64,000 nucleotides of DNA from SAR324 cluster bacterium (GTDB lineage Bacteria > SAR324 > NAC60-12). Both the position numbers and the translations under genes were made by a program. Each line of letters starts with the position of its first letter. Position 1 is the first letter of the stretch. Below the pieces are notes generated by a model. It worked only from the letters and a program-made list of their open reading frames with translations, ran no database searches and was not told where the DNA came from. Of the stretch, positions 1-64,000 are shown piece by piece. Location: NCBI GenBank assembly GCA_014382365.1, contig JACNJW010000019.1, forward strand, positions 1 to 64,000. Reading direction: 5' to 3'.

Positions 1-175
1 TTTTTTAATTGAAAATACACCTTAGCACATTGTCTCATTTATGGGGTCCACTATATTCTGCAAGAATAAAAAATAGTGTCAAGTATTTTTTTTCTGAAAA
101 ATAAAAACAGATCCGGAAATGCTGGCTTCAAAAGCACATTTTTGTTATGCTCAAAAACAACTTCAAAAGGAAAAA

Positions 176-1237
176 ATGGAGCATCCCGGACGCTACTGGC
201 AAAAACTGAATGACGGCAGGATTCAGTGTGAAATCTGCCCTAGATTGTGTAAACTGCATGAGGGACAACGTGGACTCTGTTTTGTACGTCAGGCAAAAGA
301 AGCACAAATAGTACTCACAACCTATGGCCGCTCCAGCGGATTTTGCATTGATCCCATTGAAAAAAAACCGCTGAATCATTTCCTTCCTGGCACACCGGTT
401 TTATCTTTCGGCACAGCCGGATGCAATCTCACCTGTAAATTTTGTCAAAACTGGGACATCAGCAAATCACGGGAATTTGATCGACTCAGCGCAACTGCTT
501 CTCCTGAAATGATTGCCAAAACTGCAAAAGAATCCGGCTGCCGCAGCGTTGCTTTCACTTACAATGATCCGGTGATTTTTCTGGAATATGCAGTTGATGT
601 CGCAGAGGCCTGCCGTGAACTGGAGATCCATCCTGTAGCAGTCACCGCTGGTTATATTCTTCCGGAAGCACGTGAAGAATTTTTCCTCAAGATGGACGCG
701 GCAAATGTTGACTTGAAAGCCTTCACTGAAAAGTTTTACAAAAAGATTTGCGGTGGAAATCTCGCGCCTGTTTTGGAAACTTTATTGTATTTGAAGCACG
801 AAACTGAAGTTTGGATTGAACTGACCACTCTGCTGATTCCGGGAGAAAACGATTCTCCGCAAGAACTGCAAGCAATGACGGAATGGATCGTCGAGCATTT
901 AGGTGCGGATGTACCCCTGCACTTTTCCGCCTTTCATCCGGATTGGAAAATGCGTGAGATTGAATACACGCCGCATTCCACTTTAAACCGCGCCAGGGAA
1001 ATTGCTCTGGGTAATGGAATACGTTACGTCTATCTCGGAAATGTGCATGACAAATCCGGATCAAGCACATACTGTCATGAGTGCGGTGACTTGTTAATCG
1101 GCAGAGACTGGTATGAATTAAGCGACTGGAATCTGGATGCTGCAGGAAGCTGTGTTTGCTGCGGAACTGAGTGTTCAGGTTTTTTTGAAAAAATCCCCGG
1201 AAACTGGGGTGCAAAGAGGCTTCCGCTGGAATTCTAA
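176..1237 (+). CDS. amrS: AmmeMemoRadiSam system radical SAM enzyme
   Basis: Radical SAM protein of the PflA-like AmrS family, 353 residues from the start chosen here. Seen: the cluster-binding CxxxCxxC motif (C83, C87, C90) after a GTAG stretch, an N-terminal Cys-rich segment (CEICPRLC), a typical FTYNDP motif and a C-terminal Cys pair region. An upstream ATG at 119 is in frame, but the ATG at 176 has a purine-rich AAAAGGAAAAA just before it, so I prefer 176. The substrate of this family is not known. It is genomically tied to Memo-domain proteins, and the convergent gene 8 bases downstream is one. Confidence 0.88.
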   Translation: MEHPGRYWQKLNDGRIQCEICPRLCKLHEGQRGLCFVRQAKEAQIVLTTYGRSSGFCIDPIEKKPLNHFLPGTPVLSFGTAGCNLTCKFCQNWDISKSREFDRLSATASPEMIAKTAKESGCRSVAFTYNDPVIFLEYAVDVAEACRELEIHPVAVTAGYILPEAREEFFLKMDAANVDLKAFTEKFYKKICGGNLAPVLETLLYLKHETEVWIELTTLLIPGENDSPQELQAMTEWIVEHLGADVPLHFSAFHPDWKMREIEYTPHSTLNRAREIALGNGIRYVYLGNVHDKSGSSTYCHECGDLLIGRDWYELSDWNLDAAGSCVCCGTECSGFFEKIPGNWGAKRLPLEF

Positions 1238-1244
1238 AACAATT

Positions 1245-2084
1245 TCAGCCAGTCATTACCCAGGCACCATAACCGACAACACGTCCGTAATCGCCAGAGG
1301 TGTCTCCGGAATTGCAGAGGCCGAGGCGTTGAATTTTCCATTTGTTTTGAGAAGCGGCCACTAAAGCACCACACAACGGATACGCTCCGCAGGCATCTTC
1401 CGGAGAAAGTTTTTGTGGATCCAGAAGTTCGATTGCGTTTGCGGTAACCGCGTCTTTTTGCTGTGCGGTTTGATAATCATGAAAATGACTCAGATCCGTA
1501 CTGACTACAATCAGTGTTTCCAAGTCCGCACTAAATTGCTGAATTATTTCAGCAAGCTGTTCCGTCTTCGTTTCTCCTACAACCAAAGGCAGCAATTCGA
1601 AAGCACCGAGGGTTTCCTGCAAAAAGGGCAGTTGCACTTCTAGAGAATGTTCTTCAGCATGAGCCGTATCATTGACAGAAATCCACGGATTATTTTCGGT
1701 CAATTTTCGCATCCATGTTTTGTCCAGATTTATTCCGCCAAGTGGAGTTTCAAAAACATCCGCCTCCGGAAAAGCCGCACCCTGTAACCAGACACGGTGA
1801 GCCGGACCTAAAAGTAAAACACGCTTAAATTGAGGTTGATTATTTTGCAGAAGCCGATATGCGGAAGCCGCTATTTTTCCGGAAAAGCTGTAACCAGCGT
1901 GAGGCACGATGAGCGCGCGTAGAAAGGAATTTCCTTCATTCTCAAATTGAAAAGATTTTTGTTCAGAGTCTGCTTCACGCAAAAATTTTCTCACTGTATT
2001 CCGGAGTTCCACGGAATTTCCCGGATAAAACATGGAAGCCACGGCAGTGGGGCGTATTCTTTGGGACGGAGTTACAGTAATCAT
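1245..2084 (-). CDS. amrB: AmmeMemoRadiSam system protein B (Memo family)
   Basis: Memo-domain protein of 279 residues, the usual length. Seen: the VPHAGYSFSG motif and LLGPAHRV motif that carry metal-ligand histidines in the Memo/extradiol-dioxygenase-like fold, then VVSTDLSHFHDY near residue 190. The family is named for human MEMO1. The bacterial role is undefined but is linked to the radical SAM partner encoded convergently here. The third component, the AMMECR1 domain, is neither fused to this protein nor found elsewhere in the window. Confidence 0.87.
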   Translation of the reverse strand: MITVTPSQRIRPTAVASMFYPGNSVELRNTVRKFLREADSEQKSFQFENEGNSFLRALIVPHAGYSFSGKIAASAYRLLQNNQPQFKRVLLLGPAHRVWLQGAAFPEADVFETPLGGINLDKTWMRKLTENNPWISVNDTAHAEEHSLEVQLPFLQETLGAFELLPLVVGETKTEQLAEIIQQFSADLETLIVVSTDLSHFHDYQTAQQKDAVTANAIELLDPQKLSPEDACGAYPLCGALVAASQNKWKIQRLGLCNSGDTSGDYGRVVGYGAWVMTG

Positions 2085-2114
2085 AGTCTACCTCACTAAA
2101 GCAAGGTTCAGCAG

Positions 2115-2888
2115 TCAATAACCAAAGTGTTTTATTTCTTCACCTTTTTCTTCAATATCAGTCATGGCCTGGATTCCCATTTCGAGATGCATGTCAACAT
2201 ATTTCGCAGTAACTTTCTTATCCATTTCCTGTGTTTTAACTCCTTCAGGCAGCAGCGGCATATCAGAGACAAGCAGAATTGCTCCACGAGAAATTTTGTT
2301 TGCATGCCCCACAATAAAGAGAGTTGCGGTTTCCATGTCAATGCCAATGGCGGAAAGATTGATCAGGCGTTTGCGGAATTTTGTATCCCACTCCCAGACT
2401 CGACGGTTTGTCGTGTATATGACTCCGGTGCGGTATTCCTGTCCATAATCTAGCAGTGTATCAGAAACAAATTTATGCAGCTTAAAAGAAGGTAAAGCTG
2501 GAACTTCAGGAGGCAAATAATCATCGCTCGTTCCTTCTCCGCGGATGGCTGCAATCGGAATAATATAGCGTCCAATATCTGCAGATTGCTTCAGGCCTCC
2601 ACACTTGCCTAAAAACAAAACTCCTTTTGGATTACAGGCAGTCAGCAAATCCATGATGGTGGCGGCATTTGCGGAGCCGATTCCAAAGTTTATGATGCTA
2701 AGGCCGTTCCTGTTAGTTGCAGTCTGCATCGGACAGCCTTTACCTCTGATTTCACAGTCAAAACGTTTTGCAAATTTGGTCAGATAATTGCTGAAATTTG
2801 TCAATAATATATAATCGCCAAATTCTGTAATCTCAGTTCCAGTATAGCGCGGTAACCAGTCTCTGGTAATTTCTATTTTGGTTTTCAT
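2115..2888 (-). CDS. amn: AMP nucleosidase, short form
   Basis: Member of the PNP/UDP phosphorylase superfamily, 257 residues. It matches the short AMP nucleosidase type, which hydrolyses AMP to adenine and ribose 5-phosphate. Seen: NFGIGSANAATIMDLL and FLGKCGGL (phosphate/ribose binding region), and IDMETATLF around residue 185, which matches the catalytic ME-T segment of the superfamily. It lacks the N-terminal regulatory domain of the long E. coli-type enzyme. It is followed (same strand) by the Memo gene 30 bases away. A general nucleosidase of the same fold is the main alternative. Confidence 0.8.
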   Translation of the reverse strand: MKTKIEITRDWLPRYTGTEITEFGDYILLTNFSNYLTKFAKRFDCEIRGKGCPMQTATNRNGLSIINFGIGSANAATIMDLLTACNPKGVLFLGKCGGLKQSADIGRYIIPIAAIRGEGTSDDYLPPEVPALPSFKLHKFVSDTLLDYGQEYRTGVIYTTNRRVWEWDTKFRKRLINLSAIGIDMETATLFIVGHANKISRGAILLVSDMPLLPEGVKTQEMDKKVTAKYVDMHLEMGIQAMTDIEEKGEEIKHFGY

Positions 2889-3076
2889 TTTTTGTTTTTT
2901 TGCAGATATAACTCAACAGTCAGTTTCAGTAATGAAACTCTACCATCAATTTCTACCTGAATTTATAAAAGTTGCCAGTTATACCTAGGTCAAAAACAGG
3001 AACGAATATCGGCTATTAAAATGTAGAATTTAAAATAACTATGGGAATTGAATTTGCGGAAATAAAGAGGCGGGGT

Positions 3077-3104
3077 GGAAGCACTGCTGGGCAGCAGTGC
3101 TTCC
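3077..3104 (-). terminator. Hairpin after the pyrimidine operon
   Basis: A perfect 13-bp inverted repeat (GGAAGCACTGCTG / CAGCAGTGCTTCC) with a two-base apparent loop, 20 bases past the stop of the last gene of the minus-strand operon. The following minus-strand bases are only modestly T-rich (CTCTTTATTT), so this is a strong hairpin but an imperfect rho-independent terminator. Confidence 0.55.
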
Positions 3105-3124
3105 GGACTAAAATTCAACTGAGA

Positions 3125-4117
3125 TTACATTGCATCCCAGATCTTGTGAGTCCATGCACCTTTAGGTTTTTTAGTGATGACAGGATCAGAGTCTGAAGAC
3201 ATCAGAACTTTGACTGTACGCCTGTAATCAGCTGGGATAAGATACCCAATACCTTGGGGCTGATCACCTACCAACTTACTGATTTCACGCATCATCCGAC
3301 GCTGATGTTTTTCTGTCTGCGCACCAGTATCGTCATTTTCCAAGACAATATCTGCTGCTTCATCAGGATGATCACCTGCATACTTCCAGCCTTTGATTGA
3401 AGCTTTGAGGAAGCGGGCCATTTTATTGACGAAAGCCTTTTTTCTCAGATTTTTTTCCATGACATACAAACCGTCTTCCAAAGTGGCAACACCTTGGTCT
3501 TCATACTTATAAACAACCAGTTCTGAAGGGCTGAGTCCAGCATCAACAACCTGCCAGTATTCGTTGTAAGTCATAGTTGAAACACATTCTGCCTGCTTCT
3601 GCAGAATTGGATCCACATTAAAACCCTGCTTCAAAACAGTCACACCGTTTGAACCACCAGTTGTTGGGATACCCAACTTGCTCATCCAACTCAGGAACGG
3701 ATACTCGTTACCGTAAAACCAAACTCCCAACGTTTTTCCACGAAAATCGGCTGGAGATTTAATTCCGCTGTCTTTGCGACAGGTGAGCATCATACCGGAC
3801 TTTTTGAAAATTTGGGCAATGTTTACCAGTGCCACACCCTTTTCACGTGATGCCAAAGCTGAAGGCATCCAGTCGATGACAACATCTGCTCCTCCACCTG
3901 CAATCACCTGCGGCGGCGCAATGTCCGGACCACCAGGCTTGATTGTCACATCCAGTCCTTCGGCCTGATAAAACCCTTTGTCCTGGGCTACATAGTAACC
4001 TGCGAACTGAGCTTGCGTGACCCACTTCAACTGAATGGTCACTTTATCTGCTGCTTGTGCGGAAAATGCCAGCCCAACTGCCAGCATTGCCATCACTGCT
4101 TTATTCATTATCTTCAT
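3125..4117 (-). CDS. ABC transporter substrate-binding protein, NMT1/THI5-like
   Basis: Periplasmic binding protein of 330 residues. A signal peptide (Lys/Met start, hydrophobic core, AQAA cleavage region) precedes VTIQLKWVTQAQFAGYYVAQDKGFY, the typical opening of the NMT1/THI5/SsuA family. Such proteins bind thiamine precursors, taurine, or pyrimidines. It is the last gene of an operon whose enzymes degrade uracil/thymine, so a pyrimidine or ureide ligand is inferred, not shown. GGAG lies shortly before the ATG. An in-frame ATG three codons later is possible. Confidence 0.85.
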   Translation of the reverse strand: MKIMNKAVMAMLAVGLAFSAQAADKVTIQLKWVTQAQFAGYYVAQDKGFYQAEGLDVTIKPGGPDIAPPQVIAGGGADVVIDWMPSALASREKGVALVNIAQIFKKSGMMLTCRKDSGIKSPADFRGKTLGVWFYGNEYPFLSWMSKLGIPTTGGSNGVTVLKQGFNVDPILQKQAECVSTMTYNEYWQVVDAGLSPSELVVYKYEDQGVATLEDGLYVMEKNLRKKAFVNKMARFLKASIKGWKYAGDHPDEAADIVLENDDTGAQTEKHQRRMMREISKLVGDQPQGIGYLIPADYRRTVKVLMSSDSDPVITKKPKGAWTHKIWDAM

Positions 4118-4165
4118 TTCTCACTCCATTGGAGGTTATAATTTAGACTAACTCACTCTAACAAG

Positions 4166-5284
4166 TCAGCCGACTCGGAAAGAAGGGTGCCATCCTGTGA
4201 ACTGCCGCTCCAAAAAAGCCAACAGTGCATAAAATAACGACCCGGACAATGCTGCCACCGCAATGGATGCCCATACGACGTCAACATTCATGCGGCCGAT
4301 TTCGGTAGAGATTCGAAATCCCATTCCGACAATCGGCGTACCAAAGAACTCCGCTACAATTGCACCAATTAATGCCAATGTAGAGTTGATCTTTAATGCA
4401 TTAAAAATAAAAGGCAGTGCATTCGGAAGACGCACCTTCAAAAACATCTGCCAGTAATCTGCAGCATAGGAGTGCATCATATCAAGTTCCATCCGCTCAG
4501 TTGACCTTAATCCTGTGAGAGTATTTACCAGCATCGGGAAAAAAGTCATCATCACCACCACTGCTGCTTTTGACTGCCAGTCAAAGCCGAACCACATCAC
4601 CATTATCGGTGCCACTCCAACAATGGGCAGGGCACTGGCAAGGTTACCCAACGGCAGCAAACCACGCTGTAAAAAAGGCACTTTATCCACTAGGATTGCA
4701 ACAAAAAACCCAGAACCGCAGCCCAGGAAAAAACCAGCCAAAACTGCCTTCATAAATGTCTGCTGAAAATCAGCCCAGAGAGTATCCATTGATTTTACAA
4801 AGGCTACTCCAATTAATGACGGTGAGGGCAACAAAACTTGTGGTACCTGAAAACCTACAGTGACAATTTCCCATAAATACAGCAGCATTCCGCCAAACAG
4901 CAATGGTACCAGCAGATTAATGGCGATTGCCATTTTTTTGTTGAGCCTGGTATCTACATTTGACCAGAGCCCCATGACTTTCCAAATCAGACCGAGAATG
5001 GAAACAACATAAAGCCAGAATCCCCATGAGATTGTCTCGGAATCTACAAGATGCACACTGTTCAAAGTCGCCAGACAACCTCCGGCAACCAGCAGAGTAA
5101 TTGTAGTTTTACCCAGTATCTGTTCAGTAAATCCCTTGCGGAATAGAACAACAGCTGCGCCAATCAAGGGCAGCAAAGATAACAAAGCTGTATTTTCACC
5201 AAGTGACATCCAGTTTCCCGAAAAGAAAAATTGGACTGCAAAACTGCTTATGAAAAACCAATAAAGAATTCCGGAAATTTTCAC
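4166..5284 (-). CDS. ABC transporter permease with extra N-terminal membrane domain
   Basis: Binding-protein-dependent permease of 372 residues, of the SsuC/TauC/ThiX type. The C-terminal ~240 residues carry the usual six-helix domain with the EAA-like coupling loop (DMMHSYAADYWQMFLKVRLPNALPFIF). The first ~120 residues add about four hydrophobic segments not found in ordinary ~250-270 residue family members. It overlaps the upstream permease gene by four bases (ATGA), so the two are translationally coupled and probably form a heterodimer in the importer. Confidence 0.87.
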   Translation of the reverse strand: MKISGILYWFFISSFAVQFFFSGNWMSLGENTALLSLLPLIGAAVVLFRKGFTEQILGKTTITLLVAGGCLATLNSVHLVDSETISWGFWLYVVSILGLIWKVMGLWSNVDTRLNKKMAIAINLLVPLLFGGMLLYLWEIVTVGFQVPQVLLPSPSLIGVAFVKSMDTLWADFQQTFMKAVLAGFFLGCGSGFFVAILVDKVPFLQRGLLPLGNLASALPIVGVAPIMVMWFGFDWQSKAAVVVMMTFFPMLVNTLTGLRSTERMELDMMHSYAADYWQMFLKVRLPNALPFIFNALKINSTLALIGAIVAEFFGTPIVGMGFRISTEIGRMNVDVVWASIAVAALSGSLFYALLAFLERQFTGWHPSFRVG

Positions 5285-6156
5285 GCCTGTATCCCCATTC
5301 TTTTTTGAACTTTACTTTCCATTGCACCCATCAGATATACAAATGATCCGGCAATAATCGAGGCCAGTATCAACGCACTCCAAATTTGCACTGTCTGACC
5401 GTAATATGATCCTGTTAATAAACGGGCTCCCAAGCCGGCCCTTGCACCTGCAGGCAATTCTCCCACAATTGCTCCAACTAAACTGATAGCTATTGAGACC
5501 TTGAAACTTGCAAACAAAAATGGAGTTGAAGAGGGCCAGCGCAGTTTTCTAAAAGTCTGGGCTTGAGTAGCATTGTATGTTTTCATTAAATCCAGATGCA
5601 TTGGATCGGGTGAGCGCAAGCCCTTGACCATTCCAATTACAATTGGAAAAAAACAAAGATATGCTGAAATGAATGCTTTTGGTAAAAGTCCAGTCACACC
5701 AATTGCACCCAAAACAACTATGACCATTGGTGCAATTGCTAAAATTGGAATTGTCTGTGAGGCAATAACCCAGGGCAAGACACTTTTGTTGAGTGTTGGA
5801 ACATGAACTATTCCTACTGCCAGCAAAATCCCCAAAACTCCTCCCATTGCAAAACCAACCAGAGTAGAAGAAATAGTCACCCAACTGTGATAGATTAGGC
5901 TGCGCTTAGAATTTATCTTGTAACCAAAGATTGATTTCTTCAAGTCCAGGGCAATCTGATGCGGCGCCGGCATGATAGGACGCTTCATGGCCCAGGAATC
6001 TTCAACCAGTCTGGGGAGATCCCACTCGATATTCCTGCGCTCATACTTGTCGATCAAAACTGCAGAGTTGAGATATACTGCTGCCCCATACCAAATTACT
6101 GTGGTAAAGGCCAGAACTGCTGCAATCGATAAGAATGATGAAGTCCGCCAATTCAT
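5281..6156 (-). CDS. ABC transporter permease
   Basis: Second inner-membrane permease of the importer, 291 residues. It has one N-terminal helix, a ~60-residue soluble segment, then the BPD transport domain. The coupling loop DLMKTYNATQAQTFRKLRWPSSTPFLFASFKVS and the GAIVGE motif near residue 235 are typical of the SsuC family. It lies eight bases after the ATPase gene and overlaps the next permease by four bases. Confidence 0.87.
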   Translation of the reverse strand: MNWRTSSFLSIAAVLAFTTVIWYGAAVYLNSAVLIDKYERRNIEWDLPRLVEDSWAMKRPIMPAPHQIALDLKKSIFGYKINSKRSLIYHSWVTISSTLVGFAMGGVLGILLAVGIVHVPTLNKSVLPWVIASQTIPILAIAPMVIVVLGAIGVTGLLPKAFISAYLCFFPIVIGMVKGLRSPDPMHLDLMKTYNATQAQTFRKLRWPSSTPFLFASFKVSIAISLVGAIVGELPAGARAGLGARLLTGSYYGQTVQIWSALILASIIAGSFVYLMGAMESKVQKRMGIQA

Positions 6157-6164
6157 ACTAAAAC

Positions 6165-6950
6165 TCAGTCATAACTGTGTCCTGCACGCAAACCTTCACG
6201 GATGCGGTGTGACAGTTCAAGAAATTCCTTGGTCTCCCGCATATCAAGTGTACGCTTTTCGGGAAGAGTACTTTTGATCACATCAATTATCTTCCCCGGC
6301 CTGGGAGACATAACCACAATTTTTGTTGAAAGATAAGCTGCTTCGGGAATTGAGTGCGTAACAAAAACAACCGTCTTATGTGTTTGTTCCCATAATTTGT
6401 GAAAATGCTCATTCAACTGATCACGGACGATTTCGTCGAGTGCTCCGAAAGGTTCATCCATCAACAACAAATCAGGTGAAAAAGTAAGAGCGCGTGCAAT
6501 TGAGACACGTTGCTGCATACCGCCCGAAAGCTGCCAGGGGAATTTTTTTTCAAAACCTGTCAATTCCACCATCTCCAGTGCCTGACCAATCAGTTCTGAT
6601 TGTTCCTCTTTTTTAATACCCATGATTTCCAAAGGCAATTTGAGATTACCCTCAACTGTACGCCACGGATAAAGTACAGGCGCTTGAAAAACATAACCGT
6701 AGGCACGCTGCAGACGAGCCTCCTCAGGTGTCATACCGTTTACGGAAATCTCACCTCTGGTTGGTTTTTCCAGATCTGCAATCACTCGCATCAAAGTCGT
6801 TTTTCCACAACCTGAAGGCCCAATCAGAGAAATAAAATCTCCTTTTTCTATCTCCAGATCTATTTCAGAAAGTGCTTGAATTGGTCCGTCTGCAGTTTGG
6901 AAAACAAGGTCAACTTTGCTGGCTTTTACAACCAGTGATTTTTCTGCCAT
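6165..6950 (-). CDS. ABC transporter ATP-binding protein
   Basis: ATPase of 261 residues, SsuB/TauB/ThiZ class. Seen in order: Walker A GPSGCGKTT (about residue 43), Q-loop YVFQAPVLYPWRTV, signature LSGGMQQRVSIARAL, Walker B LLLMDEPFGALDE, and the switch histidine in VFVTHSIPEAAYL. It energises the two permeases and binding protein encoded downstream. Only two bases separate it from the dihydropyrimidinase gene, which ties transport to catabolism in one transcript. Confidence 0.92.
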   Translation of the reverse strand: MAEKSLVVKASKVDLVFQTADGPIQALSEIDLEIEKGDFISLIGPSGCGKTTLMRVIADLEKPTRGEISVNGMTPEEARLQRAYGYVFQAPVLYPWRTVEGNLKLPLEIMGIKKEEQSELIGQALEMVELTGFEKKFPWQLSGGMQQRVSIARALTFSPDLLLMDEPFGALDEIVRDQLNEHFHKLWEQTHKTVVFVTHSIPEAAYLSTKIVVMSPRPGKIIDVIKSTLPEKRTLDMRETKEFLELSHRIREGLRAGHSYD

Positions 6951-6952
6951 TA

Positions 6953-8404
<1,452 letters not shown>

Positions 8405-8429
8405 TTATTTTTTTTAAATTCTACTTATT

Positions 8430-9704
8430 TTAATTTTCTGTCACACGCATCGGATTGTTTGGATGGGTTGTCCAGTTCTGATACTCTGTTCCTGAATCAA
8501 CTCTTTCCATTGTTATACAGTCCGGTACAGGACAGGCAAACATACATAGATTACAGCCCACGCACTCATCATCAAGCACCTCAAAACGTCGCTCTCCATT
8601 TGCTTTAAGTTCACGAATGGCCTGATGCGAAGCGTCCTCGCATGCAATATGACACAATCCACAATGGATGCAAGTCGATTCGTCAATACGGGCCTTTATA
8701 TCGTATTTTAAATTAAGATATTGCCACTCCGTCACATTTTTAACTGCCAGACCTCTGAAATCTTCCAGTGTTTCATAGCCTTTTTCGTCCATCCAGTTGT
8801 TCAGGCCGTCAAGCATATCATCCACAATTTTGAAACCATAATGCATAACTGCAGTACAAACCTGAACTCCTCTTGCACCCATTGCAATAAATTCAGCTGC
8901 ATCCCGCCAATTTGAAATTCCGCCAATCGCAGAAAGAGGCAGGTCTTTAGTTTCCGGATCTCTGGCTATTTCAGTCGCCATGTGCAAAGCAATTGGTTTA
9001 ACTGCCGGACCACAATAACCCCCGTGAGATCCTTTTCCATCAATTGTCGGTTCAGGTGCCATTAAATCCAAATCGACCGAAATGATTGAGTTTACAGTGT
9101 TGATCAAAGCCACACCGTCACCTCCTCCGGCCTTTGCTGCACGTGCAGCCAGACGGATATCAGCAACATTCGGAGTCAATTTTACCAGACAAGGCAAATC
9201 TGTACACTCCTTGACCCAGCGGGTAACCATTTCGATGTATTCTGGTACCTGTCCTACTGCTGCTCCCATGCCCCTTTCAGACATTCCGTGTGGACAGCCA
9301 AAATTGAGTTCCACTCCATCACAACCTGTGTCTTCAATTTTTTTAATAATGTACTGCCAGTCTTTTTCATTGCAGGGAACCATCAGCGAGACAACTACTG
9401 CACGGTCCGGCCAATCCTTTTTAACCTGTTTTATTTCCTGCAGGTTTACTTCGAGCGGACGATCTGTAATCAATTCCACGTTATTCAGTCCCATCATGCG
9501 TTGTCCGTTATAGTGTACTGCACCATAACGTGAACTTACATTAACAATTGGAGGGTCTATTCCCAATGTTTTCCAGACTACTCCCCCCCAACCTGCACGG
9601 AAAGCACGTTCAACGTTATACAATTTATCTGTCGGAGGTGCAGAGGCTAACCAGAATGGGTTTGGTGCCTTGATTCCGGCTATATTACAACTTAAATCAG
9701 CCAT
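8430..9704 (-). CDS. preA: NAD-dependent dihydropyrimidine dehydrogenase, subunit PreA
   Basis: Catalytic subunit of 424 residues. An FMN-binding dihydroorotate-dehydrogenase-like barrel is followed by two 4Fe-4S ferredoxin motifs at residues 345-355 (CIHCGLCHIAC) and 381-396 (CVGCNLCMFACPVPDC). It reduces uracil and thymine to their dihydro forms with electrons passed from PreT. The ELNFGCPHGMSERGMGAA segment near residue 135 matches the active-site loop of the family. The gene sits 34 bases upstream of dihydropyrimidinase. A 126-base AT-rich gap separates it from preT. Confidence 0.93.
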   Translation of the reverse strand: MADLSCNIAGIKAPNPFWLASAPPTDKLYNVERAFRAGWGGVVWKTLGIDPPIVNVSSRYGAVHYNGQRMMGLNNVELITDRPLEVNLQEIKQVKKDWPDRAVVVSLMVPCNEKDWQYIIKKIEDTGCDGVELNFGCPHGMSERGMGAAVGQVPEYIEMVTRWVKECTDLPCLVKLTPNVADIRLAARAAKAGGGDGVALINTVNSIISVDLDLMAPEPTIDGKGSHGGYCGPAVKPIALHMATEIARDPETKDLPLSAIGGISNWRDAAEFIAMGARGVQVCTAVMHYGFKIVDDMLDGLNNWMDEKGYETLEDFRGLAVKNVTEWQYLNLKYDIKARIDESTCIHCGLCHIACEDASHQAIRELKANGERRFEVLDDECVGCNLCMFACPVPDCITMERVDSGTEYQNWTTHPNNPMRVTEN

Positions 9705-9830
9705 ATTGGGTTTATGATTATTATTTTAGAATTATTGGTATTATCCGCATAAATGGAAATTACAATATATAAAGACTTTATTGTTTATGATTTATTATTT
9801 TCGGCCAGAGAACGATTCGTTCGTATTGTT

Positions 9831-11168
9831 TTACTGCAATTTTCTGTTAATCGACAAAGCCGCCTGTTTGCCGTCTTCAACTGCTTGCACAGTTAAATCT
9901 TCACCGGAACGTACACAATCTCCTCCAGCCCATACTCCGGCAAGTGAAGTTTCATAATCTGTATTGATGGCAATTTTTCCTCCTTCAAGCTTTGGCATTT
10001 CTGAAGCAGAAAAAATTGTTTCCTGCAAGGTTTGACCAATCGCTTTAAAGACAACATCTGCTTCCATCAAACGTATTTCTCCTGTTCCGGTTAATTTGCC
10101 TTCCGGATTCAATTCAGTACATTCAAACTCAATTCCGCACACATGACCATTTTCAGACTGCAGTCTTGTTGGTGCAACCCAATGTTTGACCCGTACACCG
10201 TTTGTCTGAGCAAATTCCTGTTCTTTCCAGGTTGCACTCATCTGTTCCGGACCTCTCCGATAGGCCAAAGTTACATCTTCTGCACCAAGTTTTTTAATTT
10301 GCACTGCAATGTCAATTGCCGTGTTTCCTCCACCGATTACGACAACACGCCTACCAACTGCAATTTTACTCAGATTACCGGATTGGCGTAACTCTGCAAT
10401 CGTCTCGACTGCATCAAAAACACCGTCCAGTTCTTCATTTTCCAGGCCCAAAGAATTAACATCACCCAAGCCTAAACTCAGAAATACTGCATCGTACTCT
10501 TTCCGTATATCGTTTAGTTGGATATCCTGACCCAGCTTTTGATTAGTTCGAGTTTCGATTCCTCCCAACTTTAAGATAAAATCCACTTCTCGCTGAGCAA
10601 AATTGTTGACCGTTTTATAGGCTGCAATCCCATATTCGTTTAGTCCACTTAATTTTTCTCGTGCCTCAAAAACTACAACCTCATGACCTGAGACCGCAAG
10701 TTTATGTGCGCATGATAGTCCTGCAGGTCCGCCACCGATAACCGCAATGCGCTTTCCTGTAGCTTTCTCTCTTTCGAAAATAGTTTCTCCTGATTCAAAG
10801 AACCAGTCTGTTGCATAACGCTGCAGCTCACCAATGCGCACAGGTTGATGTTCCTGGGTTTCCCGCACACATGCTCCTTCGCAGAGGATTTCTGTTGGGC
10901 AAACTCTGGCACACATACCACCCATAATATTTTGTGCCAGAATATCATTTGCAGAACCTTTCAGGTTTCCAGTAGTGATTTTGCGAATAAAATTTGGAAT
11001 ATCAATTGAAGTGGGACAGGCCTCAACACAAGGTGCGTCATAGCAAAAGTAGCAGCGACTTGCCTCAATAATGGCATTGCCGGCTTTCAAGGGTGGGTGT
11101 GCATCAGAAAAATTTGCAGAAAGTTCTTCCTGCGACAAACGTCCGCAACGGACATCAATAGTGTTCAT
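9831..11168 (-). CDS. preT: NAD-dependent dihydropyrimidine dehydrogenase, subunit PreT
   Basis: Electron-input subunit of 445 residues, GltD/PreT family. Two N-terminal iron-sulfur cysteine sets are visible (C39, C42, C47, C51 and C86, C90, C96, C100). A FAD-binding GGGPAG motif near residue 146 and a second dinucleotide fold (VVIGGGNTAIDIA) near residue 275 for NAD(P)H follow. It pairs with PreA encoded downstream. A glutamate synthase small subunit is the nearest alternative, but no GltB is present and the pyrimidine genes flank it. Confidence 0.91.
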   Translation of the reverse strand: MNTIDVRCGRLSQEELSANFSDAHPPLKAGNAIIEASRCYFCYDAPCVEACPTSIDIPNFIRKITTGNLKGSANDILAQNIMGGMCARVCPTEILCEGACVRETQEHQPVRIGELQRYATDWFFESGETIFEREKATGKRIAVIGGGPAGLSCAHKLAVSGHEVVVFEAREKLSGLNEYGIAAYKTVNNFAQREVDFILKLGGIETRTNQKLGQDIQLNDIRKEYDAVFLSLGLGDVNSLGLENEELDGVFDAVETIAELRQSGNLSKIAVGRRVVVIGGGNTAIDIAVQIKKLGAEDVTLAYRRGPEQMSATWKEQEFAQTNGVRVKHWVAPTRLQSENGHVCGIEFECTELNPEGKLTGTGEIRLMEADVVFKAIGQTLQETIFSASEMPKLEGGKIAINTDYETSLAGVWAGGDCVRSGEDLTVQAVEDGKQAALSINRKLQ

Positions 11169-11225
11169 GTGTTTTCTCAGCTTTGAATTGCGGCAGACTT
11201 AATAGAATGCCGCCGGTCCTGACAG

Positions 11226-12089
11226 TTATTGCAGTGCAGTTAAATCTCCATAAATTTCCGGACGACGATCACGGAAGAACTGCCAAAGATTACGAATTTC
11301 ACGGACTGCATCCATATCCATATCATGAATCAGTAAGCCGTCAGATTTATCATCCAATTGTGCTTCAATTTTTCCACGGGGACTTACAATGTAGCTGGAA
11401 CCGTAAAATGTACCAATATTCCATGGTTCTTCTGAACCTACTCTGTTAATTGCACCAATGTAACAGCCATTTGCTGCAGCTGAGGCCGGTTGTTCCAATT
11501 CCCAGAGGTATTGGGAAAGTCCTGCAACCGTAGCTGAAGGATTAACAATATACTCTGCACCGTTCAAGGCCAATGCACGCCAACCTTCCGGAAAATGGCG
11601 GTCGTAACAGATATACACTCCAAGTTTGCAGTATGCAGTTTCAAAAACCGGATAACCTAAATTTCCAGGTTTGAAGAAAAATTTCTCATAAAAACCGGCA
11701 ACCTGCGGAATATGCGTTTTTCGGTACTTACCCAGATATTCACCATTTGCGTCAATCACTGCTGCAGTGTTGTAATAGACTCCAGTCATTTCTTCTTCAT
11801 AAATCGGAACCACAATCACCATATTATATTTCTTTGCATATTCCTGCATAAGTTTAGTAGTTGGTCCCTCTGGAATCTTCTCAACTGCTGCATACCACTT
11901 TTTGTCCTGACTGGGGCAAAAATAAGGTTGAGTGAAAACCTCCTGCATACAAAGCACCTGCACCCCTTTTTCTCCGGCTTCCTCAATATAAGGAATATGA
12001 GCTTCAATCATTATTTTAGTAATTTCTTCTGGAGCCATTGAGGTGTCTCCTTTAAGGGCCATTTGAATCAACCCGCTGCGAACTATCAT
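11226..12089 (-). CDS. Beta-ureidopropionase (N-carbamoyl-beta-alanine amidohydrolase)
   Basis: Nitrilase-superfamily amidase of 287 residues with the Glu-Lys-Cys triad visible: E50 (CMQEVFTQPYF), K124 (KYRKTHIPQ) and C161 (GVYICYDRHFPEGWR). It would release beta-alanine (or beta-aminoisobutyrate), CO2 and ammonia from the carbamoyl product of dihydropyrimidinase. A clean AAGGAG precedes the ATG. It is the promoter-proximal gene of the operon and lies directly beside the RutR-like operator. Substrate assignment rests on context as well as on family motifs. Confidence 0.9.
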   Translation of the reverse strand: MIVRSGLIQMALKGDTSMAPEEITKIMIEAHIPYIEEAGEKGVQVLCMQEVFTQPYFCPSQDKKWYAAVEKIPEGPTTKLMQEYAKKYNMVIVVPIYEEEMTGVYYNTAAVIDANGEYLGKYRKTHIPQVAGFYEKFFFKPGNLGYPVFETAYCKLGVYICYDRHFPEGWRALALNGAEYIVNPSATVAGLSQYLWELEQPASAAANGCYIGAINRVGSEEPWNIGTFYGSSYIVSPRGKIEAQLDDKSDGLLIHDMDMDAVREIRNLWQFFRDRRPEIYGDLTALQ

Positions 12090-12129
12090 TTTTTCTCCTT
12101 AAAATACTAATTATTAGTTGGTATCCGGA

Positions 12130-12159
12130 ATTAAATTTTGTTTGCCAGAAACCTGTAAA
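12130..12159 (-). promoter_or_regulatory. Predicted sigma70 promoter of the pyrimidine operon
   Basis: On the minus strand, TTTACA (12159-12154) and TTTAAT (12135-12130) are 18 bases apart, each one mismatch from consensus, ahead of the ureidopropionase gene. The RutR-like box lies just upstream of the -35 element. Confidence 0.5.
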
Positions 12160-12168
12160 AAACACATC

Positions 12169-12184
12169 TTGACCAATTGGTCAG
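12169..12184. promoter_or_regulatory. RutR-type operator
   Basis: TTGACCA-AT-TGGTCAG is a near-perfect palindrome. It matches 13 of the 14 specified positions of the known E. coli RutR consensus TTGACCA-NN-TGGTCAA. It sits between the divergent ureidopropionase operon and the RutR-like tetR gene. The last base is G instead of A. Confidence 0.85.
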
Positions 12185-12197
12185 GAAAATATACGAT
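12169..12197 (+). promoter_or_regulatory. Predicted promoter of the rutR-like gene, overlapping its operator
   Basis: TTGACC (12169-12174) and TACGAT (12192-12197) are spaced by exactly 17 bases. The -35 hexamer is the left half of the RutR box, so autorepression by promoter occlusion is the simple reading. Confidence 0.5.
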
Positions 12198-12245
12198 GCT
12201 GACCGTACCTGTGTCAAGTCTTTTTTCGAAAAAAATCTACAAATC

Positions 12246-12884
12246 ATGAAAAACAAGAAAAAACAAATCTCTCAAAAATTACAGGTTAGAGAAGATAATG
12301 AACGCCGGATAATGGCTGCAGCAGAAATAATTTTTGCTGAACAAGGCTATAAAGGGAGTACCACCAAACGGATTGCAGAACTCGCAGGCATCCCCAAAGC
12401 CAACCTGCATTATTATTTTTCGACCAAAGAGGAACTCTACCGCAGGGTGCTGGATGATATCCTGCAGGAATGGCTGCATGCAGCAGATACATTTGATGAT
12501 TCTGACGATCCAGTAAAAGCACTGACGGACTATATCCATGCCAAAATGAATCTCTCACGTGCCCGTCCAAATGCCTCAAAAATTTGGGCTTCCGAAATCA
12601 TGCAGGGTGCACCTGTTATCCAACAGCATCTGGAAACAACTCTGCGTGAGTGGATTGAATCAAGAGAAGTTTGTTTGCAAAAATGGGTAAAGGCAGGTAA
12701 ACTACGCAGCACCAACATGCGCAGTCTTTTTTATATGATTTGGGCCACAACTCAGCATTATGCAGATTTTGGACATCAGATCAAAACATTGAACAATGGC
12801 GAGCCATTTTCAAACAGTCAGTTTGAAAATGCAAAAAAAGAAGTAACCGAAATTATTCTACGTGGGATTGGGGCCATCAAGTAA
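12246..12884 (+). CDS. rutR: TetR-family regulator, RutR-like
   Basis: TetR regulator of 212 residues. The N-terminal helix-turn-helix (IFAEQGYKGSTTKRIAELAG, then IPKANLHYYFSTKEELY) is classic. The C-terminal half resembles E. coli RutR as I recall it, notably the MIWATTQHYADF stretch. RutR senses uracil/thymine and binds TTGACCA-NN-TGGTCAA, and such a site is present 62-77 bases upstream. An in-frame TTG at 12177 lies inside the operator and is rejected in favour of the ATG at 12246. It probably represses both itself and the divergent operon until pyrimidine is bound. Confidence 0.9.
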   Translation: MKNKKKQISQKLQVREDNERRIMAAAEIIFAEQGYKGSTTKRIAELAGIPKANLHYYFSTKEELYRRVLDDILQEWLHAADTFDDSDDPVKALTDYIHAKMNLSRARPNASKIWASEIMQGAPVIQQHLETTLREWIESREVCLQKWVKAGKLRSTNMRSLFYMIWATTQHYADFGHQIKTLNNGEPFSNSQFENAKKEVTEIILRGIGAIK

Positions 12885-13040
12885 ATACTGAAACAGACAG
12901 AATCTTCATCTTTGACTAAGAAATTTTAAGCAGAAACTTTTTTTATTATTTTAAGCTTGAAACACATCTTGCTTCATATGATACTCTTCACGGTTACAAA
13001 TAATCTTTAGCTCGGCTAACGAAAAATTGCTTCCCAATTT

Positions 13041-13946
13041 ATGAAAACAAAAGTTAACAGTATTACTAATTACAAAACCATTCCTGCCAGCAAGATAAAA
13101 GATTACATTACCCTGACCAAGCCTCGCCTGTTGTTCAGCGTGCTCTTCAGTACTGTACTAGGTTATATTATTCCTGTAGACGGCATGGTTGACTCTTTTG
13201 TGCTGCTTAATCTGCTCATTGGTACAGCACTGATAGGTGCTGGTGCACATACACTTAACCAATGGCAGGAGCAAATACCTGACTCAAAAATGAGTCGCAC
13301 AAAAAACCGTCCTTTACCAATGGGACGACTTAGCAGGAGTGAGGTTTTTGTTTTTGGTATTTTGATTAGCATTGGAGGTTTCCTGACTTTATGGTTAAGT
13401 CTAAACCTGCTTACAGCTTCACTAGGTTTACTGACATTAATTTCATATGTCCTGATTTACACTCCGTTAAAAACAAGAACCACCGCCAATACCTGGTTTG
13501 GAGGAATAACTGGTGCATTACCACCGGTGATGGGTTGGACAGCAGCCAGGGGCCAGTTGGACTGGGAAGTCTTACCAATTTTTGCTTTGCTTTATTTTTG
13601 GCAGCTTCCACATTTTTTTGCAATTGCCTGGATGTATCGTGACGATTACCGAAAAGCCGGTTTCAAAATGCTTTCGTTGGAAGACTCTAACGGTCATAAT
13701 ACAAGAGTACAGATGCTGCTTTACGGTTTATTGCTCTTCGCAACCAGTGCTGTCATTTACATGATCGGTCAGGGAAGTTTGCTTTATCTGATAGGTTCAA
13801 TATTGCTGGGAATTAGTTTTTTAGCAGTTATTACTTTATTTTTTCTAGAAAGTAGCGTAAATAATGCGCGTAAGGTTTTTCTAGCATCCATTATTTACCT
13901 GCCGGTCCTGAGCACTGTTTTAGTGTTGGACAGGCTATTTTATTAA
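13041..13946 (+). CDS. ctaB: Protoheme IX farnesyltransferase (heme O synthase)
   Basis: UbiA-type prenyltransferase of 301 residues that farnesylates heme b to heme O. Seen: about eight to nine hydrophobic helices, the ITLTKPRLLFSVLFSTVLGY opening, the Asp-poor CyoE version of the prenyl site (NQWQEQIPDSKMSRTKNRPLPMGRLS) and the YTPLKTRT loop. It heads the oxidase locus. Heme O made here would be converted to heme A by CtaA, encoded on the opposite strand at 20-21 kb. Confidence 0.94.
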   Translation: MKTKVNSITNYKTIPASKIKDYITLTKPRLLFSVLFSTVLGYIIPVDGMVDSFVLLNLLIGTALIGAGAHTLNQWQEQIPDSKMSRTKNRPLPMGRLSRSEVFVFGILISIGGFLTLWLSLNLLTASLGLLTLISYVLIYTPLKTRTTANTWFGGITGALPPVMGWTAARGQLDWEVLPIFALLYFWQLPHFFAIAWMYRDDYRKAGFKMLSLEDSNGHNTRVQMLLYGLLLFATSAVIYMIGQGSLLYLIGSILLGISFLAVITLFFLESSVNNARKVFLASIIYLPVLSTVLVLDRLFY

Positions 13947-13974
13947 TTTTTATTATAAATTGTTTTGGAGGATT

Positions 13975-14079
13975 ATGGAGAAAAGTGATTCCGATGTGAT
14001 GGCATCAAAAGTGTTTTTTGTTACCCTTGGAGGATGTATTTTATTTATGCTGGGTGCCTACGTTTTTGCATTTAATTAG
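13975..14079 (+). CDS. 34-residue single-helix membrane peptide, CoxIIa-like
   Basis: A short gene with a full GGAGG Shine-Dalgarno at 13967-13971, three bases before the ATG. The product is 34 residues: a polar N-terminus (MEKSDSDVMASK), then one hydrophobic helix, ending FAFN. It lies between ctaB and ctaC. Its length and layout resemble subunit IIa of the Thermus ba3 oxidase (also 34 residues, one helix) and other small accessory subunits. I infer an oxidase subunit or assembly peptide. Sequence similarity alone is too short to prove it. Confidence 0.72.
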   Translation: MEKSDSDVMASKVFFVTLGGCILFMLGAYVFAFN

Positions 14080-14159
14080 GATACCCTGAATACTGAAGAT
14101 AAGAAGACTTTCAATTTTTTCGCTGGAATGCGAATAACGATTTACAGGTAAAAACTAAT

Positions 14160-14939
14160 ATGATTGAATATTTTGTACATAATGCGTCCTCATTTGCAGG
14201 GGATATAGACAACCTTTTTCTTTTGATTACTTTAATCATAGGTTTCTGGTTTTTTCTGACATTTGGAGCACTTGTATATTTTATCCTGAAATTCCGTAGG
14301 AAAGAAGGTACGAAGGCCAAGTACATTACAGGCGAGAAACACAGAGAAACGAGATGGACACATTATCCTCACTATGCTGTGATTGCAATGGATGTTGTGA
14401 TCATTGCGGCCAATATCTTCGTCTGGGTCAATATCAAACAGACTCTTCCGCCGAAAGACAATCTGATCCGTGTCATTGGCCAGCAATGGAGCTGGTCTTT
14501 CGTTGACTCTGGGCCGGATGGAGTCCTGGATACTGCTGATGACATTGCTACAGTAAATGACCTGCATGTAAAAGTAGGAGAAACATATCACTTTGAACTA
14601 CAGGCACGTGATGTAATTCATAACTTCTCAGTACCGGTGTTTCGCCTGAGACAGGATGCAATGCCCGGCAGAACAATCAAAGGCTGGTTTAAACCGACAA
14701 AAACAGGCTCATTTGATATTCAATGTGCAGAAATGTGCGGTTACGGTCACGGTATAATGGGTGGTGCAATTACCGTTCATACCAAAGAGAGTTATGACGA
14801 AACGATTGCCCAAATAAAAAATGGGACTTACGAGAGTCATTATCAAAAAAGATTGGGCACCAAGACTCCCTTGCCGTCTAATACCTCGCAGGTCGAAAGC
14901 GAGAATTCTTTTGCTGTGCTGTTAGCCAGTAAATTTTAA
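14160..14939 (+). CDS. ctaC: Cytochrome c oxidase subunit II
   Basis: Subunit II of 259 residues. Two N-terminal transmembrane helices (about 20-45 and 75-95) are followed by the periplasmic cupredoxin domain. The binuclear CuA ligands are visible: H154 (DVIHNFSVP), C189, E191, C193, H197 and M200 (CAEMCGYGHGIM). There is no cytochrome c domain, so electrons must come from a separate cytochrome c. A short acidic insert DGVLDTADD sits between the QQWSW electron-entry motif and the cupredoxin core. No strong ribosome-binding site is seen before the ATG. Confidence 0.94.
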   Translation: MIEYFVHNASSFAGDIDNLFLLITLIIGFWFFLTFGALVYFILKFRRKEGTKAKYITGEKHRETRWTHYPHYAVIAMDVVIIAANIFVWVNIKQTLPPKDNLIRVIGQQWSWSFVDSGPDGVLDTADDIATVNDLHVKVGETYHFELQARDVIHNFSVPVFRLRQDAMPGRTIKGWFKPTKTGSFDIQCAEMCGYGHGIMGGAITVHTKESYDETIAQIKNGTYESHYQKRLGTKTPLPSNTSQVESENSFAVLLASKF

Positions 14940-14966
14940 TACATTATACTTTCAGGAGGAATAAAT

Positions 14967-16682
14967 ATGAGTCAGTCAACATCTGCAGTCGCAACAGACA
15001 CTCATGCGGAACATCATGAAGAACTGAGTTTTTTATACAAATATATTCTACCGATTGATCACAAGATCATTGCCATGCAGTACATCTTTACCGGCATGAT
15101 CATGGCAATTGTTGGAGGCTATTTTGCCTACGCTTTCAGGATGCAGTTGGCATTTCCAGGAGATCTGGTGCCACTCTATGGTCTGGTAGGTCCCGGGGAA
15201 TATAATATGCTGGTGACAAATCACGGAACAATCATGATTTTCTGGGTTGCCATGCCGGTCCTAATTGCCGGTTTTGGAAACTATTTGATACCATTGATGA
15301 TTGGTTGTGATGATATGGTTTTTCCACGTCTTAATCGACTATCATATCAAATATTTCTGGTTAGCGCCTTAGTTTTGATCCTTTCATTCTTCGTCAAAGG
15401 TGGAGGATTTGGAGGTGCCTGGACAGCATACCCTCCACTCTCATCTGTTGCGGAATATAGCCTGACAGACTGGGGAGCTTCATTGTGGCTGCTTGCTGTT
15501 GCTTTAGAATTTATATCCTTTTTACTGGGCGGAATTAATTTTGTGACTACCGCAATGAATGCCCGTGCTCCAGGAATGAAAATGCTGGACATTCCGATAG
15601 CAGTTTGGTTTATCGTTGTAGCAGTTATTTTGTTTATGGCATCAGTAGGTCCTCTGGTAGCAGGGGCTGTAATGCTCTTTATGGATCAGAGAGTCGGCAC
15701 AACTTTTTTCCTGCCGTCAGCAGGAGGAGATCCTCTGCTCTGGGAACATCTTTTCTGGTTTTTTGGACATCCTGAGGTATATGTGGTTTTACTACCTACT
15801 ATGGGAATTGTGGCAGAAATAATCACAGTATTTTCCAGAAAAAAATTATTCGGTTATCGAACAGTACTTTACACTGCATTTGCGACAGGTGGCCTGTCTT
15901 TCGTGGTCTGGGCTCACCATCAGTTTATTGCCGGTATTGACCCTCGGATGGCCAATGTTTTTACAGTGACAACTGTTTTAATCTCAATTCCGCTTGCAGA
16001 AATGATGTTCAGTTACATCGCCACCCTTTACGGTGGATCAATAGAACTAAAAACTCCAATGCTCTGGGCTTTGAGTTTTTTAGCAGCCTTCCTGATTGGA
16101 GGAGTTACAGGCATTTATCTTGGTGCGAGTGCAATGGATGTGTACTTTCACGATTCTTATTTCGTGCTGGCCCACTTTCATTACACCTTCTTTCCAATTA
16201 CAATTATAGGAATGTTTGCTGCTCTGACTTATTGGTTTCCAAAAATGTTTGGCCGGATGATGAACGAAACATTGGGCAAAATTCATTTCTGGGGCACATT
16301 TATTCCTTTCAACTGTATTTTCCTGCCGCTATTCTTTCTGGGATTGGCCGGTCAGCATAGACGGATTTACAATTACGATCATTTTCCGGATCTTGCCACA
16401 CAAGAACTGCAGGACATCCGGGTCTTTGCGACTTACAGTTTGATCGTCATGATTTTCTTTCAGTTGATTTTTGTTTATAACTTTTTCCACAGTATGTTCA
16501 AAGGTGAAAAGGCTACTGAAAATCCCTGGAAGTCCAACACTTTGGAGTGGACTACTCTATCACCTCCTCCTCATGGTAATTTCAAAGTTTTGCCTACAGT
16601 GTATCGGGGGCCTTATGAGTACAGTGTTCCGGGGCGTGATGAGGATTATTGGCCGCAAAATGAAGCTCCTAAAAAGAGCTGA
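14967..16682 (+). CDS. ctaD: Cytochrome c oxidase subunit I (aa3-type)
   Basis: Catalytic heme-copper subunit of 571 residues, twelve or more helices, with AGGAGG before the ATG. Ligands seen: H86 and H405 (heme a), H403 (heme a3), and H268, H317, H318 with cross-link Y272 (CuB). D-channel features remain (DDMVFPRLN and E270 in GHPEVY), so this is A1-type. A gap-free comparison with the canonical segment PTGIKIFSW gives P342-L-A-E-M-M-F-S-Y350, so the K-channel lysine position is Met346 and the neighbouring Thr is Leu343. Proton entry on that side must differ. All redox ligands are intact, so it should be active. Confidence 0.95.
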   Translation: MSQSTSAVATDTHAEHHEELSFLYKYILPIDHKIIAMQYIFTGMIMAIVGGYFAYAFRMQLAFPGDLVPLYGLVGPGEYNMLVTNHGTIMIFWVAMPVLIAGFGNYLIPLMIGCDDMVFPRLNRLSYQIFLVSALVLILSFFVKGGGFGGAWTAYPPLSSVAEYSLTDWGASLWLLAVALEFISFLLGGINFVTTAMNARAPGMKMLDIPIAVWFIVVAVILFMASVGPLVAGAVMLFMDQRVGTTFFLPSAGGDPLLWEHLFWFFGHPEVYVVLLPTMGIVAEIITVFSRKKLFGYRTVLYTAFATGGLSFVVWAHHQFIAGIDPRMANVFTVTTVLISIPLAEMMFSYIATLYGGSIELKTPMLWALSFLAAFLIGGVTGIYLGASAMDVYFHDSYFVLAHFHYTFFPITIIGMFAALTYWFPKMFGRMMNETLGKIHFWGTFIPFNCIFLPLFFLGLAGQHRRIYNYDHFPDLATQELQDIRVFATYSLIVMIFFQLIFVYNFFHSMFKGEKATENPWKSNTLEWTTLSPPPHGNFKVLPTVYRGPYEYSVPGRDEDYWPQNEAPKKS

Positions 16683-16755
16683 ATATTATATTCATAACAC
16701 AGTAGTAAAGTATTACTCCTGTTTAGATTATTAACCATTTCATAAAGGAATTCAT

Positions 16756-17337
16756 ATGTCGACGCATGGGCCTATCGCAACACACCGCAGTGCTACCGGC
16801 GTACCATCAGGACGATTAGCAATTTGGTGGCTGCTCGCTTCAGAAATATTTATTTTTGGCGGCTTAGTTGTCTGCTTTGTACTCTTTAAACTGAATGGTA
16901 CTCCTGGATTTGAAGATGCTTCGCTGACAAGTACTGCTGCCGGTGCAATCAACACTTTTGTACTTTTGACTTCAAGTTTAAGTATCGTGCTGGCTCATGC
17001 AGCTATTGAAAAAGGTGATAGTGCCAAGTCATTCACCTATATCTGGTATACCATTGGCGGAGGTTTTGTATTTTTAGGCATAAAAGCCTATGAATACACC
17101 GGCAAAATACTGCATGGCCATACACTGACTGATAACCTCTTCTGGTCGTTTTATTATACAATGACGGGCTTGCATGCCCTGCATGTAATCGGCGGAATGG
17201 TTATCATGGCTCTCATATCATTTGATATCCGCAAAGGACACAATTATCAACGTGTGGAATTGATTGGTATTTACTGGCACTTTGTTGATCTTGTCTGGAT
17301 CTTCCTGTTTCCACTTTTGTATATTGCAAATTTCTAA
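16756..17337 (+). CDS. ctaE: Cytochrome c oxidase subunit III
   Basis: Heme-copper oxidase subunit III of 193 residues, five predicted helices (the short bacterial form). Seen: the SEIFIFGGL helix, the TGLHALHVIGGM motif and the closing YWHFVDLVWIFLFPLLY that define the family. AAAGGA precedes the ATG. It follows ctaD by 73 bases. A second, different subunit III gene occurs two genes downstream. Confidence 0.93.
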   Translation: MSTHGPIATHRSATGVPSGRLAIWWLLASEIFIFGGLVVCFVLFKLNGTPGFEDASLTSTAAGAINTFVLLTSSLSIVLAHAAIEKGDSAKSFTYIWYTIGGGFVFLGIKAYEYTGKILHGHTLTDNLFWSFYYTMTGLHALHVIGGMVIMALISFDIRKGHNYQRVELIGIYWHFVDLVWIFLFPLLYIANF

Positions 17338-17368
17338 ATATAACTTTCATCCCGTTACAGGTTTTATT

Positions 17369-17698
17369 ATGAGTGAAACGTACGCACATCCCAATTATAT
17401 AAAAATATGGTTTTGGCTGCTGATTTTGTTGGCCCTCAGTGTGGCAGGTCCCATGCTGGAAATACCAGCCCTGACTATATTAACAGCCTTTGGAATAGCA
17501 GTCGTTAAAGCATTCCTGGTTGCTGCCAATTTCATGCATTTGAAGTTTGAGAAAAAAATAATTTGGTTTTTACTTATCCTATCTATGTGCCTTCTTGGTG
17601 TATTCTTTTTTGGTGCAGCACCTGATGTTATGATGACAGAAGGTGACCAGTGGATAGATTGTATTGCAGACAAATCTTGTGTTGAGCAACGTTTGTGA
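17369..17698 (+). CDS. ctaF: Cytochrome c oxidase subunit IV (prokaryotic type)
   Basis: Small membrane subunit of 109 residues with three hydrophobic helices and the AFLVAANFMHLKFEKK motif typical of COX4_pro/CtaF/CyoD proteins. The start is the ATG of MSETYAHPNYIK. The longer reading from 17264 runs inside subunit III and is not used. Its stop overlaps the GTG start of the next gene by four bases. It is thought to help assemble or stabilise subunits I and III. Confidence 0.85.
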   Translation: MSETYAHPNYIKIWFWLLILLALSVAGPMLEIPALTILTAFGIAVVKAFLVAANFMHLKFEKKIIWFLLILSMCLLGVFFFGAAPDVMMTEGDQWIDCIADKSCVEQRL

Positions 17699-18321
17699 AA
17701 AATATTTCCAGTCAGTCGGTTTTGTTGACCACATCAGAAATCCCATTATATGCAGCAAATAAGAGAAGCAAGCCTCCGGTTTCTAATGGTGTTATCGGAA
17801 TGCTGATTTTCTTGGTCACAGAAGCTATGTTTTTTGCTGCTCTCATCAGTGCACACATGGTGATCCGTGCAGGATTGACTGAATGGCCACCCTGGGGGCA
17901 GCCAAGATTGGCTATTGAAACCACTGCCTTAAACTCTCTGGTATTGTTAGTCAGTGCATTATTGATGGGCTATTCAAGAAGATTGCTCCAGCAAGACAAA
18001 ATCTCGTCAGGACGGCGCTGGTTTGGAATTTCAATTTTATTTGGTATCTTCTTTTTGCTGTCCCAAGGTTATGAGTGGGTACAACTTCTTGAGTTTGGGC
18101 TCACTTTATCATCCAGCGTTTACGGGGGTTTGTTCTATTTAATAATTGGTGCACATGCTTTTCATGTGATTGGGGCTCTTTCAGTGCTGATATATGCCTG
18201 GAACCGTTTAGGATCTTCAAAGAATCCTATTACTCCTGAGGCAGTTTTTCCCCTCCAAATTTTGTGGTATTTCGTGGTCTGCATTTGGCCGGTGCTCTAT
18301 GTGTTGGTTTATTTGAGCTGA
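17695..18321 (+). CDS. Second cytochrome c oxidase subunit III
   Basis: A further subunit III family protein, 208 residues, five helices, starting with GTG and overlapping ctaF by four bases (GTGA). Seen: the LVTEAMFFAALISAHMV helix, YEWVQLLEFGL, GAHAFHVIGA and the closing LQILWYFVVCIWPVLYVLVY. It is clearly divergent from the first subunit III at 16756. Such duplicated subunit III genes occur in some caa3/aa3 loci. Whether both enter one complex is unknown. Confidence 0.87.
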   Translation: MKNISSQSVLLTTSEIPLYAANKRSKPPVSNGVIGMLIFLVTEAMFFAALISAHMVIRAGLTEWPPWGQPRLAIETTALNSLVLLVSALLMGYSRRLLQQDKISSGRRWFGISILFGIFFLLSQGYEWVQLLEFGLTLSSSVYGGLFYLIIGAHAFHVIGALSVLIYAWNRLGSSKNPITPEAVFPLQILWYFVVCIWPVLYVLVYLS

Positions 18322-18362
18322 CCACCCTGCAGCTAAACAATACATCAATTAAATGCTATTAA

Positions 18363-18581
18363 ATGTGCGGCATGAAATTTAAATTTGTACTACAATTAAC
18401 ACTGGTTTATATTTTTTCCCTTTTGCCAGAAAGAGCCAATGCCTGTGCAGTCTGCTTTACTGCCACTGAGGAAACATTAGAGGCGTTTTACGCTACAACT
18501 ATTATCCTTACCTTGCTTCCGTTGGTGATGGTTTCCTCCATTGTTTACTGGCTTTATCGTAAACACAGAAAGATCGGATGA
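18363..18581 (+). CDS. Small exported membrane protein with CAVC motif
   Basis: A 72-residue protein: signal-type N-terminus (FKFVLQLTLVYIFSLLPERANA), a Cys pair CAVC right after the predicted cleavage site, a short linker and one C-terminal transmembrane helix ending WLYRKHRKIG. The periplasmic CxxC beside an oxidase suggests a thiol or metal function, for example in copper delivery, but this is inference. The start could also be the Met at 18372. Its stop overlaps the next start by four bases. Confidence 0.75.
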   Translation: MCGMKFKFVLQLTLVYIFSLLPERANACAVCFTATEETLEAFYATTIILTLLPLVMVSSIVYWLYRKHRKIG

Positions 18582-19564
18582 AGTCTTCAGTTACTGCAAT
18601 CATACATTTTTTCTTCTTCCTGACAATATTCATTTGGAATTCAGTCTTCCTGCAGGCTGGTGAACTAAGGCCGCAGGGCTTGATTTTCAATGATTATCCC
18701 GGATCAACAGTTGTAGTTATTGATAAATCTATCTGCCGCCTGATGGTTTACAAGTTTCAGGAGTCATGGAAAATGCATCAGGTTTTCCCCTGCACTACCG
18801 GCAAGGTTGATGGAGATAAATTTCGTGAGGGTGACCTCAAAACCCCAATCGGAATTTATTGGTTAAATCAGGCCTGGGCCGGCTGGGAGCTGGCTGAATA
18901 TTTTGGAAATGGAGCTAATGTCTACGGTACAGGTGCTTTTGAAGTCAGTTACCCTAACTATTTTGATCAGGTAGTTGAACAAAAGGACGGGAACGGCATC
19001 TGGATTCACGGAACTGTAAAAGGTAATCCAATTCCCACCAGAGGTTGCATTTCAGTTAGTAACAATAATTTTCTCGAATTAACTCAGTCTGTTGAACTTG
19101 GAGCAACACCAGTAATTATTGAAGAAAATGTTGCTTTTTCCACCCAGGAAGAAATTGCACGTGAACAGCAACTTTTGTTGGGTGCAATAGAATCATGGAG
19201 ACGTGCCTGGGAAGAGAATGATCTTGAAGAGTATTTATCATATTATTCCACAGATTTTCTCACAGAAAAATGGAATTATGATAACTGGCAAGCACACAAG
19301 AAGAATGTAATGATCCAAAATAAACGACGTAGAATTTTGGTAAATGACCTTTCTGTACTGAAGAGTAAAAATATCTATCACGTTCGTTTTGTTCAAACTT
19401 ATACTTCCTCTGCACTCAACGATGTTGGACTCAAACACCTCTTTCTGATCAAAGAGGCAGATGGACTAAAAATCATCAGCGAAAACTGGACAGAATTACA
19501 GCAGTTCTCTCCCAGTCCCGCATTTCAGTATGCCTACAAAGAGTCCGCTCAAAACTCTATGTGA
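18578..19564 (+). CDS. L,D-transpeptidase (YkuD domain) with C-terminal NTF2-like domain
   Basis: Exported peptidoglycan enzyme of 328 residues. Signal peptide at 1-25; YkuD domain to about residue 180 with catalytic H144 (WIHGT) and C157 (TRGCISVSN); then a C-terminal domain from about residue 205 starting WRRAWEENDLEEYLSYYS, typical of the Cds6-type NTF2-like extension. The domain pair matches periplasmic enzymes that cross-link peptidoglycan or remove linked lipoprotein. It is translationally coupled to the CAVC protein, so it probably belongs to the oxidase transcript. Confidence 0.9.
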   Translation: MKSSVTAIIHFFFFLTIFIWNSVFLQAGELRPQGLIFNDYPGSTVVVIDKSICRLMVYKFQESWKMHQVFPCTTGKVDGDKFREGDLKTPIGIYWLNQAWAGWELAEYFGNGANVYGTGAFEVSYPNYFDQVVEQKDGNGIWIHGTVKGNPIPTRGCISVSNNNFLELTQSVELGATPVIIEENVAFSTQEEIAREQQLLLGAIESWRRAWEENDLEEYLSYYSTDFLTEKWNYDNWQAHKKNVMIQNKRRRILVNDLSVLKSKNIYHVRFVQTYTSSALNDVGLKHLFLIKEADGLKIISENWTELQQFSPSPAFQYAYKESAQNSM

Positions 19565-19607
19565 TCGCAGTATCTCCTGCAACAATTATCCACCTCCATT
19601 ATTCCAC

Positions 19608-19632
19608 ATCATTTATACTCTTCATAAATGAT
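19608..19632. terminator. Hairpin between convergent genes
   Basis: Perfect 9-bp inverted repeat ATCATTTAT / ATAAATGAT with a seven-base loop, at the junction of the L,D-transpeptidase and the convergent ctaM-like gene, whose stop codon lies in the loop. There is no clear U-tract on either strand, so terminator function is tentative. Confidence 0.4.
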
Positions 19633-20155
19633 TCAGCAACAGGTAAATTAAAACGCCAGTAACTGAGACGTACAACCAGAGTGGGAAAGTAATTCTGGCA
19701 ATTTTAGGATGTCTCTTAAAATTTCCAGTTGCAGCAAAATAAACTGTAGTCAGTACCAAAGGCAGGACAACGACTGAAAGCAAAATATGTGAAATCAAAA
19801 TGAAGAAATACACATTACGAATCCATCCCTCTCCTTGAAACAGTGTATCTCCGTGAAATGCATGATAAGTCAAATAACTAATTAAGAACAAAAACGAGAA
19901 TGTTAATGCACTTATCATCATTTTGAGATGACGTGTCTTTTGCTCTTTCCGAATTGCTATATATCCCAGTATTAAACTTATAGCACTTAGAGAGTTTAAA
20001 ACAGCATTGAGTGCAGGTAAAAAACTTAGATCTATAGTATCTCCAGCCGAAGTTGGCTCCCGCAAATAAATTAACCATAGCAACAGCAACAAAATAACGG
20101 CTGAAATTACTAAAATAGACGAAATAGCAGTTTTGTTGGAAAATGGATTATTCAT
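19622..20155 (-). CDS. ctaM: DUF420 family membrane protein, CtaM-like
   Basis: Integral membrane protein of 177 residues with about five helices. It carries conserved histidines in TYHAFHGDTLFQGEGWIRNVYFFILISHILLSVVVLPLVL, characteristic of DUF420. In Firmicutes a DUF420 protein (CtaM) is needed for cytochrome aa3 maturation, probably in heme A handling. The gene overlaps the upstream ctaA by eight bases, which supports that role here. A TTG at 20185 in the same frame has no ribosome-binding site, so I use the ATG at 20155. Confidence 0.82.
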   Translation of the reverse strand: MNNPFSNKTAISSILVISAVILLLLLWLIYLREPTSAGDTIDLSFLPALNAVLNSLSAISLILGYIAIRKEQKTRHLKMMISALTFSFLFLISYLTYHAFHGDTLFQGEGWIRNVYFFILISHILLSVVVLPLVLTTVYFAATGNFKRHPKIARITFPLWLYVSVTGVLIYLLLNHL

Positions 20156-21140
20156 ATTTTTTTCTTTTATGATGATTCCCTGCAATCGTAAAAAATATTA
20201 TCCCAGTCAAAGTAGCGGCAATTGCAGTATGCAAAGCTGATATTGGTGCCGGAACACGCAGGACTGCGTTTATTATACCAATACATATTTCCAGTAGTAT
20301 CAGCAAGATAATACTAAGAGCTGTTATTTGATCGCCATGCCTGTTCTTCAACCAGCGCCAGGACATCAGCAGCAAGAATAATGCTCCGCTTACTGCAATC
20401 AGTCTGTGCAGCATGTGTATCCATTCATTTTCATATTCCGGTAGAAACCGTCCTCGAAAATCCAAAGGTGCCTGCGGAAGTTTATGGTCTTCTATCCCAG
20501 ACCAGGCTGAAATGTCAGTACCACTCATCCCAAATGACAAATAGCTTTCCTCGTGGCAACCTGGAAAAGCCTCACAGTGAGTACCCGATGAGGTAGTGCT
20601 GTTATATCCACCTGAGCCGATTATTACAAATAAAACTGCAAGCATCCAATAAAGTTGTCTGCGTTCCAGTGCTAAAGAAGCCAGTGTGTTAGTGTTAGGA
20701 GCAAGACAGTTTGAAGAATCACCTTTTGCATCAAGAAAAGTTACCCTGGCCAAATATACCAGTATTCCAAATAATAAATTTCCTCCCAACAGGTGTAGAG
20801 TCACAATCGGAGGCCAGAGTACCATTGTGACTGTCAATGCTCCTAAAATACCCTGGATAAAAACTATAATCAGCCCAGCAAAAACTGGTTTACGATGTTG
20901 AAAATAAGAATCTTGTCGGAATGTGAGAATAGTGATGGCAATAATTAAGAAACCTAAAATAACAGCAACTAACCGATGTCCTGTTTCCAGAGCAATTTCA
21001 TAGCCGGGAGGTGGAATGAACTGACCATAGCAAAGCGGCCAATCCGGGCATGATAAACCAGCATTTTTTAAACGTACAAAAGCACCAAACGGAATCAAGG
21101 GCCAGGTTAAAAGCGCGGCCCCCAAACACAACCACTTCAT
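20148..21140 (-). CDS. ctaA: Heme A synthase (COX15/CtaA family)
   Basis: Heme A synthase of 330 residues, eight predicted helices. It oxidises the C8 methyl of heme O to give heme A for the aa3 oxidase. Seen: the four expected heme/catalytic histidine regions (LETGHRLVAVILG, ILTHL-type VTLHLLGGNLLFG, IHMLHRLIAVSG, ISALHTAIAATLTG) and the FVRLKNAGLSCPDWPLCYGQ loop. The central periplasmic loop has a Cys pair (GTHCEAFPGC). It is divergent from the histidine kinase region and shares the locus with ctaB through ctaF. Confidence 0.93.
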   Translation of the reverse strand: MKWLCLGAALLTWPLIPFGAFVRLKNAGLSCPDWPLCYGQFIPPPGYEIALETGHRLVAVILGFLIIAITILTFRQDSYFQHRKPVFAGLIIVFIQGILGALTVTMVLWPPIVTLHLLGGNLLFGILVYLARVTFLDAKGDSSNCLAPNTNTLASLALERRQLYWMLAVLFVIIGSGGYNSTTSSGTHCEAFPGCHEESYLSFGMSGTDISAWSGIEDHKLPQAPLDFRGRFLPEYENEWIHMLHRLIAVSGALFLLLMSWRWLKNRHGDQITALSIILLILLEICIGIINAVLRVPAPISALHTAIAATLTGIIFFTIAGNHHKRKKYE

Positions 21141-21476
21141 TATTTCCTTATTTTTTTAACTCAAATATTTTTCACAGAAAGAGTATTGATTATGACAATC
21201 TTAGCTTTCAAACTCAAGCTGCAGACACAGCAATAAACGGCTTTATTAAATCCTGTTAAAACTCTGAGGACACCAGTCTAACTTTGCTGCTTAACTGAGT
21301 TTTTTTGTATCACGAACTGAAAGAGTTTTTGATTATCAGCATCTTTTTTTCTTCAAGAAAATTTTTTAAATACCGATGAAGTATACAAAAGTAGCAGTTT
21401 GACTTGCTCACAGGAAATAACAGGGAAGTGACTCTGGAAGCGCGGCCCTCTTTAAAGACCATTTTGGAAGAATTAC
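21141..21476. other. Intergenic region, ctaA to small ORF
   Basis: About 335 bases of AT-rich sequence. A run AAACTC...GAGTTTTTTTG (about 21259-21308) could form a weak terminator-like stem with a long loop. I see no gene, tRNA or clear operator. Confidence 0.3.
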
Positions 21477-21677
21477 ATGATGTACCTGCATAATATTGAT
21501 ACTAAATTACAAAAACGAGTTCAATCAAAAGAGTTTGAAGACTCTGTCGATCAGGCTGTACGATCGTTCATGTATGATTTGGACTTTATGCTGCTGGAAG
21601 AACAGCATTCTACTTCAAACCTCAACTATTCCTGCATTCAACCAGATTCGGAAATTGAGTGGATCAATCCTGTTTGA
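21477..21677 (+). CDS. Small hypothetical protein
   Basis: A 66-residue acidic reading frame with GGAAG six bases before its ATG. The product (MMYLHNIDTKLQKRVQSKEF...) is soluble, probably helical, and rich in Asp, Glu and Gln. I recognise no family. It stands alone between ctaA and the histidine kinase gene, both on the other strand. The ribosome-binding site and an amphipathic N-terminal half favour a real gene, but proof is thin. Confidence 0.4.
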   Translation: MMYLHNIDTKLQKRVQSKEFEDSVDQAVRSFMYDLDFMLLEEQHSTSNLNYSCIQPDSEIEWINPV

Positions 21678-21727
21678 ACAACCGAAATATATTGGTTCAA
21701 CAATAGCAGATTTTGCTCTCCGTTATT

Positions 21728-23425
21728 TTATGCACTCAGTGTAAATGAATCATTTTGTTTCTGTGAAGTTCGTGAAGGTGCAGGAATAACACAGTCTGGT
21801 AAAAGAATCTCAAAAACAACTCCGCGGTTGTCCAAAAGATTGCAACCCCTGATTGTTCCTCCATGTGCTTCAATTAGCTGTTTTGATATTGACAATCCCA
21901 AACCAGTTCCTTCTACCTTGCCTTCAGTCTGAAATGACTGAAACAGCGTAGACAAAATCGTATCCGCAATAGGACAACCGTTATCAACAACTTGAATTTT
22001 TAATTCGCGCATACTTTGCGGAATAAATCTGACCTCAATTTGTGCTGGTTTACCATCATTTGTTTCAGGTGAGTCCTGGAATTTTTCCCATGAATTTTTT
22101 ATCAAATTCACAATTACTCTTATTATTTTTCGGCCGTCAAAGCGTAGAAGAAATGCGGGTTGCCCTGCTGGAACACGATAATGCAAAGGAAGATCGTCGA
22201 TAAAACCAAGTTGAGACTCTATTTGTTCCTGAAACTCGTCCAACTGGTATATTTCAGGACGAATCTCCATTCTGCCTGAAGCAAAATCCAGAATATCAGT
22301 TGTGAGTCCTGTCACATTGTTGGAAGAGTTTTTTATGCGCCGGATATAGGTTAGTGCCTGTACAACATCCAGAGCCTTGATGCGATCTTTATCAAGAATT
22401 TTTATCAGTAAAGTAGCAAAGCTTGAGATAGAACCATTAGCATTACGAATATCGTGTCCAAACTCTGCTACTGTATTTCCCAACTCAACCAACCGGTGTT
22501 CCTTCTGTTTTGCCAGTTGCAGATCAGTCACTGTTTGTTCCAATTTCTGTTTGGAATCTTCAAGCTCATCAACATTTTGCGATAATTCATCCTGCATAGA
22601 CTGAAAACGAGTCCAAAGTTCCTCCAGAACCGCAAGTCTCTGACCAATTAATGTTTTTACTTCTGTAGATTCTGGTGTAGAAAAATCTTTTGTTTCATTT
22701 TCACGACGGTACTTCACAAAATGCCGGCACAGCACATCTACCTGATCCGTTATTCTGCGAGTTTGTTTATAGACCAGCAAAGCCACAATAAGTAAAGCAA
22801 CACTGCCGCTGATCAATAGACGTACCCAGAATGATTTTTGAGCAAAAAGTGAATAATCCTGTGAAACAATTAATACTCCTTTGTTTGCTGCAGTCCCGAC
22901 AGGTATCTGGAATGAGACATTATTACCAACCTGCCGGAAAAACTCCGTACTATTTTTTTCGGTTGCTTTAATACTATCTACATTATGTTCACGACTGCGA
23001 AAGTTTAACTCTGAAACTCCAGGAAATTTGCCGCTCAATAATTGCTTTATTTTATCAGTTCTGACTGGTTTTTCAGCCAGCATACTGCTGACATTAGCAG
23101 CTAACATATTTAGTTCGTGCAGTGTTTGCAGCGGAAGAGAAGGTGAGCTTATTGAAGAAAATGGGAGAAAAGAGCTCAGGTAAAATGTAGAACTAAAAAT
23201 CAACAGGGCCAGCAAACCAAAATGAGACTTTTTCAACCAGGATTCTGCTAGTTTTTTCTCTGGTCTATCCTGTTTGATAGTCCTTTTTGAGGCTAAAGAA
23301 GCTCTCCGAGTTTTTATTCTTCTCGGAACTTTATGCTGATTTCTAAGGGTGACTTTATTAAGAGTATGAATCATGCTATCCATTCCACATAAAAAAGTGC
23401 TAAAGGGTTTCCATTGTAAGAACAT
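21728..23425 (-). CDS. Membrane-bound sensor histidine kinase
   Basis: Histidine kinase of up to 565 residues. A Lys/Arg-rich cytoplasmic lead is followed by TM1 (about 69-90), a ~110-residue periplasmic sensor segment, TM2 (201-219), a HAMP-like and coiled-coil stretch (to about 312), an H-box with H324 (EFGHDIRN), and a HATPase domain (NLIKNSWE, VVDNGCP, GTGLGLSISKQLIEAHGG). No response regulator gene is adjacent, so it is an orphan. The first ATG lacks a ribosome-binding site; starts at 23383 or 23374 are also possible. The ligand is unknown. Confidence 0.88.
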   Translation of the reverse strand: MFLQWKPFSTFLCGMDSMIHTLNKVTLRNQHKVPRRIKTRRASLASKRTIKQDRPEKKLAESWLKKSHFGLLALLIFSSTFYLSSFLPFSSISSPSLPLQTLHELNMLAANVSSMLAEKPVRTDKIKQLLSGKFPGVSELNFRSREHNVDSIKATEKNSTEFFRQVGNNVSFQIPVGTAANKGVLIVSQDYSLFAQKSFWVRLLISGSVALLIVALLVYKQTRRITDQVDVLCRHFVKYRRENETKDFSTPESTEVKTLIGQRLAVLEELWTRFQSMQDELSQNVDELEDSKQKLEQTVTDLQLAKQKEHRLVELGNTVAEFGHDIRNANGSISSFATLLIKILDKDRIKALDVVQALTYIRRIKNSSNNVTGLTTDILDFASGRMEIRPEIYQLDEFQEQIESQLGFIDDLPLHYRVPAGQPAFLLRFDGRKIIRVIVNLIKNSWEKFQDSPETNDGKPAQIEVRFIPQSMRELKIQVVDNGCPIADTILSTLFQSFQTEGKVEGTGLGLSISKQLIEAHGGTIRGCNLLDNRGVVFEILLPDCVIPAPSRTSQKQNDSFTLSA

Positions 23426-23589
23426 TATTATTTTTGCACATCCATGTACAAAATATTGTGATATTTAATGTTCAGTATTCAAAATTTTTAACTTAATTTT
23501 AAAATTGTCTGATTTGTTATATGCTAAATCACAATGCAATGCAAGTACATATTTTAAAAATAATTGATTTTATTTAATATTTTTTGATT

Positions 23590-23624
23590 ATATATATATT
23601 AAATTATAAATTTAATATATATAT
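23590..23624. repeat. Perfect 16-bp AT palindrome
   Basis: Inverted repeat ATATATATATTAAATT / AATTTAATATATATAT separated by ATA. It is composed only of A and T and could extrude as a cruciform or melt easily. Confidence 0.8.
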
Positions 23625-23787
23625 CAACGCTTTACAAAAATTTTGATTAAGTATATACTTTATCAAATTAATTGTGTTATTTCAGGAATTTGTATTAATT
23701 ATGTAATTTATCAACATAATTTAATAATGCATTTTTCTACAAATTTTTACTAACTTGTGGCAAATTAATCTGTATCTCAAAGAGCAG

Positions 23788-23817
23788 TAAATCATTATAT
23801 GTTCATATAATGATTTA
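23788..23817. repeat. Perfect 14-bp palindrome
   Basis: Inverted repeat TAAATCATTATATG / CATATAATGATTTA separated by two bases (TT), 157 bases ahead of the ahcY start. It could be an operator or a hairpin in the ahcY leader. Confidence 0.8.
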
Positions 23818-23973
23818 TCTTGCTATTAATTATAAAAGCAAATATAATTTTTCAAGCCTAAAATCAAAGAGCACTTTTACACAGAGCTCATACTTAAATT
23901 ATTTAAACAGCCCTATTATTCATGAGCAATTATGAAAAGGGAATCTCACGACATGCAAGAAGGAGTCAAACGG

Positions 23974-25281
23974 ATGGGAACTCAAGCACAGGATTACAAA
24001 GTAGCAAATATAGAACTGGCAAATTTGGGACGCAAACAAGTCACAATAGCAGAACATGAAATGCCCGGACTGATGATGCTTAGAAAAGAGTACCGGGATT
24101 CAAAACCACTGTCCGGAGCACGCATTACAGGTTCATTACACATGACAGTAGAAACTGCAGTTTTAATCGAAACTTTGGTGGAACTGGGTGCAGAAGTTCG
24201 CTGGTCTTCCTGTAATATTTTCTCAACTCAGGATGAGGCTGCTGCTGCAATGGCAGAGGCTGGCATACCTGTATTTGCCTGGAAAGGTGAAACTGAAGAG
24301 GAGTACTGGTGGTGCCTTGAGCAAACACTGGAGTGGCCTGGCGGAAAGGGACCAAACATCCTGCTGGATGACGGTGGAGATCTTACAGGTTATATTCATG
24401 ATAAGCGTTCGGATTTACTGGCAGAAATCAAAGGCGTCTCAGAAGAAACGACTACAGGTGTACATCGACTGGAACAAATGGAGCGTCAAGGCACATTGAA
24501 GATTCCTGCATTCAATGTAAATGACTCGGTTACAAAAAGTAAATTTGACAATTTATACGGTTGCCGTGAATCACTGATTGATGGAATTAAAAGGGCAACT
24601 GATGTCATGATTGCAGGAAAAGTTGCAGTAGTTGCCGGCTACGGTGATGTAGGCAAGGGCTCAGCTCAATCCTTACGCGGACAGGGCGCCCGTGTTTTGG
24701 TAACAGAGATTGACCCGATTTGTGCATTACAAGCATCAATGGAAGGTTATCAAGTAGTTACCATGGATGAAGCTGCACCGCTGGGAGACATATTTGTCAC
24801 CACAACTGGTTGTGCTGACATCATTTGCCGTGAGCACATGGATGCCATGAAAGACCAGGCAATTGTCTGTAATATTGGGCATTTTGATATAGAAATTGAT
24901 GTTGCATCTCTGAATGATGACTCTTCATTGAAAAAAAATAACATCAAACCTCAGGTAGATCAATATGTCTGGCCTGACGGCAAACGAATGATTTTACTGG
25001 CGGAAGGGCGCCTGGTAAATTTAGGGTGTGCTACAGGACATCCTGCTTTCGTCATGTCAAACAGTTTTACAAATCAGGTAATGGCTCAGATTGATCTTTG
25101 GGAAAAAAGCACAGAGTATGAGAACAAAGTCTATGTGCTGCCAAAAATACTGGATGAAAAAGTAGCCCGCTTCCATTTGGATAAATTAGGCGTTAAATTG
25201 ACTCAACTCAGTGAAAAACAGGCAAAGTATCTGGACCTGCCGATTGAGGGACCTTATAAACCTGATCATTATCGATATTGA
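23974..25281 (+). CDS. ahcY: Adenosylhomocysteinase
   Basis: S-adenosylhomocysteine hydrolase of 435 residues, which splits SAH to homocysteine and adenosine to keep methylation running. Seen: the substrate region [53 protein letters not shown], the NAD-binding motif [15 protein letters not shown], and the C-terminal KPDHYRY typical of the family. AGGAG at 23961-23965 lies eight bases before the ATG at 23974. The earlier ATG at 23932 has no such site. It overlaps the next gene. Confidence 0.96.
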
Positions 25282-26192
25282 GATATTTTTTGAATTTCGA
25301 ATTTCATTACCTCCACCGTTATAAAGCGTTGATTTTGTGGCTTGGACTTTTCCTGCTTCTAAGTGGATGTCAGGAAAAGCGGGTCTCGCTCATGAATGCA
25401 CCGCTGGATTCCGGAGCAGATGTACCAATTCCTCCAACTCAAAAGGAGTTGCTGACATCAAAATCATTCGTTGCTTTTATTCCGGTACAATTCTCAGAAA
25501 ACCTCTCCCGTTACCACAAAGCACTGAGTGTTAGTTTTGTGCAGTCTGTCCTGGAGGAACATGGTGACCTTGCTATAATTGACAATTTACGAGTTGAAAG
25601 AGCCTTGAACCGGAGTGAATTTTCACAACTGAGGTCTTCTCTTCAGCAAAGTAAATTACGACAATTTGAAGACACACTGATAAAACAAACTATTGAATTA
25701 GGTAAATGGCTGCGGGTACGTTATATAGTCTTGATGAGAGTCCAACCCAGTCCGGAAAAAGTTTCTGCTAATGACTGGAGTACCTTTATCAGATTCAGGA
25801 TTTATCGTGTTGAAGATCCAGTGAAAAACGAAATGAATCATGAATTCACTTTCGTTTTCTCGCAATCAAATGATCTCTGGGAAGAGCTTGGCAGTCTTGT
25901 ACGTGGACGTTTTCCTCTTGGCGGATTTATCATTGAGTCACGTGCGAATAGAGCTTATGTTCGCATCAATTTGGGGCGCCGCAATAGGATAGCAGTTGAT
26001 CAGGAATGCAAAATTTTCCGTAGAGTTCGCACTAAAAAAAAGGGGACCAATGGAAGTGTTATTTCTAGCATAGAATTTAATAGAATTGGTCAATTGAAGT
26101 TATTTCGTGTGCAGGATGATTTTTCTTGGGGTAAAGTCCCTTCAAATTTTAGAGGTGCCATCCTGAAAGGTGATGCCGTGCGCTGTTATTAA
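25278..26192 (+). CDS. Predicted lipoprotein of unknown function
   Basis: A 304-residue protein with a hydrophobic lead ending in the lipobox LLSGC, so it is probably lipid-anchored. The mature part starts with a ~20-residue linker. A stretch follows ([53 protein letters not shown]) that resembles the N-terminal fold of CsgG/LpoB-like penicillin-binding-protein activators and outer-membrane factors; the resemblance is weak. The proposed TTG start overlaps the ahcY stop. No better start with a ribosome-binding site is visible before the signal. Confidence 0.7.
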
Positions 26193-26194
26193 AG

Positions 26195-26788
26195 ATGTCT
26201 GAGGCGTTGCTTTTGAGTAAAATTGAAATACGCCAAAGCGTTATACGGCAACGTAAATTATTATCTGCAGAAAAAAAAAGACTGGCGGAGATTGAGATGT
26301 TGAAATCCCTGAGCAAATGGGATCTCTTCAAAAATGCAGCTATAGTTCATATTTTTCTTGCAAAAACTGCTGAACCAGAAACAAGACAAATTATAGAGCT
26401 TGGCTGGAAATACGGTAAACAGATCGGTGTTCCCTGCATCCTCCCGGACAAACTGGAGCTTTTCCATTCTCAACTAAATTCCTTTGATAATTTAAGTGCC
26501 GGCTCCTTGGGAGTTTTAGAACCGTCTGCTGAAACCCGGATTGAATTGAGTCCAAAAATCTTTGAACTAATCATTGTTCCCGGTTTAGCCTTTGACCGGA
26601 ATGGAGGACGGATTGGCTACGGCAAAGGTTACTATGACAAATTTTTAGCAAACTCCAGTGCTTTTTTGTTAGCCCTGGCCTTCGATTTCCAAGTACTTGA
26701 TAGAGTACCTGCAGAACCCCACGATATTTCCATGAATGGAATTTTGACCGAAACAGGACTAATTTTCTGTGGAGCTTCAAACAAATGA
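26195..26788 (+). CDS. fau: 5-formyltetrahydrofolate cyclo-ligase
   Basis: Enzyme of 197 residues that converts 5-formyl-THF to 5,10-methenyl-THF with ATP, rescuing a dead-end folate. Seen: the N-terminal basic helix (IRQSVIRQRKLL), the nucleotide site VPGLAFDRNGGRIGYGKGYYDKFL, and LALAFDFQVLDRVPAEPHD near the C-terminus. It begins two bases after the lipoprotein gene and overlaps the next gene by four bases. Its position behind ahcY fits one-carbon metabolism. Confidence 0.92.
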   Translation: MSEALLLSKIEIRQSVIRQRKLLSAEKKRLAEIEMLKSLSKWDLFKNAAIVHIFLAKTAEPETRQIIELGWKYGKQIGVPCILPDKLELFHSQLNSFDNLSAGSLGVLEPSAETRIELSPKIFELIIVPGLAFDRNGGRIGYGKGYYDKFLANSSAFLLALAFDFQVLDRVPAEPHDISMNGILTETGLIFCGASNK

Positions 26789-27429
26789 AAAATTGGTTAA
26801 TTTTCTTAATTTTTGTTTTTATAATCCTGACAACTGCTTTTTCCCAATACCGTTTAATCCTCACGAACTATGCAGAGTTTTTCACTGTAAATAACGCTAC
26901 CAGCGGTGCCGATGCTATTGTCGTACTCTCTGGAGGTAAAGCCACCCGCATTCCACATGCCTTAGAACTTTTTAAAGCCGGTTATGCATCCCGTTTACTG
27001 TTGACAGATGAAAAAAAGAGAAACAGTCGTTTTGCACATTTGTTTTCATCAAACGAGGATATTGCACTTGCTATGATGAAGGAATTGAAACTCAAGCCTC
27101 CGCTTGAGACTGTAACCTCAAGCAAGGGCGGTGCAACTTCAACATTTGATGAAGCATACGATCTGTTGAAATATAGTCAGCAGGAGAATTATCTTCATTT
27201 AATATTAGTTACTGATGCTTTTCACACCCGCCGTGCATACCATGCTTTTCAAACAGTTTTCGAAGGTACAGGTATTCGACTGGAAATTTCAGCTGCACAG
27301 AATGATATTTTTAATGAATCAAACTGGTGGACCTCAGATCAGGGAATTTCCGTTTATGTGCTAGAAAGCATCAAGTATCCTGTCTACTTGCTGTCTTCAA
27401 GAAATGTCACTTTTATCAGAAATGACTAA
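26785..27429 (+). CDS. YdcF/SanA/ElyC family (DUF218) membrane-anchored protein
   Basis: A 214-residue protein: one N-terminal helix followed by a DUF218 domain. Seen: ADAIVVLSGGKATRIPHALELFKAGYASRLLLTD, the family core, then VTSSKGGATSTFDEAYDLL and LILVTDAFHTRRAYHAF. DUF218 proteins act in envelope integrity or polysaccharide metabolism in E. coli; the biochemical activity is poorly defined. The start overlaps fau by ATGA, and its stop shares a base with the next gene. Confidence 0.88.
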   Translation: MKNWLIFLIFVFIILTTAFSQYRLILTNYAEFFTVNNATSGADAIVVLSGGKATRIPHALELFKAGYASRLLLTDEKKRNSRFAHLFSSNEDIALAMMKELKLKPPLETVTSSKGGATSTFDEAYDLLKYSQQENYLHLILVTDAFHTRRAYHAFQTVFEGTGIRLEISAAQNDIFNESNWWTSDQGISVYVLESIKYPVYLLSSRNVTFIRND

Positions 27430-27863
27430 TGAGCAACCGTTCTCTCTCAATCCGACCGTTTCAAACAAAAGATGAAGATGCTCTGGTTGAACTTTGGCAA
27501 CTATGCGAATTAACCGTTCCGTGGAATAATCCCCATAAGGATATAGCCAGAAAGCTGAAAATTCAACCCGAACTATTCTTGGTCGGAATACTTGAAAAAC
27601 ACCTGGTTGCTTCTGTAATGGCTGGTTATGAAGGCCATCGGGGATGGATAAATTACTTAGCAGTACATCCTGATTTTCAAAGTCAGGGTTTTGCCCAGCA
27701 AATCATGGACTCTGTAGAAACTGCATTACGAAAAATGGGTTGTCCCAAAATCAATTTGCAGATTCGAACTGGTAACGATAAAGTAATCTCTTTCTATCAA
27801 AAACTTGGCTTTACAAATGATCATGTCGTCAGTTTGGGGAAACGACTTGAAAAGGATCATTGA
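27429..27863 (+). CDS. GNAT acetyltransferase, YpeA-like
   Basis: A 144-residue N-acetyltransferase. Seen: SIRPFQTKDEDALVELWQLCELTVPWNNPHKDI at the N-terminus, which closely resembles the YpeA subfamily, the acetyl-CoA loop VHPDFQSQGFAQQIMDSVE, and the NLQIRTGNDKVISFYQKLGF motif. The acceptor is unknown. It shares one base with the DUF218 gene (TAATG), so it is the end of the ahcY-led string. Confidence 0.87.
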   Translation: MSNRSLSIRPFQTKDEDALVELWQLCELTVPWNNPHKDIARKLKIQPELFLVGILEKHLVASVMAGYEGHRGWINYLAVHPDFQSQGFAQQIMDSVETALRKMGCPKINLQIRTGNDKVISFYQKLGFTNDHVVSLGKRLEKDH

Positions 27864-27914
27864 TTAAATCACGTCCTTCGACTCCACAATTACACTTTAT
27901 GTTTGAGAAATATT

Positions 27915-28871
27915 ATGCCTGAAATATTGATAATTGTGCTGTTTATTACCGGTGGACTTGTTCTGCTTTATTTTGGTGCAGACTGGTTGGTACAGGGGGC
28001 AGTCACTTTGGCACTGCATTTGGGATTGAGTCCACTGATTGTCGGCCTGACAGTGGTAGCTCTGGGAACAAGTGTCCCGGAAGCACTGGTTAGTGTACAA
28101 GCCGCCATTGGACACCAGGGAGGAATTGCACTTGGGAATGTAATTGGTTCTAATATTTTGAATATTGCCATGATATTAGGACTCTCTGCCTTGATACACC
28201 CATTAAAAGTCGATTCTCATATTGTCAAAGCTGACGTACCTTTGCTGGCAGGAGCCACTTTTATGCTGGTTGTACTGTTGGAGGATTTTCATATATCACG
28301 TCTGGAAGGAGCGTTTTTGTTGTTGTGCATCGTTGGATACGTAATTGGCAACATCATGACTGTTAAAAGAACTTCTCCAGAAGAAGATCAAATTGAGGGA
28401 ATGGAAATCCCGGAAGATACCAGTAAAACTTTATGGCGGGATATTGGTTACCTGGTCTTAGGTATCATTACTCTGGGCTTTGGGGCAAATTTTCTGGTGA
28501 GCGGTGCAGTAGACTTAGCCCGATTGTTTGGGCTGAGCGAAGCCCTGATTGGACTGACAATTGTTTCGATAGGCACCGGCACTCCAGAACTGGCTACGGC
28601 ACTAATGGCTGCCTACAAGAAAAGTGCTGACCTGGCCATCGGGAATGCTGTTGGTTCCAACCTTTTCAATATCATGTTTGTACTTGGAATCGCCGGGCTT
28701 GTCGCTCCACTCGATGCCACAGGTATTTCCTCTATTGATCTCTATGTGATGCTTGGAGTGACTCTGCTGCTCTTGCCAACTGTCTGGACAGGTCATGTTC
28801 TCGACCGTAAAGAAGGCTTTCTTTTCCTGTCTTTATACATTGGTTATTTATATTATCTCTGGCCTGCCTGA
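27915..28871 (+). CDS. Calcium/sodium antiporter, CaCA family
   Basis: YrbG-type cation/Ca2+ exchanger of 318 residues with ten helices in two inverted halves. Both alpha repeats are visible: VALGTSVPEALVSVQAAIGHQGGIALGNVIGSNILNI in the first half and VSIGTGTPELATALMAAYKKSADLAIGNAVGSNLFNI in the second. It is inner-membrane and moves Ca2+ out against Na+ or H+. The TTG at 27903 is less likely than the ATG at 27915. It is convergent with metY and only 33 bases away. Confidence 0.92.
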   Translation: MPEILIIVLFITGGLVLLYFGADWLVQGAVTLALHLGLSPLIVGLTVVALGTSVPEALVSVQAAIGHQGGIALGNVIGSNILNIAMILGLSALIHPLKVDSHIVKADVPLLAGATFMLVVLLEDFHISRLEGAFLLLCIVGYVIGNIMTVKRTSPEEDQIEGMEIPEDTSKTLWRDIGYLVLGIITLGFGANFLVSGAVDLARLFGLSEALIGLTIVSIGTGTPELATALMAAYKKSADLAIGNAVGSNLFNIMFVLGIAGLVAPLDATGISSIDLYVMLGVTLLLLPTVWTGHVLDRKEGFLFLSLYIGYLYYLWPA

Positions 28872-28904
28872 GAAGCAAAATAACCAGTTTTAATCAAACA
28901 AATC

Positions 28905-30197
28905 CTAAGACAGTTGATTCAAAGCCTGATCAAGATCGCGGATAAGATCTTCGGCACATTCGATTCCAATTGACAGACGAACCACTTCCGGTCCTGCACC
29001 TGCTGAAATAAGTTGTTCTTCAGTGAGTTGACGATGTGTAGTTGAGGCAGGATGGAGAATCAGTGAGCGGGTATCTCCGATATTGGCCACATGACTGAAT
29101 AACTCTACAGTTTCCAACATTTTTAGACCACTTTCATAACCGCCTATTACTCCAAAAGTAAAAACAGAACCACTGCCGTCAGGCATATATTTTTTTCCAA
29201 GTTCATGATACGTACTGGATTCAAGTCCTGCATGTGAAACCCACTCTACTTTGGAATGATTTTCTAAGAACTTGGCGACTGCCAGACCGTTACTGCAGTG
29301 CCGCTCCATCCGCAAGGGAAGTGTTTCAATACCGTTGAGTGTAATCCAGGCATTCATTGGAGATTGTGAACAACCAAGATCACGTAAACTGATGGCATGG
29401 CTGTACATGGTATATGCAAGATCTCCGAAAGTTTCAGCAAATGTCAAACCGTTATACTCAGGAGAAGGTGTACTCAAGCTGGGAAATTTTGCTTTTCCCA
29501 GCCACAAAAATTTACCGGAATCAACAACAACTCCACCCACTGCATTTCCTTGTCCGGAAAGAAATTTTGTTGTGGAATGCACTACTATATCTGCACCCCA
29601 TTCAAATGGTCTGCACAAAAAAGGAGTTGCCATTGTATTGTCAACAATTAGTGGTACCCCTGCTTCACCGGCTACTTTAGCAATACTTTCAATATCCATG
29701 ACCACTCCACCGGGATTGGCAAGGCTTTCAATAAAAATTGCTCTGGTTTTATCACTGACTGCTTTGCGGAAAGCCTCAGGATTATCACTGTCAACAAAGA
29801 TAGCATTCCAGCCAAATTTTTGATAGCTTTTGCCCATTAAATTTATCGTACCGCCATAGAGTTTATTGGCAACTATTACCTCCATACCTGGCGACATTAA
29901 TGGAAAAAGAGCCAAGGTTTCTGCTGCATGTCCAGATGAGGTTACTGTTCCTCCGCGTCCACCTTCCAGTGTTGCCAGTTTTTCTTCCAAAGCAGCAACA
30001 GTTGGATTAGTCAGCCGTGAGTAAATGAAACCAGGTGCCTGCAGATTGAACAGTGATGCTGCATGATCTGCATCATCAAATACATAGGATGTAGTTTGAT
30101 AAATTGGAAAAGATCGAGCTCCAGTTGTAGGATCCGGAGCTGTCCCTGCATGAACAGCAAGTGTATTAAAACCAAAATCTGGATGCAGTTTTTTCAT
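28905..30197 (-). CDS. metY: O-acetylhomoserine aminocarboxypropyltransferase (sulfhydrylase)
   Basis: PLP enzyme of the Cys/Met metabolism family, 430 residues, the longer MetY type. It makes homocysteine from O-acetylhomoserine and sulfide. Seen: PLP phosphate loop VTSSGHAAETLALF, the PLP-contacting Asp in VPLIVDNTMATPFLC, the Schiff-base lysine in VVHSTTKFLSGQG, and LILHPASTTHRQL near the C-terminus. The upstream gene's stop overlaps its start by one base. Direct sulfhydrylation here would complement SAH recycling by AhcY. Confidence 0.93.
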   Translation of the reverse strand: MKKLHPDFGFNTLAVHAGTAPDPTTGARSFPIYQTTSYVFDDADHAASLFNLQAPGFIYSRLTNPTVAALEEKLATLEGGRGGTVTSSGHAAETLALFPLMSPGMEVIVANKLYGGTINLMGKSYQKFGWNAIFVDSDNPEAFRKAVSDKTRAIFIESLANPGGVVMDIESIAKVAGEAGVPLIVDNTMATPFLCRPFEWGADIVVHSTTKFLSGQGNAVGGVVVDSGKFLWLGKAKFPSLSTPSPEYNGLTFAETFGDLAYTMYSHAISLRDLGCSQSPMNAWITLNGIETLPLRMERHCSNGLAVAKFLENHSKVEWVSHAGLESSTYHELGKKYMPDGSGSVFTFGVIGGYESGLKMLETVELFSHVANIGDTRSLILHPASTTHRQLTEEQLISAGAGPEVVRLSIGIECAEDLIRDLDQALNQLS

Positions 30198-30694
30198 TAA
30201 ATCCTCTTCCGGCGATTACTGATCACTCCAGTATTGATTCCATTCCAGCCAAGCTCTCCAGTCAAACGGGCATATTCTATTTTTGGACAACGGTCCATCA
30301 CCACCTTCATTCCTGCATCTTCAGCTCTGCTCGCAGCTGCAGAGTGACTGATTTCAAGCTGCATCCAAAACACTTTTGCACCAATCTTAATGGCTTCTTC
30401 AACCAGTCCCGGTGCTTCTTCAGCAGGACGAAAGATATCCACCATATCCACTGGTGTGGGTAAAGCTGTTAAATCTGCAAATACAGTTTCTCCACAAATT
30501 TTCTTACCTGCTGCACCGGGATTGACAGGGATAACCCTAAATCCTTTTTGAAGCAGATACTTCATGGCAAAATTACTGGGACGGTTCCAGGTAGTACTTG
30601 CACCAACCATTGCAATACTGTGGACATTTCTGAGAATTTCCCGGATGTAAGAATCCGAATAGGAACTGTGATCAAACTGTCTTGAACTACCCAT
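30197..30694 (-). CDS. CoA-binding domain protein, YccU family
   Basis: A 165-residue Rossmann-fold CoA_binding_2 protein. Seen: IAMVGASTTWNRPSNFAMKYLLQKGFRVIPVNP (nucleotide loop), DIFRPAEEAPGLVEEAIKIGAKVFWMQ, and the C-terminal DRCPKIEY. The function is not defined, though it is often found beside metY genes. It is coupled to metY by one-base overlap and is the first gene of this short operon. Confidence 0.88.
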   Translation of the reverse strand: MGSSRQFDHSSYSDSYIREILRNVHSIAMVGASTTWNRPSNFAMKYLLQKGFRVIPVNPGAAGKKICGETVFADLTALPTPVDMVDIFRPAEEAPGLVEEAIKIGAKVFWMQLEISHSAAASRAEDAGMKVVMDRCPKIEYARLTGELGWNGINTGVISNRRKRI

Positions 30695-30936
30695 CTGTGA
30701 AAATATCTTATTTTATTAAAGAATATTAAGAGTTGGTAACATTAACAGAAACAGAAGTCTCTCAGCAAGATAATTCAATTCGTTGAGCTTACGTTAATAA
30801 GTCTAAGACTTAATAACACTAAACCCTACACCACTCTTATCTCAATCTGCTAATAGTCCTCAGCAAAGCTACCAACCAAAATTTCCCACGATCACAGTTT
30901 GAACAGTTCTATAAAACAAAGAATTAAAACTTCATT

Positions 30937-31119
30937 TCAGTACCAGATCATATTAATAAATTTTCCTTTTCCATCCCATTTTTCTGTCATAGCAGCTGAT
31001 TTTCCGGTGATAACTCTTTGAGACGGTACGCTAAAATTATCTGAGTTCGGAGAAACCAAAAACCAACTGATGGCAAGCACCAATAGAGAAATGGTCAAAA
31101 ACACCGTCAAACTTTTCAT
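30937..31119 (-). CDS. Small secreted or anchored hypothetical protein
   Basis: A 60-residue reading frame with an excellent AAGGAGG ribosome-binding site six bases before its ATG. The product has an N-terminal hydrophobic segment (SLTVFLTISLLVLAISWFLV), then a short polar tail of about 38 residues ending INMIWY. It may be a one-helix membrane protein with a periplasmic tail. I recognise no family. It stands alone in a gene-poor stretch, and the strong translation signal is the main support. Confidence 0.6.
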   Translation of the reverse strand: MKSLTVFLTISLLVLAISWFLVSPNSDNFSVPSQRVITGKSAAMTEKWDGKGKFINMIWY

Positions 31120-31450
31120 TCTACCTCCTTATCAGAAGAATAGTGAAAATATTTGAATTTAATTTACCGATAAAGGAAAGCAGTAAATCAACTCTCACCT
31201 ACAATGAAAGCTGGATCCTGTAAAACTTCCCTTCAAATATAATTTTATACCCATTGGTACAAGTGTCAACTAGTGAATTTACCTAGATATAAATAATTTA
31301 ATGAGAACTTAATTATCTGAGTTGCTGACTTAATCATGATGAATATTCAGAGATATATAGTTTTAGAGAACAGATTTTTTACAGTATACATGCATTACGA
31401 TTACGGGAAGGGTATATATTTAAACATCTCATTAATACTCCAAAATCAAT

Positions 31451-31479
31451 TTGATTTTATACTAAATAATTGATAGAAT
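31451..31479 (+). promoter_or_regulatory. Predicted sigma70 promoter for the glutamine synthetase-like gene
   Basis: TTGATT (31451-31456) and TAGAAT (31474-31479) with a 17-base spacer, four and five of six bases matching consensus. Transcription would start near 31486, just before the hairpin. Confidence 0.55.
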
Positions 31480-31495
31480 CCTTTGAGTCGAAATC

Positions 31496-31537
31496 GCCGG
31501 AGCTGTTCAGCACAAGTTGAAATCTCCGGCATTTTTT
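31496..31537 (+). terminator. Terminator-like hairpin in the leader (possible attenuator)
   Basis: GCCGGAG (31496-31502) pairs with CTCCGGC (31524-31530) and is followed at once by ATTTTTTATT. It lies between the predicted promoter and the start codon, so full-length transcription would need read-through. The two arms are embedded in near-repeats GAAATCGCCGG and GAAATCTCCGG. Confidence 0.5.
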
Positions 31538-31583
31538 ATTGTAACCACACTACTGCTGTGGCGAATCACAAAAAGTGAAATAC

Positions 31584-32960
31584 ATGAAAGTTTATGGAAT
31601 GCTGACAGTGGAAGAACTTCAGCAGCAAGTCGATACGGGAGAGATTGATACAGTAATCGTTGTTTTTACAGATCTTTATGGCCGTTTTATGGGCAAACGT
31701 TTTGATGCAGAGTTTTTTCTGGAGGATGCAGTCGAAAACGGCACCCACTGCTGCGATTATCTGGTAACGGTAGATATGGAAATGGAACCCGTTGACGGAT
31801 ACGAATATACCAACTGGGAGCGCGGATACGGTGATTTCCATTTGGTTCCAGACTTCAAAACTTTACGAAAAGTCAGCTGGCTGGACCGCAGTGCCATGGT
31901 ACTCTGCGATGTAAAAGAAAACAAAACACATGAATTGACTGAAGTCGCACCACGTTCAATGCTCAGGAAACAGGTTAATTTAGCAGAAGACCTTGGATTC
32001 ACTGCTAAAGCAGGTTCTGAATTGGAATATTTTATTTTCCAAAATTCTTTCCAGGAAGCTGCAGAAAGCGGCTATACAGAACTAAAACCTGCCGGTTGGT
32101 ACGTTGAGGATTACCATTCTCTGCAGGGTACACGAGAGGAGCATTTTAACGGAGCAGTCAGGAGACACTTACGGGACTCCGGAATTCCAGTTGAAAATTC
32201 CAAAGGTGAAGCTGCCCTTGGTCAACATGAATTGAACGTACGTTATGCTGAAGTATTAACAATGGCCGACCGCCATGCGCTTTACAAACAATGTCTCAAA
32301 GAAGTTGCAGAGCAGCAGGACATCAGTGTCACGTTCATGTCAAAATACAAAGACGGGCAACCTGGTTCTAGTTGTCACATCCATTTAAGTTTGTGGGAAA
32401 ACGATAAAAATGCCTTTCCCGGAAATTTAACTGAGGGCCCGATTGAGTGTTCCGAAACTTTCCGCTGGTTTCTTGGAGGTTGGATCAAACACATGCCGGA
32501 ATTAATGGTCTTTTCTGCACCAACAATCAACTCATATAAACGCTATGAAGCGAAGTCCTGGGCACCAACCCGCATGGCATGGTGTCACGACAACCGTACT
32601 GCAGGCTTTCGTGTAGTGGGTCAGGGTCCAAGTTTACGGATTGAATGTCGGATACCCGGGGCAGATTGTAATCCGTATCTTGTCTATGCAGCAGCAATGG
32701 CTTCCGGACTAGATGGAATACGCAACAAAATCGAACCACCTCCGATGTTTGAAGGAGATGTTTATTCGGCAGAAGAACTTCCTGAAGTACCCAAAACGCT
32801 GCGGGAAGCTTTGACTTTGTTTGAGCAAAGTGAATTTGCAAAAACAGCTTTTGGTGAAAAAGTGCATCAGCACTATATTCGTTTTTTCCGTACAGAAGTT
32901 GAAGCTTATGAGGCTGCAGTTACGGATTGGGAATTAAAACGTTATTTTGAAAGAATTTAA
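31584..32960 (+). CDS. Glutamine synthetase family protein
   Basis: Type I glutamine synthetase fold, 458 residues from the ATG used here. Metal and substrate motifs are present: GSELEYFIF, GEAALGQHELNVRY, GSSCHIHLSLW, NRTAGFRVVGQGPSLRIECRIPGADCNPYL. It should be a working ATP-dependent amine ligase. The family includes true GlnA, gamma-glutamylputrescine synthetase (PuuA) and other gamma-glutamyl-amide ligases. The lack of the GlnA adenylylation-site context and the SDR neighbour favour a catabolic amine ligase over housekeeping GlnA. GTG 31575 and ATG 31599 are other possible starts. Confidence 0.85.
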   Translation: MKVYGMLTVEELQQQVDTGEIDTVIVVFTDLYGRFMGKRFDAEFFLEDAVENGTHCCDYLVTVDMEMEPVDGYEYTNWERGYGDFHLVPDFKTLRKVSWLDRSAMVLCDVKENKTHELTEVAPRSMLRKQVNLAEDLGFTAKAGSELEYFIFQNSFQEAAESGYTELKPAGWYVEDYHSLQGTREEHFNGAVRRHLRDSGIPVENSKGEAALGQHELNVRYAEVLTMADRHALYKQCLKEVAEQQDISVTFMSKYKDGQPGSSCHIHLSLWENDKNAFPGNLTEGPIECSETFRWFLGGWIKHMPELMVFSAPTINSYKRYEAKSWAPTRMAWCHDNRTAGFRVVGQGPSLRIECRIPGADCNPYLVYAAAMASGLDGIRNKIEPPPMFEGDVYSAEELPEVPKTLREALTLFEQSEFAKTAFGEKVHQHYIRFFRTEVEAYEAAVTDWELKRYFERI

Positions 32961-32982
32961 ATAAATTAAGGAGAATTATAAA

Positions 32983-33756
32983 ATGCGATTAGAAAATAAA
33001 GTAGCCCTGATCACAGGTGCATCAAGTGGAATTGGTAAGGAATCTGCTCTGTTATTTGCAAAAGAAGGTGCAAAAATTGTGGCCGTTGACGTAAACGATG
33101 CAGAAGGTGAAAAGACTGTAGCAGAGATCAAAGCTGCCGGAGGAGATGCTGTTTATGCACATGCAGACATTTCCAAGGCTGCAGACTGCGAAGCAATGGT
33201 CAAAGCTGCCGAAGATAATTTCGGGAAACTGAATGTTATGTTCAATAATGCAGGCATCATGGATAGCCGTGATGACAATGCGCTGGTAACAGAAGAAGAT
33301 GTCTGGGACCTGACAATGTCGATCAATCTCAAAGGCGTGTTCCTCGGCTGCAAATACGGAATTGCCGCCATGCAGCGTGCCGGTGGAGGTTCTATCATTA
33401 ACACGGCTTCTTTTGTGGGTTTGATGGGAGCAGCTACTCCACAAGTAGCCTATACTGCATCTAAAGGCGGCGTGATTGCACTGACCCGTGAATTATCGGT
33501 AATTCATGCCCGTGAAAATATCCGTGTCAATGCTCTTTGTCCTGGACCTTTGCGAACTGAATTATTGATGAAATTTCTAGATACTGAAGCTAAAAAACAA
33601 AAACGGTTGGTCCATATTCCGATGGGTCGTTTTGGAGAAGCAAAAGAGATGGCACAGGCAGCTCTGTTCCTGGCATCAGACGAATCATCTTACACCACCG
33701 GAACAGAGTTCGTGGTGGATGGTGGAATCACTTCAGCTTATGTGACTCCAGAGTGA
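32983..33756 (+). CDS. SDR family oxidoreductase
   Basis: Classical short-chain dehydrogenase of 257 residues with AAGGAG before the ATG. Seen: TGASSGIGKE cofactor loop, D in VVAVDVND that suggests NAD over NADP, NNAG, the catalytic Ser in SIINTASFVG, YTASKGG (Tyr and Lys), and CPGPLRTELL. It lies 22 bases after the glutamine synthetase-like gene and is probably co-transcribed. The substrate is unknown. Confidence 0.9.
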   Translation: MRLENKVALITGASSGIGKESALLFAKEGAKIVAVDVNDAEGEKTVAEIKAAGGDAVYAHADISKAADCEAMVKAAEDNFGKLNVMFNNAGIMDSRDDNALVTEEDVWDLTMSINLKGVFLGCKYGIAAMQRAGGGSIINTASFVGLMGAATPQVAYTASKGGVIALTRELSVIHARENIRVNALCPGPLRTELLMKFLDTEAKKQKRLVHIPMGRFGEAKEMAQAALFLASDESSYTTGTEFVVDGGITSAYVTPE

Positions 33757-33764
33757 TTTCATAA

Positions 33765-35273
33765 TTATTCTCCCCACTTTGATTTAACTGCCTCACGGTC
33801 AACTTCATTGTTTTCCTGGGGCAGTTCTTCAACAAATATTACTTGACGCGGTTTCTTAAATCCGGCAATCTGTCCACCGACATGGTCTCGCACTTCTTCT
33901 ACAGAAAGCTTAGAACCTGGCTTAAGAACACAGACCGCTTTTACAGCTTCACCCCATGTTTTATCCGGAACACCTATTACGCAGCAGTTGTTAATATCAG
34001 TATGCTTCAGCAAAACAGATTCCACTTCTCCCGGATAAACATTTTCACCACCGGTTTTAATTAATTCTTTTTCTGCTTTACGTTTGACGTACCATAAATA
34101 GCCTTCTTCATCAAAACGTCCAATGTCACCGGTATGATGCCAACCGTTACGCTGTGCATAAGCTGTTGCTTCAGGCATATCCCAGTATTCGAGAAAAATA
34201 TTTTCTCCCCGGACCACAATTTCTCCTTCATCTCCCATCGGTACTTCTTGCTCAAGCTCATTAACCACAGAGACTGAATTCAGCAAAGTTGCCTGTCCTG
34301 ACGCACCGGGACATGCAGAAGCTGGAGCGGCAGTCACAAAAGCCGTAGTTTCGGCCTGCCCAAAACCTGTCCAGAAAACGGCACGGGTTTCTTTCTGCAG
34401 ACGCAGTATATTATCCGGACCTTCCAAACCGTACACAATGCACAAACTTTCCAACTTTGAGCCGGTTTCTTTTGCAGCATCAAGTACACGTTCCAGAATT
34501 GGTGGAAAGGAACCGAAATATGTCAGTTGTTCTGCATCAATTAATCGCACGGCTTCTTTATCATCAAATTGTTTCAGCACAACATTCTTGCCGCCACTGA
34601 TGAAGGTAGCCCACGCAGAAGTCAATCCCATAACGTGAAAAATCGGCAGAGCCAGCAAATGAGCTTCTACTGCAGCACGGTCAAAATGGTGAAAATGCAC
34701 TTCTGCTGAAGCCATCACATTTCTTTGACTGAGTAACGCTCCTTTCGGTATTCCATCAACTGCTGCAGTTGGTATAATCAACCAGCCTTCGTCCGCATCC
34801 GGCTGCGGTTCTGTGAGTGCAGAAGGATTTTCATCCAGTAATTGATCAAAGGATGTCGAAAGAATTGAAGCAGCATCAGTACTGTAAAACTGACGTGCTG
34901 GAAGTAAATCCCTCAGATCTTCTGCCTGTTGTTCACAACTTGTTTGAAAAACCAAAGCTTTTGGTTTTGTATTTTCAATTACCTTGCGCATTTCATCTGA
35001 ACTTGTACGTGTATTCAAACAGACTGCAACCACTCCTATCCGAGCACATGCTGCCAACAGCAAGGCATATTCTGCACAGTTGTTCAGCAGCACAGCAATT
35101 CTATCACCTTTCTCAAAACCAGTGTTCACCAACCCACGTGCCAGACAATTAACATGAACTGGGACCTCGGCAAATGTCAGCCGCAGGTCTCCTGAAACCA
35201 GTGCTGTTTTGTTGGGATAATTCCGGGCGTTATTCAAAATGCAATCATAGATTGAGTGTTCTCTTAGTGCCAT
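33765..35273 (-). CDS. AMP-dependent acyl-CoA synthetase-like protein with altered core motifs
   Basis: ANL-superfamily protein of 502 residues with AAAGGAAAA before the ATG. The A5 (GFGQAETTAF), A7 (HHTGDIGRFDEEGYLWYVKRK) and A8 (ELIKTGGENVYPGEVE) motifs are normal. The A3 phosphate loop, usually TSGTTG-PKG, reads PTAAVDGIPKG, so the Ser/Gly/Thr run is lost. The C-terminal A10 site reads LPQENNEVDREAVK, with no Gly-Lys. Some CaiC-like subfamilies also lack that lysine. It may be a slow or atypical ligase. Convergent with the SDR gene. Confidence 0.82.
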   Translation of the reverse strand: MALREHSIYDCILNNARNYPNKTALVSGDLRLTFAEVPVHVNCLARGLVNTGFEKGDRIAVLLNNCAEYALLLAACARIGVVAVCLNTRTSSDEMRKVIENTKPKALVFQTSCEQQAEDLRDLLPARQFYSTDAASILSTSFDQLLDENPSALTEPQPDADEGWLIIPTAAVDGIPKGALLSQRNVMASAEVHFHHFDRAAVEAHLLALPIFHVMGLTSAWATFISGGKNVVLKQFDDKEAVRLIDAEQLTYFGSFPPILERVLDAAKETGSKLESLCIVYGLEGPDNILRLQKETRAVFWTGFGQAETTAFVTAAPASACPGASGQATLLNSVSVVNELEQEVPMGDEGEIVVRGENIFLEYWDMPEATAYAQRNGWHHTGDIGRFDEEGYLWYVKRKAEKELIKTGGENVYPGEVESVLLKHTDINNCCVIGVPDKTWGEAVKAVCVLKPGSKLSVEEVRDHVGGQIAGFKKPRQVIFVEELPQENNEVDREAVKSKWGE

Positions 35274-35289
35274 AATAATTTTCCTTTAA

Positions 35290-36705
35290 TTAATTCAATT
35301 TTAGTGCTCTCAGCAAGCGCTGATGAATATTGTCGAATTTGCCATTACTCATGATGAGTACTACATCATCTGCATGGCAATTAGTTTTTAAATAATCTAT
35401 AATTTCTGACACTTCAGGGAATACATGAGCAGAAATATTTTCTTCATTCAGTACTTTGATAACTTCCTGTATTGCAAGTCTCTTGTCTACAGGAGTCGTT
35501 TCCAGACGAAATGGTGTAGTTAAAATAACTTCATCTGCTTTACGGAATGAGTTTATCAAAGCCTCCTGATGAATATTTAGTACACTGGTGTTGCTGCGAG
35601 GTTCAAAGACAGCAATTAAACGTTGTCCAGGATGCTTTTGCCTGATTGCATTCACTGTTTCACGAATAGCAGTTGGATGATGCGCAAAGTCATCATAGAC
35701 TGTAATACCATTCACAACTCCACGTACTTCCTGACGTCTGCGGACACTCTTAAATGAGTCAAATGCAACCTGAATTGTCTGGTCATCAATTGCATTGTGT
35801 CTTGCCAGCATGATTACACCCAGAGCGTTGCGCACGTTATATTCACCAAAGAGATTAATCTTAAAGTGCTGTTTGTTATTGGAACTATCCGAACTTTTAT
35901 CCAACACCTCAAATGACATGCCGGATTCTGTGACTGACAGATTTACTGCCTGAACATCACAGGTTTTTCCTAAACCAAATGTCAGCACCGGTGAGTAGGC
36001 TGCTTCCAAAACACTACTTACATTTAAATCATCGCCATTGGCGACGATCAGTCCATTCTGGGGAATCAGACGCAGCATTAAGCGGAAGGATTTTTTAATA
36101 TCTTCAAGTGAATCAAAGATATCTGCATGATCAAATTCAAGATTGTTCAAAATTAATTGATCAGGAAGATAATGAAAAAACTTAGAGCGCTTGTCAAAAA
36201 ATGCAGTGTCGTACTCATCACCTTCAGTGATGAAATAGCTTCCAGCACCATCCTGACAACTTGTCCCAAAATTTTCTGCAATACCTCCAATCATGAAGCC
36301 AGGTTTTTTCTCTGCAGTCTCAAATACCCAGGACAGCAATGACGTTGTAGTTGTTTTTCCGTGTGTCCCAGTTACTACCAGTGACGTTTTTCCGCGAATA
36401 AAATATTCCTTCAGCAGTTCCGCCATCGAAATAAACGATAGCTTTCTCTCCAGAACAGCTTCTACTTCAGAATTTCCCCGCGAGAGGGCATTTCCGATAA
36501 CAACCAAATCAGGAACTGTATCTAAATTTGCTGCAGCATATCCGCTTTGTACAACTACCTTATTTTCTGCAAGGAATTCACTCATGGGAGGATAAACATT
36601 CTCATCAGAACCTTGAATCCGAAAACCTCGCAGTTTCAATAAAACTGCCAGAGAAGCCATACCGGTTCCACAGATTCCTGTAAAATGAATAAGCTTGGAA
36701 TTCAT
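35290..36705 (-). CDS. mpl: UDP-N-acetylmuramate:L-Ala-gamma-D-Glu-meso-DAP ligase
   Basis: Murein-recycling ligase of about 471 residues that joins recycled tripeptide to UDP-MurNAc. Seen: GICGTGMASLA at the N-terminus, the Mur ligase P-loop VTGTHGKTTTTSLLSW, EGDEYDTAFFDKRSKFFHYLPDQLILNNLEFDHADIFDSLEDI (the Mpl-specific version of the central domain), and YDDFAHHPTAIRETV. The frame extends to 36813, but family comparison places the start at Met 36705 or 36720; neither has a clear ribosome-binding site. Confidence 0.92.
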   Translation of the reverse strand: MNSKLIHFTGICGTGMASLAVLLKLRGFRIQGSDENVYPPMSEFLAENKVVVQSGYAAANLDTVPDLVVIGNALSRGNSEVEAVLERKLSFISMAELLKEYFIRGKTSLVVTGTHGKTTTTSLLSWVFETAEKKPGFMIGGIAENFGTSCQDGAGSYFITEGDEYDTAFFDKRSKFFHYLPDQLILNNLEFDHADIFDSLEDIKKSFRLMLRLIPQNGLIVANGDDLNVSSVLEAAYSPVLTFGLGKTCDVQAVNLSVTESGMSFEVLDKSSDSSNNKQHFKINLFGEYNVRNALGVIMLARHNAIDDQTIQVAFDSFKSVRRRQEVRGVVNGITVYDDFAHHPTAIRETVNAIRQKHPGQRLIAVFEPRSNTSVLNIHQEALINSFRKADEVILTTPFRLETTPVDKRLAIQEVIKVLNEENISAHVFPEVSEIIDYLKTNCHADDVVLIMSNGKFDNIHQRLLRALKLN

Positions 36706-36851
36706 ATTTTGAAGAGACATCTGATAACAAAATGCAACAGCATTAAGAAAATAAAGGAGGGAGCAGCTCAGGTTTCCAAAAACAGTTCCGCGCAGAAGAA
36801 ACTGCAAAATCAACTAAAAAAGGAGTAAAACAGTAGTCTGACCTGCCCCAA

Positions 36852-38477
36852 TTAGAAGCGTCCATCGTAAACCTTTTCCGCAATTCTGCAAGCCAGTAAC
36901 GTAAATGTTTTGCGGTCAAATGCACCAGTCAGAGCATTTTCTAACTCTGAACGGTTGGAAATCAAATGTCCTATTCCCCCCAAAGCCTCCGCCACTGCAG
37001 GAAAGTCGGTTGCACCAAAATCAACGCCGAGATTCGCTAATTTTGACTTGCGCTGTTTAAGTTCAATTAAAGCCAAAGATTCATCGATAAAGACCACAAT
37101 TACGACCGGTAAATTCAAATCCCGCAAAGTAGCCAGCTCGCCTAACACCATTTCCATCCCAGCATCTCCGACAAAAGCTACTACTGGCCGCTCCGGTTCT
37201 GCAATTTGAAACCCCATTGCCAAAGGCACAGCGCAGCCCATTGTGCAAAGCGCAGATGATTGCAACAATCCCCGTGGCTCATAACACTCCCACATCTGAC
37301 TCAGCAAAATCCGGTGTGCTCCGCTGTCTGCGGTGATGACTCCATTTCGAGGCAAAACCTCCCGCACCGTTTCGATAACAGCTCCCGGCCCCCAATTTTC
37401 AGCTCCGGAAAAAACGGATTTTAGTTCTTTGCGAACTTTTTGCGGTTGCTCATTTTTCCAAACAGTTTTTTTGGAAACACCTTGACGCAGAGTTTTCAAA
37501 CCTTCACCAACATGACCGACAAAACTCAAATCGGCCTGATGCATATAATGCGTATTCGGCACGGCGCAAAACTCAATCACTTTGCACCGGACATTCCGGT
37601 TTCCGGATTGTCTCCAAGGATTACGCCAACCGGTGCGCATTTCAATCGGATCGTAACCAGCCAACAAAATCAAATCACTTTCCTGCACCAACGGCAATAA
37701 GTATTGATCGGCCAAAGGCGAAAGTCCGGCCCCGCCGAGTGCAAGCGGATCATCTTCCGGAAGCACGCCTTTTGCTTTGTAAGTCGTGATCAGGGGAATC
37801 CGGAAGTCCTGCACAAATTCCGCTACTGTTGTCATTGCCTTCTGATTCAAAACATCAACTCCGGCAATCATCAAAGGTCGTAGTGCTTCCTGAAGCCAGT
37901 TACGGGCAGCTTCCAAATCGACCCCATCAGCAGGTACGGCAGGCGATGGAGTGTTTCGGACTGTCATCTCGCAATCCGGCTGTGATTTCACTGCAACACT
38001 AATCGGCAGATCAACATGCACTGGTCCCGGCTGACCATCCAGTGCAATGGCAACCGCCTTGTCTATTGCAACACCAACTGCACCATCCACAATTTTTATA
38101 CTGCCTTTTGTAATTGGTTTCAGCAAGTCACCGTGATCAAAAACCTGATGCGTATAGGTCAGAGCTTCATCTGCATCTACACAACCGGTCAGGAAAATCA
38201 ACGGTACACGATCCTGATATGCATTGGCCACAACATTCACAGCATTGGCTACACCAGGACCAATCGTAGCCAGCAAAATTCCGGGTGCACCGTTTGCATG
38301 AAATCCACCTTCCGCCATAAATCCGGCGCAGTTTTCATGCTTGGTCAAAACAAAATCAATTCCTGAACTTTTCAGTCCTTCCATCAAAACTAAAACCTCT
38401 CCACCCGGAATTCCAAATGCTCTTCTACAACCAGCGTGGTAAAGTCTTTTCCCAATTATTTCTGCAGCATTTGCCAT
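36852..38477 (-). CDS. Thiamine pyrophosphate-dependent enzyme, acetolactate synthase-like
   Basis: TPP enzyme of 541 residues with AAAGGA before the ATG at 38477. Three domains: N-terminal pyrimidine domain with the activating Glu in FGIPGGEVLVLME, central domain, and C-terminal PP domain with GDAGMEMVLGELATLRDLNLPVVIVVF. The usual GDG...NN signature is changed: GDA, and the Asn pair is replaced by IDE, so metal binding may differ. There is no small subunit gene, so it is probably not the biosynthetic acetolactate synthase. Decarboxylases and lyases of 2-oxo acids are candidates. Confidence 0.82.
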   Translation of the reverse strand: MANAAEIIGKRLYHAGCRRAFGIPGGEVLVLMEGLKSSGIDFVLTKHENCAGFMAEGGFHANGAPGILLATIGPGVANAVNVVANAYQDRVPLIFLTGCVDADEALTYTHQVFDHGDLLKPITKGSIKIVDGAVGVAIDKAVAIALDGQPGPVHVDLPISVAVKSQPDCEMTVRNTPSPAVPADGVDLEAARNWLQEALRPLMIAGVDVLNQKAMTTVAEFVQDFRIPLITTYKAKGVLPEDDPLALGGAGLSPLADQYLLPLVQESDLILLAGYDPIEMRTGWRNPWRQSGNRNVRCKVIEFCAVPNTHYMHQADLSFVGHVGEGLKTLRQGVSKKTVWKNEQPQKVRKELKSVFSGAENWGPGAVIETVREVLPRNGVITADSGAHRILLSQMWECYEPRGLLQSSALCTMGCAVPLAMGFQIAEPERPVVAFVGDAGMEMVLGELATLRDLNLPVVIVVFIDESLALIELKQRKSKLANLGVDFGATDFPAVAEALGGIGHLISNRSELENALTGAFDRKTFTLLACRIAEKVYDGRF

Positions 38478-38561
38478 TAATTCCTTTCTATTTTCTTTAT
38501 AAATTGATGTGTGCTGCAAAACAAACCTCGTCCGCAGAACTGACTTGGAATGAGATAATGG

Positions 38562-39017
38562 TCAGAGTTTTAACTTGAAGCCCTCATGAGTCATTTCAAA
38601 TCCTAATCCTAAGTAAAATTTGAGAGCATTCGGCCTTTTCTTGTCTGAAGTAAGTTGCAGAATATCAACATTTTTCGTTTTTGCGTATTCTATCAGCCAC
38701 TCAAAAATTTGAGTACCTATACCCTGACTCCGATAATTTTTATGAATCCTTACCCCCTCCACCAAACAACGCCATGAACCTAAATGAGTTAAATACGGGA
38801 TAAAAGTTAATTGCAACATCCCAATTATTTCGTTGTCTATTTCAACAATCCTTAACTCATTGTTAGCATCAGAAGTAATATTTTGGAATGCACACAAATA
38901 AGATGGGTTTAAAGGAATGGAGACATCTTCACGCTGAGAGCCTAACTCATCATCTGCCAGCATATCGACCATAAACTGTAGATCTTCTTCTGTTGCTTCA
39001 CGATACTTTAGTTCCAA
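38562..39017 (-). CDS. GNAT family acetyltransferase
   Basis: A 151-residue acetyltransferase. Seen: YREATEEDLQFMVDMLADDELG, the core strands WRCLVEGVRIHKNYRSQGIGTQIFEWLIEYAK (acetyl-CoA loop RSQGIG) and LTSDKKRPNALKFYLGLGFEMTHEGFKL. I choose the TTG at 39017, because AGGAGG lies four bases upstream at 39022-39027; the longer frame to 39050 lacks support. The substrate is unknown. Confidence 0.85.
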   Translation of the reverse strand: MELKYREATEEDLQFMVDMLADDELGSQREDVSIPLNPSYLCAFQNITSDANNELRIVEIDNEIIGMLQLTFIPYLTHLGSWRCLVEGVRIHKNYRSQGIGTQIFEWLIEYAKTKNVDILQLTSDKKRPNALKFYLGLGFEMTHEGFKLKL

Positions 39018-39071
39018 TCGTCCTCCTAAAATTAAACTCGTACAGCACAAACTGAAAAATAAATTGTAAAA

Positions 39072-40271
39072 TTACGCACCTTTTTTAGCCAGTTTCAAAT
39101 GTCCGTCCCGTGTTTGCGGGAGTTTACGGTCAAGCAAAGCGGAAGCCACAACTGTGCGCAAAATACCCGCTGTACCCCCGCCGATGGTGAACATCCGTGC
39201 ATCCCGTACCATTCTCTCCAAAGGGAAATTTCGAGAATATCCGGCAGAACCAAAAATTTGCAGAGCGTCATTCGTAACTTTGATCGCCATTTCTGATGCA
39301 AAAATTTTGGCTTGCGCCGCCTCCAACATATCCGGAAAACCTTGTTCAGCACCTCCGAAAGCGGCTTTGCGGAGCAACAATCTTGCCGCTTCAAGTTGTG
39401 TGTGCATATCGCACAAAGTCCATTGCAAACCCTGAAATTCACAAATTGGACGACCGAATTGCTCACGCTGTTGAGAGTATTCCAGCGCCAATTCAAACGC
39501 TCCGGCAGCAATCCCCATGGCCACTGTTCCGGCACCAACTCGTTGACCGTTGTAGGCATTCATCAAGCCAGCAAATCCGCGTCGTAAACCTTCTGGCGGA
39601 ATGACAACCATATTTTCCGGTACTGCCAAATTTTCGCAAATAATTTCTGTTTCCGGAATTCCACGCAAGCCCATTGCAGGTTCTCGTGTCCCGATAATCA
39701 AACCATCTGCACCACGCAAAACAATAAATCCGGCAATACCTTGCGGCTCATTATTTTCAAAAACACGGGCAAAAATCAAATGAAATTTAGAAACTCCGCC
39801 GCCGGTAATCCAATGTTTTGTGCCGTTGAGAATGTAACAGTCGCCTTTGTGATCGGCGCGAGTCGTCATTTCGGAGGCCGCACTTCCGGCTCCGGGTTCG
39901 GTGATGCAAATTGCCGGTTTATCACCGCTCAAAACATGTTCCGCTGCTAATTTTTTTTGCATTTCAGAGCCGTATTTCAGCACCGCACCGACTGCTCCCA
40001 TATTGGCCTCGACTACAATCCGTGCCGAAACTCCGCAAGCTTTAGCGATTTCCTCAATCACCAAAACCACATCCAAATAAGACATTCCGGGGCCACCGTA
40101 TTCTTCCGGAATCGTCATGCCCATGAAGCCTTGTTTTGTCAACAGAGCAACATTTTCCCACGGATATTGTTCAGTACGATCAATTTCCGCAGCACAAGGA
40201 GCGATTTCTTTTTTGGCAAATTCCCTTGCGCTTGCTTGCAATTGTTTTTGAGTTTCAGTTAGTTCAAACAT
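39072..40271 (-). CDS. acd: Acyl-CoA dehydrogenase-fold protein, predicted 3-sulfinopropionyl-CoA desulfinase
   Basis: FAD protein of 399 residues with the complete acyl-CoA dehydrogenase fold (CITEPGAGSA, WITGGG, REQFGRP, QIFGSAGYSRNFPLERMVRDARM). Neither known position of the catalytic base is acidic: Gln242 (NGQRVG) and Gly363-365 (TIGGGTAGI) stand there. In the characterised 3-sulfinopropionyl-CoA desulfinase of Advenella mimigardefordensis these sites are Gln246 and Gly366, and Arg84 is essential; this protein has Arg84 (GVSARIVVEA). It would release sulfite and give propionyl-CoA. The CaiB-family CoA-transferase gene upstream could activate the substrate. AAGGATTT precedes the ATG. Confidence 0.78.
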   Translation of the reverse strand: MFELTETQKQLQASAREFAKKEIAPCAAEIDRTEQYPWENVALLTKQGFMGMTIPEEYGGPGMSYLDVVLVIEEIAKACGVSARIVVEANMGAVGAVLKYGSEMQKKLAAEHVLSGDKPAICITEPGAGSAASEMTTRADHKGDCYILNGTKHWITGGGVSKFHLIFARVFENNEPQGIAGFIVLRGADGLIIGTREPAMGLRGIPETEIICENLAVPENMVVIPPEGLRRGFAGLMNAYNGQRVGAGTVAMGIAAGAFELALEYSQQREQFGRPICEFQGLQWTLCDMHTQLEAARLLLRKAAFGGAEQGFPDMLEAAQAKIFASEMAIKVTNDALQIFGSAGYSRNFPLERMVRDARMFTIGGGTAGILRTVVASALLDRKLPQTRDGHLKLAKKGA

Positions 40272-40306
40272 AAATCCTTTTTTAAAAATAGTTAAGTTAT
40301 TAGTTC

Positions 40307-41017
40307 TTAAATTTCGCCTCTCAAATACATTTTCCGTCTGCTTTCCGGAATTCTCTCAATGGCATAGCGGAGCATCGTGCGGGGCATTTTTTGGTAATGT
40401 TCCTGCAAAAATTCTTCTTCGATTTCAAGCTCTCTTTTACCAACTTCGCGCAGCATCCAGCCGACTGCTTTGTGAATTAAATCCTCTTTGTCATTGAGCA
40501 ATATTTCCGCAATTTTGAGCGTCTCTTCAAAATCATCCTTGCGGATAAAATAAAAAGTTGCAATCATCGCAATCCGCCGTTCCCACAAGTTTTCAGATTT
40601 GACCAAACAATAAAGCGGCGACCTGTCTTTTTTATCCAAATAAGCACCAACAATTTGTCCGGCAGAAATATCAACAATGTCCCAATTGTTGATAAATTTT
40701 GTGTTTTTCAAGTACAAATTATAAATCTCTAATTTTCCTTCTTCGTCTGCTGTTTTGAAAAGTTGAACCATCATCAAAACTGCTAACAAACGTTCTTCAT
40801 GAAATTTTGAATGGAGTAATTTTCCTGTTTCATCAATAGAAATAGCGGAATATTTTTTAACCAATTTCCGCAAAACAGGAACCCGAATTCCTAAAAATAT
40901 ATCACCTTCTCCGTACTCATCTTTTCCGGTTTTAAAAAATTTTTGCGAATGTTCGGCAATATCATTGTTTGCTAATAATTTTAATTCTCTTTTAATATTA
41001 ACTACTTGATTAGCCAT
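40307..41017 (-). CDS. alkD: DNA alkylation repair protein, AlkD-like
   Basis: HEAT-like-repeat DNA glycosylase family protein, 236 residues. Seen: FLGIRVPVLRKLVKKY, the family block NNWDIVDISAGQIVGAYLDKKDRSPLYCLVKSENLWERRIAMIATFYFIRKDDFEETLKIAEILLNDKEDLIHKAVGWMLREVGKR and MPRTMLRYAIERIPESRRKMYL. It would excise alkylated purines. The ATG at 41017 is one base after the CoA-transferase stop. The longer frame to 41062 is not supported. Its place between two CoA enzymes is unexplained. Confidence 0.91.
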   Translation of the reverse strand: MANQVVNIKRELKLLANNDIAEHSQKFFKTGKDEYGEGDIFLGIRVPVLRKLVKKYSAISIDETGKLLHSKFHEERLLAVLMMVQLFKTADEEGKLEIYNLYLKNTKFINNWDIVDISAGQIVGAYLDKKDRSPLYCLVKSENLWERRIAMIATFYFIRKDDFEETLKIAEILLNDKEDLIHKAVGWMLREVGKRELEIEEEFLQEHYQKMPRTMLRYAIERIPESRRKMYLRGEI

Positions 41018-41018
41018 T

Positions 41019-42266
41019 TTAAATGATCCCCTTCTCAGACAATTCATTACATTCTTCCTCATCCATACCTAACAATTCCTCCAAAATTTCATCAGTGTGC
41101 TGGCCCAAAATCGGAGGTGCATGACGATAGCTGACCGGTGTTTCGGACATTTTCAGCGGACTGCCGATTAGACTCACATTTCCTTTGCCGGAAAGCGGGT
41201 GCTCCATAGAAATTTCCATTTTACGATGTTGAATCTGCGGATCATCAAAAACTTCTTTAATCGTGTTGACAGGTCCACATGGAACTTGTAGTTTCTCCAA
41301 TCCCTCCAGCCAGTACTGAGTTGAATTACGCTTGGTCAAATCATTAATCATTGGCGTTAATATTTTACGATTTTTTACTCGATCAGTGTTTATTTTAAAT
41401 CGTGGATCTTCTGGCAATTCCGGAGCGCCTGCAAATTCACAAAACTTATGGAACTGTGTATCATTGCCGACAGCTAAAACAAAAAAACTATCGCTCGTTT
41501 GAAAAACTTGATAAGGGACAATGTTGGGATGAGCGTTGCCGAGACGGTGTTGATCTTCACCGGAAGTTAAATAATTGGAACCGGAATTTATCAACCATGC
41601 TGCCTGTGAATCGAGGAGAGCCAAATCGATGTATTGACCACCTCCAGCTTCACCGGATTCCCTGACTTGATCTCTGTGACGAAGTGCTGCCAAAATGCTG
41701 ACCGCTGCATACATTCCGCACATCACATCCGCAATTCCGACTCCAACTTTCATCGGTGAACCGTCTGGTTCTCCGGTGACACTCATGATTCCTCCCATCG
41801 CCTGGATCATAAAATCGTAACCTAATAGATGGGACTTGGGACCTGTCTGTCCAAACCCGGAAATGGAACAATAAATCAATTCCGGAAAATCCCCTTTCAT
41901 TGCAGCATAATCCAAACCATATTTTTTCAGCCCGCCGACTTTGTAATTCTCGATCAGCACGTCACATTTTCCGGCCAGTTTGCGGATAATTTCCTGCCCC
42001 TCCGATTTGGTGATGTCCACCGTCAAAGAGCGTTTGTTACGGTTGGCGCACAAATAATATGCACTTTCGCTGGTGTCATTTCCGTCTGAATCCTTAACAT
42101 AGGGCGGCCCCCATTTTCGGGTATCGTCTCCGGATTCCGGTCGTTCGATTTTAATCACATCTGCCCCCAAATCCCCCAGAATTTGGGTACAGGTCGGACC
42201 GGCTAAAATCCGGCTCATGTCTAAAATTCGGAGACCATTTAGTGGGCCGGTGTTTTGAATTTTCAT
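41019..42266 (-). CDS. CaiB/BaiF family III CoA-transferase
   Basis: Family III CoA-transferase of 415 residues. Seen: MSRILAGPTCTQILGDLGADVIKIERPESGDDTRKWGPP, NRNKRSLTVDI, SISGFGQTGP, the catalytic aspartate in IDLALLDSQAAWL, and CGPVNTIKEVFDDPQIQHRKM. Family members move CoA between carboxylic acids. One (Act of Variovorax paradoxus) transfers CoA to 3-sulfinopropionate and its gene sits with the desulfinase gene, so the same substrate is inferred from the desulfinase-like gene two genes downstream. Other acids remain possible. Confidence 0.88.
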   Translation of the reverse strand: MKIQNTGPLNGLRILDMSRILAGPTCTQILGDLGADVIKIERPESGDDTRKWGPPYVKDSDGNDTSESAYYLCANRNKRSLTVDITKSEGQEIIRKLAGKCDVLIENYKVGGLKKYGLDYAAMKGDFPELIYCSISGFGQTGPKSHLLGYDFMIQAMGGIMSVTGEPDGSPMKVGVGIADVMCGMYAAVSILAALRHRDQVRESGEAGGGQYIDLALLDSQAAWLINSGSNYLTSGEDQHRLGNAHPNIVPYQVFQTSDSFFVLAVGNDTQFHKFCEFAGAPELPEDPRFKINTDRVKNRKILTPMINDLTKRNSTQYWLEGLEKLQVPCGPVNTIKEVFDDPQIQHRKMEISMEHPLSGKGNVSLIGSPLKMSETPVSYRHAPPILGQHTDEILEELLGMDEEECNELSEKGII

Positions 42267-42320
42267 ACGATAACTATTTTGTTTGTATGTCTTGCACTGA
42301 TTATTATTAGATATACTTTG

Positions 42321-42872
42321 TTAGTCATTATTTTCACGATTAGCCACTGCTGCATTGTGCCTTTCTTGAATACGTCTGGTTGCTTCAAAAAGGGGTTCAA
42401 GACCAATTTCTTTCCGCAGTCCTGCTACTTTTTCAGCATCTTCTATTGGTAGTGGATACGCAATACCGTTGTCGTCAATATCATGCTGTGTACCGTAGAT
42501 TTGCTGCTTTCCTGACATAGTGAGAACTCTATCTTGGAGATAGGCCAAATACCATCCTTCTGCCTCCCCCCGAGTTGATGCTTCTTTCAAAAGTGCTAAA
42601 CATTTATCCATGAAATCTTTGTCCAGCACCGCATGTTGAACAATTAACCAAGCAGCTTTAGAACCTTCTTTGCCGACCTTTTTAAAACCAGGCCACCCGT
42701 ACTGATCAATAATTTCTTTAATGCGAGCAGTGTTCTTTTCATGGACCGCCTTCATTCTGGGGTGATACTCTATAGTACCTAGTTCTCCGTTATCAATCAA
42801 TTCCTGCAAGACTTGTTGGTCTTCTTCTGACATTGACAGCAACTCATCTTTTAATGTTTGATTCAAGCACAT
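42321..42872 (-). CDS. DUF6624 family protein
   Basis: A 183-residue soluble protein. Seen: IDQYGWPGFKKVGKEGSKAAWLIVQHAVLDKDFMDKCLALLKEA, then YLAYLQDRVLTMSGKQQIYGTQ, the conserved blocks of DUF6624, a family with no known function. The ATG at 42872 has AAGGTGA upstream and is better than the TTG at 42893. It stands 54 bases upstream of the CoA-transferase gene on the same strand. Confidence 0.83.
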   Translation of the reverse strand: MCLNQTLKDELLSMSEEDQQVLQELIDNGELGTIEYHPRMKAVHEKNTARIKEIIDQYGWPGFKKVGKEGSKAAWLIVQHAVLDKDFMDKCLALLKEASTRGEAEGWYLAYLQDRVLTMSGKQQIYGTQHDIDDNGIAYPLPIEDAEKVAGLRKEIGLEPLFEATRRIQERHNAAVANRENND

Positions 42873-43126
42873 TATCACCTTGTTGGTTAACAAAATTTAT
42901 TTCATTGTTTTGAAACAAACTACTAAAATCATTAACGGAGAATAATCATGGGAAATACCATCAAAATTTTTCCCGATCCTGAAGAAGAATGAGATTAAAT
43001 TGGGCAGGTTAAGGGATTTTGCTGTTGTTCTTTTTTCGCTGAAAGTCCGGAGTGTTCTTTACTGGAACTCTGAATCACCATAAAACTCTGGTTTAAAATT
43101 GCCAACAAAAGATAGCAAAAGACTCC

Positions 43127-45736
43127 CTAAAGAACCTCTCTACGTTTGCGTTGTTGAATAACCACAAGCCCCAAGAGTGCTAATGCTGGAAAGTACATCC
43201 ATTGTTTGGCAGGACGATCTACCGGTATTTGAAGACTGAGGATTTCCCAGTCAAAATCAATTCCGGCTTTCTGCGCTAAACTGTCAAATGTCACCATATC
43301 TACAAATAATCTTTTATTTTCGCGACGCAATTCAAGTCCAGCCTGTTCCAATCGAGCTTTCCCGGGTGCAGATTTTCCCATTGGCAGAACAACCATTTTA
43401 CTGACGATATCTCCATCAATGCTCTCTCCTTCAACATGCAGGCGTATATCTGTATGAGGAGGAAGTTGCTCTACCATTTCAACAATCTTAATTGGTTGAA
43501 CAAGTTGACTTGAAGGATAAACCATTTCCCACCAGTAACCAGGTCGGAATAATGTGAAAGAAATCAATAAAAGTATGATCGTTTCCCACCAGCGACTTTT
43601 CACAAATAAATATCCCTGAGTCGCGGCGGCAAACAAAAGCATGGCAGTAATTGCTGTGAATATAGTCATCAATAGGTGCCACCAATTTTCAATACCAATC
43701 ATCAAAAGTTCGGTGTTGAAAATAAACAGAAAAGGTAGAATTGCCGTGCGAATATCATAAAGGAAACCTTGAATTCCGGTTTTAATCGGATCACTTTGCG
43801 CAATTGCAGCAGCGGCAAAAGCCGCCAAACCAACCGGCGGAGTATCATCTGCTAAAATTCCAAAATAAAACACAAACATGTGAACTGCAATCAATGGTAC
43901 TATCAAACCATTTTGTGCACCTAAAGTAACAATCACTGGTGCCATCAATGTAGAAACCACGATGTAATTTGCTGTAGTTGGCAAGCCCATGCCCAACACG
44001 AGACAAATGAATGCAGTAAAAAGCAACATCAACATCAAATTGCCTCCGGAAATAAACTCTACAAACTCAGTCATCACCAGACCGATTCCTGTAAGAGTGA
44101 CGGTGCCGACAATGATTCCTGCAGTTGCAGTTGCCACACCAATTCCAATCATGTTACGTGCACCAAAAATTAGACCGTCCATTAAATTCCGGAGACCACT
44201 GAAAAATTCATGTTCCAAGTCACCATTTTTTCGAAAATACACTTTCAATGGCCGTTGCGTTGCCAAAATGAATAACATGATCATTGTCGCCCAAAATGCA
44301 GCCAGTCCCGGTGAAAACCGCTCTACGATCAAGCACCAAATTAAAACAACAACCGGAAGCAAATAATACAATCCTGATTTTACAGTCGGGCCTGCTTCCG
44401 GAAGTTCAGTCAGTTCAAGATGATGCTCGTCAACTCCTAAATCTGGAAAGTTGATGGAATAACGTACAAGTGCAAAATATGCTGCCATTATCAAAACACC
44501 TGCAATCCAGGGTGAGGCATCTCCTGCAACAGATTTAACCCAACCAAAACCAAAATATATGATTCCAGAAAGAATGACCATACCGATCATCACCATCATA
44601 AATGTTACAATCTTTTGAAAGATTGTTGTAATCCTGCGGGGAGGAAGTCCTTTCAAGTCTGCTTTCAAAGCCTCGAGATGAACGATGTAAACCAACGCAA
44701 TATAAGAAATGACTGCAGGTAAGAAAGCATGTTTGATTACTTCTAAATATGAAATACCCACATATTCAATCATTAAAAATGCTGCGGCCCCCATGATCGG
44801 CGGCATTAGTTGTCCATTGGTAGAGGCAGCTACTTCAACTGCACCTGCTTTTTCTGCAGAAAAACCAACTTTTTTCATCAGTGGAATCGTAAAAGTACCA
44901 GTGATCACAACATTTGCAATTGAGGATCCGGAGATCATACCGTTCATGCCTGATGAAACAACTGCTGCTTTTGCAGGTCCACCGCGATAATGACCAAGTA
45001 AAGCAAATGCAACCTGGGTGAAATAATTTCCTGCACCCGCCTTTTCCAACAAAGCACCAAACAACACAAATAAATATATAAAACCGGTTGAAACACCCAG
45101 TCCGATACCAAATACTCCTTCCTGTGATAACCACATGTGCGACATCGCTTTATTGAACGAGGCCCCTTTCCAGGCAATTATATCAGGTGCATATTCTCCA
45201 AAAAATACATAGCTCAAAAACACCATAGCCACACACATCATTGGTAAACCAAGTGCTCTTCTGGTGGCTTCAAGTAAAAATACCAAACCAATTCCGGAAA
45301 AGATCAAATCCTGTGTGATGGGTAAACCCGGACGATCTGCTAATTCATTTGATAATACTGCAATGTAAAGCGCACATGAAGTTCCCAGCAAAGCAAATAT
45401 CCAATCTTGAATAGGAACTGTTGTTCGAGGTGAACGTTTGAGTGCAGGAAAGGCCACAAAAGCTAAAAATACTGCAAAACCTAAATGCGCCGAACGAGTA
45501 TGCGTACTGTTTAAAAGAGGTATAATATCGGACAGCATGTAAGGAAAAGGCGATGCAATCCAAAGTTGAAACAGTGACCAGGCTAGCGAAACTGAAACCA
45601 AAATCCAACCTGCAGTGGATGTTAACTTCCTTGCACCTGAATCAACTGTGGCCACCATCTCATCCAGCTTTTCCTGTAAATTTTGCTGGGAGTCGTTGAT
45701 TGCATCATCTTTTGGAGTAAGATCTGATGAATCCAT
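43127..45736 (-). CDS. TRAP transporter permease, fused 4TM/12TM subunits with DUF3394 tail
   Basis: Inner-membrane protein of 869 residues. The small DctQ-like and large DctM-like subunits are fused, as is normal for TAXI-type TRAP systems. Seen: about 17 or more hydrophobic helices, SSGMNGMISGSSIANVVITGTFTIPLMKK and GLPTTANYIVVSTLMAPVIVTLGAQNGLIVPLIAVHMFVFYFGILADDTPPVGLAAFAAAAIA, two typical blocks. The last ~120 residues form a soluble DUF3394 domain. The start is the ATG at 45736; the TTG at 45787 is less likely. The partner binding protein is encoded upstream. Confidence 0.93.
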   Translation of the reverse strand: MDSSDLTPKDDAINDSQQNLQEKLDEMVATVDSGARKLTSTAGWILVSVSLAWSLFQLWIASPFPYMLSDIIPLLNSTHTRSAHLGFAVFLAFVAFPALKRSPRTTVPIQDWIFALLGTSCALYIAVLSNELADRPGLPITQDLIFSGIGLVFLLEATRRALGLPMMCVAMVFLSYVFFGEYAPDIIAWKGASFNKAMSHMWLSQEGVFGIGLGVSTGFIYLFVLFGALLEKAGAGNYFTQVAFALLGHYRGGPAKAAVVSSGMNGMISGSSIANVVITGTFTIPLMKKVGFSAEKAGAVEVAASTNGQLMPPIMGAAAFLMIEYVGISYLEVIKHAFLPAVISYIALVYIVHLEALKADLKGLPPRRITTIFQKIVTFMMVMIGMVILSGIIYFGFGWVKSVAGDASPWIAGVLIMAAYFALVRYSINFPDLGVDEHHLELTELPEAGPTVKSGLYYLLPVVVLIWCLIVERFSPGLAAFWATMIMLFILATQRPLKVYFRKNGDLEHEFFSGLRNLMDGLIFGARNMIGIGVATATAGIIVGTVTLTGIGLVMTEFVEFISGGNLMLMLLFTAFICLVLGMGLPTTANYIVVSTLMAPVIVTLGAQNGLIVPLIAVHMFVFYFGILADDTPPVGLAAFAAAAIAQSDPIKTGIQGFLYDIRTAILPFLFIFNTELLMIGIENWWHLLMTIFTAITAMLLFAAATQGYLFVKSRWWETIILLLISFTLFRPGYWWEMVYPSSQLVQPIKIVEMVEQLPPHTDIRLHVEGESIDGDIVSKMVVLPMGKSAPGKARLEQAGLELRRENKRLFVDMVTFDSLAQKAGIDFDWEILSLQIPVDRPAKQWMYFPALALLGLVVIQQRKRREVL

Positions 45737-45834
45737 TTCAGTGTTATATATACTTTGGAGAAAAATATTGGAAAGAAAACAAGACAAGACCGGAAGCTGG
45801 TTTTACTACCGGTCTATGTCTCATTTTGGAAGGA

Positions 45835-46800
45835 TTACATCCAGCCACGCTCTTTATAGTAACGCACAGCACCATCATGTAGCGGTGCAGAAAGAGAATC
45901 ACTGATCATTTCGCTCTCTTTTAAGTTACGAAATGCAGGATGCAGTTTTTTAAACTGGTCGAAATTATCAAACACACCTTTGACAACGTTATAAATAACG
46001 TTATCTGGAGTGTTGGTTGAGGTTACAAATGTTGCACCAACACCGAATGTTTTGACATCATTCGCATTCCCTGAATACATTCCTCCTGGAATAGTTGCCC
46101 AGCGGTAAAATGAATTATCTTTTACCAATTTAGCAATTCCGGGTCCAGTGGCTTCAACAAGAACTGCATCACAGGACGAAACCGTTTCTTTGGTTAAACC
46201 TGAAGGATGTCCGACGAGCCAGAAATAGGCATCAATCTTATTATCACAAAGTGCTTGTCCGGTTTCAGATGAACGTAATTCTGCTGCTAATTTCAAATCA
46301 CTCCGACTCCAGCCCAAAGCACCTTCAATAACTTCCCAGGTTGCACGAGTTCCTGAACCTGGATTACCGATGTTCAAACGCTTGCCTTTGAGGTCATTGA
46401 TATGCTTGATTCCAGATGCCCGACGCGCCACAATGGTCACAGGTTCAGCATGCACGGAAAATATTGCCCGTAAGCCTTTGAATGCACCTTGATCCTTAAA
46501 CTTGCTAGTACCGCGATAGGAATGATACTGCCAGTCAGACTGGGCTACACCCATGTCGAGTTCGCCGGCACGGATGGTGTTGATATTATACACCGAACCG
46601 CCGGTGCTTTCTACAGAACAACGAATACCGTGTTCCTTGCGTTTTTTGTTGACCAGACGACAAATAGCTCCGCCGGTTGGATAATAAACTCCTGTAACTC
46701 CACCAGTACCGATGGTTACAAAAGTTTGTTCTGCCCAAACGGGCACGCTAATAGAAACAGCCAACGCACTGATCGCCAGCCATTTGATTGCTTTATGCAT
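45835..46800 (-). CDS. TAXI family TRAP solute-binding protein
   Basis: Periplasmic binding protein of 321 residues with a clear signal peptide (MHKAIKWLAISALAVSISVPVWA). The TAXI signature FVTIGTGGVTGVYYPTGGAICRLVNK is present, followed by the conserved YNINTIRAGELDMGVAQSDW and NIGNPGSGTRATWEVIEGALGWS. It hands an organic acid, often glutamate or a dicarboxylate, to the fused permease encoded 98 bases downstream. Substrate not predictable from sequence. The ATG at 46800 is chosen over the TTG at 46812. Confidence 0.93.
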   Translation of the reverse strand: MHKAIKWLAISALAVSISVPVWAEQTFVTIGTGGVTGVYYPTGGAICRLVNKKRKEHGIRCSVESTGGSVYNINTIRAGELDMGVAQSDWQYHSYRGTSKFKDQGAFKGLRAIFSVHAEPVTIVARRASGIKHINDLKGKRLNIGNPGSGTRATWEVIEGALGWSRSDLKLAAELRSSETGQALCDNKIDAYFWLVGHPSGLTKETVSSCDAVLVEATGPGIAKLVKDNSFYRWATIPGGMYSGNANDVKTFGVGATFVTSTNTPDNVIYNVVKGVFDNFDQFKKLHPAFRNLKESEMISDSLSAPLHDGAVRYYKERGWM

Positions 46801-47389
46801 AACATCTCTCAAGTGAGATTAAAAAAACTGAAAGCCTCCTCTGTTCGCAAAGACAATTCTTCAAAAACTAAAGCTTCCTGATAAAATCGAACCACACCAA
46901 ATTCCTCAATGAATTCATGACTGGCCCCAACAACAGCATCTCACCCTCATTTGTTTCGAGATCACTGCAGGTCTTGAGAAGTAGAACTCCTTCTCCATCA
47001 ATCAAATTATCCTACAATCAATTCAAAGTAAGATCACGACTAATGAGATAGATGCTAACTACATTGATTTTCTGTGTCAAGATATTTAATTAAAACCCTG
47101 AATCGTAATATTTCTACAAATGGTTGTTGGTGTAAAACAGATTATGAAAGATAAAATGCCAAGACAAACCAAAAGATTATTAATTTACAAAATAATGAGG
47201 TGATCAAATTGATCAGGGGTGACTTGGGGTTAAATAAAGGGACTTCTTAAATGTGTCTTAAACAGAACGATGAGGATGACGCTTGAATTGTTTATACAGT
47301 TTTTTTAAACTCAAAACAAAAAATCCCACCAAAGTTTTACATATGCAAACCATGGTGGGATGATTATAAAAAGCAGAATCGTCTTAAAA
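46801..47389. other. Intergenic region, TRAP binding protein to hsp20
   Basis: About 590 bases. The hsp20 terminator lies at its right end (47318-47361). A pair of TGATCA hexamers separated by AAT occurs near 47201-47216. No protein gene with a ribosome-binding site and no RNA gene are visible. Confidence 0.5.
47318..47361 (-). terminator. Rho-independent terminator of hsp20
   Basis: On the minus strand ATCCCACCA pairs with TGGTGGGAT (9 bp, 21-base loop), followed by TTTTTTG, about 30 bases after the hsp20 stop. Confidence 0.78.
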
Positions 47390-47863
47390 TTAATTCAATT
47401 TCTTAAGATCTTCTGCAGTCGACTGTCCAATTTCAATCATACGTGACTTCTTTTCTTCAGGAACGATCCTTTCAAGACTAATAGTCAGCATGCCATTAAT
47501 CAAATCCGCTCCTTTGATAATCACATCATCAGAAAGGGTAAAGCTCCGTGTAAATGCCCGCTTGGCAATTCCACGATGCAAGTATTCACCTTCTTCCTGA
47601 TCTGGCTTTGAACGTACAGTTAAGACACCTTCTTTGAGTTCTGCTTCCAGATCTTCTTTTGAAAATCCGGCAACAGCCATTTCGATGGTGTACAAATTTT
47701 CTTCGTCCTTGCGAATGTTATAGGGCGGAAACCCGGTGGGGCCTTCAGACCTCTCAACATCTCCAAAAAGACGGTCTATCATTGAATCAAAGCCCACGGT
47801 GATTCCCAGTGCTCTTTCAAAATCAGACGGTGTAATTGATGAGTAACGTGCTAAATGTAACAT
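47390..47863 (-). CDS. Small heat shock protein, Hsp20/alpha-crystallin family
   Basis: A 157-residue IbpA-like chaperone that holds unfolding proteins for refolding. Seen: FPPYNIRKDEENLYTIEMAVAGFSKEDLEAELKEGVLTV (start of the alpha-crystallin domain), EYLHRGIAKRAFTRSFTLSDDVIIKGADLINGMLTISLER, and a C-terminal IEI anchor. AAGGAGG precedes the ATG. No CIRCE element is seen before it, unlike clpB next door, so its heat control probably differs. Confidence 0.94.
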   Translation of the reverse strand: MLHLARYSSITPSDFERALGITVGFDSMIDRLFGDVERSEGPTGFPPYNIRKDEENLYTIEMAVAGFSKEDLEAELKEGVLTVRSKPDQEEGEYLHRGIAKRAFTRSFTLSDDVIIKGADLINGMLTISLERIVPEEKKSRMIEIGQSTAEDLKKLN

Positions 47864-48023
47864 AATACCTCCTTATATAAGCAAGGTGTTTACAAAATAT
47901 CCTCCAATCCATAGCACTGGACTTGAAGGTGATTAAAGGGGCTACCACCATGGTCAACCCCTGACTCGATAGCTCCAACTTTACAACAAAGTTGAGAATC
48001 GAAATTGAAAATTATTAAACGGT

Positions 48024-50648
48024 TTATTCCTCATTGGAAACAGAACCAATATTTTCAAAAAATATTTTTCCGGCAGTAACATTAGCTGTCACTTCCTGAC
48101 CGTCTTGGATCTCGCCTGATAAAATTGCTCTCGCCAAAGCGGTTTCAAGCTCTTTCTGAATTGCGCGTTTGAGCGGCCTTGCACCATATACCGGGTCGTA
48201 GCCAACTTTTGCCAGGAATTCAACGGCTTTTTCAGTCAAGTGCAGCAAAATGTTTCTTTCAGCTAAACGCTTTTTCAATCTTTCCAACTGAATCTTAATG
48301 ATGCCACTCATGTGTTCCTGAAGCAGCGGATGAAAGACAACTGTATCATCAACCCTGTTTAAGAATTCCGGACGAAAATGCTGCCGGAGTTCCTGTAGAA
48401 CCAGCTTTTTTTGTTCTGACTGCAAAGCTGTACCGGAAGTTCCATCTTCATTTTGGTTGATCAACTTTTGACTGCCTATGTTTGAAGTCATGATAACAAG
48501 TGTATTCTTGAAATCAACTGTGCGGCCATGTGAATCAGTTAGCCTGCCGTCATCAAGAATCTGCAGTAGAACATTGAACACATCATAATGCGCTTTTTCA
48601 ATTTCGTCGAAGAGTAAAACACTGTAGGGCCTTCTTCGAACAGCTTCCGTGAGTTGACCTCCATCGTCAAAACCAACGTATCCCGGAGGTGCTCCAATTA
48701 AACGGGATACTGCATGTTTTTCCATGTACTCACTCATATCAATCCGGATCATGTTTTGTTCATCATCAAACAAATTTTCTGCCAGTGCACGTGCCAGTTC
48801 AGTTTTTCCAACACCAGTCGGCCCCAGAAAAATAAAACTCCCCAGCGGTTTATGAGGATCATTAATTCCTGAACGTGCCCGCATCACAGCATCTGCTACA
48901 AGATCAATCGCCTCATCCTGCCCTACTACCCGTTTGTGCAGTTGTTCAGGAAGGTGCAACAGTTTTTCCCCTTCGCCTTCAATCAGTTTTTGTACCGGAA
49001 TTCCGGTCCAGTGAGCTACTATTTCCGCAATGTCTTCTGCATCCACTTCTTCCTTGAGCAGTTGGTTATTACTGTCCTGGTCTTCAGATTTTGTAGTTTC
49101 CAGTTTATTTTCCAGTTCCGGAAGTACTCCATATTCCAGACGTGCAGCTTCTTCCAGATTATAATCCTGACGTGCCCGTTCTATCTGCAGACGCACTTCT
49201 TCAATTTTCTGTTTAAGTTCACTCAATTCATGTAATCCTGATTTTTCTTTTTCCCACTGCAGAGTCAAATTATCAAAGCTGTGCTGCAGTTCTGCTAATT
49301 CTTTTGATAGTTTTTTCAATCGCTCACTGGATGCAGTATCACGCTCCTTTTTCAGTGCTTCTTTTTCAATTTGCAACTGTAGAATTCTTCGCGAGATTTC
49401 ATCCATTTCTGCAGGCATCGAATTTATCTCTACTCTTAAACGCGCTGCAGCTTCATCCATCAGATCAATGGCTTTGTCCGGTAGGAAGCGGTCTGCAATA
49501 TAACGTTGAGAAAGAGTTGCGGCTGCAATCAGTGCTGCATCTTTGATGCGAACACCATGATGTATTTCATAACGTTCCTTTAAGCCCCGTAATATTGAAA
49601 TTGTATCTTCAACATTTGGTTGATCCACCATTACTTGTTGAAACCTGCGTTCGAATGCCGGATCTTTTTCAATGTACTTACGATATTCATCCAGAGTTGT
49701 AGCACCGATACAATGCAGTTCACCTCTTGCCAGCATCGGCTTGAGTAAATTACCGGCATCCATAGAACCTGCGGTTTTTCCTGCACCTATTACCGTATGC
49801 AGTTCATCGATAAATAATAATATCTGTCCCTCAGAATCAACGACTTCCTTAAGCACTGCTTTCAAACGTTCTTCGAATTCACCGCGATATTTTGCTCCGG
49901 CAATTAAAGCCCCCATGTCAAGTGAAACAAGTTTTTTATTTTTCAAACTATCTGGAACATCATTTCGTGAAATACGAAGTGCCAGTCCTTCTGCAATTGC
50001 CGTTTTACCTACACCAGGTTCGCCTATCAAAACCGGATTATTTTTTGTCCGCCTCGAAAGAACCTGAATCAACCTGCGAATTTCATCATCACGGCCGATA
50101 ACCGGATCCAGTTTTCCGTCCCGGGCTAACTGACTCAGATCCGTACCGTATTTTTCCAATGCCTCATAGGTGTCTTCCGGGTTCTGACTTGTGACCCGTT
50201 GGCCGCCACGAATTTCTTCAATTGTACTCAGCAACCGTTTACGGTTAACTCCATGTTCTGCTAACATTGCTCCGGCAGCATCTTTGTTTCCCTCTGCCGT
50301 CAATGCCAGCAAAAGATGCTCAACACTTATGTATTCATCCTGCAGTTTTTTAGCTTCATCTTCTGCCTGAACCAGTACATTATTTATTGCACCGCTCGTC
50401 ACCACTCTGCCAGTTGAACTTCCGCTCAGAGTTGGCAAAGACTGTAATGAGTCCTCCAGTGACTGAACTAATTTTGCAGAATTTAAGTCCATTTTTTCAA
50501 AAACACGAGGAACTAAACCGTTTTCCTGAAAGACAAGTGCATGCAAAAGATGTAAAGTGGATAACTCGGAATGATGACGTCTTACTGCATTACTATGTGC
50601 AGATTCCAGCGCTGACAGTGATTTTTCCGTAAATTTTTGTGTATCCAT
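48024..50648 (-). CDS. clpB: ATP-dependent disaggregase ClpB
   Basis: Hexameric AAA+ chaperone of 874 residues that pulls proteins from aggregates with DnaK. Domain order: N-domain, AAA1 with Walker [14 protein letters not shown] and Walker [15 protein letters not shown], a ~120-residue coiled-coil middle domain, AAA2 with [16 protein letters not shown] and [11 protein letters not shown], and the C-terminal domain. The pore loops AKYRGEFE and GYVGFDDGG are seen. The middle domain and no IGF loop separate it from ClpA. The ATG at 50648 has AGGGA upstream; the ATG at 50690 lies in the CIRCE element and is rejected. Confidence 0.96.
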
Positions 50649-50679
50649 AGTCCCTTTATTATTTAAACATAAAACTCTT

Positions 50680-50706
50680 TTAGCACTCACTATACTAGAG
50701 TGCTAA
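50680..50706. promoter_or_regulatory. CIRCE element (HrcA operator)
   Basis: Perfect TTAGCACTC-N9-GAGTGCTAA, the consensus HrcA-binding inverted repeat, 32 bases upstream of the clpB start. It implies that a HrcA repressor, encoded outside the window, controls clpB. Confidence 0.93.
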
Positions 50707-50717
50707 CAATTTATCAA
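50689..50717 (-). promoter_or_regulatory. clpB promoter, overlapped by CIRCE
   Basis: On the minus strand TTGATA (50717-50712) and TATAGT (50694-50689) are spaced by 17 bases; each is one mismatch from sigma70 consensus. The CIRCE repeat covers the -10 and most of the spacer, so HrcA binding would block RNA polymerase. Confidence 0.78.
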
Positions 50718-50957
50718 GTAATTTTTTTTGAAGGAAATAACAAAGCGGAAGCTAAATTTTTTAAAATATTTATTTTATTTGTGGAGGATTATTTTGATTT
50801 ACAATCAAAATATAATAAATATATTTGCAATATCAGAGGAGTGGAAACAGTAGACTATAATAAGAGTCTGGAATACAGATTAATTTTATAAAATAAAAAT
50901 AAATTTTTGAAATTCCTGCTTGAAATCTTTGTGGGAAGTCTGTATCTTTTGAAGCTA

Positions 50958-51083
50958 CACCCCGGAGTGAATATGGAGCAAATCCCAGGTCATGCTAGGC
51001 TCAGGATTAAAATTCATGAATTCATTTACGGATCCAAGTGGCGGAGCCACTCTCCGGGGTCTTGTTGTAATATGAGCAACAAG
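50958..51083. other. Possible structured non-coding element
   Basis: CCCCGGAGTG (50960-50969) can pair with CACT-CT-CCGGGG (51048-51059, two-base bulge). Inside, GTGGC-GGA-GCCAC (51038-51050) forms a competing triloop hairpin. Just after, CTTGTTG-N9-CAACAAG (51061-51083) is perfect. The stretch is GC-richer than its surroundings. No match to 6S RNA, SRP RNA or tmRNA that I can recognise. Confidence 0.35.
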
Positions 51084-51269
51084 CGTGCCTTGCCCTTTCC
51101 ACGATTCATTTGTATAAATCACGTCTTTATTTTTTTCACTTTAATTGCTATAATTGTTTGGTTTTTGCTTTTATTGTAATTTGAGCAATTTTTCTGTGGT
51201 TTTTTTTACCATTCCTGATCTGAAGTGAATGGTTATTTTTCAAGACATCCATTTATTTCTCTGATTCAG

Positions 51270-51860
51270 ATGGCCAAGCTCTATTTTTACTATTCCGCTA
51301 TGAACGCGGGAAAAACCACAACACTCCTCCAGTCAGCATATAACTATCGTGAACGTGGTATGAACACGCTGGTGTTCAAACCGTCCATAGACGATCGTCA
51401 TTCCACAAGCTCTGTTCGCTCGCGGATTGGCCTGGAAGCAGAGGCAGTCGGATTTGAAGCAGATGACGACTTGCTGGCAATTACGGAGAAAACCAACCAG
51501 CAGAGCCAACTGAGTTGTGTTTTGCTGGATGAAGCACAATTTTTAAGTAAAGCACAGGTTTTTGCTTTAGGAGAGATAGTTGACAAGCTGGGAATACCAG
51601 TACTGGCTTATGGATTGCGCACAGATTTTAAAGGAGAGCTTTTTGAAGGAAGCCTCCACTTACTAGCCTGGGCCGATGAATTAATTGAGATCAAAACTAT
51701 TTGTCATTGCGGAAAAAAAGCAAATATGGTTTTACGTCTGGATGAACACGGAAACCAAATGAAATCAGGAGCTCAGATCCAAATTGGAGGAAACGACAGT
51801 TATGTTTCGGTTTGTCGAAAACATTATAAGTCTGCTGCAAGCGGGAAGAATAAAGCATGA
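51270..51860 (+). CDS. tdk: Thymidine kinase
   Basis: Type II thymidine kinase of 196 residues, the usual size. Seen: P-loop [21 protein letters not shown] Walker [18 protein letters not shown], the zinc-ribbon region with Cys in [16 protein letters not shown] and CRKHY near the C-terminus. It phosphorylates salvaged thymidine. The frame extends to 51225, but family comparison starts it at MAKLYFYYS. The ribosome-binding site is weak. Confidence 0.94.
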
Positions 51861-51962
51861 TAATCCTGACTTGTGAAATATTTAATCAGTCAGTCTGCAG
51901 TGAGCATCTATACTCACAATGTCTGAACTACAAATTATAACAATCTATACCATAACTTTAAA

Positions 51963-52961
51963 TTGAAGAATGTCGCTATTGCCGGAGCAACCGGTGCTGT
52001 TGGTGCGGAATTTTTAAAACTTTTAGCAGCCCGCAATTTCCCTATTAAGAATCTAAGACTGCTGGCCTCAGCCAGGTCGGCTGGTAAAAAACTGGAGTTT
52101 CGAGGAGAGCAGATTGAAGTCGAAGAAATGACGGAAAATTCTTTTGAAGGAATTGATTTGGTCTTTTTTTCTGCAGGTAGAGGTCGAAGCAAAGAATTTG
52201 TTCCGCATGCCGTGAACTCCGGAGCTGTAGTAATCGACAACAGCAGTGCTTTCAGGTTGGATCCGGATGTTCCACTGGTAGTTCCAGAAATTAATCCGGA
52301 AATGGTTTTTAAGCATAAGGGTATCATTGCCAATCCTAACTGTTCCACAATCCAAATGGTGGTTGCACTCAACCCTCTGCACCAGGTTGCTAAAATCAAT
52401 CGTGTTGTAGTTTCAACTTACCAGGCAACTTCTGGAGCAGGAGCAAAAGGTATGAGCGAATTAATTGAGCAAACCCGTGCCTGGGTTAAAGGAGATTCCA
52501 TGGAAGTTTCTGCATTTCCTGCACAAATAGCCTTCAATCTTTTTCCTCATGTAGATGTATTTACAGAGAACGGATATACAAAAGAGGAGATGAAAATGGT
52601 CAATGAAACACAAAAGATCATGGCTGCTCCAGATATGAGAATTTCGGCAACTTGTGTCAGGGTTCCAGTCTTAAGAGCACATTCAGAAGCAGTCTGGATT
52701 GAAACTGAGAAAAAATTGTCACCGCATGAGGCACGAGAAATTCTCGCTAATTCTCCAGGAATTATAGTTAAAGATGAGCCCCAAAGTGGAGGTTATCCCA
52801 CTCCATGGGAAGCAAACGAAACATTCGAGACATATGTAGGACGTATTCGTGAAGATTTTTCTCACCCCAAAGGTTTGACCTTCTGGGTGGTTGCAGATCA
52901 GCTTTACAAAGGCGCAGCTCTTAACTCAATTCAAATAGCAGAAGTTCTGGCAAAAGCATAG
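51963..52961 (+). CDS. asd: Aspartate-semialdehyde dehydrogenase
   Basis: Enzyme of 332 residues that reduces aspartyl phosphate to the semialdehyde on the way to lysine/DAP, methionine and threonine. Seen: NADP loop VAIAGATGAVGAEFLKLL, SAGRGRSKEF, the catalytic Cys in ANPNCSTIQMVVAL, YQATSGAGAKGMSELIEQ, and VRVPVLRAHSEAVWIE with the active His. It starts with TTG; no ATG is nearby and the N-terminal Rossmann strand begins right after it. Confidence 0.95.
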   Translation: MKNVAIAGATGAVGAEFLKLLAARNFPIKNLRLLASARSAGKKLEFRGEQIEVEEMTENSFEGIDLVFFSAGRGRSKEFVPHAVNSGAVVIDNSSAFRLDPDVPLVVPEINPEMVFKHKGIIANPNCSTIQMVVALNPLHQVAKINRVVVSTYQATSGAGAKGMSELIEQTRAWVKGDSMEVSAFPAQIAFNLFPHVDVFTENGYTKEEMKMVNETQKIMAAPDMRISATCVRVPVLRAHSEAVWIETEKKLSPHEAREILANSPGIIVKDEPQSGGYPTPWEANETFETYVGRIREDFSHPKGLTFWVVADQLYKGAALNSIQIAEVLAKA

Positions 52962-53033
52962 TATACTGAACCATAGGAATTAATTAATCCCTATAATTCA
53001 CAGCATAATCAGTTGTGACAAGTGTGAAATTGT

Positions 53034-54023
53034 ATGCGAATATTCTTACCCTTCAAAAGCCTCTTTTTTATAGTTTGCCTGGGCTTAACTGCTACTTTAG
53101 TTTTTGCACAAGGTGATGCACCTGCAATTGCCACCCTGCTTGAGCTTGAAGGCTCTGTAGAAACAATTACTTCAAAATCCACAAAAGGCCGCTGGGCTAA
53201 AAACGGAATACTGCTTTACGCCGGAGATACAGTCCGTACCTCTGACAATTCAAAAGCTACTGTAGTCTACCGAGATGGTTCCCGGATTAGATTGTTTCAA
53301 AATTCTGAATTATTGTTAAAATTATCGGAAGAGCAATCTACCAGCAGACGCACTTTCAAATTTAAATTGAATCTCAAAAATGGAGCTTTACGCGGACGTT
53401 TTCTGAAAGGACTGCAGCGTACAACAATTCGTACTCCAACCGCATTGATCGGCATCAAAGGCACCTCTTTCCGCATTACTGAAAAAAACAATACGGCCTA
53501 CGTTTCACTGACAGAAGGACTGATAGAAGTGAGTAACCTCTCCTCAAAGACAATCCTGAATCCTGGTCAGTGGCTTGAGAATTTTAAACGCAGTGATGAT
53601 TTAGTAAAGAAAGTAGCTCAAATCCCAAATATATTGAATCTTAAAACTGAGGAATATGAGCTGGATTTTAGTGATGGCAAATCAAAACAATTAAAATTAA
53701 GCGTCCAGTTGCAGCACAGTATCAGTGGAAATATTCTCAAACGCAGTGGCAAAGTGCAATTAGAAAGTGATTATTATGCTATCCGTTTACCAAATCGTTT
53801 CAACTTAAACTCCAAAGGCTATGCCAGAGTATTGGTGAAGATAGACCCTCCGCTTAAAGCACCTCCGGAATTCAAAGGTTTGATTACATTAAGTGCATTC
53901 ATTGACGATGAGGGTTATGATGATGTTGCAGAAGGAACTTTAGTTTTCAAGATACGTAATATTGGGAAAAGACGGACTCTGCTTCTCGATCCTGACAAGG
54001 GGTTAATCGAAAAAAGGGACTAA
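53034..54023 (+). CDS. Exported FecR-domain protein
   Basis: A 329-residue protein with a signal peptide (hydrophobic core FFIVCLGLTATLVFAQ) and a FecR domain at about residues 35-165. Seen: LEGSVETITSKSTKGRWAKNGILLYAGDTVRTSDNSKATVVYRDGSRIRLFQNSEL and RTPTALIGIKGTSFRITEKNNTAYVSLTEGLIEVSNL, the repeat pattern of the domain. The C-terminal half is beta-rich and unidentified. There is no sigma factor or TonB receptor nearby, so it is not a classic FecR regulator; a periplasmic or surface role is likelier. Its end overlaps the convergent methyltransferase gene by four bases. Confidence 0.85.
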   Translation: MRIFLPFKSLFFIVCLGLTATLVFAQGDAPAIATLLELEGSVETITSKSTKGRWAKNGILLYAGDTVRTSDNSKATVVYRDGSRIRLFQNSELLLKLSEEQSTSRRTFKFKLNLKNGALRGRFLKGLQRTTIRTPTALIGIKGTSFRITEKNNTAYVSLTEGLIEVSNLSSKTILNPGQWLENFKRSDDLVKKVAQIPNILNLKTEEYELDFSDGKSKQLKLSVQLQHSISGNILKRSGKVQLESDYYAIRLPNRFNLNSKGYARVLVKIDPPLKAPPEFKGLITLSAFIDDEGYDDVAEGTLVFKIRNIGKRRTLLLDPDKGLIEKRD

Positions 54024-55513
54024 ACCTTTTTTTTCTGACGCAGCAGGATTAAATGCTCCCACTTGCCTGCTGCTCCAAAAGCTCTTCCTAGTTCTACATC
54101 AAATATTTCATGCTGAACAGATGCACTGCCGGCTACTTTCCAACCAACACTGTCTGCGTACTTTTGAGTAAACTCTAAACCACTTACACGTTTATTGCGT
54201 TCAATCCAGTCACCTAACACAAGGTAGCATACACCGTCCTCTGCAGTCCAGAGACGTAATTTAAGCATGAATTCACGAAAAACCTGCTTCCATTGTTTTG
54301 GTGTATAATTACGCATGGCTATTTCATTGGAAAACATATCTTTAGTTGGAAATTCCAGCCACTTCATTCGTAGTTCATGCATTGCAAGATAATCATAAGA
54401 ACCTGGATATGGTGGGCTGGTAATTGTACAGTTGATAGAATTCTCTTCTGGTCCTTCCAAATCCAAAATACTTTTGTTCCAAATTAGAGCAGGTATAGTT
54501 TTAGGAATCTTTTTAGCCAGTGCAAGTTGGTTTTCCAGTAACTCCTGAGTCTTGCGTTCCATCCATTTTCCTACTGCACCTTTTGGAAAAGCAGGTGCTT
54601 TGCTGAATTTGGAAGTTTCCGAAAGTTTATTGGAAAACTTGGTGATTAAACTCGAAAAGACTGCTCTCAAAGTTTCACGCTCATTAGCTGAACGAACACT
54701 TTCAATACCATCGATCCAGTGCAAAAGCTCAACAAACAGATATGGAGGATGAAATTTATTTAGCCAGGTTATATTCTTACGCTGCACATTCCTTTTTTCG
54801 AGGCTCCGAGTCTTCACACGTTCACGAACTTCAACCAATGCATTCCAGACACGACCTGCATTTTTTTCAGAAATCCAACGACAACGCTCTCTGGCCACCA
54901 TGCTGGCAATTGGATTTAGATCATTGCCCAGAACTTGGTGTTGCCAAAGCAAGCCTTCCAACAACACTGTTCCTCCACCCATAAATGGATCAAAAACAAG
55001 GCTACCAGCAGGAAATTGTTTGAGCAGTATTTTTGGTAAGTCTGGATGAAAACGCCCTGGATAGGGATGAAAACTTTGGGTAAGTTCGTGGATAGCACCC
55101 TTTTTTTCAGGTATCCGTAGTGCTTCCAGCATCAGTTTGCCCTGTTCGCCAAATGACTCTACACTCAAATTTGTTTTAGAAGCAGCGCGTTTCTGCTTTA
55201 ATTTTCGAGTTGATTTTGGTGGCGGTCCAATTGTGTATTCCTCAGTTGGTTCGGACCAGACATTGTTCTTTTTCTTCCAGGGCAGAGGCTCATTATCTTT
55301 AAATTTTGGTTTTGGTTTTTTTGCAATTTCTCCCTGATACTTGGATTCTTTCCGCTCCTGATATTTTGATATTTCTTTCTTTTCTTCGACAGGAACTGTT
55401 CCTTTTTTCCTCACACGAATTGCTTTTTTATTTAAATCCTCACCAGTTGGTCTATATTTCACCACACTTTTCAAATCGTTTTCTTTGTCAGTCTTTTTTT
55501 CTGAATCACGCAT
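54020..55513 (-). CDS. DNA/RNA amino-methyltransferase with long basic N-terminus
   Basis: A 497-residue SAM-dependent methyltransferase. Seen: FHPYPGRFHP (residues 148-157), SAM-binding DPFMGGGT (175-182) and the catalytic TSPPYPGSYDYL near residue 367, a motif of N4-cytosine/N6-adenine methylases. The order (SAM motif before SPPY) fits the alpha-like arrangement. The first ~115 residues are rich in Lys, Arg and Glu and look disordered, possibly a nucleic-acid-binding tail. No restriction gene is next to it, so it is an orphan; the target (DNA or RNA) is unknown. Confidence 0.8.
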   Translation of the reverse strand: MRDSEKKTDKENDLKSVVKYRPTGEDLNKKAIRVRKKGTVPVEEKKEISKYQERKESKYQGEIAKKPKPKFKDNEPLPWKKKNNVWSEPTEEYTIGPPPKSTRKLKQKRAASKTNLSVESFGEQGKLMLEALRIPEKKGAIHELTQSFHPYPGRFHPDLPKILLKQFPAGSLVFDPFMGGGTVLLEGLLWQHQVLGNDLNPIASMVARERCRWISEKNAGRVWNALVEVRERVKTRSLEKRNVQRKNITWLNKFHPPYLFVELLHWIDGIESVRSANERETLRAVFSSLITKFSNKLSETSKFSKAPAFPKGAVGKWMERKTQELLENQLALAKKIPKTIPALIWNKSILDLEGPEENSINCTITSPPYPGSYDYLAMHELRMKWLEFPTKDMFSNEIAMRNYTPKQWKQVFREFMLKLRLWTAEDGVCYLVLGDWIERNKRVSGLEFTQKYADSVGWKVAGSASVQHEIFDVELGRAFGAAGKWEHLILLRQKKKV

Positions 55514-55561
55514 TTAATTATTTAGCTATTTTTTTTTGTACAGCTTCAACATTAACACACT

Positions 55562-56458
55562 TTAATCTGAGCTGGTAATCATAAATACGCTGGTACTGAG
55601 AATCAAAGTTCCACCTAGTACAGTCTGTATAGAAGGTATTTCATTCAGTAATATCAGTGCAAATATAATCGCAAATATCGGTTCCAGTCCAGCAATCAGC
55701 ATACTCGCCAATTGAGCCGGTACATGACGTAAACCATTAATTAACAAACCATGTCCTCCTACTGTACAAACTACGCCAAGAATAAACAACAAACCCCATT
55801 CTTCCCCACTCAAAATCCAGGATTCAGACAGAGACCAGGGCAACAGCACAAGAGCAGCAAAACCATTTTGCCAGCAGGTGAGCAATAAAGCAGAGTGTTT
55901 GCGAACATGCCCCCGATTGAGAATAGTCAACAGGGCAAAACCAAAACCTGCCAGCAAGCCCCAGAATACACCTTGAACAACTGAGCCTGAAATTAGCGTG
56001 TTTGGATCTTCTGTTGGCGAAGTAGCCATCAGCATTAAACCGCACACTACCAGCAGGACGGCAAAGATATTCCGGCTGCGCAGAGGTTCACGAAAAAACA
56101 AAGGTTCCAGAAAAGTGGTGAATAAAGGATAACTTGCAAAAGAAAGTAAACCAATTGTTACAGTGGAAACTTGTATAGCCTGAAAAAATGCTATCCAGTG
56201 TACACCCAGAATACTACCGCTTACCATCAACCAGAGCCATTCCCGAGGATCACTAAAAAAGATTTTTTTGCGCAAAACCTGCAAGACCAATAACAACGTA
56301 GCAAATGCAAAAACAGCTCTGCCCTGTACAATTAATAATGGAGATAGAGTTAGAAACTTGCCAAAGAGTCCTGTCAAACTGACAAAAGGAAGGGCGACCA
56401 AAATACTGATCACACCATAACGATGTGAGACTTTAGCGCTGGTGAAATTCGGCATCAA
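55562..56458 (-). CDS. EamA/DMT family transporter
   Basis: Drug/metabolite exporter-type protein of 298 residues with ten predicted helices, in two EamA repeats (VALPFVSLTGLFGKFLTLSPLLIVQGRAVFAFATLLL in the first; FWGLLAGFGFALLTILNRG and LLINGLRHVPAQLASMLIAGLEPIFAIIFALILLNEIPS in the second). Probably an exporter of amino acids or other metabolites; the substrate is not predictable. It follows mnmG by six bases. Confidence 0.9.
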   Translation of the reverse strand: MMPNFTSAKVSHRYGVISILVALPFVSLTGLFGKFLTLSPLLIVQGRAVFAFATLLLVLQVLRKKIFFSDPREWLWLMVSGSILGVHWIAFFQAIQVSTVTIGLLSFASYPLFTTFLEPLFFREPLRSRNIFAVLLVVCGLMLMATSPTEDPNTLISGSVVQGVFWGLLAGFGFALLTILNRGHVRKHSALLLTCWQNGFAALVLLPWSLSESWILSGEEWGLLFILGVVCTVGGHGLLINGLRHVPAQLASMLIAGLEPIFAIIFALILLNEIPSIQTVLGGTLILSTSVFMITSSD

Positions 56459-56464
56459 TAATTG

Positions 56465-58357
56465 TTAAGCTACTTTTTTGGTACGTAAATGTACCCGTAG
56501 AATAGTAATTGCTGCAGGCGTCATTCCGATCATTCGACTGGCTTGACCAAGTGTATCCGGTTTTGTTTTTTCTAATATTTCAACAACTTCTCGTGAAAGC
56601 CCTGGTATTTCAGATAGCTGCAGATCGTCCGGCAAAGCTATTCTGTCGAGTTGATTAATATGCTTTAACTCCTGATCTTGACGTGCCAGATATCCTGCAT
56701 ATTTTATTTCTATCTCAACTTGTTCCCGCACTGGGACAGAAAAAACATTCCAGTTTATTGTTCCACATATTGAAGTACAGCCCCGCAGCTTTTCAATATT
56801 CAGCTTTGGGCGTTTCAACAAATCTGAAACTTTTGCAACTGTTTTGAGAGGTGCTTCTCCAAGGAATTTTAGTTCTGCTTGAACGGCTTTATTTGGTGTA
56901 ACACGTTCTGCTTTCACTATTCCAGACAGCTTTTGTATATCTTGTTGTTTTTGTTGAAAACACTGAAACTCTGTTTTTGAAAGCAAGCCAAGGTCCCTAC
57001 CTTTCCGGCTTAAACGTGCATCAGCATTGTCTTCACGCAAATGCAGCCTGTATTCTGCCCGTGAAGTAAACATTCGATATGGTTCAATCACTCCGCGGGT
57101 TATTAAATCATCTATCATTACACCGATATAAGCCTCATTGCGCTGCAGTATAAACGCTTGTTTTTTCCGGACTTTCAAAACTGCATTTATTCCTGCCATC
57201 AGGCCCTGTGCTGCTGCTTCCTCATAACCTGTGGTACCGTTGATTTGACCTGCAAGATACAAATTTTTCACTGTTTTTAATTCCAGGGTGGTTTTCAGTT
57301 GTCGAGGATCAACCATATCATATTCAATTGCATAACCAGGTTCTATTATTTCAACATCTTCCAGTCCTTCAATAGAGCGTAGAAATTCATACTGAACATC
57401 AGTTGGCAAACTGGTGGATAAACCATTGGGATAAATCATCAGACTATCTTCTGCATAACCCATTGGTTCCATAAAAACCTGGTGCCGTTTATTGTCTGCA
57501 AACTTTACAATTTTATCTTCAATTGAGGGACAATAACGCGGACCAATTCCTGTTATTTCACCACCATAAAGTGCAGAGCGACTCAAGTTATTTTGAATAA
57601 TCTGATGAGTCCGCTCATTAGTGTATGCAATGTGACAGGCTACCTGAGGCAACAATATTTCGGTGTCCCAGAACGAGAACTTTTTAGGTTGCTCGTCTCC
57701 AGCTTGAACCCCCATTTGACTCCAGTCAATAGTACGTTTGTCCAGCCGTGCCGGCGTACCAGTCTTCATTCTTCCCAGCTTCAAAGACTGATTTGCCAGA
57801 GACAGGGAAAGTAGTTTTGCTGAAGGTTCAGCCACCCGTCCTGCAGCAAAACGTTCTGGCCCGCGGTGAATTAAACCGTTAAGAAAAGTTCCTGTGGTGA
57901 TGATTACTGTTTTGGCCAGGATCTCTTCTTTTGAAGTACGCAGTCCCTGCACCTGATTGTCCTGAAACAATAATTCTTCTGCAGCAGCTTCAATAATTGT
58001 AAGTCCTGACTGATCTTCCAGCAGGCTTTGCATTACTGCTTTGTAAGCCATAAAATCTGACTGACAACGTGAACCGCGGGTGGCGGCGCCACGTGAAGAA
58101 TTCAGAACTCGAAACTGGATACCTGTGGCATCGGCTACTTTCCCCATTTCTCCGCCCAAGGCATCAATTTCTTTGACCAAATGTCCTTTTCCAATTCCTC
58201 CAATAGCAGGATTGCAGGACATTTGAGCAATCGTCTCACGAGAGAGAGTTATCAGTGCAGTGGTTGCTCCCATTCTGGCTGCCGCAAGGGCAGCTTCGCA
58301 ACCAGCATGTCCGCCGCCAATAACGAGAACATCATATCTATCAGAATTATTATTCAA
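56465..58357 (-). CDS. mnmG: tRNA uridine-5-carboxymethylaminomethyl modification enzyme MnmG
   Basis: FAD-dependent enzyme of 630 residues that with MnmE builds the cmnm5 group on wobble U34 of certain tRNAs. Seen: [22 protein letters not shown] (FAD loop), [71 protein letters not shown] and [19 protein letters not shown]. Length and motifs are typical. MnmE is not in this window, and none of the genes that flank mnmG near many replication origins (rsmG, parAB, dnaA) are here. Confidence 0.97.
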
Positions 58358-58496
58358 TGAAATATTTATTTAGTGTTTTTGTTTTTAGACGAGCGTCACA
58401 ATTGACTTTGGCTTACAGAACAAGATACTTTTTTGTGCTGTTTATACTAAAAGAGGCTTGCTGCATCAGATTATCTGATAATTTTCGGAAAGTTTG

Positions 58497-59138
58497 TTAA
58501 TCCAAGGCAGCTTTAATTCTGCTGAAAATCTCGTCCGGAGAGCCCATTCCGTCTATTGTAACAAGGACACCCTTTTCAAGATAATACTCAACCAATGGTT
58601 CAGTTTGTTCATGGTAAGTTTTCAGCCTTGAACGCACAACTGCTTCGTTATCATCATCACGTTGAACAAGTACTTCACCTGTTACATCGTCTTTTCCAGC
58701 AATTTTTGGTGGATTAAATGCAACATGATAACTCCGTCCACTGGACATGTGAAAGCGCCGTCCTGCAATCCGCTTTATCACAGTTTCATCATCAACACGC
58801 AACTCAAGAACTTTATCAATCTGCTTTTTTTGTGTTAACAACATCTCATCCAATTTTTTTGCCTGAGTCAAATTTCGCGGAAAACCGTCAAGCATGAAAC
58901 CATTTGCACAATCCGGCAGGGCAATCCGTTCCCGGACTATACCAACCACAATTTCATCAGGAACAAAACTACCCGAATCCATCAATGCCTTTGCCTGTTT
59001 TCCAATTTCTGAACCTGACTTGACTGCAGCACGCAGCATATCGCCTGTAGAAAGCTGCACAAGACCATAATCACGTATCAAATTTTGGGCTTGAGTACCT
59101 TTGCCACAACCAGGTGGACCAAGTAATATTATAAGCAT
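58497..59138 (-). CDS. adk: Adenylate kinase
   Basis: Long-form adenylate kinase of 213 residues, catalysing ATP + AMP = 2 ADP. Seen: P-loop [47 protein letters not shown], the LID domain [38 protein letters not shown] and the C-terminal [16 protein letters not shown]. The LID has no zinc-binding Cys set, as in E. coli. Confidence 0.97.
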
Positions 59139-59172
59139 GAAATATTTTTATAATTTAATTACAGCAAAAACC

Positions 59173-59191
59173 GAAGCTCCAGAACAGCTTC
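59173..59191 (-). terminator. Weak hairpin after the SDR gene
   Basis: GAAGCT/AGCTTC, 6 bp with a seven-base loop, followed on the minus strand by CGGTTTTTG. It is 129 bases past the SDR stop and 35 before the adk start. Confidence 0.3.
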
Positions 59192-59319
59192 ATTCTTACA
59201 GAAAACTATAATTTAAATTTTAGCAAATTAGCTGTAACTGCAAAGATGTCTCAGTTTCTTCCTCTGCATTAATTCTAAAGTGTTTAGCCAAAATAACAAT
59301 CGAATTCCAGTCAAAATGC

Positions 59320-60033
59320 TTAGACTATTTCAAAAACACAATTCATCATCACCTCCGGAACAGGAGATTCATTTGGAAGTAAAAGTATAGAACTGACCAC
59401 TTGAGCGACATCCACGGGGCGTGTCATTTCTTGCTGGGGAAATGCCGGTGCATTTGTAATTGTCATATCAGACTGCACGAAACCAGTACAAATATTTGTG
59501 ACCCTGATTCCATCTTCCCAACCTTGCAGACGGGCGGTGTGAGAAGCAGCCAGGGCGGCATATTTACTCATAGAGTATCCAACCCAGTTTCCCTTAACTC
59601 TTTTTCCAGACATGGAGATGATATCAACAATACGTCCAGCTCCAGATTTACGCAGATGGGGAAAGGCAAGTCGGGTCAAACGCAGCGGAGCCTTGGCATT
59701 GACTTCCCACATGTCATCCAGTAAATCTTCTTCATCATCTTCAAGTCCGGTGGTGTGCAGGATACCGGCATTGTTGATTAAACCGTCTATGCAGCCAAAT
59801 CTGTTGATGGTTGCCTCAATCCAGCTTTTTGCTGAACTGCTGTCCCTCGCATCATATTTATGACAAAGCAGTTCGGAATCAACTTGGGCAGAAATCGAGT
59901 CCGGAATATGTTCAGGATTACGAATCCCCAAACTCAGCCGGTAATTTTCCTGCTGCAATTTTTCGGTAATTGCACGACCAATCCCGCGATTGGCTCCTGA
60001 AATCATAATTACTTTTTTATTAGCTATTTTCAT
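59320..60033 (-). CDS. SDR family oxidoreductase
   Basis: Short-chain dehydrogenase of 237 residues. Seen: VIMISGANRGIGRAITEKL (GxxxGxG), NNAGILHTTG, catalytic SM in IVDIISMSGKRVKG, then YSMSKYAAL with the Tyr-x3-Lys pair, and FVQSDMT. It starts 11 bases after the barrel protein gene, so it is part of that string. Substrate unknown; not clearly related in role to the SDR at 33 kb. Confidence 0.87.
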   Translation of the reverse strand: MKIANKKVIMISGANRGIGRAITEKLQQENYRLSLGIRNPEHIPDSISAQVDSELLCHKYDARDSSSAKSWIEATINRFGCIDGLINNAGILHTTGLEDDEEDLLDDMWEVNAKAPLRLTRLAFPHLRKSGAGRIVDIISMSGKRVKGNWVGYSMSKYAALAASHTARLQGWEDGIRVTNICTGFVQSDMTITNAPAFPQQEMTRPVDVAQVVSSILLLPNESPVPEVMMNCVFEIV

Positions 60034-60044
60034 GTCTTGCCAGC

Positions 60045-61295
60045 TTAAAGGTAATGTTTAAGTATAAATTTAAATGAACTGGGGGTGTCACCAAATTCAG
60101 ATGATTTTTCTACAGATGATGCAGATTTTTTACCAGAAGCAAAACTTAGCTGCCAGGCAAAGAGCAAATCTTCAGAAAAACTCCATTCAAGACCTGTGTT
60201 ATTCAAGAAGGAAGAGTCATTGAGATTGAAAATAACAGAATTACTAACAGACAAAAGTGGAGAATGCTGATAGCTCAAATTAAGAAGTAAATAGTCTCTG
60301 CTCAGCAGCATTACCGGAAATTCCTGATAGATAGTTGAAACAGCATTACTCAGGTAATTTTCAGTTTTTTCAGTTCCCATTGCATTACGATGATAGTCCA
60401 GCATTGTGAACAGTTTTTCACTCCATTGCAAATTCAAACCAAGTGTCCAAGGTATCCAGTTTTTTTGCTCACTCAAGCTTTCCAAAGCAGATTTTCTCTG
60501 CCTGATATATGCTCCATCAAATACCAAACCTAGCTGTCCCAAATCAGTCTGCAAGGTCAGTCCGAACAGTTGATTAAGTTTAAAACTGGCCAACAGTGGT
60601 GACAGATCAATAGATCCCACTAAAAGATGAGAGCGCAGGTAAATACCGTTTTCTGCAGCAGAGGCAGCTTTCCCTGTCAATAACCCTGCTTCCACTTCCG
60701 TTGTCTCTCCTATTCCTCCATGAATCCGGAAACCGTCCACGCCCGGTCTGAACTCCTGATCCAGTGATTTGAATGCCAGCGGTACAAAAACATCTGTGGG
60801 ACTGACAGACATACCTCCAAAAGTCACTGCCTGCCGACCTACAGTATATTCCCAGTCACCAGCCTGACAACGCAGCAAGGCTCGATCTAAATTATGCTCT
60901 AGTAGCCAATATTCTTTGGTACCGGATGCAGCAGGGTTTGCAGTGAGTGAGTGATTCAGGTCTGCAATTCTGTAGATTCTGCTGTTTGAATTACTGATCG
61001 AAAGAGAACTGACATCTTCTGCAGAAGAAATCCAGCCTGGAAACAATTCATATTCAATTTCTGCCGCACAATTCGCCGACAAACCAGCATAACTTTGTAT
61101 CCGTAAACGGTTAAAGAAAAGATTTGAGTTGCTTTGGGAATTATTTTGGGAGGCAATTAAACTTTTTGCACTGTATGATAATTCTGCAGCTGAAATAGTG
61201 GGGGTTAAAATGCAAACACAAAGTAAAGTCAGCAGTGCCTGCCGGTAAATTGTAACTATGTTTTTGTATCCTCTCACAAATTTACTTAAGCTCAT
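60045..61295 (-). CDS. Predicted outer-membrane beta-barrel protein
   Basis: A ~416-residue protein with a signal peptide (QALLTLLCVCILTPTISAAE) and a mature part of alternating amphipathic strands rich in Ser, Asn, Tyr and aromatic residues (LFFNRLRIQSYAGLSANCAAEIEYELFPGW). It ends in ...FKFILKHYL, a hydrophobic C-terminal strand as in outer-membrane barrels. About 14-16 strands could fit. I recognise no exact family; alginate-export or DUF1302-like porins are possible. The start (61295, or 61313) lies inside the end of the ABC ATPase gene, so the two are translationally coupled. Confidence 0.72.
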   Translation of the reverse strand: MSLSKFVRGYKNIVTIYRQALLTLLCVCILTPTISAAELSYSAKSLIASQNNSQSNSNLFFNRLRIQSYAGLSANCAAEIEYELFPGWISSAEDVSSLSISNSNSRIYRIADLNHSLTANPAASGTKEYWLLEHNLDRALLRCQAGDWEYTVGRQAVTFGGMSVSPTDVFVPLAFKSLDQEFRPGVDGFRIHGGIGETTEVEAGLLTGKAASAAENGIYLRSHLLVGSIDLSPLLASFKLNQLFGLTLQTDLGQLGLVFDGAYIRQRKSALESLSEQKNWIPWTLGLNLQWSEKLFTMLDYHRNAMGTEKTENYLSNAVSTIYQEFPVMLLSRDYLLLNLSYQHSPLLSVSNSVIFNLNDSSFLNNTGLEWSFSEDLLFAWQLSFASGKKSASSVEKSSEFGDTPSSFKFILKHYL

Positions 61296-61971
61296 CCGTA
61301 ACAATCCGACCATCTGTGAGAGTTATCAAGCGTTTGGCACGCTCCATTATCTGAGGATCATGGGTAGAAAAAATGAAAGTCATCTTTAGTTCTTCGTTGA
61401 ATTTCCGCATCATTTCCAACAATTGCCCTCCGGTTTCGGAATCCAAATTTGCAGTTGGTTCATCTGCCAGGATAATGTCAGGATGCGAAACCATGGCCCG
61501 TGCAATGGCAACGCGCTGCTGTTGGCCTCCGGAAAGTTCTGCAGGAAATCTGTTTTCCTTACCTTCCAAACCCAGTTCTGCCAGAAATTTACGTACCCGA
61601 TCTTTTCGTTCTGCAACCGGCACATTCTGCAGCAGCATTACATATTCAATATTCTCAAGGACTGTCAAAACAGGAATCAAGTTATAGGCCTGAAAAACGA
61701 GACCGATATGTTCTCGACGAAACTGAGCCAGTTCACTACCACTCATTGCCTGCAGTGAACGTCCGGAAACCTTGATATCACCGGAACTGACATTATCCAG
61801 ACCACATAAGATATTAAGCAACGTCGTTTTTCCAGAACCAGAGGGACCAACAATTGCCGCAAAATCTCCACGCTTAATTTCCAGATCCACATTTCTGAGT
61901 GCCTGAATTTCTGTTTCACCTTCACCAAAAGTTTTATATAATTTATGTGCAACTATTACTGTTTCTGACAT
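61282..61971 (-). CDS. ABC transporter ATP-binding protein, LolD/MacB type
   Basis: ATPase of 229 residues. Seen: Walker A GPSGSGKTTLLN, Q-loop LVFQAYNLIPVLTVLENIEYVMLLQNVP, signature LSGGQQQRVAIARAM, Walker B IILADEPTANLDSETG, and the switch His in FIFSTHDPQIMERAK. The TVLEN and YNLIP context is typical of the LolD/MacB/FtsE group, which drives extracytoplasmic work and not classical import. It works with two FtsX-fold permeases encoded upstream. Confidence 0.92.
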   Translation of the reverse strand: MSETVIVAHKLYKTFGEGETEIQALRNVDLEIKRGDFAAIVGPSGSGKTTLLNILCGLDNVSSGDIKVSGRSLQAMSGSELAQFRREHIGLVFQAYNLIPVLTVLENIEYVMLLQNVPVAERKDRVRKFLAELGLEGKENRFPAELSGGQQQRVAIARAMVSHPDIILADEPTANLDSETGGQLLEMMRKFNEELKMTFIFSTHDPQIMERAKRLITLTDGRIVTDELK

Positions 61972-61985
61972 AAGCCGGTTTTTTG

Positions 61986-63209
61986 TTAAAATTTTCGTTT
62001 CCGTAATGCTTCTACGGGTAACATATACCAGAGTTTAAATGCCGGATAGAGTGCCGCTAAAATAGTAAAGCCCATACTCATAAATGGATATAAAACCAAC
62101 CTGCTCCATTTGTATGAAGGATATATTTTTTCCTGAAATGTAACTCCTGAAAACTCAATTCCGGTGTAATCTATTCCATAATTTGCAAATAATGCTGTCA
62201 CAAAAACCGCAAAAATTAGTCCGACAATTATACTGATTAAACCCAGACAAACTGCTTCATAGAGCATTAAACGGGCTGCCTGCCATGGTGTAGTTCCAAT
62301 TGATTTGATAACCCCAAACTCAAACATTCTTTCATAAAGCCCCATCAACAAAGTGTTGGTGATACCAAGTGCAATGATCAGAAACAGTATTGTTCCCATA
62401 ATTGCCATTGAAAGATCAGTCATTTGCGAAATCATGTAAAGAGACGGCATTAATTCCGTCCAGAGCAACAATTCATTCTTTGAAGATAGCTCAGGTTTTT
62501 CCGGTGGATTTACCGGCACACCATCCTGCGACAAGTTTGCATAACGCAAAGCAATTTGGTGAACACGTCCCTCAAGTTTGAGCATCGTCTGCAAGGTCTT
62601 GCGGCCTACCAAAACCATTGAAGCATCCATCTGCTCTTCACCTGTTTTGAAAATACCGCTCAAGCGGAAAAGTTCCTGTACCATCTCTCCGGACTCTGCA
62701 TCGGCTGCAGTTAAGACCAGACGGTCTCCAAGACCTAAGTCCAGTTTATCCGCTAGTTTCCAACCCAGAATTATCTTCTGACTGGAAACTGAATCAAGAT
62801 ATTTGCCTTCAACAATCGCCTCATCAAATTTGGAAAGCAACCGTTCTTCTTCCGGGTCAATTCCTAATGACAAAACCGGTTCGCCGCCACCTGCTGAAGA
62901 AAGCATGCTTTGAGTTACGATGCGCATACTTCGCGCTTTCAAATCCGGATGTTTTTCCAACTGCAGCAGTGTTTTTTCCAAATCATTGATGGTGAGTTTC
63001 ACATCCTGTTCATCCCGAAAACCAAGAGCATGCACTTGAGCATGTCCCATCAGGGAGTCTGTGGCATTTTTCACCATGTTAGCATTCATACCAACCATCA
63101 TGGTATCCATGAAAATCATAGCAACAAGGCCAATAGCAATCACAAGAGACGATAACCAGGTACGAGTACGGTTTCGCCAGAGATTTCGCCAGGCAAGTTT
63201 CCAGAGCAT
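61986..63209 (-). CDS. ABC transporter permease, FtsX/LolE-like
   Basis: A 407-residue membrane protein: N-terminal helix (WLSSLVIAIGLVAMIFMDTMM), a ~240-residue periplasmic domain, then three helices in an FtsX domain (LIIALGITNTLLMGLYERMFEFGVIKSIGTTPWQAARLMLYEAV). This is the LolC/LolE/MacB layout for extraction of substrates from the outer leaflet of the inner membrane. It lies one base after the next permease gene and 14 bases before the ATPase gene. Confidence 0.88.
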   Translation of the reverse strand: MLWKLAWRNLWRNRTRTWLSSLVIAIGLVAMIFMDTMMVGMNANMVKNATDSLMGHAQVHALGFRDEQDVKLTINDLEKTLLQLEKHPDLKARSMRIVTQSMLSSAGGGEPVLSLGIDPEEERLLSKFDEAIVEGKYLDSVSSQKIILGWKLADKLDLGLGDRLVLTAADAESGEMVQELFRLSGIFKTGEEQMDASMVLVGRKTLQTMLKLEGRVHQIALRYANLSQDGVPVNPPEKPELSSKNELLLWTELMPSLYMISQMTDLSMAIMGTILFLIIALGITNTLLMGLYERMFEFGVIKSIGTTPWQAARLMLYEAVCLGLISIIVGLIFAVFVTALFANYGIDYTGIEFSGVTFQEKIYPSYKWSRLVLYPFMSMGFTILAALYPAFKLWYMLPVEALRKRKF

Positions 63210-63210
63210 C

Positions 63211-64000
63211 TTAATTCTCCCTCATTGCTTCAATCGGAATCGCTCTGGCAGACTTAATTGCAGGAAAAAAAGCTACCAAAAAAGCCACTCCAATTGTGAA
63301 AACTGCAGGAACAAATAATACAAATAACGACACTTCGCTACTCATTGTGCTAAAAACAACTCCGCCGTATTCCATTGGTGGCTCTATTGCGATTCCATTT
63401 AATGTAAAATACAAGTTTAGTCCAATGGAAAAAAACAGACCGACAAATACACTGAGAATACTTAACAATGTCATTTCAACAATTATTGAACGGAAAATAA
63501 ATCCTGGTGGAGTTCCCAGTGCCAGCAGCAGTCCGTATTCATGACGACGTTCAAATGAATTCATTAAAACTGTAATCAGCACCACCAAGCCAACTATCAG
63601 CATGATAATGGCCTGACTTATCCAGTTACCCTGTTGATCAGCCAGCATTGCTTTGTAGAATTGTTCCTCTACAACCTGCCATGGTTGGACATCAAGTTCT
63701 TTATTTTTTAGATGTTCTTGCAGATCTGCTGCTTGTTTTCGGGCTACAGAATAATTTTCAAGACGCAGTACTACTTCATGAATTCTTCCTCCCAATGACA
63801 AAAACTCCTGTGCACTCTCAAGAGTCATGTAAATCATGCGTGACTCTGCATCTGCAGAACTTTTTCCCACAATACCAACAACAGTAAACAGATCATTGGC
63901 AATTGAACCGTCTGCACCCTGTCCGACAAAAATCAATGTCTCACCAAGTTTTGCCTGCAGCAATTTTTGCAAATGTACTCCAAGTAGAATTGGATTTATC
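63211..64000 (-). CDS. ABC transporter permease, FtsX-like (partial)
   Basis: Second FtsX-fold permease; the 5' end of the gene is beyond the window, and the frame stays open to the last base. Visible: the end of a MacB-type periplasmic domain (ILLGVHLQKLLQAKLGETL, VGIVGKSSADAESRMIYM), then three C-terminal helices with NSFERRHEYGLLLALGTPPGFIFRSIIVEMTLLSILSVFVGL. It is distinct from the downstream permease, so the complex is a heterodimer, as in LolCDE. Confidence 0.85.
   Translation of the reverse strand, partial: INPILLGVHLQKLLQAKLGETLIFVGQGADGSIANDLFTVVGIVGKSSADAESRMIYMTLESAQEFLSLGGRIHEVVLRLENYSVARKQAADLQEHLKNKELDVQPWQVVEEQFYKAMLADQQGNWISQAIIMLIVGLVVLITVLMNSFERRHEYGLLLALGTPPGFIFRSIIVEMTLLSILSVFVGLFFSIGLNLYFTLNGIAIEPPMEYGGVVFSTMSSEVSLFVLFVPAVFTIGVAFLVAFFPAIKSARAIPIEAMREN

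Follow-up and report, generated by a model that had tools for sequence, protein, structure and literature searches.

Does the short open frame in front of the oxidase subunit II gene of a SAR324 bacterium encode a protein and, if so, what would this protein do for the oxidase? The window, by which we mean the whole 64,000-nucleotide stretch of DNA analyzed here, is part of a SAR324 genome in 71 contigs. A preliminary description had pointed to a 34-codon frame with a full GGAGG and one transmembrane helix between the genes for heme O synthase (ctaB) and cytochrome c oxidase subunit II (ctaC), and had compared its product with subunit IIa of the Thermus ba3 oxidase.

The short frame and its oxidase operon

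The oxidase genes of the window lie on the forward strand. The heme O synthase gene ctaB (13041-13946; TIGR01473 over cut-off) is followed by ctaC (14160-14939), which was assigned by alignment and by a PF00116 match over cut-off, with PF02790 and TIGR02866 below theirs. Its product carries a CuA motif of the form C-A-E-M-C-x3-H-x2-M and two hydrophobic helices, both visible by eye in 20 aligned CtaC sequences; the COX2_TM two-helix match was below cut-off. Subunit I is encoded by ctaD (14967-16682; PF00115 over cut-off, TIGR02891 below), and family matches identified a subunit III-like protein (COX3, 16756-17337), a subunit IV-like protein (COX4_pro, caa3_sub_IV, 17369-17698, with its start set at an internal ATG of the frame 17264-17698) and a second subunit III-like protein (COX3, 17695-18321). 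The COX4_pro gene is thus flanked by two different COX3-like genes (16756-18321). Directly after the oxidase genes, positions 18363-18581 (forward strand) encode a protein of 72 aa that contains a hydrophobic stretch and the CxxC motif ACAVCF; it had no match in Pfam or NCBIfam at E ≤1 and is possibly, at a guess, a copper-handling helper. On the reverse strand, the region 19622-21140 encodes a protein that looks by eye like heme A synthase and a smaller membrane protein overlapping its end.

All that the preliminary description had read in the frame itself, namely its 34 codons, full GGAGG, single helix and place between ctaB and ctaC, was confirmed. The frame occupies positions 13975-14079 of the forward strand, starts with ATG and translates as MEKSDSDVMASKVFFVTLGGCILFMLGAYVFAFN, followed by a stop codon. 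The Shine-Dalgarno word GGAGG (13967-13971) ends 3 nt before the ATG, a short spacer, and is retained in 10 of 11 same-genus sequences. The peptide has one hydrophobic stretch, with a best 19-residue Kyte-Doolittle mean of 2.25. We scanned both strands of the window, outside ORFs of at least 100 aa, for ATG-started frames of 25-60 aa that have a Shine-Dalgarno-like word and a mean hydropathy ≥2.0, and found only two, including 13975-14079. The other is a 60-aa frame on the reverse strand (30937-31119).

Codon analysis was performed on 11 of the 14 same-genus sequences, leaving aside two with an N-terminal insertion and one broken frame (genome G004). The peptide frame showed 657 nonsynonymous and 370 synonymous differences; the corresponding counts for the two alternative frames were 965:97 and 937:101. 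Changes at the first, second and third codon positions numbered 451, 382 and 690, the third position taking the most, and the median dN/dS was 0.21 (53 of 55 pairs, two being saturated). The frame at 13975-14079 is a genuine small gene under protein-level constraint. Its product had no match in Pfam or NCBIfam at E ≤1, and a set of 31 members of the peptide family gave scattered matches to family models, each involving one or two members, with a best E of 0.019. Between the peptide gene and ctaC, a hairpin-like block (14120-14133, forward strand) is kept in part of the genus and stands outside our main claim. In the genus, the region 14120-14150 reads TCGCT-loop-AGCGA, then AACGAT, and by eye the block is missing or broken in three of 11 members.

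Occurrence of the peptide in SAR324, Myxococcota and other groups

We ran a profile built from the 31 peptide family members (A1) over 52 SAR324 genomes and searched the same genomes with the CtaC of the window. The family to which the window belongs comprises 31 genomes, its own included. A close CtaC was found in 25 of them and the peptide lay upstream on the same strand in all 25, with 12-159 nt between the matches. The peptide match is weaker in G022 (1.7e-6), and a frame shift splits it in G004 (locus L023, 1466-1566), where the adjacent ctaC is intact; the shift reflects either an assembly error or decay. The six family genomes without a close CtaC (57-95% complete) had no peptide match better than E 0.56, an absence that is soft, like the others in this survey, because most surveyed genomes are incomplete assemblies. 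In the three other SAR324 families (f2-f4), ten distant CtaC matches were accompanied by no credible peptide according to the profile, and no family-like frame was seen upstream of the nine that were read; a partial distant CtaC-like match (G012:C34) is outside these nine.

Similar frames also occur away from ctaC in SAR324 (G010:C1, G025:C47, G019:C38), and no oxidase was recognized by eye among the listed surrounding ORFs of at least 100 aa for these three. No CtaC was present in the DNA examined around any of five such look-alike frames from SAR324 and Myxococcota. Two SAR324 genomes of one genus carry similar 41-residue one-helix frames (L115 near 9100 and L116 near 9300), which lie near a gene looking by eye like an M23 peptidase, again with no CtaC in the DNA examined around them.

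Scanning named genomes for CtaC yielded 27 loci: 10 from the genus of the window and 17 from groups titled Myxococcota, Bdellovibrionota, Acidobacteria, Opitutaceae and others. At 16 of these 17 loci we found a one-helix frame ending anywhere from 8 nt inside ctaC to 123 nt before it; 15 of the frames fit the peptide family, while that of an Opitutia locus (L051) does not match the profile. The remaining locus, from Tanganyikabacteria (L055), has the clade oxidase and no peptide. Since A1 itself contains 15 non-SAR324 peptides, a fair test calls for a profile made from the 16 SAR324 peptides only. With this profile, every one of the top 11 among 2569 six-frame ORFs from the 17 loci was a frame next to ctaC (E 3e-7 to 0.02). 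A further three ctaC-adjacent frames ranked lower, with E of 0.46 to 2.2, amid chance matches, and L051, L054 and L055 gave no match.

Myxococcota, the phylum of a genome titled Myxococcales (G067), were surveyed through 140 genomes with the peptide and CtaC profiles. The peptide profile matched 44 places in 42 genomes and the CtaC profile 49 places in 48 genomes, the latter falling into two groups, 43 places at 324 bits or more (the clade) and six at 256 bits or less (distant). By profile, the peptide was located 11-122 nt upstream of 41 of the 43 clade ctaC genes, with a gap of at most 50 nt in 36 of the 41; both profiles include three of these 41 as members (G059, G067, G071). The two other clade genes were a ctaC whose peptide, missed by the profile, was present by inspection (G182) and one for which ctaC and peptide each sit at a contig end, at a contig break (G079). 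None of the six distant CtaC genes had the peptide, five of them being testable as the sixth starts mid-gene at a contig end (G178), and a genome with both kinds of ctaC (G176), which supplies one of these five, had it at the clade copy only. Conversely, 41 of the 44 peptide places were beside a clade ctaC, the rest being the G079 contig end, G095:C82 and G130:C34. When 27 new Myxococcota loci were fetched by the peptide profile alone, ctaC stood beside the peptide in 26 and the 27th was at a contig end; second peptide copies in other genomes (L134, L135) were also beside a ctaC. The preliminary description had proposed looking in relatives for a conserved short frame ahead of ctaC, and such a frame is there in both SAR324 (25/25 genomes with a close CtaC in the family of the window) and Myxococcota (41/43 clade ctaC genes). 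With frame, helix, ribosome-binding site and position all conserved, the lack of conservation that it had named as fatal to its reading is ruled out.

In Bdellovibrionota (the phylum of G060), three of 114 genomes matched at E ≤0.01; one match was convincing and is itself an A1 member, and the other two had no CtaC beside them. In Acidobacteriota (the phylum of G062), two of 149 genomes matched, both beside ctaC, one being an A1 member and the other G338. The peptide family is rare in these two phyla and patchy outside SAR324 and Myxococcota.

Peptide anatomy and comparison with known small subunits

The anatomy of the peptide was studied on 59 members with a median length of 35 residues. This set leaves out near-copies (among them L003, L004, L006, L011, L015, L018, L020, L149 and L164), the broken G004 and weak G022 peptides, the frames lying away from ctaC, L051 and those Myxococcota places for which no locus was fetched. 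The conserved positions are D/E7 (53 of 59), A10 (42), K/R12 (42), F14 (56) and T17 (37) and, more distally, G20 (44), an aromatic residue at 24 (59) and F31 (42). They are spaced by 2-7 residues, mostly by 3 or 4, which places F14 to F31 on one helix face. A shuffling test on residues 13-33 gave p = 0.009 for a 100-degree moment in conservation. Cysteine is most common at position 21, where 15 of the 59 members have it. A Lys or Arg is found at positions 11-13 in 49 members and nothing extends past position 34 in 46. By the positive-inside rule, on which membrane topology can be predicted, these basic residues suggest that the N-terminus is inside and the C-terminus outside.

The passages of PMC3128077 on subunit IIa describe a protein of 34 residues in Thermus and of 34-71 in surveyed bacteria, encoded directly upstream of subunit II and sometimes left unannotated, with a signature P-X1-3-G-(T/A) plus a conserved Gly and Trp. 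According to the same passages, where subunit II has a single helix, IIa supplies the missing first one, sitting at the site of helix 1 of an A-type subunit II with the opposite polarity (PMC3128077). Like this CoxIIa/CbaD subunit of B-type ba3 oxidases (PF08113), the peptide has one helix and about 34 residues, and its gene is directly upstream of that of subunit II. It differs in belonging to another sequence family, in having an A-type partner whose two-helix subunit II would fill the IIa site, and in nearly lacking the IIa signature: the motif P-X1-3-G-(T/A) was found in one of 59 members and a Trp anywhere in 21; a Gly, possibly different in position from that of IIa, is common at position 20 (44 of 59). 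The PF08113 profile was run over 16 genomes, 11 of them peptide carriers; none of the 16 had a match over cut-off and none of the 20 places at E ≤10 was a ctaC-adjacent peptide. In a control, one of 14 genomes exceeded the cut-off and 10 had matches, Thermus composti among them. PF08113 was also absent from the Pfam matches of the 31 peptide members at E ≤1. Judged by profile, motif and partner type, the peptide is not a CoxIIa member. What stands of the earlier interpretation is a real one-helix peptide gene that goes with an A-type oxidase; its kinship with Thermus ba3 subunit IIa was not borne out, the suggested CoxIIa profile search having matched no ctaC-adjacent peptide.

Other small proteins of terminal oxidases invite comparison. 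As an accessory protein with one helix in an A-type oxidase, subunit IV of alphaproteobacterial aa3 oxidases (PF07835) answers to a general description that the peptide would share. PF07835 was absent from the Pfam families listed for the 31 peptide members at E ≤1 and, in a further difference, the operon of the window also has a COX4_pro protein (PF03626). CydX is a tiny subunit of bd oxidases, and both CydX and CcoM stabilize their oxidases. CcoM, the tiny subunit of cbb3 oxidase, is given 36 aa in the relevant passage of PMC10433244. Both resemble the peptide, by description only, as tiny terminal-oxidase subunits, and they differ in belonging to other oxidase types. PDB searches, one of them with the peptide profile, brought up no oxidase chain at E ≤10. 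There were weak similarities to photosystem I PsaX (E 0.13, profile search) and, in another search, to a 37-aa chain, 8k9e_I (E 0.72), which we took as chance likenesses of hydrophobic helices. By analogy, the peptide's mode of action may be akin to that of subunit IIa, CcoM or CydX.

The partner enzyme and the proposed role of the peptide

The D-channel Glu (in GHPEVY) and the D-channel Asp were each present in all 64 peptide-positive CtaD rows, and by these two features the partner enzyme is classified as A-type. The lysine of Rhodobacter 1m56 that we take to be that of the K channel aligns with Met346 of the window CtaD, which Glu345 adjoins. This lysine is among the K-channel residues listed in PMC3084760, whose passage on the channel names Lys354, Thr351, Ser291 and Tyr280 (P. 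denitrificans numbering). Once three second copies of one gene were removed, 61 distinct peptide-positive CtaD rows remained (L034 and L051 gave none); none had the K-channel Lys, a Thr at 343 or a Ser/Thr at 283, and all 61 had the Tyr. Glu345 was found in 59 of them, the exceptions being L106 and L107, where the peptide is present. Among peptide-free rows, the relatives L108 and L238-L241 have neither the K-channel Lys nor Glu345, L055 has Glu345, and the other five carry the Lys. In CtaC, His71 occurred in 63 of 65 peptide rows versus one of 14 others, and Asp78 in 65 of 65 as well as in seven of the 14 others, which are the lysine-less ones. A quick CtaD tree gathered 62 rows in one branch (SH-aLRT 98), 61 with the peptide and one without, and the peptide label needed two changes against a mean of 10.4 after shuffling, with none of 500 shuffles as low. 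By parsimony, the loss of the K-channel lysine is older than the peptide, so the two would not be one event. An acid at CtaD 284 was also considered as part of a rebuilt channel and dropped, since every row has it, whether peptide-positive (64) or peptide-free (11), those with the lysine included. An open-licence literature search found no description of such a peptide or of a lysine-less A-type clade.

Several readings of the peptide gene can be weighed against these data. Short hydrophobic frames arise by chance in AT-rich DNA, and this one might have no function at all; conservation across groups, a constant position, codon-level constraint and the count of just two such frames in 64 kb make this hardly credible, and the sequence evidence indicates that the tiny gene is very probably an overlooked small part of the oxidase, or an assembly helper. 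It is also improbable that the frame is a leader peptide or regulatory upstream frame, in which the act of translation and not the product would control ctaC. The frame does precede ctaC, whose ribosome-binding site looks weak by eye in the SAR324 genus, and the gap of 72-156 nt in the 11 genus sequences holds the small hairpin-like block. However, constraint acts at the level of the amino acid sequence and follows one helix face, 36 of the 41 Myxococcota gaps are no longer than 50 nt, the hairpin is lost or broken by eye in three of the 11 genus members, and the single Rfam match, which might have hinted at a riboswitch, was far below cut-off and on the other strand, with no terminator-like site. 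A true CoxIIa that diverged and moved from a B-type to an A-type oxidase would account for the equal length, the single helix, the place directly upstream of subunit II and the inferred polarity, as well as for a look-alike stretch, L-G-x-Y near the C-terminus, shared with what we take to be the Thermus IIa sequence (unaligned). We nevertheless consider such an origin most improbable, given the lack of a PF08113 match, a IIa motif in a single member out of 59, no IIa chain among the PDB matches at E ≤10, and a IIa place filled by helix 1 of the two-helix CtaC (as that place is described in the IIa passages of PMC3128077).

The peptide could also be an assembly factor that binds nascent CtaC or CtaD in the membrane, assists insertion or the loading of cofactors and departs once the enzyme is complete. 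Tiny membrane proteins with roles in oxidase assembly exist and provide a precedent, and the gene order, directly before ctaC wherever the two are linked and behind ctaB in the window, would suit an early action. Against this role, the peptide has no conserved metal-binding residue, even its top cysteine position being occupied in 15 of 59 members, and its linkage with a single subunit II clade, close to one-to-one, is what is typically seen with a subunit, though compatible with assembly. Gene neighborhood alone cannot separate a subunit from an assembly factor, and we hold the assembly role to be somewhat unlikely while giving it real weight. Over it we favor, as the probable reading, a stable, stoichiometric accessory subunit of one A-type oxidase clade. 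Counting against this reading are the five look-alike frames remote from ctaC, the L055 oxidase with no peptide, the unmatched upstream frame of L051, the broken G004 frame and the weak G022 match. Genetic linkage and co-occurrence with one oxidase type, both observed here, support placing the peptide in the accessory-subunit class.

As an accessory subunit, the peptide would be inserted so that its short, charged N-terminus stays in the cytoplasm, and most members would have no tail outside. A docking face made of D7-A10-K/R12-F14-T17-G20-F/Y/W24-A27/28-F31 would then contact subunit II or I in its transmembrane part, where the docked peptide would stay and stabilize the complex, as small subunits of other terminal oxidases do. 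Because CtaC keeps its helix 1, the peptide cannot simply replace it. A bolder version would make the peptide an obligate subunit of an undescribed A-type subclass with a rebuilt K channel, in which Lys, Thr and Ser were lost, CtaD Glu345 and His71 and Asp78 of the second CtaC helix were gained, and a substitute proton entry is formed with the help of two peptide residues, the conserved cytoplasm-side acid D/E7 (53 of 59) and Thr17 in the membrane (37 of 59); we regard this version as highly doubtful.

If the accessory-subunit reading is true, a subunit of a respiratory oxidase has been overlooked in SAR324 and in a sizeable part of Myxococcota, the oxidase belonging to a branch whose subunit I is also without the textbook K-channel lysine. 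It would further mean a separate origin of one-helix accessory subunits in A-type oxidases. The enzyme clade defined here offers natural variants for testing the need for the K-channel lysine.
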